A stretch of 39,669 nucleotides of DNA, from positions 71,752-111,420 of the forward strand of contig JAAZYP010000001.1 in NCBI GenBank assembly GCA_014239585.1, read 5' to 3'. Below are positions 1 to 39,669 of the stretch, in pieces; position 1 is the stretch's first letter, and each line of letters starts with the position of its first letter. This DNA comes from Nanobdellota archaeon (lineage in GTDB: Archaea; Nanobdellota; Nanobdellia; UBA10117; ARS21). Below the pieces are notes generated by a model, which was not told where the DNA came from, searched no databases, and saw only the letters and a program-made list of their open reading frames with translations. Position numbers and translations under genes: made by a program.

Positions 1-907
1 AGATCTTAACTTCCATAAAATCTCGAGCCATACTCAGTTTACCTTTAAATACCGATTTTGCCTCAAGTTCTAACTCCTTTACTGAACGATATCGTTGACT
101 AAAATGAGTCAATATTAAATGATCAACTTTTGCACGTTTGCCCAATTTAGCAGCTTCCTTAGAAGTCATATGACCGCCCTTTTCAGCAGAATCTTTAATT
201 TTATTTGAGAATGTTGACTCGCATAAGAACACATTTGAATTTTTGGCTAAATCAACAATTTGATCACAATACGCAGTATCGATAGTCACTGTAAATTTTT
301 TTCCAGATTGAATATAAGTTGATTTCTTCCAACTAATCTTTTTACCGTCAATAATTATATCCTTTTTTAGAGTTAGATCTCTCAAGGACGGATGTTTGGT
401 CTTAACACCCAATTCTTTCAAAAAAGATGTATCTATCCGTATTTTTTCTTTTTCTTCAAAGGCATAACCCAGGCAAGGAATTGGATGCGTTAATAAAACC
501 GAATTAATTTTATATTTTTCATTTTCAAAAATTGTTTTTACAGTTTTGTTTTTAAGTTCAAAAATATCAATTCTATAACTTAATCTATCTGATTCATATG
601 CTTTCATAATTGCATCTAATTTTTTCTTAGTTCCGACTGGACCATAAATCTCTAATCGTGAAGTTCTTCGATTCATGCCCATACTTTGAAGTAATCCCGG
701 TAATCCCAAAACATGATCACCGTGCCAATGCGAAATAAAAATTTTAGTAATTTTTTGAGGATTTTCATTCGAAATTCGAAGCTGTCGCTGCGTACCTTCT
801 CCACAATCAAATAATAAACTTTCTCCAGAATAATTCAACAAATTTGCAGTATGATTACGAGTTCTTGTTGGAAATGCTGAAGATGTTCCAAGTATCCTCA
901 ATTTCAT
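1..907 (-). CDS. rnz: Ribonuclease Z (tRNase Z), partial: open through the left window edge
   Basis: Not in ORF track (no stop in window). Reverse-strand translation MKLRILGTSSAFPTRTRNHTANLLNYSGESLLFDCGEGTQRQLRIS...ISHWHGDHVLGLPGLLQSMG...HMTSKEAAKLGKRA..LILTHFSQRY: MBL-fold HxHxDH and tRNase Z motifs. Confidence 0.93.
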   Translation of the reverse strand, partial: MKLRILGTSSAFPTRTRNHTANLLNYSGESLLFDCGEGTQRQLRISNENPQKITKIFISHWHGDHVLGLPGLLQSMGMNRRTSRLEIYGPVGTKKKLDAIMKAYESDRLSYRIDIFELKNKTVKTIFENEKYKINSVLLTHPIPCLGYAFEEKEKIRIDTSFLKELGVKTKHPSLRDLTLKKDIIIDGKKISWKKSTYIQSGKKFTVTIDTAYCDQIVDLAKNSNVFLCESTFSNKIKDSAEKGGHMTSKEAAKLGKRAKVDHLILTHFSQRYRSVKELELEAKSVFKGKLSMARDFMEVKI

Positions 908-948
908 AATTGAATAACTTTTTTAATGTATAAAAAGGTAATTTTTTA

Positions 949-1422
949 ATGGAATTAGGTAAACTTGTCGGTGACAAAACGATACTCGAAAATACAAACC
1001 TACACACAAAAAATTTCGGAACAGTCGATTCAGGAAAATTAGTATTGAGTTCAGAAGAAACACTTTTTCTAATTGAACGTGAAAAGATAGATATAGGTCT
1101 ATCTTTTACTGAAGCACTAAAAAAATTGTCTCGTAAACAGAGAAATCTGGCTGAAAGATTTTCAGTATATCGAGATATGAGATCAAAAGGATATATTCTA
1201 AAAAGTGGATTGAAATTTGGATGCGATTTTAGAGTATATAATCAGAACGATAAACATGCAAGATGGTTGTTATTTGTGAATAAAGATTCTGCCAAACTTC
1301 AATGGAAAAACTTTTCAGGTATGGCCAGAGTTGCAAATTCTACAAAGAAAAATGTATTAGTTGCAATTGTTGATTCAGAAAATTCACCAACTTATTTTGA
1401 AATATCCTGGAAAAAAATATAA
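949..1422 (+). CDS. endA: tRNA-splicing endonuclease EndA
   Basis: YRDMRSKGYILKSGLKFGCDFRVY...KHARWLL...NSTKKNVLVAIVD, typical archaeal EndA catalytic Tyr/His/Lys region. Confidence 0.93.
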   Translation: MELGKLVGDKTILENTNLHTKNFGTVDSGKLVLSSEETLFLIEREKIDIGLSFTEALKKLSRKQRNLAERFSVYRDMRSKGYILKSGLKFGCDFRVYNQNDKHARWLLFVNKDSAKLQWKNFSGMARVANSTKKNVLVAIVDSENSPTYFEISWKKI

Positions 1423-1619
1423 TGGAATTTGTTGGTTGGGTATGTATAAATTGCAAACGAGCTTTAAATTCAGGAAAACAAAAATTCAAACACGATTCAA
1501 GAGTTAAATGTTACGGGTGTAATAAGTCTGTAAAATTTTCTTCAACGATTCATTCTGAAATATCCGCCGATTCACTTGTAATAACTGAATGGGTAAAGAA
1601 ATATAATTCTACCAAATAG
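1422..1619 (+). CDS. Small zinc-ribbon protein (CxxC...CxxC), unknown function
   Basis: 65 aa, CINC and CYGC pairs; start overlaps the endA stop by 1 nt (TAATG). Confidence 0.7.
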   Translation: MEFVGWVCINCKRALNSGKQKFKHDSRVKCYGCNKSVKFSSTIHSEISADSLVITEWVKKYNSTK

Positions 1620-2181
1620 TTAATCTGAAATGATTATCCTTTAACCACCGTTTATGTTGCTTATAATCCGGACACATATCACTAACATGATTCCAAAATT
1701 TATTTGAATGATTCATTTCTAATCGATGACACAATTCATGAAGTACAACATATTCAATTACGTCATATGGTGCCATTGCAAGTTTCCAATTAAAATTTAA
1801 ATTACCTTTACTCGAACAAGATGCCCAACGCGTTTTTTGAGATTTAATAAAAATATTGTTTATTTTAAATTTATCAGATACATTATGTAATTCAACCAAT
1901 CCTTCAACAATCCTTCGAGTTTCAGAACGATAAAATTTCTCATCGATCGGACCTTCAACCTCTTTACCTAAATATAAATAAATATTTCGAGCAGATTCAT
2001 ATTTTTTCCAATTATTTTTTATCCAAATTTTTTTCTTCATTAAAAATGCATCAATAAATTCAATCGGTATTTTTTCTCCAACATTTAGTCTAACACCCAG
2101 TTCATCAATCTTTAATGAAACAGATTTACTATTTGTCCAATTAACATTATACGGTATTCCCAAATTATCTAAGATTTTCAT
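1609..2181 (-). CDS. YgjP-like (DUF45) zinc metallopeptidase domain protein
   Basis: KTRWASCSSKGNLNFNWKLAMAP...VVLHELCHRLEMNHSNKFW with HExxH motif. Confidence 0.88.
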   Translation of the reverse strand: MKILDNLGIPYNVNWTNSKSVSLKIDELGVRLNVGEKIPIEFIDAFLMKKKIWIKNNWKKYESARNIYLYLGKEVEGPIDEKFYRSETRRIVEGLVELHNVSDKFKINNIFIKSQKTRWASCSSKGNLNFNWKLAMAPYDVIEYVVLHELCHRLEMNHSNKFWNHVSDMCPDYKQHKRWLKDNHFRLTIW

Positions 2182-2574
2182 TTAGAATGGTAAAAATGAT
2201 TCAACAAATGGCCAAATATAAGGAGTTCCTGCAACCAAAATTCCAATAACTAAACTGTGTGCCCACCGTTCGTGTGTACCTGGACCTCTTGCCCTAGAAA
2301 ATACTGCAGATTTAGCATGCGTTACAATCACCGCAAGCAATCCCAATAATGTTAACATAATATATTGGTTAGATAGAAAACTAGGTAATCCCATTCCGAC
2401 AATAAATCCAATATTTAATGCAGCGAAAGTCAAAGCAATAATATAAATCATCGAAGAAAGACCATGCATTATTGTAGATTTAGCATCACCCGACAAATCT
2501 GAAATCATAAACCCAATATCAATTAAACCAATAATTGCACCCCAAATAATTGCACCAATGATTTCTAAAGCCAT
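2182..2574 (-). CDS. Multi-spanning membrane protein, unknown
   Basis: Hydrophobic TM segments; ATG at 2574 (MALEIIG) preferred over the TTG at 2583 because a TATA-like box lies about 25 nt upstream. Confidence 0.6.
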   Translation of the reverse strand: MALEIIGAIIWGAIIGLIDIGFMISDLSGDAKSTIMHGLSSMIYIIALTFAALNIGFIVGMGLPSFLSNQYIMLTLLGLLAVIVTHAKSAVFSRARGPGTHERWAHSLVIGILVAGTPYIWPFVESFLPF

Positions 2575-2652
2575 ATCTATCAAAGTGTGACGTTCTATAT
2601 AAAATTTTCTCGGGCAAAGAAAGTCTTTAATATTCTCCTCCTTAGATTAAAT

Positions 2653-4101
2653 ATGGTCGATATATCTGCATTTATTAAAAAAAACGGGTTAATTTGGGGT
2701 CCGGAACCAGAAATTTATGATGGAATTGCAGGATTTTATACATATGGACCTCTCGGAAAACTACTTAAAAATCGAGTTGAAAATCAAATCCGAAAAACAT
2801 TTTCAAAATTTGATATGTGGGAAGTCGAAACGCCATTGATTTCACCGGAAATTGTATGGGAAGCATCAGGTCACCTTGGAGGATTTACAGATCCGTTAAT
2901 TAAAGATGAAAAAGGCGGATTACATCGAGTAGATAAATTAATTGAAGAACAATTAATTAAGGATGGAAAAAATCCCGATGAATTTAATATAGGAAATATG
3001 AGCAACAAAGAACTTCTAAAATTTATTAAAGATAATAAAATATTGGCACCAAATGGAAGACAACTTCAAGAAAAAATCGTAGATCATAATTTAATGATGG
3101 AGACAACAGTTTCAACAGATACTCGAGCATTTAATCGCCCAGAAACTGCAACATCTACTTATTTACCTTTCAAAAATTATCACGAATATTTTAGAAAAAA
3201 AGTTCCATTTGGAATTTATCAAATTGGTAAAGCTTTTCGAAATGAAATTTCCCCACGAAATAATGTATTAAGAGGAAGAGAATTTACTCAAGCTGAAGGT
3301 CAAATTTTTTTACATGAACACCAAAAGAAAGAAACGGAATTATCTAAAAAAATATTATCTACGGAACTACCTTTCTGGTCATATGCAATGCAAGATGAAA
3401 AAAAGAATTGGAATAAAATTTCAATAAAAAGTGCATTAAAAAAAGGACTTATCAAATCAAGAGGTTATGCGTATGCACTTGCAATTTCTTTCGAATTAAT
3501 AAACTCATTAAATATACCTAAAGAGCGAATCAGATATAGACAGCACAATCCCAACGAATTAGCATTTTATGCAGAAGATGCATGGGATTTAGAAGTTAGA
3601 ACTAATTCTCAAGCATGGGTTGAAGTCGCAGGTGTCCATGATCGTAAAAATTATGATTTAACACAACATCAAAAAAAATCAAATACTTCATTCAAAGTGG
3701 AAGGAGAAGTACCACATATTTTAGAAATTGCCTTTGGAACAGATAGAATTACTTATTCGTTAATAGATATTTTTGCTGAAGAAGAAAAAATAGGTAAAGA
3801 TACTAGAACTGTTTGGAAACTGCCAAAAAATATGGCACCAATTAGATTTGCAATATTTCCGCTGCAGAAAAAAGATGGTCTTCCTGAAAAAGCAAGTGAA
3901 ATTTATGATTTGTTATCTGAAAAATATCAGTGTGTTTATGATGAAGCCGGATCTATCGGTAAGCGATATCGACGACAAGATGAACGCGGAACACCACACT
4001 GCATAACTATCGATTATCAAACTCTTGAAGATAAAACTGTAACTCTTAGAGAAAGAGATAGTATGGAACAGAAAAGAATAAAAATTAACGATCTAAATTA
4101 A
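2653..4101 (+). CDS. glyS: Glycyl-tRNA synthetase (archaeal/eukaryotic alpha2 type)
   Basis: GLIWGPEPEIYDGIAGFYTYGPLGKLLKNRVE...RNEISPRNNVLRGREFTQAEGQIF...C-terminal anticodon-binding domain RFAIFPLQKKDG; start moved from the ORF-track 2587 to MVDISAF at 2653. Confidence 0.95.
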   Translation: MVDISAFIKKNGLIWGPEPEIYDGIAGFYTYGPLGKLLKNRVENQIRKTFSKFDMWEVETPLISPEIVWEASGHLGGFTDPLIKDEKGGLHRVDKLIEEQLIKDGKNPDEFNIGNMSNKELLKFIKDNKILAPNGRQLQEKIVDHNLMMETTVSTDTRAFNRPETATSTYLPFKNYHEYFRKKVPFGIYQIGKAFRNEISPRNNVLRGREFTQAEGQIFLHEHQKKETELSKKILSTELPFWSYAMQDEKKNWNKISIKSALKKGLIKSRGYAYALAISFELINSLNIPKERIRYRQHNPNELAFYAEDAWDLEVRTNSQAWVEVAGVHDRKNYDLTQHQKKSNTSFKVEGEVPHILEIAFGTDRITYSLIDIFAEEEKIGKDTRTVWKLPKNMAPIRFAIFPLQKKDGLPEKASEIYDLLSEKYQCVYDEAGSIGKRYRRQDERGTPHCITIDYQTLEDKTVTLRERDSMEQKRIKINDLN

Positions 4102-4105
4102 AAAA

Positions 4106-4249
4106 ATGCTAGTTCGTATATTTGGAATTGCAGATTTATTGGCAGCTTTATTTTTGTTATCAGTAAGTTTTGATAGTGCAGCACTGAACATAGTTTTGAA
4201 ATCCATAATGGTAATCCATCTATACAAAGGAATGTTAAGTTTAATTTAG
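4106..4249 (+). CDS. Small membrane protein, 47 aa, unknown (below ORF-track cutoff)
   Basis: ATG 4106-TAG 4249: MLVRIFGIADLLAALFLLSVSFDSAALNIVLKSIMVIHLYKGMLSLI; fills the gap after glyS; 2 predicted TM segments. Confidence 0.6.
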   Translation: MLVRIFGIADLLAALFLLSVSFDSAALNIVLKSIMVIHLYKGMLSLI

Positions 4250-4785
4250 ATATCAAAATAAACCTTTTTTTCTCCAACACCAGATTCCTTATTTTCTTTT
4301 AATGCAGCCAGATAAAAATAATCGGAAAGTCGATTTAAATATTTTAATAAGAACTTATTAATTTCTCGTTCTTGAGCTATCTTAACAACAGAACGTTCTA
4401 ATTTACGCGAAAGAGTTCTAGACATATGAATCATTGATCCAATTTCAGATCCACCAGGCATTACAAAACTATTAATCGGGCCAATATCGGCCTCTAAAAA
4501 TTTACATAAAATCTCAATTCTTTCTAAGTGTCTTTCTTGAATTCTTTTAGTCCTCGACTCATGTGCAGTCCCAATCGGAGTCGCAATATCAGCACCAACC
4601 ACGAATAATTCGTTTTGTATTTTTTCAAAATCATCAAAATATTTTCGTGATTGAATAAGTCCAATAAACGCATTCAATTCATCGGAAATTCCAATCGCAT
4701 CAATTGTTGTTGAATTTTTTCCAATGCGCGTTCCATCAAACAATGAAGTGTTTCCATTGTCACCATTTTTAGTAGAAATACTCAT
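4246..4785 (-). CDS. pduO: Cob(I)alamin adenosyltransferase (PduO/MMAB type)
   Basis: STKNGDNGNTSLFDGTRIGKNSTTIDAIGISDELNAFIGLIQ...IQNELFVVGADIATP...FVMPGGSEIGSMIHMSRTLSRKLER. Confidence 0.92.
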   Translation of the reverse strand: MSISTKNGDNGNTSLFDGTRIGKNSTTIDAIGISDELNAFIGLIQSRKYFDDFEKIQNELFVVGADIATPIGTAHESRTKRIQERHLERIEILCKFLEADIGPINSFVMPGGSEIGSMIHMSRTLSRKLERSVVKIAQEREINKFLLKYLNRLSDYFYLAALKENKESGVGEKKVYFDI

Positions 4786-4786
4786 A

Positions 4787-7700
4787 TTATGAACAGCCAC
4801 TGGTTGCGCCACAAACATCACATAATTCGCATGCACCATTTTGTCGCATCATCATCGCACCGCATTCGCCACACTTACTTCCCGTGTAACCCATTGCCTT
4901 AATTGCGTCGTCAGTTTCTTCATCTTCAGTCAATACTTCAGTATTACCTGTAGATGAAAGTTTTGTTTGAATAATTTGTTGAGAGTATTCACCCCTTAAT
5001 ACATCTTCAACTTTTTTTAAGACTGGATGATCTTTCCAACTAGAAAAACATTCATCAATAAGTTCTTGAGTTTCATGTCCGCGAGAAAGTGAAAAACTTA
5101 ATGTACTGCTTATAAAGTCCAAAATTTCCTGATTACTCGGCGTAGTTTTTGGCATGACCAATTTAACTTTAATCAATTTACCTGCTTCGCTAACACTTGT
5201 ATGAACATACAAATCCTGAGGACCAACTTTGTGATGATTAATTGTTTCAACAGTTGCAAGTTCTAATTTTTTATTTGAACCAACTTCTTGAATTTTTTCA
5301 GTAAGGATAGCATCAAGTTCAGCATTAATCCCTGATGTTGAAGATAAAGGTTGACTTAATTTACTTTCATCTCGATATAATGCAACAGCTTTAACCATTA
5401 ATTTCCAACTATCATAATATGCTGATTTTATATCTTCAACACTGACTTCTCGAGGCATATTTATTGTTTTACTGATAGCTCCAGAAATAAAGGATTGAGC
5501 TGCAGCCATCATTTTAATGTGTCCACTATGATGAATGTATCTTTTTCCTTTTCGCCCACACTTATTTGCACAATCAAAAATTCTATAATGATCTCCTTTC
5601 AAATGAGGTGCACCTTCTAAAGTCATAGTTCCACATAAATATTCACCTGCGGCATCAATTTCGTCCTTATTAAATCCTAAAAATTTCAACATATTGAAAT
5701 TAGTATTAGTTAGTTGTTTATCCGTTAATCCCAATTTATTCTTACAAAAATCTTCACCTAAGGTCCATTTGTTGAAAATAAATTTAATTTCAAAAGCATT
5801 TTTCGCCTCATTTTCTAAAGCATCTAATTGTAATTTATCAAATCCTTTTTCAGATAAAGTTTTGAAATTGATAAATGGAGCATCTCTAATTGAGCCATGA
5901 CCCACACAATATTTTTCAATATCTCTAATTTGATCATCAGAATATTCTAATTTTTTCAATGCAGGTTTAACTGAATTATTTACGATTTTGAAATATCCCC
6001 CACCAGCTAATTTTTTAAATTTGATAATTGAAAAATCAGGTTCAATACCGGTTGTGTCACAATCCATAACTAATGCAATAGTTCCAGTCGGGGCTATAAC
6101 CGTTACTTGCGCATTTCGATAGCCATTTTTTTGACCAAGTTCTAAAGCATTATCCCACGAAGCTTGTGCTGCAGTTAACATCGCTTTTGGTGCAAGTTCT
6201 TGATTTAACGGAGTTGGTAAAATAGTTAGATCTTCATATGAATCAGATTTTGCAGCATACGCTGCTCGCCGATGATTTCGAATAACTCGCAACATATGAT
6301 CTTTGTTTTCATTATATTTTGCAAAAGCGCCTAATGTGCCGGCCATTTCTGCAGAAGTAGAATAAGATTCGCCACACATTAAGGAAGTTATTCCGCCCGC
6401 AATAGCTCTACCCTTATCTGAATCATACGGTACTGCCATCTTCATCAAAAGAGACCCCAAATTTGCATAGCCCAATCCTAAAGTTCTGAAATCATAACTT
6501 CCTTTAGAAACTGCTTCACTTGGAAATTGCGCCATCAATACTGAAATTTCTAAAGTTATTGTCCAAAGTCGAACTGCATGTTTGAATGCATCAATATCAA
6601 AAGTTCCAGTTTCTTCATCAAAAAATTTGGTTAAATTGATACTTGCAAGATTACACGCAGTATCATCTAAAAACATATATTCTGAACAAGGATTGCTTGC
6701 ATTTATTTTACCACTAACTGGACACGTGTGCCACTCATTAATCGTAGTATTATATTGAAGTCCGGGATCTGCACTAACCCATGCGCTCATCGCAATTTTA
6801 TTCCATAATTTTTGAGCAGGAATTTCTTTGTAAACTTGACCATCGGTTCGATTAGTCAAATTCCAATTCGTATTTGAGTCTAAAGCACTAAAAAATTCAT
6901 TTGAAACTCGAACACTGTTATTACTATTTTGACCTGAAACCGTTACGTATGCTGCACCCTCATAATGAGTATCCATTTCTACAAAATCAATTTTACCAAT
7001 ACCTTGTTTTGCTAACTCCATTACTCTCAAAATCATTCTAGCCGGAACGTGATGAGCATTAGCATCTCTAATCGCACTTCGTAATTTTTGATTTTCACTC
7101 ATATTTGCACCAGATTCATTTGCGATTGCCAAAATTTTATTTAAATATTTTTTACAAATTGCATTACCTGAAACCAATCCTGCGACTTTATTTTCTTCAT
7201 TTGATTTCCAAGTAATAAATTCTTCAATTTCAGGATGATCTATATCTAAGCAAACCATTTTTGCTGCCCGCCGAGTGGTACCACCCGATTTTACAGCACC
7301 TGCCGCCGCATCATTAATTTTCAAAAAAGACATTAATCCCGAGGATTGTCCTCCACCAGATAAAGATTCACCTTTACCTCGAATATCTGAAAAATTTGTT
7401 CCAACACCAGAACCATATTTGAAAATTCTTGCTTCACGCGTTACAAGATCAAAGATTCCTCCTTGGTTTACTAAATCATCTTTAACTGATAAAATAAAAC
7501 ATGCATGTGGTTGTGGTCGAGAATATGCGTCTTTTGAATACATTAATTCTTGAGTTTTTGGATCAACATATGAATGTCCTTGAGCTTTACCCGAAATACC
7601 ATATGCAAAATTTAAACCAGTGTTAAACCATTGCGGAGAGTTTGGAACCGCCATTTGATTCAACATCATATATGCCATTTCCTCGTAAAAAATTTGAGCA

Positions 7701-8047
7701 TCTTTTGTCGAATTAAAATAATCATGAGTTTTACCCCAATGAGTCCAACAACCAACCATTCGATGTACGACTTGCTTTAAACTAGATTCTGATTCAATTT
7801 CAGGAATTCCCTTACGTCTGAAGTATTTTTGAGCTAAAATATCTGTCGCAATTTGAGACCACCCGCTTGGAACTTCCACGTCACTTTGTTCAAAAACAAC
7901 AGATCCATCCGGATTCTTAATGATTGATTTTCTTAAATCATATTCAAACATATCATATGCAGATTTACCTTCTTGAGTAAAATGTCGTTGAACAACTAAA
8001 CCATTAGCGATAGTTTCTTGCTCTGTAGTAAACTCATTAGATTCCAT
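4787..8047 (-). CDS. nrdJ: Adenosylcobalamin-dependent (class II) ribonucleoside-diphosphate reductase
   Basis: MLNQMAVPNSPQWFNTGL...HACFIL...FKYGSGVGTNFSDIRGKGESLSGGG...NPCSEYMFLDDTACNLASINL...TVIAPTGTIALVMDCDTTGIEP...C-terminal CGECGAMMMRQNGACELCDVCGATSGCS. Confidence 0.96.
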   Translation of the reverse strand: MESNEFTTEQETIANGLVVQRHFTQEGKSAYDMFEYDLRKSIIKNPDGSVVFEQSDVEVPSGWSQIATDILAQKYFRRKGIPEIESESSLKQVVHRMVGCWTHWGKTHDYFNSTKDAQIFYEEMAYMMLNQMAVPNSPQWFNTGLNFAYGISGKAQGHSYVDPKTQELMYSKDAYSRPQPHACFILSVKDDLVNQGGIFDLVTREARIFKYGSGVGTNFSDIRGKGESLSGGGQSSGLMSFLKINDAAAGAVKSGGTTRRAAKMVCLDIDHPEIEEFITWKSNEENKVAGLVSGNAICKKYLNKILAIANESGANMSENQKLRSAIRDANAHHVPARMILRVMELAKQGIGKIDFVEMDTHYEGAAYVTVSGQNSNNSVRVSNEFFSALDSNTNWNLTNRTDGQVYKEIPAQKLWNKIAMSAWVSADPGLQYNTTINEWHTCPVSGKINASNPCSEYMFLDDTACNLASINLTKFFDEETGTFDIDAFKHAVRLWTITLEISVLMAQFPSEAVSKGSYDFRTLGLGYANLGSLLMKMAVPYDSDKGRAIAGGITSLMCGESYSTSAEMAGTLGAFAKYNENKDHMLRVIRNHRRAAYAAKSDSYEDLTILPTPLNQELAPKAMLTAAQASWDNALELGQKNGYRNAQVTVIAPTGTIALVMDCDTTGIEPDFSIIKFKKLAGGGYFKIVNNSVKPALKKLEYSDDQIRDIEKYCVGHGSIRDAPFINFKTLSEKGFDKLQLDALENEAKNAFEIKFIFNKWTLGEDFCKNKLGLTDKQLTNTNFNMLKFLGFNKDEIDAAGEYLCGTMTLEGAPHLKGDHYRIFDCANKCGRKGKRYIHHSGHIKMMAAAQSFISGAISKTINMPREVSVEDIKSAYYDSWKLMVKAVALYRDESKLSQPLSSTSGINAELDAILTEKIQEVGSNKKLELATVETINHHKVGPQDLYVHTSVSEAGKLIKVKLVMPKTTPSNQEILDFISSTLSFSLSRGHETQELIDECFSSWKDHPVLKKVEDVLRGEYSQQIIQTKLSSTGNTEVLTEDEETDDAIKAMGYTGSKCGECGAMMMRQNGACELCDVCGATSGCS

Positions 8048-8137
8048 ATTACGAAGTATTATTTAATTGAAGATTTTGTTTATATTCGTTTATAGTTTTC
8101 AGGAAATAAGACTGTTCCCACTAGGTAAAAATAAAAA

Positions 8138-8413
8138 TTATTTTCTCTTAAAAGTCGTGAATTCATCTGTTGCCTCAGTATATTGAATTTGAACGTTTTC
8201 TACTTCTGAGAGTTTTGGACCGTCTTGACACCACAAATAAAATTCTTTCAAAATATTTTTTGGACCTTCGACAATTATCTCAACAGATCCGGTATCTAAA
8301 TTATCAATCGTCCCAGTTAAACCCAGTTCTAATGCAAATTCACGAGCATGTGCTCTATAAAACACCCCTTGAACCTTTCCAGATACTAGAATTTCAGCGC
8401 GTAGTTTCTCCAT
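8138..8413 (-). CDS. acyP: Acylphosphatase
   Basis: ILVSGKVQGVFYRAHAREFALELGLTGTIDNLDTGSVEIIVEGP. Confidence 0.92.
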   Translation of the reverse strand: MEKLRAEILVSGKVQGVFYRAHAREFALELGLTGTIDNLDTGSVEIIVEGPKNILKEFYLWCQDGPKLSEVENVQIQYTEATDEFTTFKRK

Positions 8414-9018
8414 TTCTGCTCATTTTTGTAAACCAAAAAACCTCCAATTAATAATGATCCGAAATATAATGTTGAATTTCCAGATAAAATTTTTGCACCA
8501 TCAAACATTCCGAAGGGGATCATATTTATCGCCATTAAAATCATATTTATTTTTTTTGAAACAATCCATGCATGATTATATTTAGGCCATTTTTTACTCA
8601 ATAAAATACCTTCAGATAACCAATAAAGTCCGAAATTAGTTGCCGGTCCAGCCAACGCTAAAATCGCAAATTTTGCAGGATCTGCAACAGCTAAAGTACT
8701 AACTACAAATGCAGGAACAAAAAATATAATGGGAGATTTAACATATTTCAATAAAACTCCAATCCCGAGACCGATTATACTAATATGTAAAATTGAATCA
8801 AATCCGTAAAACAAACCAACAAATTTATGTCCAAATTCATGCAATAAAACTGCAGGTGTGGCGATCATAGCAGCATATTTAAATTCTGCCCAAGAATCAT
8901 GTCCAAAATAGCTAGATAATTCATCTTGTGGTTTTCGGATAAATCCTGAAAAGATATATCCCATCGCCATAGTCAAAATTGCAATATCTATAAGTTCTTG
9001 ACCAGAGATTATTCCCAT
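8386..9018 (-). CDS. M50-family (site-2 protease-like) membrane metallopeptidase
   Basis: LLHEFGHKFVGLFYG (HExxH in a TM helix) plus NMIPFGMFDGAKIL (NPxPxxxxDG equivalent); overlaps acyP by 28 nt. Confidence 0.85.
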   Translation of the reverse strand: MGIISGQELIDIAILTMAMGYIFSGFIRKPQDELSSYFGHDSWAEFKYAAMIATPAVLLHEFGHKFVGLFYGFDSILHISIIGLGIGVLLKYVKSPIIFFVPAFVVSTLAVADPAKFAILALAGPATNFGLYWLSEGILLSKKWPKYNHAWIVSKKINMILMAINMIPFGMFDGAKILSGNSTLYFGSLLIGGFLVYKNEQKWRNYALKF

Positions 9019-9068
9019 AATATTCCCTGCTCATACCCGCTTAAATAACTCTCGATTCCAAAGAAAAA

Positions 9069-9079
9069 CTTTATAAAAG
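9069..9079 (+). promoter_or_regulatory. TATA box for rpl15e
   Basis: ctttataaaag about 24 nt upstream of the ATG at 9098; implies a leaderless mRNA. Confidence 0.65.
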
Positions 9080-9097
9080 CACTTCCCAAGCATACTT

Positions 9098-9613
9098 ATG
9101 TCCATGTACAAATACATCAATAAGCTTTGGAAGAGACCAAAAGCACATTTCGGAACTGACGCTTGGAAAAATTGGCTTGTAGAACTTAGAAGTCGACCAG
9201 CATTTGAACGAATTGAAAAACCTACTCGATTAGATCGAGCTAGAGCGCTTGGATATAAATCAAAACAAGGAATTTTTATAATTAGAGGAAGTGTTCCAAA
9301 GGGAACAACTAAACGACCTAAATTTACGGGTGGACGAAGACCTAAGCGATATACTCGAAGAGGAACTCATGCAAGAAGTAAACAATCAGTTATTGAAATG
9401 AGAGCTTCAAGAAAATATCCAAATGCTGAGGTATTAAATTCTTATTGGGTTGGTGAAGATGGAAAACGAGTATGGTACGAAGTCATCATGGTCGACAGAG
9501 ATCACCCATCAATTAAATCAGACAGAACGCTGTCATGGATTACGACTAAGAAAAATCGAGTCGCCAGAGGATTAACTTCATCTGGGAAAAAAGCTAGAGG
9601 ATTAGTTCGATAA
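9098..9613 (+). CDS. rpl15e: Ribosomal protein L15e
   Basis: YKYINKLWKRPK...RLDRARALGYKSKQGIFIIRGSVPKGTTKRPKFTGGRRPKRY. Confidence 0.95.
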   Translation: MSMYKYINKLWKRPKAHFGTDAWKNWLVELRSRPAFERIEKPTRLDRARALGYKSKQGIFIIRGSVPKGTTKRPKFTGGRRPKRYTRRGTHARSKQSVIEMRASRKYPNAEVLNSYWVGEDGKRVWYEVIMVDRDHPSIKSDRTLSWITTKKNRVARGLTSSGKKARGLVR

Positions 9614-9645
9614 AAGTTTTTAATAGAATCACGTAATTCTAGTTT

Positions 9646-10356
9646 ATGCGTCGCTACGAAAAAAGCGTAGAGGAGATTACAGATATTCTTGATTCTGCTC
9701 TCGAATCTGGCAAAGCATTTTGGGCAATTGAAGTTGGATCTCGAAATGCTCGAAAACCCAAACTTGAACAAGCCATTAGAGAGGCACAAGATACAAAGAA
9801 TTTTTTAGCAACTAGAGGAGATTATAATCCAATGGTTCTATCAACACTAATTTCTTTAGGATCGGGAATTACGCGTTCAAAAGGAAGAAAACGATTAACA
9901 GACAAAATTGATCGAATTTATGCTGCTGAAATGAATCCAAACATCCTTCAATATACAATTAACAAGATAAATAAATTACAATCAAATTTAATTTTTTCAA
10001 AATCTGAACGAGAAATAATTGAATCATCAAATTATTTGGAATTTGTTACACACGTTCGTTCCAGATCATCAGAAATAATAGATCTCAATCAGGAAACTCA
10101 GGGAAAAATTCCCGAAGAATATTTTTCTCAGATGTTAGGAATGGTTTTTCCTGACGCGATAATTCTCCCGCGAGTACAATATAATTGTGTAGGTGCTCGA
10201 ACACTTAGATTTGAAACTGAAGAATTACATCCTAAACCTTCTGAAGTTGATATTCTCTTAATTGACGATCCAAATACAATTTTCAGAAATGCACCGTTAC
10301 TTGAACAACCACCTTATAATCTGGAGAATCTTTTGCTAACTAAGGATTTAATATGA
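9646..10356 (+). CDS. Hypothetical protein
   Basis: 236-aa ORF, 32 nt after rpl15e and ATGA-overlapped with the next gene; no family recognised. Confidence 0.7.
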   Translation: MRRYEKSVEEITDILDSALESGKAFWAIEVGSRNARKPKLEQAIREAQDTKNFLATRGDYNPMVLSTLISLGSGITRSKGRKRLTDKIDRIYAAEMNPNILQYTINKINKLQSNLIFSKSEREIIESSNYLEFVTHVRSRSSEIIDLNQETQGKIPEEYFSQMLGMVFPDAIILPRVQYNCVGARTLRFETEELHPKPSEVDILLIDDPNTIFRNAPLLEQPPYNLENLLLTKDLI

Positions 10357-10682
10357 AACAAAAAAAATTAATTTTAATGATTTTAGTAGCATTTTTATTA
10401 CTTACTTTTCTAAATCCTTCTATGGCAAAACAAGGCGATACAGTTGCAGTTGATTATTGGTTAACTGCGGATGACAAACAAATTGATACATCTGAAGGAA
10501 GAGGATTATTTGAATTTACTCTTGGAAAAGGTCAAGTAATTCCAGGTTTCGACAAAGCAGTTGAAGGAATGAAAGTAGGCGAAGAAAAAACAGTAGTTCT
10601 TACTGGAAACGATGCTTATACACAAGGACCACTTGCGGGAAAAGATTTAACTTTCAGAATCATTTTGAGAGAAATTAAATGA
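10353..10682 (+). CDS. Exported FKBP-type peptidyl-prolyl isomerase
   Basis: N-terminal signal peptide MKQKKLILMILVAFLLLTFLNPSMA; VDYWLTADDKQIDTSEG..FEFTLGKGQVIPGFDKAVEGMKVGEEKTVVL. Confidence 0.88.
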   Translation: MKQKKLILMILVAFLLLTFLNPSMAKQGDTVAVDYWLTADDKQIDTSEGRGLFEFTLGKGQVIPGFDKAVEGMKVGEEKTVVLTGNDAYTQGPLAGKDLTFRIILREIK

Positions 10683-10939
10683 ATGTATATGAATCTCGAC
10701 CGGAAACTCCTAAAAACGGAGATATCCACATTTATTCCATGAGAGGTTCATCTATTTTATTTCAAGGAAAATCAGATACAATTCTTTTTGAAGGAGACGT
10801 TTTTGCAGAAAAATATTCTAATGACGAATGGAACAAACTTTCAAAGATTCCGCTAAATTCAAAATTTTATGATTCGAGAGGAGAACGAGAAACGTTAGAC
10901 GATTTCATTCAATATTTTGAAGGATTATCTAAAAAATGA
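10679..10939 (+). CDS. Hypothetical protein (86 aa)
   Basis: ATGA overlap with the upstream FKBP gene and the downstream micro-ORF. Confidence 0.6.
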   Translation: MNVYESRPETPKNGDIHIYSMRGSSILFQGKSDTILFEGDVFAEKYSNDEWNKLSKIPLNSKFYDSRGERETLDDFIQYFEGLSKK

Positions 10940-11052
10940 GCACCGTTGAAAATGAAAAAAGAATCAAAGAATTCATGGACAAAGGAATGACTCGAGAATC
11001 CGCAAAAATAATTCTGGGACTTACAGGGGATGAAAATGAAAAAAATATCTAA
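10936..11052 (+). CDS. Small hypothetical protein (38 aa), below ORF-track cutoff
   Basis: MSTVENEKRIKEFMDKGMTRESAKIILGLTGDENEKNI; ATGA overlap with previous gene, overlaps start of next. Confidence 0.5.
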   Translation: MSTVENEKRIKEFMDKGMTRESAKIILGLTGDENEKNI

Positions 11053-12451
11053 AACCGATTATGTTCAAAGTCTAAAATGTATGAATGTAGTTTGGCATAG
11101 ATTTCATGATCGTTCAAAACTTCCAGATTTATCCAATAATTTAATTGTTCAACTTGGAACCGAATTTGGTATTTTTGCAACAAAACTTTATCCCAAAGGA
11201 GTTATGATTGATACTGAATATTCGAAAGCAGCTAAAGAAACCGAAAAATATCTCGATATAGGAATCCCAATTTTTGAAGCAACTTTTGAAACCGAAAAAT
11301 TATATTGTAAGGTAGATATACTTGAACCTTCAACAAATGGTTTTGACATCATTGAAGTTAAATCTAGTTCTAGTGTAAAAAAAGATCACTATGATGATAT
11401 TGCTTTTCAAAAACATGTTCTCGAAAAACTTGGATACACAATAAACAATTGCTATCTGATGCATGCAAATAAAAAATATATTCGAAAAGGAAAATTAAAT
11501 CTTTCTGAACTTTTTCAAAAAACAGATGTCACTGAAAAAGTAAATCAATTAGAAAATACAATCGCACCAAATATTGAAAAAATAATAAAATATATTTCTC
11601 AAAAACTTCCTGATAACAAACACAAATTTTGTGCCAAACCAAAACAATGCGACTTAAGAGAAATCTGCTGGAACCATTTACCCGAACACAATATTTTGGA
11701 ATTACACGGACTTTGGTTTAATCATGCTGCACCACTAATGGACCAAGGAATATTGTCAATTCTAGATTTACCCGAAGAATTTTTTGAGAAACATAAACAT
11801 ACAATACAGAAAAATGCAATTTCCTCTGGTGAACCTCAAATAAATAAATCCGAAATCGAAGAATTCAAAAAATCATTATCATTTCCATTATCTTATTTTG
11901 ATTTCGAAACATTGGGAACACCAATTCCGCTTCATGACGGATTAAATCCGTGGGGAAAATTTCCATTTCAATATTCTATTCATATTGATGACGAAAAAAA
12001 ATTGACGCACTTAGAATTTCTTGCAGATTCAGATCAAGATCCACGAGAAGATTTAGCAAAACAATTAATCAAAGATATGCCAAAAACAGGAAGTATCATA
12101 ACATTCAATATGAGTTTTGAAAAAGGCGTAATTAAAGAGTTAGCCAAAAGATTTCCAAAATATGAGCAAGAGCTTAAGTCAATGATTGAAAGAATTGTCG
12201 ATCTTCAAACTATTTTCAAAAAATTTCATTATTATCATGCTGATCAAAAAGGAAGCGCTTCACTAAAATTTGTTCTTCCAGTTTTCTCCGACAAAAAATA
12301 TTCCGAACTCGAAATCCAAAACGGTCAAGAAGCATTTTCTGCATTTTACAATAAATATTATCTCAAAAAGAAAGGCGTGTCAAGAAAGGCACTTCTTGAT
12401 TATTGCGCATTAGATACTCTTGCGATGGTTGAGATACTTGAAGGGATTTAG
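11030..12451 (+). CDS. DUF2779-like protein: N-terminal Cas4/RecB-like PD-(D/E)XK nuclease with probable Fe-S Cys set plus C-terminal DEDD 3'-5' exonuclease fold
   Basis: KVDIL...GFDIIEVKSSSS; Cys17 plus FCAKPKQCDLREIC; LSYFDFETLGTPIP (DEDD I), SIITFNMSFEKGVIKEL (II), LDYCALDTLAMVEIL (III). Confidence 0.85.
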   Translation: MKMKKISKTDYVQSLKCMNVVWHRFHDRSKLPDLSNNLIVQLGTEFGIFATKLYPKGVMIDTEYSKAAKETEKYLDIGIPIFEATFETEKLYCKVDILEPSTNGFDIIEVKSSSSVKKDHYDDIAFQKHVLEKLGYTINNCYLMHANKKYIRKGKLNLSELFQKTDVTEKVNQLENTIAPNIEKIIKYISQKLPDNKHKFCAKPKQCDLREICWNHLPEHNILELHGLWFNHAAPLMDQGILSILDLPEEFFEKHKHTIQKNAISSGEPQINKSEIEEFKKSLSFPLSYFDFETLGTPIPLHDGLNPWGKFPFQYSIHIDDEKKLTHLEFLADSDQDPREDLAKQLIKDMPKTGSIITFNMSFEKGVIKELAKRFPKYEQELKSMIERIVDLQTIFKKFHYYHADQKGSASLKFVLPVFSDKKYSELEIQNGQEAFSAFYNKYYLKKKGVSRKALLDYCALDTLAMVEILEGI

Positions 12452-12452
12452 A

Positions 12453-12779
12453 TCAGTCATTCAAATAACAAACATATCTAGGTTTTAGGGCGTCTATTAG
12501 TTCTTCATCAGTGTAGTCGCTTAAGTCCTTGCAGTCTTCGCAGGTTGGGCAAGGTTCAGGTGTTGGAGCATCGGGACAAATTGTAGATGCAGGACATTCA
12601 GGAATTATTGGAACTTCTACTGAGTTGACGCCGGCATCATAAGCGATTGTTCCGGAAACTGCGCCAACCAAAAGTAAGGCGGTCAAAGCTTTGCCAGGTA
12701 AAAAGTTAATTGCCAAATCAATAATATCAAAAAATCCGATAAAAAACGGTTCTTTTTTTTGTTCTTTCTTTTTGGCCAT
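12453..12779 (-). CDS. Single-TM protein with Cys/Pro-rich segment, unknown
   Basis: Start set to MAKKKEQKK at 12779; hydrophobic segment then ECPASTICPDAPTPEPCPTCEDCKD. Confidence 0.55.
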   Translation of the reverse strand: MAKKKEQKKEPFFIGFFDIIDLAINFLPGKALTALLLVGAVSGTIAYDAGVNSVEVPIIPECPASTICPDAPTPEPCPTCEDCKDLSDYTDEELIDALKPRYVCYLND

Positions 12780-12797
12780 AAAAAAGGTAAAATCTCT

Positions 12798-12810
12798 AAA
12801 TATATAAATA
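12798..12810. promoter_or_regulatory. Bidirectional TATA element between the 12779(-) and 12830(+) genes
   Basis: aaatatataaata; palindromic TATATA core at 12801-12806 lies about 24.5 and 26.5 nt from the two start codons. Confidence 0.55.
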
Positions 12811-12829
12811 ATCGGATTCAAAGTAAAGT

Positions 12830-13420
12830 ATGGATTTCCTAATGTACAATAAGCAAACGAAAGATGTTATTGGAGATTATATTTATTTGGTCGGTCCGAA
12901 TGAATATAAAAGAGTTAAAGGTAACACGACATTAGAGATAGGAGTTTTGTATGAACCGAAATCTGGAGATTTAAACGAATTAAAAAAGTTTGATTGTGTG
13001 GTTATCGGTAAAGCAACTAATGAAAAGATTTTAAGAAAATTGATTGAACACAAAAAAGTTTATGGAGTTACTGGAATTGAAACTGATCGAGGTCGAGAAC
13101 ACACACACTATCGTCGATCGAATATGAATCAAGTAATTGCTAAGATGATAAAAGATAATGAGAAAGTTTATATTTTGGATTTTAAATATTTATTAAATTC
13201 AAAAAAGCGTGGAAAATTAATAGGAAGAATTTTACAGAACACTAAATTTTTGAATAAATATAAGTGTAAAACTGGAATTGCCACATTTGCTGAAAGCGTT
13301 TATGGAACTAGATTTGAAGATAATTTGGAAGCATTAGGTAGAGTTTTAGGAATGAAGAAATTGGCAAAGTTTGAAGAAAAATCAAACCTGCCAAAAGGCG
13401 TTAGAATTTTAGAAAACTAA
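12830..13420 (+). CDS. rnp3: Ribonuclease P protein component 3 (Rpp30)
   Basis: GVTGIETDRGREHTHYRRSNMNQVIAKMIKDNEKVYILDFKYLLNSKKRGKLIGRILQNTKFLNKYKCKTGIATFAESVYGTRFEDNLEALGRVLGM. Confidence 0.82.
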   Translation: MDFLMYNKQTKDVIGDYIYLVGPNEYKRVKGNTTLEIGVLYEPKSGDLNELKKFDCVVIGKATNEKILRKLIEHKKVYGVTGIETDRGREHTHYRRSNMNQVIAKMIKDNEKVYILDFKYLLNSKKRGKLIGRILQNTKFLNKYKCKTGIATFAESVYGTRFEDNLEALGRVLGMKKLAKFEEKSNLPKGVRILEN

Positions 13421-14710
13421 CTCTTCGCCTTGTTTTGGTGCTATTGCGTCCAATGACAATTGACTTCTTAATTCCATTGCGAATCTCGGACAGTGTGCTC
13501 CGTGGATACAAAGAACTTTCTTTGGTCGTAAATCTTTAACCAATTTTAGTAATTCGTCTCTTCCAGCATGAGAACTTAGTTCGAAATTATACATCGGACA
13601 TTTGACTTTTAAATCAACATCTTCAGTGACATATCTTCCGGTGTCCGCCAGATATCTTCCTGCTGTTCCAGGAATTTGGTAACCTGCAGTTATTAGTGCA
13701 GATTTCGGATCAGTGTAAACGTGTTTGATGTAGTGTGCAATTGGTCCACCGTCCATTGAACCACCAGTAGTGATTATAGCGCACGGTTTTGTTGCTGCTT
13801 TTCGTCTTTGTTCTTGAGTTTTAATCAAGATTGCTTTCTTCATACCACTCTTTAATTGAACAGAATTCCGAATGAACTTCGGATTTCTTGAAGAAATATC
13901 TACTGCCGCTCGGCCCATTCCGTCTACATATACTGGGAAATCTATGCCGTATTTTTCCAAAATCATCAATAATTCAGGTGCTCGTATAGCAAAAGAAGGA
14001 ATTAATGCAACTCCTCCACCCTTTACTGTCTTTTTGACTTGGTCTGCGAATGCTTTTTCGATTTTAGCCCGTTTATCTAATGATCTGGAACTGTAAGTTG
14101 TTTCCATGATTAGTAGATCGATGTTTTTAAGATGAGAATAATCTGCACCGTTTACTAGTTGAGTATCTTCGATTTTGAAATCGCTAGTATACAGAATTTT
14201 CTTTCCAGACATTTCAATTAATGCCATTGCAGATCCAGGAATGTGTCCTGCATCGTAGAAAGTTATTTTTGTATCTCCAATCATAAATGGTTTTTTGTAG
14301 TTAACAATATCCCATGCATGAAGTACACTTTTGATGTCATTTCGTCCAAAATTTCGAGGTTTACCTTTTAATTTTCCAACTTTTAGACTATCATAAAGAA
14401 CTAATTCTGCTAAATCTTTTGTTGCTTGCGTACCAAATATTTTTGGTTTTTTCTTTTGCACAGTCCATAATTCTGGAACTGAACCACAGTGATCTAGGTG
14501 TCCGTGACAGATTACTACTCCATCAACAGGAGTTTTTGGTAGTAATGGTCCAATTCCATCGGAAACATTAAATCCAAATTCCATAGAAATACGGTCTTTA
14601 CCGTTATCTAAAATTACTGCGTTGTTACCGACTTCTCTGAAGCCACCGTTACATTCGATCTTAATTGATCTATCTTTGTTTGTTTTATTTTCTATTTTTT
14701 TGTTTTTCAT
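13409..14710 (-). CDS. MBL-fold beta-CASP ribonuclease (aCPSF2/RNase J-like, no KH domain)
   Basis: CNGGFREVGNNAVIL...CHGHLDHCGSVPEL...DAGHIPGSAMALIEM...METTYSSR...ELSSHAGRDELLKLV...CIHGAHC. Confidence 0.92.
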   Translation of the reverse strand: MKNKKIENKTNKDRSIKIECNGGFREVGNNAVILDNGKDRISMEFGFNVSDGIGPLLPKTPVDGVVICHGHLDHCGSVPELWTVQKKKPKIFGTQATKDLAELVLYDSLKVGKLKGKPRNFGRNDIKSVLHAWDIVNYKKPFMIGDTKITFYDAGHIPGSAMALIEMSGKKILYTSDFKIEDTQLVNGADYSHLKNIDLLIMETTYSSRSLDKRAKIEKAFADQVKKTVKGGGVALIPSFAIRAPELLMILEKYGIDFPVYVDGMGRAAVDISSRNPKFIRNSVQLKSGMKKAILIKTQEQRRKAATKPCAIITTGGSMDGGPIAHYIKHVYTDPKSALITAGYQIPGTAGRYLADTGRYVTEDVDLKVKCPMYNFELSSHAGRDELLKLVKDLRPKKVLCIHGAHCPRFAMELRSQLSLDAIAPKQGEELVF

Positions 14711-14754
14711 TGTTTTATACTAAATAAAAATCGCCTTGACGAATTCTATTGTGA

Positions 14755-15087
14755 TTATGATGTGAGGGAAATTGATTGGCCGTTTTTAAGCTTATGCTTT
14801 TTTATGAAACCCGCTGGAGTCTCAATTATGTATTTAGCCGGCTTTTTTGGAGATATTTTGAATTTGAAAGGCATAACTTTTTGTTTAAGTGAAACAATTT
14901 TTTTGTCTCTTATCCAAATGATATCTATTGGTTTTCTAACAAAACAAGTGTGTAAAGTTGAGTGCGCAATCGAAGGATAAAAAGTTTCTAAGACAATCGG
15001 TTGAATTTTACGAAACATTAGTCCGAAAGTAAATTTACCTAAATATTTTGCCTCGAATAACTTTTTTCGTCCTTGTTTAATTATCAT
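14755..15087 (-). CDS. DUF192 family protein
   Basis: GLMFRKIQP...IDIIWIRDKKIV...PAKYIIETPAGFIKKHKLKNGQSI. Confidence 0.8.
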   Translation of the reverse strand: MIIKQGRKKLFEAKYLGKFTFGLMFRKIQPIVLETFYPSIAHSTLHTCFVRKPIDIIWIRDKKIVSLKQKVMPFKFKISPKKPAKYIIETPAGFIKKHKLKNGQSISLTS

Positions 15088-15677
15088 TCAGAAAAATTAT
15101 CCAAAGGTAATTCCCCGCCTTTTTTTATGCTACCTTTGATTTTCAAATATTCATTTGCTAAAACCCAATAAACTAGGCCTAATGATCTTGAACCTTTGTT
15201 GTTACAAATTATTGAAACATCAATATTTTTGAAAGTGTTATTTGAATCACAAAGTGCGACAACAGGAATACCGACATGATATGAATCTTTGATTGCATTC
15301 TTATCTCCTCTCGGGTCTGCTACAAACATAACTTTCGGTTCCATGAATGTTTTCAATTGAGAGTTAGTGATTATTCCTGCAGGATATCTTCCAACAAAGA
15401 ATTTTGCACCGATTGATTCAGCAAATGCTTTTGCTGCCTTCCAACCATTTTCTCTTCGACAAACAACTAAAATATCTTCAGGATTGTATTTAGCTAAAAA
15501 TTCTGCTCCAGATTTTAATTTTTCATCAATTTTTTGAACATCTAAAATTGCAACACCATTTTTTGGGTTGACTTTGTGAATATATTCAGACATATCTTTT
15601 GTTTTGAATTTGGTTCCGATTTGAATTCCAGATTCAAGATATTGATCGACAGCGACTAAGTTACTCATCGTCTTCAT
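15084..15677 (-). CDS. rps2: Ribosomal protein S2
   Basis: [48 protein letters not shown]...RYPAGIITN...[32 protein letters not shown]. Confidence 0.95.
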
Positions 15678-15876
15678 CCTTTTCTTCTTCGATTTTTATT
15701 GGTGCGGGTCGATTAACTGTAATTGGAAGAACTCCACTTGCGAGTTCTTCCTTAGCAATTTGAACGGTATTGTACAAATCTTTTGGTCGTTTTATCAAAA
15801 TCGGAGCACCCATAGATAATTGTAGCGCACGCGCTCCAATAATTCTTGCCGTCTCAAATTTTGTTAATTTAACCAT
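15661..15876 (-). CDS. rpoK: DNA-directed RNA polymerase subunit K
   Basis: [25 protein letters not shown]...[27 protein letters not shown]. Confidence 0.93.
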
Positions 15877-15877
15877 T

Positions 15878-16663
15878 TTAATATTTGTTTATAAGCTTAC
15901 GTAGCTCTTTACCTTTGCTTGTTGCTAATTTTACAGCATTTTTAAGCTCTTCGTTTGTGACTGGAGTCACTCCGCCTTTTTGCATTGCGCAGATATTTCC
16001 ATTATCTATTGTTGCAATGTTTAGTCGAGCTTCCATAATCGATTCTTCTTCGAAAGTTGGATCAATTAATAATTTATCTCCAACTTTAGCAATAGTAACC
16101 ATTACTGGAACATTTTGAAGTTTAACTCCATTTTTTGTTCTAGTTTCATGTGCCACTTTGCCAGATTCAGCATCGTATTCAGGGAATTTAGCATTTTTTA
16201 TTGCAAGCAATGCTGCAATAACTCCTGCGTCAAATAAATTTCCATCTGCATTTGTCGGATAGATATCTACTGACAACATCCATGCTGCTTCACCTTCTTC
16301 GATACAAAGATCTTCAAAGTTTACAGTTTTAGATTCTCTAATTGCTCGGTCCACAACTCTCGAAAGCTCAATAGATTCCGGAGAAGGTGGCCCACTTCTG
16401 TAGTTTGGATTTGAAATCGGACTAAGTTCACCGTTTACCATAAACATACCTTGATTAGCTGTGTCCGGATAAGGTTTACCTACCGAAAATTTTACTCCAG
16501 CAATGACTTCAGTGTTACCTAGCCGAACTCTTGCAGATCCATTTGCTTGTGGAATAATTCCCGTTTCAATTTCAATATCTCGGTAGTCTTCTAATTTTCT
16601 ACCGTCAGATCTCACATTATTGTTAAGTGATTCCTTGATAAATTCTGTATTTACTAAACTCAT
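15878..16663 (-). CDS. rrp42: Exosome complex subunit Rrp42
   Basis: RNase PH fold, [48 protein letters not shown]; follows Rrp41. Confidence 0.95.
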
Positions 16664-17382
16664 TTTTTATTCTCCTTTTTGCCGATTAAAGCATTCTTTT
16701 GCACTTCGTAAATCTCCATTGCTGAATCCATTACTAATTTCATTGATTCATCAAATTCCTTTGAAGATAAATCACCGTCCATTTGAACGAGAGTTATTTC
16801 ATTACGATTTGGCATAACTGCAATTGGAAGATCTGCTTGTCCAAAGTTGTCCTCTGGTTGGAATAAATCCAATAATACTGTATCATCTGCTTTTCCTGCA
16901 GCGACAGCACAAACTAAATCTCGCATTTCAATTCCAGCATTTGCTAAAGCTAAAGATGCAGCATTAATTGCAGCGGTTCTAGTTCCCGCATTTGCATTCA
17001 AAATTTGTACGTGTATTTCGATTGCGGTTGCCGGGTATTTTTCAGTTATAACTGCTGCTTCTAAAGCATCAATCATAACTTTTGAAATTTCTTTACTTCT
17101 TCGACTTGGTCCAGGTCTACATCTATCTGTTGTTGAGAATGGAAGCATTGAGTAATAAACTCGAATTAATGCTCTATCATCCTTTGTCTGATGTTTAGGT
17201 AAAACTTCCTTTGGACCATAAACTCCTGCAATCGCAACAGTTTCACCCATAGTAAATCTTGCTGAACCATCTGCTTGTGGAATAATTCCAACTTCTGCAG
17301 TCATTTTTCTTAATTCATTTGCCTTTCGACCGTCAATTCGTTTTCCTTTGACGACAAGCGGCGTATCTGATTTTCCTGCCAT
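16660..17382 (-). CDS. rrp41: Exosome complex exonuclease Rrp41
   Basis: RIDGRKANELRKMTAEVGIIPQADGSARFTMGETVAIAGVYGP...CRPGPSRRSKEIS...ILNANAGTRTAAINAASLALANAG. Confidence 0.96.
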   Translation of the reverse strand: MAGKSDTPLVVKGKRIDGRKANELRKMTAEVGIIPQADGSARFTMGETVAIAGVYGPKEVLPKHQTKDDRALIRVYYSMLPFSTTDRCRPGPSRRSKEISKVMIDALEAAVITEKYPATAIEIHVQILNANAGTRTAAINAASLALANAGIEMRDLVCAVAAGKADDTVLLDLFQPEDNFGQADLPIAVMPNRNEITLVQMDGDLSSKEFDESMKLVMDSAMEIYEVQKNALIGKKENKK

Positions 17383-17383
17383 T

Positions 17384-18076
17384 TTATTTTTTTCCTCCTA
17401 ACATTTTCTTGACTTTTTCAGTTAATCCTGAACTTTTTGTATTAGATTCAATTAGTTTAATTGCTTCTTGAACTTTGAATACATTTTCAGTATTATCGCA
17501 ATGTACGTACACATAACCATTTTGGCCAATAACAACGTTACATCCTGATTCATCTTTCAATGTATTGATCATACTACCTTGTTTTCCAATAATTCGAGGA
17601 ATTAATCCCGAATCGACATTAATTAAATGTCCTGAAGGTAATTTTCGGTATAGTCGATCTTTGGCACTAACTTTGAAAGTGCCGTTTCGGTTACCAATTA
17701 TTTCTACGAAAACTAAATCACCTACTGCGAAAAATTGCGACATTTTTCCAGTTTCGATGAAAGATTGACTTCCTTCTCTGAGATCTAATTCACATTTGAC
17801 TGGAACTCCAATGTCCAGTGTCCATCCATAATTGTTCATGGAAACTACTTTTCCAATAATTTTATCGCCTTGTTTCGGCGCATATTTTTCGAATATAGGA
17901 ACAACTTTTACAACATGTCCCTTGTTACTTATTTTACCAACTACTGTTGAAGTAATTGATTCGCCATCCCTAATTGCTTTTCCTGACGGAATATAGCTCA
18001 TTCCTTCTGCCAGCAATTGTCCTGGGACAACAATATCATTGTCTTTTACGTGTAATTTTTTTACCATTTTATTCAT
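17384..18076 (-). CDS. rrp4: Exosome complex RNA-binding subunit Rrp4 (S1 + KH)
   Basis: VVPGQLLAEGMSYIPSGKAIRDGESITSTVVGKIS...SGHLINVDSGLIPRIIGKQGSMINTLKDESGC. Confidence 0.93.
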   Translation of the reverse strand: MNKMVKKLHVKDNDIVVPGQLLAEGMSYIPSGKAIRDGESITSTVVGKISNKGHVVKVVPIFEKYAPKQGDKIIGKVVSMNNYGWTLDIGVPVKCELDLREGSQSFIETGKMSQFFAVGDLVFVEIIGNRNGTFKVSAKDRLYRKLPSGHLINVDSGLIPRIIGKQGSMINTLKDESGCNVVIGQNGYVYVHCDNTENVFKVQEAIKLIESNTKSSGLTEKVKKMLGGKK

Positions 18077-18773
18077 TTATTTCTGCTTCTCCATTAGTTA
18101 ATTTGTTAATTAATGAGTATATATCGTTTTTAGCTCCGCCAACGATTTCCAATTCCACGTAGATTCCGCCGTCGCTTTGCCATTCTTCCTTTTTCATTGA
18201 AGAACTATATCTATTTTTTAATGCACTGTAAGTTGAACCTGCAAATTTTGCAGGAATTGTGATTTTCATTTTAACTTTATCAAAAGATAAAGGAATTATT
18301 GTTCTAATTGATTTAATTATTTTCTGAGTTTGAGTTTCAAAATTTTCTGAATAATCTACACTAACTTTTACTTGATCCATTGCTAATTCGATTCTTTGTC
18401 GCGGATGTGGAGAATTTGATTTTGGATCAACAGAATTTTGTTGAATATATTCGATAATTCGATTTCGTCGAGTTTCCATTAATTTTTTTCTTTGATCGGC
18501 AGTCAAATGAAGTTCACCATCTTTGATAATTTTTGCAGCGGGAGAATCTCCTAGCACAGATTTAACTTTATCTTCAGATGATTTTAGACCTCGATTCGCA
18601 TCTTCAAAAACAGTTTGACTTTGAACAAACTCATTAATTTTAATATCTTGTCCCGATCTGAAAGCTAACGCTTTGTCAACATCTGAAATAACAACTTCAA
18701 AATTTTCTCCACCTTTCTTCAGGCGTGCGAGTGTAAATGAAACTCTCTCTTTATCGTAAGTTCTGTTTTGCAT
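18069..18773 (-). CDS. Ribosome maturation protein SBDS
   Basis: VSFTLARLKKGGENFEVVISDVDKALAFRSG...FEDANRGLKSSEDKV...RRNRIIEYIQQNSVDPKSNSPHPRQRIELAMDQVKVSVDYSE. Confidence 0.94.
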   Translation of the reverse strand: MQNRTYDKERVSFTLARLKKGGENFEVVISDVDKALAFRSGQDIKINEFVQSQTVFEDANRGLKSSEDKVKSVLGDSPAAKIIKDGELHLTADQRKKLMETRRNRIIEYIQQNSVDPKSNSPHPRQRIELAMDQVKVSVDYSENFETQTQKIIKSIRTIIPLSFDKVKMKITIPAKFAGSTYSALKNRYSSSMKKEEWQSDGGIYVELEIVGGAKNDIYSLINKLTNGEAEINE

Positions 18774-19468
18774 TAATCTTTTTTATTCGGAGCAACCTTT
18801 ATTCCCTTTGTATTTGAGACCATAATTTGGACTCGGGATTTCTTAAATTCTTTTCCAAGAATTTTGGTGTAAATTGTATTAACTAATTTAAGTCCGTCAT
18901 CTAAACTCATGTCTTTTTTCCAAGCCTTTTCAAGTAATTTATTTGCTTCGGTTGAATTGTTTCCAATTGCTTTAGCATTATATTTAAAATAAATACCTGC
19001 AGGTTCAGTAGAAAAAAGTTGCGGACCATTCTCAGTCATTCCACCTACTAAAAGTGATACTCCGAAAGGTCTTATCCCTCCGTACTGCGTAAAACTCTGA
19101 CAAATGTCAGAGATAAATTTGACAAGTTCTTCAGGCGCTATTTCTTCACCGTAAGTTAATTTATGTTCTTGAGCTTTTAATCGTGCTCGCTTAAGTAAAA
19201 CTCTTGCGTCACCAATATAACCTGCGGAAGTTAAAATAATATTTGAATCAACTTCTTCAATTTTTGAAACTGAATCTGCAACTAAAAGCGGATCAATTCG
19301 ATGAGTATCTGCAGCTAAAATAATTCCATCTTTAGTAGTTACTCCCAAAATAAGGGAACCTGCATCTATCGCTTTCTTTGCGTATTCTACTTGTAATATT
19401 CGGCCGTCCGGACTAAAAACTGTGATCGCCCGATCGTAACCCATAACTTGATTTGGTACAAATTGCAT
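18773..19468 (-). CDS. psmA: 20S proteasome alpha subunit
   Basis: GYDRAITVFSPDGRILQVEYAKKAIDAGSLILGVTTKDGIILAADTH; SD-like GAGG upstream of the start. Confidence 0.96.
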   Translation of the reverse strand: MQFVPNQVMGYDRAITVFSPDGRILQVEYAKKAIDAGSLILGVTTKDGIILAADTHRIDPLLVADSVSKIEEVDSNIILTSAGYIGDARVLLKRARLKAQEHKLTYGEEIAPEELVKFISDICQSFTQYGGIRPFGVSLLVGGMTENGPQLFSTEPAGIYFKYNAKAIGNNSTEANKLLEKAWKKDMSLDDGLKLVNTIYTKILGKEFKKSRVQIMVSNTKGIKVAPNKKD

Positions 19469-19501
19469 CTTTCTTTTTTCCTCAATTATTGAATTTATAT
19501 A

Positions 19502-19843
19502 CTAAGTCTTTTTAAATGTTTCAATATGAAGTTTGTTCAGCATTCCGCTGACCTTCAAAACATCTATTTTGACTTTTTTTGAACATAATTTTTTGATAAG
19601 TGTTAATGCAGCCTTTGTTTCATCAAGATATTTACTATTTGTTCTGATAACACCGAGTTGAAATTTTTTATCAAAACTTATAAAATTAAGACCCGATTTA
19701 GCAATTCCTAATTCTCCCAGAAATTGTTTACATTCAACGAGAATGTGCTTTTGAGCGTCAATTTTAGAAAAATCAGAACTTGATTTAATTTTGAATAATA
19801 CATAACGTGGATTTTCTTTAAGAGTAGGTAAAATTGGTTTCAT
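19502..19843 (-). CDS. rnp2: Ribonuclease P protein component 2 (Pop5/Rpp14)
   Basis: PRYVLFKIKSSSDFSKIDAQKHILVECKQFLGELGIAKSGLNFISFDKKFQLGVIRTNSKYLDETKAALTLI; gene context upstream of psmA. Confidence 0.82.
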   Translation of the reverse strand: MKPILPTLKENPRYVLFKIKSSSDFSKIDAQKHILVECKQFLGELGIAKSGLNFISFDKKFQLGVIRTNSKYLDETKAALTLIKKLCSKKVKIDVLKVSGMLNKLHIETFKKT

Positions 19844-19867
19844 AGATATAAAAAACAATAGAGATAT

Positions 19868-20071
19868 TTATTTCTTTGCTCCGCCAAGTCGAACCTTTTT
19901 TTGCTTGTTATATGAGTTAGTCCACTTAGTTTGAAGGGGTTTTCGTCCTAATTTTAAAAAGTTCTTCATTGCTTTACCATTTAAAAAATATAATACTCGG
20001 CCGCTGTTTCGAACTAACATTCGTCCCTTCCCTTTCGGAAGAGTTTTTCCACTAAATGAACATTCAACCAT
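19868..20071 (-). CDS. rpl24e: Ribosomal protein L24e
   Basis: VECSFSGKTLPKGKGRMLVRNSGRVLYFLNGKAMKNFLKLGRKPLQTKWT. Confidence 0.92.
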   Translation of the reverse strand: MVECSFSGKTLPKGKGRMLVRNSGRVLYFLNGKAMKNFLKLGRKPLQTKWTNSYNKQKKVRLGGAKK

Positions 20072-20337
20072 TATTTTCGACCCCTCTTTCCTGAACTTGC
20101 TTCAATTTCAGTTTGAGTTAACATTATAATATCTCCAACGCGAGTCGGACCATAAACATTTCGTCGCATAATCTTTCCGGCATCTTTTCCATCAAGAACT
20201 TTACATCGAACCAAAGTAACAACTTGTTTTGTACCTTCTCTACCGCTTAATTCTACAATTTCAGCAGGATATGCTTTGAGAAGCTTACCACTAAGATCAG
20301 TGTTTGATGATTGTTTCTTTGTTTCCTTTTCAGCCAT
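20071..20337 (-). CDS. rps28e: Ribosomal protein S28e
   Basis: YPAEIVELSGREGTKQVVTLVRCKVLDGKDAGKIMRRNVYGPTRVGDIIMLTQTEIEA. Confidence 0.94.
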   Translation of the reverse strand: MAEKETKKQSSNTDLSGKLLKAYPAEIVELSGREGTKQVVTLVRCKVLDGKDAGKIMRRNVYGPTRVGDIIMLTQTEIEASSGKRGRK

Positions 20338-20873
20338 TATTTCGATTTTTTATCTTCTTTCGGTTTTTCAACCTTTTCTGCAGGCTTTTCTTCTTTCGGT
20401 TTTTCAACCTTTTCTGCAGGCTTTTCTTCAGATTTTGATTCTTCTTTAACTTCTTTCTTTGGCGCTTCAGCTTTCGGTTTTTCTTCTTTAACTTCAGCTT
20501 TCTTTTCAACCTTTTTTACAGGTTTTGCTTCACCGTCTAAAAGAATTTTAATATCTTTCAAAAGTGTTTCCATCATTTTTTTATCTGCAGATACAATTGC
20601 TACAGCCGCTGTTGCGACAGGTAGACCTGCAGCTGCACCCAATTCTGATTTAGATGGTACATCCACATGCATGATGCTCTTTTCTTTTGCAATTAAAGGC
20701 AAGTGCATAATAATTTCAGCTGGAGAACTGTCAGCAGCAGAAATAGATAATTTCGCTTCTCCTCGTTCTAAGCTTTTAGTAACTTCATTTACGCCCTTTC
20801 GGATTTTACCTTCCGATCTGGCATTCTCAATTAGAGAATAAATTCTTTCCGTAATGTCTTTTGTTAGTTCCAT
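20337..20873 (-). CDS. rpl7ae: Ribosomal protein L7Ae with long Lys/Glu/Pro-rich C-terminal tail
   Basis: ARSEGKIRKGVNEVTKSLERGEAKLSISAADSSPAEIIMHLPLIAKEKSIMHVDVPSKSELGAAAGLPVATAAVAIV followed by about 60 aa of KVEKKAEVKEEKPKAE... Confidence 0.95.
   Translation of the reverse strand: MELTKDITERIYSLIENARSEGKIRKGVNEVTKSLERGEAKLSISAADSSPAEIIMHLPLIAKEKSIMHVDVPSKSELGAAAGLPVATAAVAIVSADKKMMETLLKDIKILLDGEAKPVKKVEKKAEVKEEKPKAEAPKKEVKEESKSEEKPAEKVEKPKEEKPAEKVEKPKEDKKSK
20354..20425. repeat. Perfect tandem 2 x 36 bp repeat inside the L7Ae tail
   Basis: cttctttcggtttttcaaccttttctgcaggctttt twice (20354-20389, 20390-20425), encoding EEKPAEKVEKPK-type repeats. Confidence 0.95.
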
Positions 20874-20962
20874 TTTAACCTCGTTAACCTCATTGGTTAA
20901 TGAATTTGATTAACTCAAACTCTTTAAAAACTTTATTATTGGAGTATAGTTTGGAGTAAACA

Positions 20963-21280
20963 ATGGATAAATACACCAAACGAATTGACAGAAACATAGA
21001 AAAATTATCTGAAACTAGACAAATATTTCTGGAAAGTTTGATGAATAAATTAGAACATTCGTTAGATATAAAATCTGAATTAGAACCCGAATATAATTCA
21101 TTATCCAATACCGATAATGATTATCGAGAAATCTTAGATGTTTTGTCGGACGAAGTTATGAATGCCAATCGGATCAAAATGATGGATTATTTTGACAAAG
21201 CATCACCTTTCATTGCAATGGAATATTTTATGAGAAATATAAGTATCCAAGAAATGAAACTTAACGAATCTTCCGATTAA
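20963..21280 (+). CDS. Hypothetical protein (105 aa)
   Basis: ORF in gap, highly charged, no family recognised; 3' end overlaps the GluRS 3' end by 20 nt. Confidence 0.55.
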   Translation: MDKYTKRIDRNIEKLSETRQIFLESLMNKLEHSLDIKSELEPEYNSLSNTDNDYREILDVLSDEVMNANRIKMMDYFDKASPFIAMEYFMRNISIQEMKLNESSD

Positions 21281-22460
21281 GTGCGTTTAGTGTTTTGTAA
21301 ACTTCTTTCTTTTCAACAGTTTTGTCTCGTTTTGTCGGACCAATTTCATAAAAATATTTTATCAAAGTTTCAGGTTTAAATCCACGTTTTTTCAAAGAAG
21401 ATAGTGTTTCGATTTTTGAATCATCATATCCCGAGAATTTTCCCGATTCGACACCTTTTCGAATTTCAGACGCAGAAATATTCATACCTTTAAAATTAAT
21501 TCTTCCAAGATGAATATATTCAGGAATTTTCCAATTCATAAATTTGAAAATATTTTGTTGACGTCTAGTTTGATCTTCATGATCTTTTCCACGGATAACG
21601 TGTGTTAATTTTAAATCATGATCATCAATTGCTACTGAAAAATTCATCATTGGCCAAACTTTATATTTTTTACCAACACGAGGATGAGAGTTAGTATTTA
21701 TTCTAAATGCAATCCAATCGCGAAGTGCTGGATTTTTTAATCGAGAATCAGTTTTTACTCTAACAACCGCTTCACCCGATTTGTATTTACCCATAAGCAT
21801 CTTATTCCATTTTATCAAATTATCTTTAATTGAATTGTTAGTACCTAGCGGAGATTCACCATTTCTAATTTTTTTACGAATAAGTTCTGGATCTTCTTCA
21901 CAAACATACAAATGTCCAGATTTCAATAATTTTTCACCATATTTGTAATATGATTCAATTCGGTCAGATTGAATATATAATTCATCCGGTTTTCCAACTA
22001 ACCATTCAAAATCTCGCTCAATCATTTTGTAAAATTTTTTGAAATTTCCGTCAGGATTAGTATCTTCAATTCGAAGAATATGTTTTCCATTATATTTATC
22101 TCGATAAATTTTATTTATTGACAAGACTAAAGCGTGTCCGATGTGAAGCGGCCCCGAAGCAGATGGTGCAGAACGAACTCTAAATATTTTTTTAATATTT
22201 GGAAGATCAATTATTTCTTTCTTAATTATTTCTTTCGGATCAAAAAAGGAAGGATTTATTTTTTTCAATTTTTCAATTTGATCAGAAATCGATAATGCAT
22301 TGACTTCAGAAATTGTTTTTGCAACTGTTTTTGCAACAGTTGAAATTTTAGATTTATATTTAATAGTAGGTATGATTTTGTTAATTACTGCTTTTTGATT
22401 AGCCTTACCTTTAAATTCAACTGCATTTTCTAAAGACAGTTGAAGTATTTTCTTCCTCAT
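21261..22460 (-). CDS. gltX: Archaeal-type glutamyl-tRNA synthetase, catalytic part only (399 aa; lacks C-terminal anticodon-binding beta-barrel)
   Basis: VRSAPSASGPLHIGHALVLSINKIY...HILRIEDTNPDGNFKKFYKMIERDFEWL...HVIRGKDHEDQTRRQ...ISASEIRKGVESGKFSGYDDSKIETLSSLKKRGFKPETL...TLNALNRKIR-stop. Confidence 0.88.
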   Translation of the reverse strand: MRKKILQLSLENAVEFKGKANQKAVINKIIPTIKYKSKISTVAKTVAKTISEVNALSISDQIEKLKKINPSFFDPKEIIKKEIIDLPNIKKIFRVRSAPSASGPLHIGHALVLSINKIYRDKYNGKHILRIEDTNPDGNFKKFYKMIERDFEWLVGKPDELYIQSDRIESYYKYGEKLLKSGHLYVCEEDPELIRKKIRNGESPLGTNNSIKDNLIKWNKMLMGKYKSGEAVVRVKTDSRLKNPALRDWIAFRINTNSHPRVGKKYKVWPMMNFSVAIDDHDLKLTHVIRGKDHEDQTRRQQNIFKFMNWKIPEYIHLGRINFKGMNISASEIRKGVESGKFSGYDDSKIETLSSLKKRGFKPETLIKYFYEIGPTKRDKTVEKKEVYKTLNALNRKIR

Positions 22461-22496
22461 AAAAGATTTAAGTCGCAGAAATTTAAAAGACTAACT

Positions 22497-23507
22497 TTAT
22501 TTCGGATAAGCGGAATTAATTATTAATTGTTTATTTTTGAAATGTTTATGAACTGTTTTAAGATAACGATTAAATACTGTTGCCAAACTTGATTTTAAAT
22601 CCGCAGGATGTATTTTTTTGGATTTGTAATCTTTTTCTAATTCAAAAATGGTTGAATAAGCTTTATTTCCTCCAAATTTTTCAGGGCGAATTATATCAAA
22701 TTTTCCGTCAACAGGAAATACAACATTCCGAACCATATCTATAACTCCATTATTTTCAACAATTCCTTCAGGACAGTAAGCTTTACCTATTTTTTTAGTA
22801 ACTGATTTTGACGAATCATCAATATATATTGAAGAATTAGGATCAGAAGCAGACATTTTACCACCAGATTTACTTAACCCGATCAGCGGTGTAAATATAC
22901 AAATTGGCTTTTTATGACCTAGTTTCGGAACTTCTTCTCGCGCAAGCATGTAAATTTTCCTTTGATCGATTCCAGAATATGCAATATCAGCATTAAGATG
23001 ATGAACATCAATTGCTTGCATTAACGCATAATTCATTGAACCCAAATCAGGATTATCTACTTGCCTCACAACTTCAGAACTTGCACGCATAGCACGCTTT
23101 AATTTAACCAGCCCCATAATCTTGTATAAATCAAAAATATAGTCTTTCTTTTGTTGAAATGATGAACCTAATACAAATTTTACTCTTTTTGTATCTGCGC
23201 CAATAGATTTTAATATGGCAGTCATGGCCTCCTTGTAGTATTTTGATCGAGCAGTTGCTAATTTCCACGGAGATTTTCGATCATCCAGATAAGCATGAAT
23301 ATCTGCAAGAAGATATTTAACATCTAATCCTGCATCAATAAAATCTTTCAATTTCACTGCCTGAACATAATAACCGATATGAACTTTTCCAGTCGGAGCA
23401 GCACCAATATAGACTGAAGGTTTCTTACGAGAACGTAAAAGTTTTTCCAATTCTGGGCGAGTAATGGTTTCGATAGTATTTCTCAAAATTAAGTCGATTT
23501 TATTCAT
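22497..23507 (-). CDS. tyrS: Tyrosyl-tRNA synthetase
   Basis: KKPSVYIGAAPTGKVHIGYYVQAVKLKDFIDAGLDVKYLLADIHAYLDD...MQAIDVHHLNADIAYSGIDQRKIYMLARE...GGKMSASDPNSSIYIDD. Confidence 0.9.
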   Translation of the reverse strand: MNKIDLILRNTIETITRPELEKLLRSRKKPSVYIGAAPTGKVHIGYYVQAVKLKDFIDAGLDVKYLLADIHAYLDDRKSPWKLATARSKYYKEAMTAILKSIGADTKRVKFVLGSSFQQKKDYIFDLYKIMGLVKLKRAMRASSEVVRQVDNPDLGSMNYALMQAIDVHHLNADIAYSGIDQRKIYMLAREEVPKLGHKKPICIFTPLIGLSKSGGKMSASDPNSSIYIDDSSKSVTKKIGKAYCPEGIVENNGVIDMVRNVVFPVDGKFDIIRPEKFGGNKAYSTIFELEKDYKSKKIHPADLKSSLATVFNRYLKTVHKHFKNKQLIINSAYPK

Positions 23508-23565
23508 AATTACCTAAGTGTTTACTTTTTTATAAATAATTCCCATATTTTATGCTCTACATAAT

Positions 23566-23575
23566 ATTTATATAG
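23566..23575 (+). promoter_or_regulatory. TATA box of the 59-aa membrane protein gene
   Basis: tatttatata about 26 nt upstream of the ATG at 23597. Confidence 0.55.
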
Positions 23576-23596
23576 GACAAGAAGCATATTTCGACT

Positions 23597-23776
23597 ATGA
23601 AAGCAAACTTAAGCACAGCTGCAACATGGATTGTAGTTCTTAGCGCTGTTAATGTTGCACTTGGATACGCAGGTATGGATTTAACTTCTTACTTAGGCGG
23701 ATTAAGCGGAGCATGGAATGCAGCAGTAGGACTATCCGGATTGTGGATGGGATATGGTTTATTGTCCGGTAATTAA
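23597..23776 (+). CDS. Small two-TM membrane protein (59 aa, DUF378-like), below ORF-track cutoff
   Basis: MKANLSTAATWIVVLSAVNVALGYAGMDLTSYLGGLSGAWNAAVGLSGLWMGYGLLSGN; own TATA box and downstream hairpin terminator. Confidence 0.75.
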   Translation: MKANLSTAATWIVVLSAVNVALGYAGMDLTSYLGGLSGAWNAAVGLSGLWMGYGLLSGN

Positions 23777-23804
23777 TCTTACTGGTACCAAAAATTTATT
23801 TACC

Positions 23805-23830
23805 GGGGAAAACTAGCTTCCCCATTTTTT
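23805..23830 (+). terminator. Hairpin plus T-run terminator-like element
   Basis: GGGGAA-aactagc-TTCCCC followed by aTTTTTT. Confidence 0.65.
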
Positions 23831-23856
23831 ATTTAGAAAGTTAAGATAGAAAATTT

Positions 23857-25050
23857 TTATTCATATCTTAATGCATCTACGGGATTTAGTTTTGATGCAG
23901 CTCGAGCAGGAAGAATTCCAGATAAAATTCCTGCAATCGCAGAAAATAATATCGCACCACCAACAACGTATGGATCAATTAAAATAAGAAAAGGCAATCC
24001 TGGACTAAATGCTTCAATAGCATATTTGGCACCGAGTGCCATTAATATTCCGATAATACTTCCAATAATACCTCCAACCACACCAAAAAATGCAGATTCA
24101 ATTAAGAAAATAGTCATAATTGCTTTATTTGTTGCACCAATTGATTTCATTATACCTATTTCTTTAGTTCTTTCAAGAACAGACATGTACATTGTATTAG
24201 CAATACCTACTGCCCCAACAATTAATGCTATTCCTGCTATACCTACAATAACGTATTGAATTATACCTAAAATATTATTAATTTGTTCCAAAATAGCAGT
24301 TGAAGTACTCAGGATGAAGTTTTTATCTCCTCGATAATCTTCATAATCTTCTTCCAATTCTTCAGCAAATTTTTCAATATCTACTCCCTCCTTTACAATA
24401 ATTTGTGCACCGGTTACTTTATTCGCAGGCGCAAAAATTTTTCGGGCATCATCGATCGACATTGCAATAGAAGTATCATCGGCATCATTTCCAATTCGTT
24501 CATATATTCCGATAACTTTGAAAGTTTTTCCACCAACTTTAATTCGACTTTTTAGATCGATCTTCTTTTCAAAATAATCATGATTTAGTTTCCAGCCAAT
24601 AATAACTGAACCTGTTTCTCCATCTTGAAAATTTCGACCACGTTCAACTTCAAAATTTGATCGTCCTAAAAATTCAGCCCAAAATTCAGTATCTATAGCA
24701 TAAACAATCGGATATTTTTTTTCAGATTTGTATTCGACTTCCTGAGTATCATAAACATAAGGTATTACTATATCCGTTTCACCAAATGATTCAAAGAAAT
24801 TTATATCTCTGTTTTTAAGACCATATTCTCCCGGGGTTGGGGGACCAAAAGCCGTACCGCCTTGAACTAAAATTACATCGGTTCCAAATTCTTCAAAAGC
24901 CGCATTTACTGCATTTTCAGTACCTTGGGCAATTAAAGTCAAAGAAACAATTGCAGAAATACCGATAACAATACCTATAACGGTCAACCAACTACGTAAT
25001 TTTCTTCGTTTAAGATTATTTAACGCAATTAGAATATACTCACGTAACAT
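23857..25050 (-). CDS. MacB/FtsX-type ABC transporter permease
   Basis: LNNLKRRKLRSWLTVIGIVIGISAIVSL...RTKEIGIMKSIGATNKAIMTIFLIESAFFGVVGGIIG...GILPARAASKLNPVDALRYE; start at MLREYIL. Confidence 0.92.
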   Translation of the reverse strand: MLREYILIALNNLKRRKLRSWLTVIGIVIGISAIVSLTLIAQGTENAVNAAFEEFGTDVILVQGGTAFGPPTPGEYGLKNRDINFFESFGETDIVIPYVYDTQEVEYKSEKKYPIVYAIDTEFWAEFLGRSNFEVERGRNFQDGETGSVIIGWKLNHDYFEKKIDLKSRIKVGGKTFKVIGIYERIGNDADDTSIAMSIDDARKIFAPANKVTGAQIIVKEGVDIEKFAEELEEDYEDYRGDKNFILSTSTAILEQINNILGIIQYVIVGIAGIALIVGAVGIANTMYMSVLERTKEIGIMKSIGATNKAIMTIFLIESAFFGVVGGIIGSIIGILMALGAKYAIEAFSPGLPFLILIDPYVVGGAILFSAIAGILSGILPARAASKLNPVDALRYE

Positions 25051-25051
25051 T

Positions 25052-25963
25052 TCAGCTCTTCCTTTTTCGCATCCATCGGTATGTAATAAAAGCAAGAATC
25101 AAAAATAAAATTGTAATTTTTCCAAAGGAACTGCTTTTAATCAGCCCAATTTTTTGAGCATCATTTTCAGTATAAACATTAAATTTAACTTCTTCTTGAG
25201 TTTGATAGGTTTTGTAATTATCGTCAGAATACTCAACATTCAACAAGATACTTATTTCTTTAGAAGTTTTAATTTTAGGATTAATATATACTTGATAAGT
25301 TTCTCTTTCAAAATCATTTGTTTCCAGTTCACCTAAATATTTTCGAGGTGTAGAAATTATATCATAATCTTCAGTATTAATCATATCTATGGTCAGGAAT
25401 TGAATTCCAAGTTTGCCTTTATTTACTGCAGTTATAATTACTTCACCCAGAGTTCCCGGTGTAAAAACTTCATAATCATCAATTCCAATTTCGAGTTTTG
25501 GTTTTCCACCAGTATTAACCGAGATAGTGGTAACTATTTTTTTAACTTCATCTTCACAAAATTCATCTTCACAAACCTTTATATTAAGATTATAAGAACC
25601 ACTTAAGGCTTGATCATCAATCATCAATCTGAAATCAACAAGTTTTTCTCGTCCCGAAGACATTTGAGATATACTTTCTGCTCCAGATTCTGTGCCCATT
25701 AAATAAAAGGGATAAGTTGGATCAGCCACAATATAGAAATTTTTCATTTCCTTATTTCCCATATTTTTAACAACAACATAAACATCAAGATAATTTCCCG
25801 GTTCTGCAGGAACTGGATCATAAGTTGAACTTTCGAGTATAAGATTACCTCCTTCAATAATCGGTAAATTTAATGTTGTTGCAGGAATTGAAGCCGTTTC
25901 AGAATAAGCGGATACTCCCGAAATCAAAACTAAAACTAAAACTAAAACTAAAAAATTTCTCAT
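25052..25963 (-). CDS. Secreted/anchored protein with CARDB/NPCBM-associated-NEW3-like domains (ABC exporter partner)
   Basis: Signal peptide MRNFLVLVLVLVLISGVSAY; NYLDVYVVVKNMGNKEMKNFYI...GEVIITAVNKGKLGIQFLTIDM; C-terminal TM then RWMRKRKS. Confidence 0.8.
   Translation of the reverse strand: MRNFLVLVLVLVLISGVSAYSETASIPATTLNLPIIEGGNLILESSTYDPVPAEPGNYLDVYVVVKNMGNKEMKNFYIVADPTYPFYLMGTESGAESISQMSSGREKLVDFRLMIDDQALSGSYNLNIKVCEDEFCEDEVKKIVTTISVNTGGKPKLEIGIDDYEVFTPGTLGEVIITAVNKGKLGIQFLTIDMINTEDYDIISTPRKYLGELETNDFERETYQVYINPKIKTSKEISILLNVEYSDDNYKTYQTQEEVKFNVYTENDAQKIGLIKSSSFGKITILFLILAFITYRWMRKRKS
25926..25949. repeat. (AAAACT)4 hexanucleotide microsatellite in a signal-peptide coding region
   Basis: aaaactaaaactaaaactaaaact read directly; encodes the LVLVLVLV hydrophobic core on the minus strand. 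Confidence 0.95.
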
Positions 25964-26640
25964 TAGTTTATCTCTCCATCTACAATCTTATATATCTTAT
26001 GTTCACTTGTTCGTTTTACAAGATCTAAATCATGAGTTACAATAATTATAGTTTTACCTTCTTTATTAATTTCATTAAATAAATTCATAATCATTTTACC
26101 GGTTTTGGTATCTAGATTTCCAGTAGGTTCATCTGCAATAATAACTTCAGGATTATTTGCTAATGATCGTGCTACTGCAACGCGTTGTCTCTCACCGCCC
26201 GATAATTCAGTCGGTAAATTATTTAATCTATGATTTAAATCAACCTTATTTAATAATTTTTTAGCGCGTTTTATTTTTTCTTCAACAGGAATTTCTTGAA
26301 AAGTCATTGGAAGCATAACATTTTCTAAAGCAGTCATACTATTAATTAAATTAAAGGATTGAAAAACAAATCCGATTTTACTTCCACGAATTTGCGCCAA
26401 ATCACTTTCAGTTAATGAAGAAATATTTATTCCATCAAGAAAAATTTTACCTCGAGAAGGATAATCTAAACTACCAATCATATTTAGTAATGTTGATTTT
26501 CCAGAACCCGATTTTCCAACAATAAATACAATTTCATTTTTGTTAATATCTAATGAAATATTGCGGTTTGCATATATTTTAGAATCACCCATATCATAAA
26601 TTTTCCATACCTTTTTCAGAGAGATAATGGGGTTAGTCAT
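25963..26640 (-). CDS. MacB/LolD-type ABC transporter ATP-binding protein
   Basis: VGKSGSGKSTLLNMIGSLDYPSRGKIFLDG...FQSFNLINSMTALENVMLPM...LSGGERQRVAVARSLANNPEVIIADEPTGNLDTKTG. Confidence 0.97.
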   Translation of the reverse strand: MTNPIISLKKVWKIYDMGDSKIYANRNISLDINKNEIVFIVGKSGSGKSTLLNMIGSLDYPSRGKIFLDGINISSLTESDLAQIRGSKIGFVFQSFNLINSMTALENVMLPMTFQEIPVEEKIKRAKKLLNKVDLNHRLNNLPTELSGGERQRVAVARSLANNPEVIIADEPTGNLDTKTGKMIMNLFNEINKEGKTIIIVTHDLDLVKRTSEHKIYKIVDGEIN

Positions 26641-26669
26641 AAATCAGATAGTGAGTTCTATCTTAAAAA

Positions 26670-27200
26670 TTATTGGTAAGTTTTTTGATAAAGTTTTATT
26701 GAATCTTTTATCGCCTTTCTAGCCTTTCGGGCGTTTACCCATTTTCCAATTTCAACTTTGTTTTTTCTAAGATCTTTATATCTATCAAAAAAGTGATAAA
26801 TTTCTTCCAAAAATGCTTTTGGAACGTGTTTCAAATCTTTAATTTCATCAAATCTAGGATCATTTGCAGGAACTGCTAAGATCTTTTCATCTGACTTTCC
26901 GCCATCAATCATATGTAACATCCCAACTGGCCTTGCTTTTACCAGAATTCCCGGGTGTAACGGAGAGTGTGTAAGTAAAATTACATCTAAAGGATCATCA
27001 TCATCACAAAGTGTTTGCGGAACAAAACCATAATTTCCGGGATAACTCATAGAAACTTCAAGAACTCTATCAAGCATTATTAATCCGGTTTCTTTATCCA
27101 GTTCATACTTATCTTTACTACCGCTTGGTATTTCAATGATAACATTGATTACATCAGGTGCATTCTTCCCGTATGAAATGTTGTGCCACATATTTGTCAT
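26670..27200 (-). CDS. ppa: Inorganic pyrophosphatase (family I)
   Basis: VIIEIPSGSKDKYELDKETGLIMLDRVLEVSMSYPGNYGFVPQTLCDDDDPLDVILLTHSPLHPG. Confidence 0.96.
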   Translation of the reverse strand: MTNMWHNISYGKNAPDVINVIIEIPSGSKDKYELDKETGLIMLDRVLEVSMSYPGNYGFVPQTLCDDDDPLDVILLTHSPLHPGILVKARPVGMLHMIDGGKSDEKILAVPANDPRFDEIKDLKHVPKAFLEEIYHFFDRYKDLRKNKVEIGKWVNARKARKAIKDSIKLYQKTYQ

Positions 27201-27239
27201 ATTAGTATCTCGTAATTTGAATTAAAAAGGTTTTGGATG

Positions 27240-27953
27240 TTATTGCTCATTTAGAATTTCATCTAAATTTTTCATCAATCTACTTGCTTGATCTGGAGCA
27301 AATTCTTTAACTAAACTTCTAACTTCTGAACGATCAAATCCTCTTCCTGAAGAAGATAAAGCCTTAGTTAAATTGTATATATCGATTCTATCTCCTGAAC
27401 TAAATCTACTGATTTTTGGCAGTATTAAAACTTCAGGTTTTGGAACAACAATTTTTGAAGAACATCCTTTTCCTCGATGATCATAAGTTATATCTAATTC
27501 AGTAGCAGATTCTACTTGATAATTGAATAATGCATCGTCAAATCCTTGATATATTTTTGGATCAGTTGCAAGTTGAACTCGCATTTGATGCCCATTTTTG
27601 ATTACACCCAAAGATTTATGACTTTTTTTTATATTTGGAGAAAATCGTTCTCTAATATGATTTTCTAATTCATATGAAAAAAATCTGTAATTCTCATTAG
27701 TAAGCATAACTATATCGATATCGTCAGTTGGTCTGAATACATGTTCTAGTTGTGCTCTTGCTTCACGCATAGATTGATAAAGAGGTTTTTGATTTTGCGA
27801 AGGATTTGTTAATATATCCGATAAATGAGCTTGAACTGCTCCGCCGCCCACAATAACATAAGGTATTGAATTTTCCTTTGCAAAACTATCGAGTGTTTCC
27901 ACTAATTCAAAATATTCCTTATCCAGCAAGGTGTTTTTATCTTTAATTTTCAT
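27240..27953 (-). CDS. Putative nucleotidyltransferase-fold protein (AbiEii/Pol-beta NTase-like)
   Basis: IPYVIVGGGAVQAHLSD...RPTDDIDIVMLT (GG..aD.D pattern), later VPKPEVLILPKISRF. Confidence 0.6.
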   Translation of the reverse strand: MKIKDKNTLLDKEYFELVETLDSFAKENSIPYVIVGGGAVQAHLSDILTNPSQNQKPLYQSMREARAQLEHVFRPTDDIDIVMLTNENYRFFSYELENHIRERFSPNIKKSHKSLGVIKNGHQMRVQLATDPKIYQGFDDALFNYQVESATELDITYDHRGKGCSSKIVVPKPEVLILPKISRFSSGDRIDIYNLTKALSSSGRGFDRSEVRSLVKEFAPDQASRLMKNLDEILNEQ

Positions 27954-27991
27954 AATCTGCTCGATTTTTTTGCGTTTATAAGCTTAACGAT

Positions 27992-28519
27992 TCAAGCAAA
28001 ACTCTTACCACAACCACAAGATTCCTCAGAATTTGGGTTTGAAATTCTAAAACCAGACTCATTTAATGTGTCTAAATATTCGATTTTTGATCCCTTCAAA
28101 AGTTTATTTGATTCAGAATCCATTACAAATTTAACGCCATTTGATTCAATTATTTTATCATCAGATTTCATTTTATCAAAATCAAGTTTATATTGAAATC
28201 CAGCACAACCACCGGCGATTACTTGAATTCTTAATACTGCGGGTTTATCTTCTTTTTCAGCCATTTCCTTTAGTTTTTTAGAAGCATTAGCTGTAGCGAT
28301 AAATTCACCCTTATCTTCAGTTAATACCGCATTAATTTCGGAAACTAATTGCTCAATTTTTTCATCAGAAAAACCATGTCCCTTACATCCTCCTTCGAGC
28401 GTTTCCCAATATTGAACTGCACAACCAACACAATGTAATCCGTGAGATAACATAACTTCTATTGCTTCAGGATGGTTCTTAATTATGTCTCCAATAGTCA
28501 TTTCTTTTGTTACTTTCAT
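27992..28519 (-). CDS. DUF1858 domain fused to A-type Fe-S carrier (IscA/HesB)
   Basis: MTIGDIIKNHPEAIEVMLSHGLHCVGCAVQYWETLEGGCKGHG (DUF1858) + LRIQVIAGGCAGFQYKLDFD...SNPNSEESCGCGKSFA (HesB/IscA Cys motif); start at MKVTKEM. Confidence 0.88.
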   Translation of the reverse strand: MKVTKEMTIGDIIKNHPEAIEVMLSHGLHCVGCAVQYWETLEGGCKGHGFSDEKIEQLVSEINAVLTEDKGEFIATANASKKLKEMAEKEDKPAVLRIQVIAGGCAGFQYKLDFDKMKSDDKIIESNGVKFVMDSESNKLLKGSKIEYLDTLNESGFRISNPNSEESCGCGKSFA

Positions 28520-28761
28520 TATAATTTTGTTATGGTAATTGCTTGAACTGGACAAACATCTTGAGATTGAATTGCACGTTCAACATCAAATTTTTTCTCA
28601 TTCATATTAATGTACTCAATTCCATCTTCCTCAATTTTTCCATCAAGCAATATGTGAGCTTTTCCGTCTGAACCAATTTCCCAAAGTTCAGGATAAACAT
28701 CCGAACATGCGAATGCACCAATACATTTGTCTAAATTAATTTCGACACGGTATTTGCTCAT
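28519..28761 (-). CDS. Small ferredoxin, 3-Cys [3Fe-4S]-like
   Basis: VEINLDKCIGAFACSDVYPELWEI...DVCPVQAITITKL; second Cys of the CxxCxxC motif is Ala. Confidence 0.85.
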   Translation of the reverse strand: MSKYRVEINLDKCIGAFACSDVYPELWEIGSDGKAHILLDGKIEEDGIEYINMNEKKFDVERAIQSQDVCPVQAITITKL

Positions 28762-28815
28762 ATAATCTCGTAAAATCTTACCTTTTAATCATTGTGCTTC
28801 AGCACCAAATTCAAT

Positions 28816-29247
28816 TTAACATTTGGTTTTAGAAAGTTTTGAAATTGATAGAATTAAAATTCCTAATGCTAATAATTTTAGTTCCAAACCATAAAATGGA
28901 AAGAAAGAAATAAATCCCGCAATTCCTAAATACCCGGCCAGAGTTATGCTACATGCAGCACACCCAAAAAATAGTGTTCCAAGAATTCCGCCAACAAATC
29001 CCCTTTTGTGTTGAAGTTTTTTAGTTAAGGAATAATTATGTAAAAATAGGGCCAAAAAAATTGCGAAAGAAAAAGCAATTATTATATCTGTCGTGAATTG
29101 AAAATAAGCAAGTTTACCAAAATTATTTAGATTTAATTCAAGATTTGTAAAATAAATAACTATTGTTGAAAAAGAGACTAGTGAAATAAGAAATACAAAT
29201 CTATATTTTTTATCATTTAAAACAGATTTAATTTGTTCAAAATTCAT
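28816..29247 (-). CDS. Membrane protein with intramembrane GCAACS Cys pair, unknown
   Basis: About 4 TM segments; GGILGTLFFGCAACSITLAGYLGIAGF; ATGA-coupled to the upstream MauE-like gene. Confidence 0.7.
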   Translation of the reverse strand: MNFEQIKSVLNDKKYRFVFLISLVSFSTIVIYFTNLELNLNNFGKLAYFQFTTDIIIAFSFAIFLALFLHNYSLTKKLQHKRGFVGGILGTLFFGCAACSITLAGYLGIAGFISFFPFYGLELKLLALGILILSISKLSKTKC

Positions 29248-29639
29248 AGTAATAAAATTGCCAGTGCCATTAACCCCATGATTATATCTTCAATTAACGT
29301 AAATTTGGTCAAAGGAAGATTCAAATGATGTCCGAGTTTACCGAGGCATGCACAAGTAATATTTTTATTTTCTTTTAGAGCTTTAGAAACTCCAGCAATT
29401 CCGACAATCATTAACACTAACAATATTCCTGCGATAAATTTTACGTTCCAACTATATAGAAATGCACTACCAAGCAATACTTCAATTAATGGATAACTTT
29501 TAGAATAAATTTTACTTCTCATTGCAAGCAAATCATATTTTGAAAAATTTTCAGAAAATCTTTTCCAGTCCAAAATCTTTAAACTTCCTACTGCAACTAA
29601 AAACCAACCCATAAAGGGAATCATCCATTCCATTACCAT
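29244..29639 (-). CDS. MauE/DoxX-like redox membrane protein
   Basis: 4 TM; KFSENFSKYDLL-like region, SYPLIEVLLGSAFLY, NITCACLGKLG motif. Confidence 0.72.
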   Translation of the reverse strand: MVMEWMIPFMGWFLVAVGSLKILDWKRFSENFSKYDLLAMRSKIYSKSYPLIEVLLGSAFLYSWNVKFIAGILLVLMIVGIAGVSKALKENKNITCACLGKLGHHLNLPLTKFTLIEDIIMGLMALAILLL

Positions 29640-30538
29640 TTATTATTCTTGATAAAATTATATATACTTTCTGCTGCAACCGAACCTTCTGCTGCAGAAG
29701 TTATGAATTGTTTCAAAGTATGACGCGTAGTTATATCTCCCGCTGCACAAAATCCTTTGATGTTAGTTTTTTGAGTATTATCTACCAGAATAAATCCATG
29801 AGAGTTAATTTTTACGTTAGATTCTTTTGCTAAAAAACTAAGGGGTATATGACCTATTTCAATAAATACAGCATCAACTTCTAATTTTCGCCCATTTTTT
29901 AATTTTATTCCTTTCAAAAGTTTATCACCATAAAATTCAACTGCCTCATTTTCTAACATGATTTTTATTTTCTTATTTTCTAACATCTGATCTTGAGTAA
30001 TTGGTTCTGCACGCATAGTTGGTTTTCTAACAACAGTATAAATTTGACTTCCATATTCTGATAAAAATAAGCTTCCTAATCCTGCCGCATCTCCGCCACC
30101 AATCACTGCAATTTTTTTGTTAGGATAGAGTGGTCCGTCACAAGTATAACAATAATGAACTCCTCGACCTACAAATTCCTTTTCGCCCAAAATCCCAAGC
30201 TTTCGATGTTTCATTCCAAGCGCATAAATTATTGATTTTCCATGATACGTTTTATCCGCCTTTACTGAAAAAGAATTATCTGATAGTTTTGAAATTTTTG
30301 AAACTTCAGATTCAACACGAGTAACTGCATATTCATCAACATGCTTTGTAAATTTATTCATTAAGTCCATCCCCGAAATTCCGGGTTCACCTATCCAATT
30401 ATCAACTTTATGTGCAATATTTCCTGTTCCACCAAATTCTTTGGCAATAATTAATGTTTTCAAATTATATCTTGCTGAATAAAGAGCTGCACCCAATCCT
30501 GCTGCTCCGCCACCGATAATTATAACATCGTATTTCAT
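29633..30538 (-). CDS. trxB: Thioredoxin reductase (NAD(P)H)
   Basis: DVIIIGGGAAGLGAALYSARYNL...GVHYCYTCDGPLYPNKKIAVIGGGDAAGLGSLFLSEYG...GFCAAGDITTRHTLKQFITSAAEGSVAAESIY. Confidence 0.95.
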   Translation of the reverse strand: MKYDVIIIGGGAAGLGAALYSARYNLKTLIIAKEFGGTGNIAHKVDNWIGEPGISGMDLMNKFTKHVDEYAVTRVESEVSKISKLSDNSFSVKADKTYHGKSIIYALGMKHRKLGILGEKEFVGRGVHYCYTCDGPLYPNKKIAVIGGGDAAGLGSLFLSEYGSQIYTVVRKPTMRAEPITQDQMLENKKIKIMLENEAVEFYGDKLLKGIKLKNGRKLEVDAVFIEIGHIPLSFLAKESNVKINSHGFILVDNTQKTNIKGFCAAGDITTRHTLKQFITSAAEGSVAAESIYNFIKNNKW

Positions 30539-31776
30539 TGTCGGCCTCTTAAACGCATTGCATCTGCAACTCGTTTAACTGCAATCATATATGCAGTTTC
30601 TCTAAAATCAATATTTTTTTCTTTTTCATATAATTTGTAAATTTTATCAAATGATTTAGTCAAAACCGAATCAAGATTTTTATTATATTTATTTAATGTC
30701 CAATATTCACCAGTATTATTCATGCTCCATTCAAAATAACTGCCAATTACTCCCCCTGCATTACATAAAATATCAGGTATAACCAATATTCCTCGCTTAA
30801 ATAAAATTTTATCTGCATCCACAGTAGTTGGTCCATTTGCACCTTCAGCAATTATCTTAGCTTTTATCTCAAACGCATTTTTACGAGTAATTATTCCCTC
30901 AAGAGCACAAGGCGCAAGAATATCACATTTTTGAGTTAATAATGAATCATTACTCATATGTTTAACGCCAGTCATAGTTGCTAGTTTACCTTCCTTTTTC
31001 TTATGCGCTAAAACTTCTTTAAATTTTATACCTTTAGAATTAAATATGGCACCTGATGAATCAGAATATCCAATAACTTTTATTCCTAATTCTTCATAAT
31101 ATTTTGCAGCAAACTGACCAACATTACCGAAACCTTGTATAATTGCAGATGTTTGTCGAGGTTTTAACCGTAATCGTTTCAATGCTTCACGAGTAGTTAT
31201 TACTACACCTTTACCTGTAGATTCATGTCTACCTGCGTGTCCGCCGAGTTCAACCGGTTTCCCCGTAAACGCGCCAGGAGCAGAAGTTTTTATTACAGAT
31301 TCATATTCCTCCAACATCCAAGCCATCGTTTGAGAATTAGTATAAACATCGGGAGCAGGTATATCTTTCCAAGGTCCAATTATCTTCGTGATTTTTTTAG
31401 AATAAGCTTTTGATAACCGTTCAAGTTCACTTTCAGATAATTTAGATGGATCACAAATAATTCCGCCCTTTGCGCCACCCAAAGGCAAACCGGTTAATGA
31501 ACATTTCCATGTCATCCATGCTGAAAGTGCACGAATTGTTTCAGCAGTTTCATCAGGATGAAATCGAATACCACCTTTATACGGTCCCAGTGCATTATTG
31601 TATTGACTTCTAAAACCCATAAATTTTGCACGACGTCGATTATCTAATCGAATTCTTACCCAAAATGAATAAAATAAATCTGGTTTTTTCAATCGAGCTC
31701 GCATCGGTTTACTGATTCCTAATTTATCTGCAGCTGAGTCTACTTGTCTTTTTGCTTCTTCGAAAGGCGAGGTCAT
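30535..31776 (-). CDS. gdhA: Glutamate dehydrogenase
   Basis: GPYKGGIRFHPDETAETIRALSAWMTWKCSLTGLPLGGAKGGIICDP...IIQGFGNVGQFAAKYYEELG...PDILCNAGGVIGSYFEW. Confidence 0.97.
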   Translation of the reverse strand: MTSPFEEAKRQVDSAADKLGISKPMRARLKKPDLFYSFWVRIRLDNRRRAKFMGFRSQYNNALGPYKGGIRFHPDETAETIRALSAWMTWKCSLTGLPLGGAKGGIICDPSKLSESELERLSKAYSKKITKIIGPWKDIPAPDVYTNSQTMAWMLEEYESVIKTSAPGAFTGKPVELGGHAGRHESTGKGVVITTREALKRLRLKPRQTSAIIQGFGNVGQFAAKYYEELGIKVIGYSDSSGAIFNSKGIKFKEVLAHKKKEGKLATMTGVKHMSNDSLLTQKCDILAPCALEGIITRKNAFEIKAKIIAEGANGPTTVDADKILFKRGILVIPDILCNAGGVIGSYFEWSMNNTGEYWTLNKYNKNLDSVLTKSFDKIYKLYEKEKNIDFRETAYMIAVKRVADAMRLRGRQ

Positions 31777-32003
31777 AAATTTAAAGTTTTCTTCAATCTT
31801 TCTTTATTGAATCCAATAATTATTTCGTCTTTAATTTCAATTACTGGAACTCCCATCTGACCAGATTTTTCTAACAGTTCTGCTGCCAGAGCAGGATTCT
31901 TTTGAACATTTTTTTCAACATATTTAATTTTATTCTCATCGAAAAATTCCATTGCTTTGTGACACCATGGACACACATTTGTCGTATATATTACAACTTC
32001 CAT
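31773..32003 (-). CDS. Glutaredoxin-like protein
   Basis: VVIYTTNVCPWCHKAMEFFDENKIKYVEKNVQKNP...SGQMGVPVIEIKDEIIIGFNKERL (CPWC active site). Confidence 0.92.
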   Translation of the reverse strand: MEVVIYTTNVCPWCHKAMEFFDENKIKYVEKNVQKNPALAAELLEKSGQMGVPVIEIKDEIIIGFNKERLKKTLNL

Positions 32004-32009
32004 TTATGA

Positions 32010-32021
32010 AAAGATATCTTT
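32010..32021. promoter_or_regulatory. 12-bp perfect palindrome AAAGATATCTTT upstream of the glutaredoxin start
   Basis: Read directly; lies between the start codon (32003) and a TATA-like element (aataaactta, minus strand, about 32028-32037). Confidence 0.5.
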
Positions 32022-32142
32022 AGCTTAATAAGTTTATTTGTTATTTATCGGTTAATTGAATAAAAACTATAGTCTCAATGATACACATTTTTTCTCACTG
32101 ATCCATGATAACTATTTTATATCTTACTAACCATACATTTTG

Positions 32143-33555
32143 ATGGAAGATTTACTTAAATTTGCAATTAATACTGCACAAGATGCAGGCGCAAATTGGG
32201 CCGAAGCGAGATATGCTTCTGAAGATGTAACAGCTTTCTATTATGATAATGATATTCCAGTATCATCATATTATACGAATGATAAATCAATATTTGTGAG
32301 ATTTATTACCGGAAATTCGATGGGAACCGTATTTGTTAGTGAACCTACAAAAGATAAACTTGGAATTATGATTAAAAAACAAGTTAAAATTTCTAAGGCA
32401 GCATCACGAATTAATCAAGAAATATTTAAATTTAGTGATGAAAAAGCCCACCAAAAAAAATATTCAGTTAAAGAAAAAACAAAACTAAATTCGATTTCAG
32501 ATGAAGAAAAAAGTAAAACAGTTTTAAATCTACATAAAACATTAAGTAAATTAGATTCATTCGATTCAAGTTCAATCGGATTAACTACAAAATTTACAGA
32601 TAAACATTATTTGAATTCAGATGGTTCAAATATCATCTCTAAAATCCCCGAAATAAATATGAATTATTTCTTTACGGTAAAATCTAATGGAAAAATTACT
32701 CAACGAATGAATTATTTGGCAGGAAAAGGAGGATGGGAAACGCTAAAAAATTGGAATCTAACTAAAAATTTAACTTCAGAAGTCAAAAATTTAACAAATG
32801 TTTTGAACAAAGGTGTTCCCGCACCGAAAGGGATAATGGACTTTGTAGTAGGGCATGAAGTTACGGGAATAATGGTTCACGAATCAGTCGGACATCCGTA
32901 TGAAGCGGATCGAATTATGGGACGGGAATCAGCGCAAGCAGGAGAATCGTTTGTAAAGACAGACATGATTGGAAGACGAGTTGGTTCAGATTATGTCAAT
33001 ATTGTGGATACACCATTAACGTCCAATTCTGCAGCATATTATCTTTACGATGAAGAGGGTGTAAAAGCCAGAGATAAGATATTAATGAAAAACGGATTAA
33101 TTAATGAGTTTTTACATGATAGAAATTCTGCATCAAAAATGGGATTATCGAGTAATGCATCCTCTAGAATTTCAGATAATTCTAAAGAACCACTAATTAG
33201 AATGTCAAATACATATGTTCTTCCTGGAAAAGCTAGTGAGGCAAGTTTAATCAAAGATGTTAAAAAAGGAATTTATATGAAAAATTTTATGGAGTGGAAT
33301 ATAGATGATACACGTTATAATTTCAAAGCAAAGGGAAATGAATCGTATTTAATTGAGAATGGAGAAATTACAAAGCCAGTTTTATTTCCGACATTGGAAG
33401 TTGATACTTTCAAAATGTGGTCATCAGTAGACGGTGTTGGAAACAAAGCATCTTTCGGAATGGTGGGAGGACCGTGCGGAAAAGGAGAGCCAATGCAAGG
33501 AGTACCAACTTCGATGGGTGGACCAAGTTTGTTATTGAGAGGTATAAAAATATGA
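32143..33555 (+). CDS. tldD: TldD metalloprotease homolog
   Basis: FVVGHEVTGIMVHESVGHPYEADRIMGRESAQAGESFV (HExxxH)...YYLYDEEGVKARDKILMKNGLINEFLHDRNSA; ATG at 32143 with TATA ttttatat about 24 nt upstream. Confidence 0.95.
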   Translation: MEDLLKFAINTAQDAGANWAEARYASEDVTAFYYDNDIPVSSYYTNDKSIFVRFITGNSMGTVFVSEPTKDKLGIMIKKQVKISKAASRINQEIFKFSDEKAHQKKYSVKEKTKLNSISDEEKSKTVLNLHKTLSKLDSFDSSSIGLTTKFTDKHYLNSDGSNIISKIPEINMNYFFTVKSNGKITQRMNYLAGKGGWETLKNWNLTKNLTSEVKNLTNVLNKGVPAPKGIMDFVVGHEVTGIMVHESVGHPYEADRIMGRESAQAGESFVKTDMIGRRVGSDYVNIVDTPLTSNSAAYYLYDEEGVKARDKILMKNGLINEFLHDRNSASKMGLSSNASSRISDNSKEPLIRMSNTYVLPGKASEASLIKDVKKGIYMKNFMEWNIDDTRYNFKAKGNESYLIENGEITKPVLFPTLEVDTFKMWSSVDGVGNKASFGMVGGPCGKGEPMQGVPTSMGGPSLLLRGIKI

Positions 33556-34889
33556 ACTTAAATTCTGCTCAAGATTATACATTAAAAAAATTAATTTCAT
33601 TAGGTGCAAAAGATGTTGTAGTCACATCACATTCAGGCGAATCTTTTCAAAATAAATTTGCAAATAACGAAGTTGTTGCAAACAAAAATTGGGATAATTC
33701 AACATTGTCAATTTTTTTATCGATTGGAGAAAATAATAAATTAAAGACTGGAGGAACAGATATTTCATATTCAAATCAAACAGACATAGATAATCAATTA
33801 AAACGATTAATCAAATTTACTAAAAATACTCCAATTAATAAAAATTTCTTAGGCTTACCTGAGGATAAATTCAAATATCGTGAAGTTAGAGGAATTTATG
33901 ATCCAGAAATTAAAAATTTAGGAACTAAATCAATTTCAATTTTACGAGATGCAATTGATTTAGCAAATCAAAAAGGTGCTAATCGAACAGGAGGAACATT
34001 ATCTCACGATTATGGAACGACTAGATTACTAACTTCAACTGGCGTTGATGAATCGTATGATTATTCAAATATAGCTTTATCTTTGAGAGCATTAACAAAC
34101 GAATCATCTGCACACAAAGTTTGTGTTGCAACAAATTTAAAGGAATTTAAATATCGGCCAAAAGTAATTCAGGCAGCAGAAGATGCAAAATTGGGAAGCT
34201 ATCCCGAACGAATTAAATCTGGAAAGTATGATATTATTTTTCAACCAATGGCATTTGCAAATTTAGTTAATGAAGTCGGTAGAGCAACAATTGCAGAATC
34301 AGTTGAAACAGGTTCATCATTTTATATCAATAAATTAAATAAACAAGTTACTAGTGAAAAATTTTCATTATTTGATGTAGGAAATTTAGCAAGAGGAATC
34401 GGATCAAGACCCTTTGATTCAGAAGGTAGGCCCACAAAAGCAACAGAATTAATTTCATCGGGAATTTTGAAAACTTATTTGACGAATAGTTCTTCTGCAA
34501 AAAGATTCAAATTACAACCAACTGCAAATGCAGGAATACTTTATTCAAGTCCTTCAAATTTAGTTGTTCCAATTGGAAGAAAATCAGATGAAAAGTTATT
34601 ATCTGAATTAGATGAGGGATTAGTAATTACAAATAGTTGGTATCATCGATACCAAAATTATATCAAGGGATCGTTTTCAGTATTACCACGAGATGCAATA
34701 TTTGTTGTAAAGGGCGGAAAAATAATCGGTTCTGCAAAAAATATTCGAATTTCAGGAGATATGATAAATTTAATGAAAAATGTTGACGAGTTATCAAATA
34801 AAAAGGAAAAAATCATAAATTGGGAATCTGATATTCCTGCTGAAGTTCCATCTGGACGAATAAATAATGTTAATGTAACTTCAGTCTAA
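33552..34889 (+). CDS. pmbA: TldE/PmbA homolog
   Basis: ATGA overlap with tldD; LISLGAKDVVVTSHSGESFQNKFANNEV...KSGKYDIIFQPMAFANLVNEVG...RPFDSEGRPTKATELISSGILKTYLTNSSSAKRF; ORF-track start 33417 is too far upstream. Confidence 0.92.
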   Translation: MNLNSAQDYTLKKLISLGAKDVVVTSHSGESFQNKFANNEVVANKNWDNSTLSIFLSIGENNKLKTGGTDISYSNQTDIDNQLKRLIKFTKNTPINKNFLGLPEDKFKYREVRGIYDPEIKNLGTKSISILRDAIDLANQKGANRTGGTLSHDYGTTRLLTSTGVDESYDYSNIALSLRALTNESSAHKVCVATNLKEFKYRPKVIQAAEDAKLGSYPERIKSGKYDIIFQPMAFANLVNEVGRATIAESVETGSSFYINKLNKQVTSEKFSLFDVGNLARGIGSRPFDSEGRPTKATELISSGILKTYLTNSSSAKRFKLQPTANAGILYSSPSNLVVPIGRKSDEKLLSELDEGLVITNSWYHRYQNYIKGSFSVLPRDAIFVVKGGKIIGSAKNIRISGDMINLMKNVDELSNKKEKIINWESDIPAEVPSGRINNVNVTSV

Positions 34890-34920
34890 AGTTTTATATT
34901 GATCAGAACATAATTTAATT

Positions 34921-36192
34921 ATGCCTCAATTGAAAAGAAATCTTGGTCTTTTTGAAACGACACTTATGGGTGTCGGAATAATTCTCGGCGCAGGAATATA
35001 TGTGTTGATTGGTGCAGCTGCAGGACTGGCAGGAAATGCAGTTTGGATGAGTTTCGGATTGGCATCAATTGTGGCAATTTTTACAGGTATGAGTTATGCT
35101 GAATTTACTTCTGGACGAACAAATGATTCAGCAGAATATGATTACGTTAAACGGTCATTAAATGAACGACTTGGATTTATGACGGGTTGGTTAATTATTT
35201 TAATGGGAATAATTTCTTCAGCAGCAGTAGCATTGGGATTTGCAGGATATTTTAAGGCACTTTTCCCCACTTGGTTAATTTCAAAAGTTGTTATTGCGAT
35301 TTTATTAATTGCAATATTTTCATTTATTAGCTATTACGGGATCAAAGAAGCAGCATGGACAAATATTATTTTCACGTTTCTCGAAACATTTGGATTACTT
35401 GCGATTATTTATTTCGGAATAGATTCATTTGGAAAAGTAAACTATTTTGAAATGGCTAACGGAGTTGACGGTATTTTTTCGGCAGCGTCATTAATATTTT
35501 TTGCATATATTGGATTTGAAAGCATAGCAAAACTTTCCGAAGAAACTAAAAATCCTAGCAAAACAATACCACGTGCAATTTTATTATCAATTTTGATTTC
35601 AACAGTAATATACATGTTAGTTGCATTGTCAGCAGTTAGTGTATTAGATTGGAAAACACTTGCTGCTTCGGCATCACCGCTAGCAGATGTCGCAGCTGCA
35701 GCATTTGGATCTTCTGCATTTTTAGCATTATCCATAATTGCATTATTCTCAACAGGAAATACGGTATTGATAATATTAATTGGATCTTCGCGACAACTTT
35801 ACGGAATTTCAAAATATTATAAAAAACTTACAAAATTTTCATCAGTGTCCAAATTAAGACAAACCCCGCATGTTGCAATCGCAAGTATCGCGTTATTGGC
35901 AATGGGATTTACATTAATAAATAATATTGGTACAATTGCAAATCTAACAAATTTCACCGTATTTTTAACTTTTATTCTAGTAAATATATCTTTAATTTAT
36001 AAACGTAAAAAGGAAAAATCCGTATCGAAAGGGTTCAGAGTTCCATTAAGTTATAAAAATGTACCAATTCCCGCAGTTTTAGGAATATTAACTTCATTAT
36101 TTTTGATGGTTCAACTTGATCCGCAAATCATTCTTGGCGGAACAGGATTAAGTGCGATAGGGTTGTTAATCCACAAGTTTGTTAAGGCGTAA
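34921..36192 (+). CDS. APC-family amino acid permease
   Basis: LGLFETTLMGVGIILGAGIYVLIGAAAGLAGNAVW...SLIFFAYIGFESIAKLSEETKNPSKTIPRAILLSI; TATA ttttatat about 26 nt upstream. Confidence 0.95.
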   Translation: MPQLKRNLGLFETTLMGVGIILGAGIYVLIGAAAGLAGNAVWMSFGLASIVAIFTGMSYAEFTSGRTNDSAEYDYVKRSLNERLGFMTGWLIILMGIISSAAVALGFAGYFKALFPTWLISKVVIAILLIAIFSFISYYGIKEAAWTNIIFTFLETFGLLAIIYFGIDSFGKVNYFEMANGVDGIFSAASLIFFAYIGFESIAKLSEETKNPSKTIPRAILLSILISTVIYMLVALSAVSVLDWKTLAASASPLADVAAAAFGSSAFLALSIIALFSTGNTVLIILIGSSRQLYGISKYYKKLTKFSSVSKLRQTPHVAIASIALLAMGFTLINNIGTIANLTNFTVFLTFILVNISLIYKRKKEKSVSKGFRVPLSYKNVPIPAVLGILTSLFLMVQLDPQIILGGTGLSAIGLLIHKFVKA

Positions 36193-36227
36193 CCCTTTAA
36201 AATTAAATTGAACAACAGAAAATTGCA

Positions 36228-36632
36228 ATGGGACTCGGAAACGGTAGTTATGACGGAAGAACTATGACTAAACCAACATACAAGATTTTATCGTTAGTAA
36301 AAAAACATTTATCTTCTGAATTAATCGATTTTGGATACATTAGTAATTATGAAAATAAATTTACAACTCAACTTTTTCAATTTGAATCAGTGGGCGAAAG
36401 ATGGAAACGAAGATTATTCGGACACGGAGAATCAAAATATATTGGCGAATTTACATTAAAAGAACATGAAGATTCATTTTCAGTTGATTATGCTTTCAAA
36501 AGGACAACCGATACAAATCATGTTCCGAGAAGTAATTGGAGAGCTGCCAGAAAATTTAAGAATGATTGGAAAAAAGAATCTCTAGAGAAGAAAATAGGTA
36601 AAAAAATTATTTCAGATGCAAGATATAAATAA
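36228..36632 (+). CDS. Hypothetical protein (up to 134 aa; start uncertain, possibly MTKPTYK)
   Basis: ORF in gap; no family recognised. Confidence 0.55.
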   Translation: MGLGNGSYDGRTMTKPTYKILSLVKKHLSSELIDFGYISNYENKFTTQLFQFESVGERWKRRLFGHGESKYIGEFTLKEHEDSFSVDYAFKRTTDTNHVPRSNWRAARKFKNDWKKESLEKKIGKKIISDARYK

Positions 36633-37337
36633 TCACGATAAAAAAGTTTGAATTATTTCTGCTGCATTTTTTTCAGTGATTCCACTTGAATCATTATCTG
36701 GAACAACTTCAACTAAATCGCAACCGATAATATTTCCTTTTTTTAGATGTTTTATTGAAGAAATAAGTTGAGTCATTGAAAGTCCCCTCGGAACCGGATG
36801 ATCCACTGCCGGAGCTTCACGCGGATCTAAAACATCCATATCTATTGTAACATAATATCTTCGCGAATGTATACGTTTTATTTGATTAAAATGAATCCGT
36901 TTTACTCGTTCAGTATCTTTCAAAAATTCTTTTTCTTCCGGTTCAATTGCACGATTTCCTATCAAATATATGGTTCGACAATTATGTAGTTCTAAAATTC
37001 TTCGCATAACTGTCGCATGGCTAAATTTGTGTTTATAAAAATCATATAAATCTGGATGTGCATCAAACCAAAATACATCAAAGGGTTTTGTTTGCGCCTT
37101 TAATATCGGATAAGTAATTGAATGATCTCCACCAATAAAAAATAAAAAATATTTGTTCAGAAGTTTTTTTGCTTTTGCATAGATCTTATCGTTGGCAGAC
37201 TCCTGAGTACAATTTGCTAAATTTAAACTTTGAAATCGGATACCTAACTCTTTCCGAATTGCAGCAACACCTTTTTCTGCACCAGTTTCAAATTCTTTAT
37301 AAAGTGCAATTGGCGCACCAATTAATTTAACTTCCAT
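36633..37337 (-). CDS. speB: Agmatinase/arginase-family ureohydrolase
   Basis: FIGGDHSITYPI...FWFDAHPDLYD...YVTIDMDVLDPREAPAVDHPVPRGLS...GCDLVEVVPDND: metal-ligand motifs complete; start at MEVKLIG. Confidence 0.9.
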   Translation of the reverse strand: MEVKLIGAPIALYKEFETGAEKGVAAIRKELGIRFQSLNLANCTQESANDKIYAKAKKLLNKYFLFFIGGDHSITYPILKAQTKPFDVFWFDAHPDLYDFYKHKFSHATVMRRILELHNCRTIYLIGNRAIEPEEKEFLKDTERVKRIHFNQIKRIHSRRYYVTIDMDVLDPREAPAVDHPVPRGLSMTQLISSIKHLKKGNIIGCDLVEVVPDNDSSGITEKNAAEIIQTFLS

Positions 37338-37710
37338 ATTCGCATCCAGCAATATTTGCTAATTGATTAAGATCCCTTACACCAGTCATTGTTTGACCTG
37401 CAATTTTCCAAGTAGGATATCCAGTAATTCCTTCGATTTGGCAACGTTCAGATTGAGGATTGTCTCCACGAGAATCACACTCAATATAATTAATATATTT
37501 GAAAGTATTACCGAACAATTTTTTTTGTTCAGCACAAGCGCCACACCAAAATGCACCATACATTTGTGCACCGTTATCTGTCAAACATTGAGCAAGTTCC
37601 GCAACTTCCGGATCTTCTTGAGAAGTCAAGTAAGAAATTGAACCAACTACAAATACCAAAACAACAATTCCAATTAAAGAAATTTTCAGATTTTTTTTCT
37701 TAATTTTCAT
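37327..37710 (-). CDS. Membrane-anchored thioredoxin-fold protein (VKOR-associated Trx type)
   Basis: N-terminal TM ISLIGIVVLVFVVGSISYL; LAQCLTDNGAQMYGAFWCGACAEQKKLFGNTFKYINYIECD...GITGYPTWKI; start at MKIKKKN. Confidence 0.85.
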   Translation of the reverse strand: MKIKKKNLKISLIGIVVLVFVVGSISYLTSQEDPEVAELAQCLTDNGAQMYGAFWCGACAEQKKLFGNTFKYINYIECDSRGDNPQSERCQIEGITGYPTWKIAGQTMTGVRDLNQLANIAGCEYGS

Positions 37711-37796
37711 ACGAATAAATGATCTATATGACCTGCGATTAATAAACTTAACGAACAAAATCCAATTAAAAATAAAATACGATATTTATTTTTCAT
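37707..37796 (-). CDS. 29-aa single-TM micro-ORF
   Basis: MKNKYRILFLIGFCSLSLLIAGHIDHLFV; ATGA overlap with the aIF2-gamma stop on one side and with the thioredoxin start on the other. Confidence 0.5.
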   Translation of the reverse strand: MKNKYRILFLIGFCSLSLLIAGHIDHLFV

Positions 37797-39007
37797 TTAA
37801 TCTCTCCATATCCAATTAAGTGCCATCTACTTCCAAATTTTCTACTGATTGAAACTTTTGAACCAATTCTTGCAGAAATTGCCTTTTTCAAATTTATAAT
37901 TATTTTTTTACCTGGCTGAGTAACTTCACCCCAAGTTGTAGCAGTACCTATATTCAAAACTAATGTTTCATTTGATTTAATCGGGTCGATATTTAAATTT
38001 TCTTTAGCACCAAGAACTTTATCAAATAGTTTAACTTCCAGCGTTAAATTACTAATTATTTTTGGACTTTTACCTACTGAAGAAATAACATTTCCAACTA
38101 ATGAATCAGTTCTAGTTTGACTCGGATCTAGTTCAGTTTCAATTGCAATTGAACCACCTGGACCTTTATCCGTTACGAAAGTTCCACCTGACACAATCTT
38201 TGTTATTTTAGTTTTTACTGGTTCCCAGGTTGAAATACCTTTACGTTCAGTTCTGAATCCAGGTGAAATTTCGATTTCTTGTCCAACTTTAAATTTACCT
38301 GAAGTTATAGTTCCACCTAAAATTCCTCCAGTCAGATTTTTAATTTCAGTTCCAGGTTTATTTATATCAAAACTTCTTGCAACAATAAATTCTGAAACAT
38401 CGCCCCGTTTAGATTTGACAGTAGGAATAAATTCTTGAATTGCTTCAAGCAAAATATCAACATTTACGCCCTTCTGTGCAGATAAAGGAATTATTGGAAC
38501 TTCAAATCCCAAAGTATCTTTTACAAATTTTTTAATTTGAACATAATTTTCTTTAGCTTCTTTTTCAGTAATTAAATCAATTTTATTTTGAACGATAATT
38601 ATATTTTTGATCCCAAGAATTTTCAAAACAGTTAAGTGCTCTCGAGTTTGTGGCTGTGGGCATTTCTCATTTGCTGCAACCATTAAAATTGCACCATTCA
38701 TAATTGCCGCACCCGAAATCATTACAGCCATTAATGTTTCGTGTCCTGGCGCATCGATTAATGAAACCTTTCTAAGAATTTTATTTTCTTTACCTTTATC
38801 ATCTTTTTCAGAAGTTGTCAAATTTCCTTTTGAATCTTTACGTATAGTTATATCTGCATAACCAAGTTTAATGGTAATTCCACGTTTTAATTCTTCAGAA
38901 TGAGTATCTGTCCATTTACCGGAAAGCGCAGAAGTGAGTGTTGTTTTACCGTGATCTACGTGACCAATTAAACCGATATTCATTTCAGGCATAACTGTTT
39001 TTGACAT
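37793..39007 (-). CDS. eif2g: Translation initiation factor aIF2 gamma subunit
   Basis: NIGLIGHVDHGKTTLTSALSGKWTDTHSEELKRGITIKLGYAD...DAPGHETLMAVMISGAAIMNGAILMVAANEKCPQPQTREHL...QNKIDL. Confidence 0.97.
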   Translation of the reverse strand: MSKTVMPEMNIGLIGHVDHGKTTLTSALSGKWTDTHSEELKRGITIKLGYADITIRKDSKGNLTTSEKDDKGKENKILRKVSLIDAPGHETLMAVMISGAAIMNGAILMVAANEKCPQPQTREHLTVLKILGIKNIIIVQNKIDLITEKEAKENYVQIKKFVKDTLGFEVPIIPLSAQKGVNVDILLEAIQEFIPTVKSKRGDVSEFIVARSFDINKPGTEIKNLTGGILGGTITSGKFKVGQEIEISPGFRTERKGISTWEPVKTKITKIVSGGTFVTDKGPGGSIAIETELDPSQTRTDSLVGNVISSVGKSPKIISNLTLEVKLFDKVLGAKENLNIDPIKSNETLVLNIGTATTWGEVTQPGKKIIINLKKAISARIGSKVSISRKFGSRWHLIGYGEIK

Positions 39008-39046
39008 GAAGTTAGGTTTTAATCTTAGTTTATAAACGTTAAGTAT

Positions 39047-39220
39047 TTACTTTGCAATTCGTTTTTCTTTGACCTTTGGTCTAAAATTTCGACTTTTACA
39101 TTTAGGACAAACAATTAGTTTTGCTTTAATTCTAGGAGTTGAAGCTCTAACTTTAGCTTTACATTTACGACAAATAAATACTCGGTTAAATAATCGAACT
39201 TCAGCTTCAGGGATTTTCAT
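39047..39220 (-). CDS. rpl40e: Ribosomal protein L40e (57 aa), below ORF-track cutoff
   Basis: MKIPEAEVRLFNRVFICRKCKAKVRASTPRIKAKLIVCPKCKSRNFRPKVKEKRIAK; two CxxC pairs. Confidence 0.85.
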   Translation of the reverse strand: MKIPEAEVRLFNRVFICRKCKAKVRASTPRIKAKLIVCPKCKSRNFRPKVKEKRIAK

Positions 39221-39221
39221 T

Positions 39222-39617
39222 TTAATTTACCATTTGTTTCATCATTCTTTTACCCATGATTTCCCAATACATAATTGTTTTTCCTGCTTCAACTTGTCCT
39301 TGTAAGTCTTCAGGAATTTCTAAATCAAAAGTTTCATATGTTTCCATATCCATAATTTGCGCAGTTGTTCCCGAAACAGATAGAACTTGTGCATTTTGTT
39401 TTTGTAAATTTGGAACTTCAACATGTTGATGTGCAGTCATTACGATATTTGATTTATTTCCCGTAAAAATATTTTTAGCATCTACTCGATATTTTGCGTG
39501 TCCATGTTTACCGGGTGCAGATTTAGACATGGAAGTGATTTGATAAGGGGCACCATTGATAACGATGTATCTACCTACCTTCATTTTTCCGATTTCTGCC
39601 ATAGAAATATCTGACAT
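39222..39617 (-). CDS. eif5a: Translation initiation factor aIF5A (hypusine site Lys in APGKHGHAK)
   Basis: VGRYIVINGAPYQITSMSKSAPGKHGHAKYRVDAKNIFTGNK. Confidence 0.96.
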   Translation of the reverse strand: MSDISMAEIGKMKVGRYIVINGAPYQITSMSKSAPGKHGHAKYRVDAKNIFTGNKSNIVMTAHQHVEVPNLQKQNAQVLSVSGTTAQIMDMETYETFDLEIPEDLQGQVEAGKTIMYWEIMGKRMMKQMVN

Positions 39618-39636
39618 AAGAGCAGTAGAAACAAGA

Positions 39637-39647
39637 GATTTATAAGG
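39637..39647 (-). promoter_or_regulatory. TATA box of aIF5A
   Basis: ccttataaatc on the minus strand about 25 nt upstream of the start at 39617. Confidence 0.6.
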
Positions 39648-39669
39648 TTTATCTTAAAGCGTTTTCAAG

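Follow-up and report, generated by a model that had tools for sequence, protein, structure and literature searches.

A glutamyl-tRNA synthetase that ends before its anticodon-binding domain in a tiny-genome archaeal family

Closest described systems

In archaea that rely on GatDE and have no GlnRS, glutamyl-tRNA synthetase (GluRS) must charge both tRNA-Glu and tRNA-Gln. The non-discriminating GluRS of M. thermautotrophicus (3aii) shares with the enzyme described here its N-terminal helical region, catalytic domain, fold and order of motifs. Everything past approximately residue 391 of the 553 in 3aii, which is to say the whole anticodon-binding region, is absent from the short enzyme, as are the zinc-site cysteines kept by its archaeal relatives. 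GluQRS (YadB) likewise occurs naturally, resembles GluRS and has no anticodon-binding domain, but it is a ~300-aa paralogue found alongside a normal GluRS, and it glutamylates the anticodon of tRNA-Asp; the short GluRS fails the GluQRS models. To judge by the titles of two 2009 papers that PMC3927822 cites, the catalytic half of bacterial GluRS works without the anticodon-binding half: that of Dubois, cited in PMC4393105 too, reportedly concerns a C-truncated GluRS that is specific for tRNA-Glu and is stimulated by its free distal domain, and that of Dasgupta is said to deal with the catalytic domain of E. coli GluRS. Those truncated proteins are engineered, whereas the present enzyme occurs in nature, in archaea, with no second copy found.

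The anticodon domain of bacterial GluRS is structurally very different from its archaeal counterpart, and the catalytic domain alone has been proposed as the primordial GluRS (PMC3927822). A natural sole GluRS lacking an anticodon reader, taken together with living one-barrel intermediates (see below), would make that proposal testable. The open-access literature (subscription papers lay outside the scope of the search) yielded no description of a naturally short archaeal GluRS, nor of the short GluRS of Pacearchaeota that is also considered below.

The gene stops at a domain boundary

The window, that is, the whole stretch of archaeal DNA that was analysed, spans 39,669 nucleotides; the features of the GluRS locus are collected in Table 1. 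Of the features of archaeal GluRS (gltX_arch / PRK04156), the protein has a class I E/Q catalytic domain with its HIGH motif and an N-terminal helical region, and it lacks the C-terminal two-barrel anticodon-binding domain: its terminal sequence is KKEVYKTLNALNRKIR, and alignments place the stop at the boundary between the catalytic and anticodon-binding domains. Matches to two curated archaeal GluRS models begin at profile position 3 and end at 404 of 567 and 396 of 560; the scores (441 bits against a cutoff of 516 for NF003169, 380 against 401.75 for gltX_arch) miss both whole-protein cutoffs, a shortfall that goes with the absence of the C-terminal part. Residues 7-389 align to residues 10-391 of the 3aii chain, on which the AlphaFold model (pLDDT 85) superposes with an rmsd of 1.6 over 316 columns. 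What is present is a whole GluRS except for the C-terminal anticodon-binding region (~155 aa). The first-pass annotation had described the reading frame, its strand and length, the archaeal N-terminal region, HIGH motif and catalytic domain, and an end before the anticodon-binding domain; the former are borne out by translation, PF00749 and the 3aii alignment, and the latter by alignments with full-length relatives and by the points at which the profile matches end.

Table 1. Features at and around the short GluRS gene (window positions)
Feature	Position	Strand	Basis or remark
Short GluRS gene	21261..22460	(-)	399 aa + TAA stop
All-helical archaeal N-terminal region, residues 1-93	22182..22460	(-)	alignment with 3aii and archaeal GluRS models; helices 2-73 in AlphaFold model
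Class I catalytic domain (PF00749), residues 94-384	21309..22181	(-)	216.7 bits vs cutoff 23.4
HIGH motif, residues 106-109 (context PLHIGH)	22134..22145	(-)	translation and alignment
CxC...CxC zinc-site region, residues 185-210	21831..21908	(-)	one Cys remains
KMSKS-equivalent loop ISASEIR, residues 328-334	21459..21479	(-)	column statistics
Last helix, residues 384-398	21264..21311	(-)	alignments and AlphaFold model; full-length relatives begin the proximal beta-barrel where this protein ends
TyrRS, archaeal type, upstream of GluRS	22497..23507	(-)	PF00579; adjoins full-length GluRS in same-order relatives
L7Ae-type ribosomal protein (presumed), downstream	20337..20873	(-)	sequence recognition; synteny
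S28e-type ribosomal protein (presumed)	20071..20337	(-)	sequence recognition; synteny
Convergent 105-aa ORF	20963..21280	(+)	overlaps last 20 bp of GluRS gene

The KMSKS-equivalent loop does read ISASEIR, as the first annotation had it, but its further proposal, that replacement of a catalytic-loop lysine by glutamate made this loop unusual, is rejected, since glutamate is frequent at the same column (that of E332) of full-length enzymes: it occupies the position in 13 of 54, the nearest full-length relative (G092, ISASETR) among them. At the column of A330, the usual place of the second KMSKS lysine, 23 of 54 full-length enzymes have lysine. The zinc site is another matter. In the alignment rows printed, which are part of the set, the CxC...CxC ligands of the acceptor-binding region are lost in all three sequences of the family to which this genome belongs (f1, defined below), and a four-Cys/His pattern is retained in the full-length, intermediate and other short enzymes, with G014 partially altered; as far as these rows go, loss of the zinc ligands is restricted to f1 among the groups compared.

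A lineage-specific loss

Family f1 comprises four genomes (G000-G003, the own genome included) that are 78-91% complete, the own genome 86.7%. In the own genome, G001 (73% identity) and G002 (67% identity) GluRS ends at the same boundary, residue 398-400; the fourth gene, in G003, runs off the end of its contig. Same-order genomes outside f1 have full-length enzymes of ~550-563 aa (one start was not recovered). Thus the notion, entertained at the outset, that close relatives might universally encode the same length is correct within f1 and fails for the rest of the order, which makes this a lineage-specific loss. A C-terminal profile of 156 positions, made from the C-terminal domains of same-order relatives and searched at E<=10, has no match in any frame of the four f1 genomes; outside f1 it detects the domain in 13 of the order's 14 other genomes, the lone exception (G015) being 52% complete and devoid of any GluRS match whatsoever. 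PF03950 likewise has no match in the own genome, and neither a split gene nor a separate C-terminal domain was found with PF03950 (own genome) or with the profile (four f1 genomes). The earlier statement that no remnant of the domain lies downstream accordingly holds genome-wide as well, and the search that it called for, for a full-length gltX or a split C-terminal domain elsewhere in the genome, came up empty on both counts. The truncation is real and specific, and it is a lineage-specific loss in f1.

The gene has also been maintained: codon comparison gives dN of 0.22-0.28 against a (saturated) dS of >1.7, and the short GluRS of f1 is under purifying selection. Its surroundings are those of the order. 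The arrangement TyrRS-GluRS-L7Ae-S28e (the last two being names that we take from recognition of the sequences) is found, whole or in part, around the full-length GluRS of most same-order relatives, and is complete in G009; the convergent ORF has no homologue at two relatives' loci or in G002. Loss of anticodon-binding domains is not general in this genome: among the class I synthetases examined for which Pfam has a model, those for Ile, Leu, Val, Arg and Met retain a detectable anticodon-binding domain, as does, weakly, that for Cys, and a genome-wide loss is rejected on this ground.

The only detectable GluRS

The own genome has one PF00749 gene, and each f1 genome a single GluRS match. GlnRS was not found in the own genome (the short GluRS scores 173.4 bits against a glnS equivalog cutoff of 425.8), and neither was a second GatB/E-like gene. 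GatD and GatE are adjacent, and the tRNA complement includes tRNA-Glu with UUC and CUC anticodons and tRNA-Gln with UUG and CUG anticodons and an A1-U72 pair. With GatDE, tRNA-Glu and A1-U72 tRNA-Gln present and GlnRS absent, the enzyme should therefore be a non-discriminating GluRS. We consider it probable that the short protein is the organism's only detectable GluRS, that it is non-discriminating, and that the whole C-terminal domain was lost in the ancestor of f1; that it is catalytically active and charges both tRNAs, and which tRNA elements it uses, we infer.

Other accounts of a short gene must be weighed against this one. A frameshift in assembly or a pseudogene might be suspected, the source being a metagenome-assembled genome, and a read-level error had been raised as a possible cause. 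The identical end point in two further assemblies rules that cause out; the next gene in G002 starts ~70 bp past the end of GluRS, so that there is no room for the missing domain, which in any case is absent in every frame; and the retained locus together with purifying selection rules out both an artefact of assembly and a pseudogene, leaving this explanation a negligible probability. The protein might instead be a paralogue, of the GluQRS/YadB kind or another, that serves some other acceptor, the real GluRS lying in unassembled sequence; this is suggested by the similar lack of an anticodon domain in GluQRS and by the incompleteness of the genome. It is very improbable: the score against the GluQRS models is 83.1 bits for a cutoff of 256, as compared with the 380-441 bits given by the archaeal GluRS models, the archaeal N-terminal region is retained, the gene occupies the order's GluRS locus, and no second gene was found in any of the four f1 genomes. 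Of the two alternatives originally put forward, the YadB-like paralogue is thus abandoned, and the sole GluRS with relaxed or alternative recognition is the one that one gene per genome, no GlnRS, no separate domain and the presence of GatDE agree with. Anticodon binding might, finally, be supplied in trans, by a diverged barrel, by an Arc1p/Trbp-like tRNA binder, or through a complex with GatDE or TyrRS. The stimulation by a free distal domain in the title of Dubois would be a precedent of sorts. OB-fold tRNA-binding proteins of the Trbp/Arc1p type have been described (PMC11286949). Against this stand the lack of matches to the C-terminal profile or PF03950 in the f1 genomes searched and the lack, by a crude test, of a Trbp-like HPxAD motif in G000 and G002; assistance in trans is in our estimation unlikely, and a sole GluRS that has dispensed with its anticodon reader is the reading retained below.

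GatE of the own genome (L076:724-2148) is itself short, at 475 aa, and is missing an internal ~135 aa that correspond approximately to residues 260-393 of M. thermautotrophicus GatE (2d6f), probably the AspRS-like insertion domain. It was considered as a change coupled to that of GluRS and rejected, because comparably short GatE ORFs occur class-wide, with short or full-length GluRS.

Short and intermediate forms in the class

A survey of 378 genomes of the class found the catalytic part in 350 and a C-terminal profile match in 304; ~46 genomes have the former and not the latter (four of f1, ~41 of f11 and two others), a figure that comes from comparing two match lists and to which contig breaks may have contributed. 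Family f11 is the second large family and belongs to Pacearchaeota; the 20 f11 enzymes that were fetched are all 397-408 aa long. An example, L213 from KatS3mg001, has the same end point as the f1 enzyme (...LLKSFNK, then the stop) in a genome that likewise has no C-terminal domain. The f11 enzymes differ from those of f1 in forming a separate clade in the best tree, in lying at another locus, and in keeping the zinc site in the sequences printed. An intermediate class of 469-483 aa, found in several families (L215-L221, from G089, G291, G373, G204, G194, G196 and G216), lacks an internal stretch and keeps the last ~60 residues; from the GlnRS fold, we take these to be one-barrel forms that have lost the distal barrel. 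The AlphaFold model of a one-barrel form has an overall pLDDT of 64, with the last 60 residues forming a small beta-domain at ~77-89 in most blocks.

In a GluRS tree of 96 rows, built on the catalytic part only, the f11 short enzymes and most intermediates (with f48 and f57) form one clade (100/99), with the short form of G315 (L322) nested among intermediates and the intermediate of G204 placed elsewhere; f1 groups with full-length enzymes in another clade (100/99). Parsimony counts three losses of the distal part. A topology that unites every short and intermediate form in one clade is not rejected by an AU test (p 0.42), and this gives some room to a single origin, with the short gene acquired by f1 from the Pacearchaeota short clade; the enzyme would still be an anticodon-blind GluRS. 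Such a transfer is nevertheless improbable: the best tree, with its two supported clades, speaks against it, and so does the ancestral synteny of f1, none of whose TyrRS, L7Ae and S28e neighbours was found within the available flanking DNA at the eight Pacearchaeota short-GluRS loci checked. The retained ancestral locus speaks for a loss that happened in situ in f1, and independent loss in f1 and f11 is favoured by tree and synteny rather than proven. Within f11 the tree shows GluRS of differing types, full-length in other clades and short in the family's own clade, suggesting gene replacement by transfer.

Recognition of tRNA

A sole GluRS of this kind would recognise its tRNAs by the acceptor stem and D-arm instead of the anticodon, and GatDE would turn Glu-tRNA-Gln into Gln-tRNA-Gln, with the A1-U72 pair as its guide. 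The loss is plausibly tolerated because a non-discriminating enzyme must ignore position 36 anyway, which would make the anticodon domain less informative to it than to a discriminating one. The D-loop string GGYCAA, with NNAT after it, is confined to tRNA-Glu and tRNA-Gln in the two genomes compared, the own one and G002. Reading of the sequences by eye also finds U11-A24 present and residue 47 absent in the own genome's tRNA-Glu; both are among the identity elements of E. coli tRNA-Glu, of which, however, the anticodon is the strongest (PMC9976931), and this may count against efficient and accurate charging without an anticodon reader. Rejection of tRNA-Asp poses a similar difficulty for anticodon-free recognition: its D-loop is GGTCTA, but most of the D-arm is common to tRNA-Asp and tRNA-Glu in the same two genomes, and in the own genome tRNA-Asp has G73, as tRNA-Glu does.

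G73 is found in all f1 tRNA-Glu genes read, and A73 in the same-order genomes with full-length GluRS. In the tree set, a short enzyme is paired with G73 in 17 cases and with A73 in 6, any other enzyme with G73 in 2 and with A73 in 24, statistics that are confounded by lineage and reduce to 3 independent pairs. As a rule of short enzymes G73 is rejected, since it is shared by ~10 genomes with full-length enzymes in other parts of the class; class-wide, its link with short GluRS is an association, to be taken as a lead only. The more general proposition is that several DPANN lineages independently and stepwise (two barrels, one, none) gave up recognition of the Glu anticodon and that the identity of tRNA-Glu came to reside in the body of the molecule, with A73 changing to G73 as part of the shift. 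It is a possible but, on balance, somewhat doubtful reading; if true, reading of the code would bypass the anticodon at one of its central steps in dozens of species. In f1 itself, a tiny-genome archaeal family, the body of the tRNA may be what is read at the Glu step of the code; the GluRS of f1 would show the reach of such an identity shift and, being compact and presumably active on two tRNAs, offers a system for the study of indirect glutamine coding.

Two tRNA-Glu genes have unusual structures. That of G121 (L283), which ARAGORN calls as SeC, has what looks like an intron or some other insertion around the D-arm, and that of G129 (L295) has a long intron just 3' of the anticodon; truncated pattern matches suggest a similar tRNA-Glu intron in other f11 genomes.
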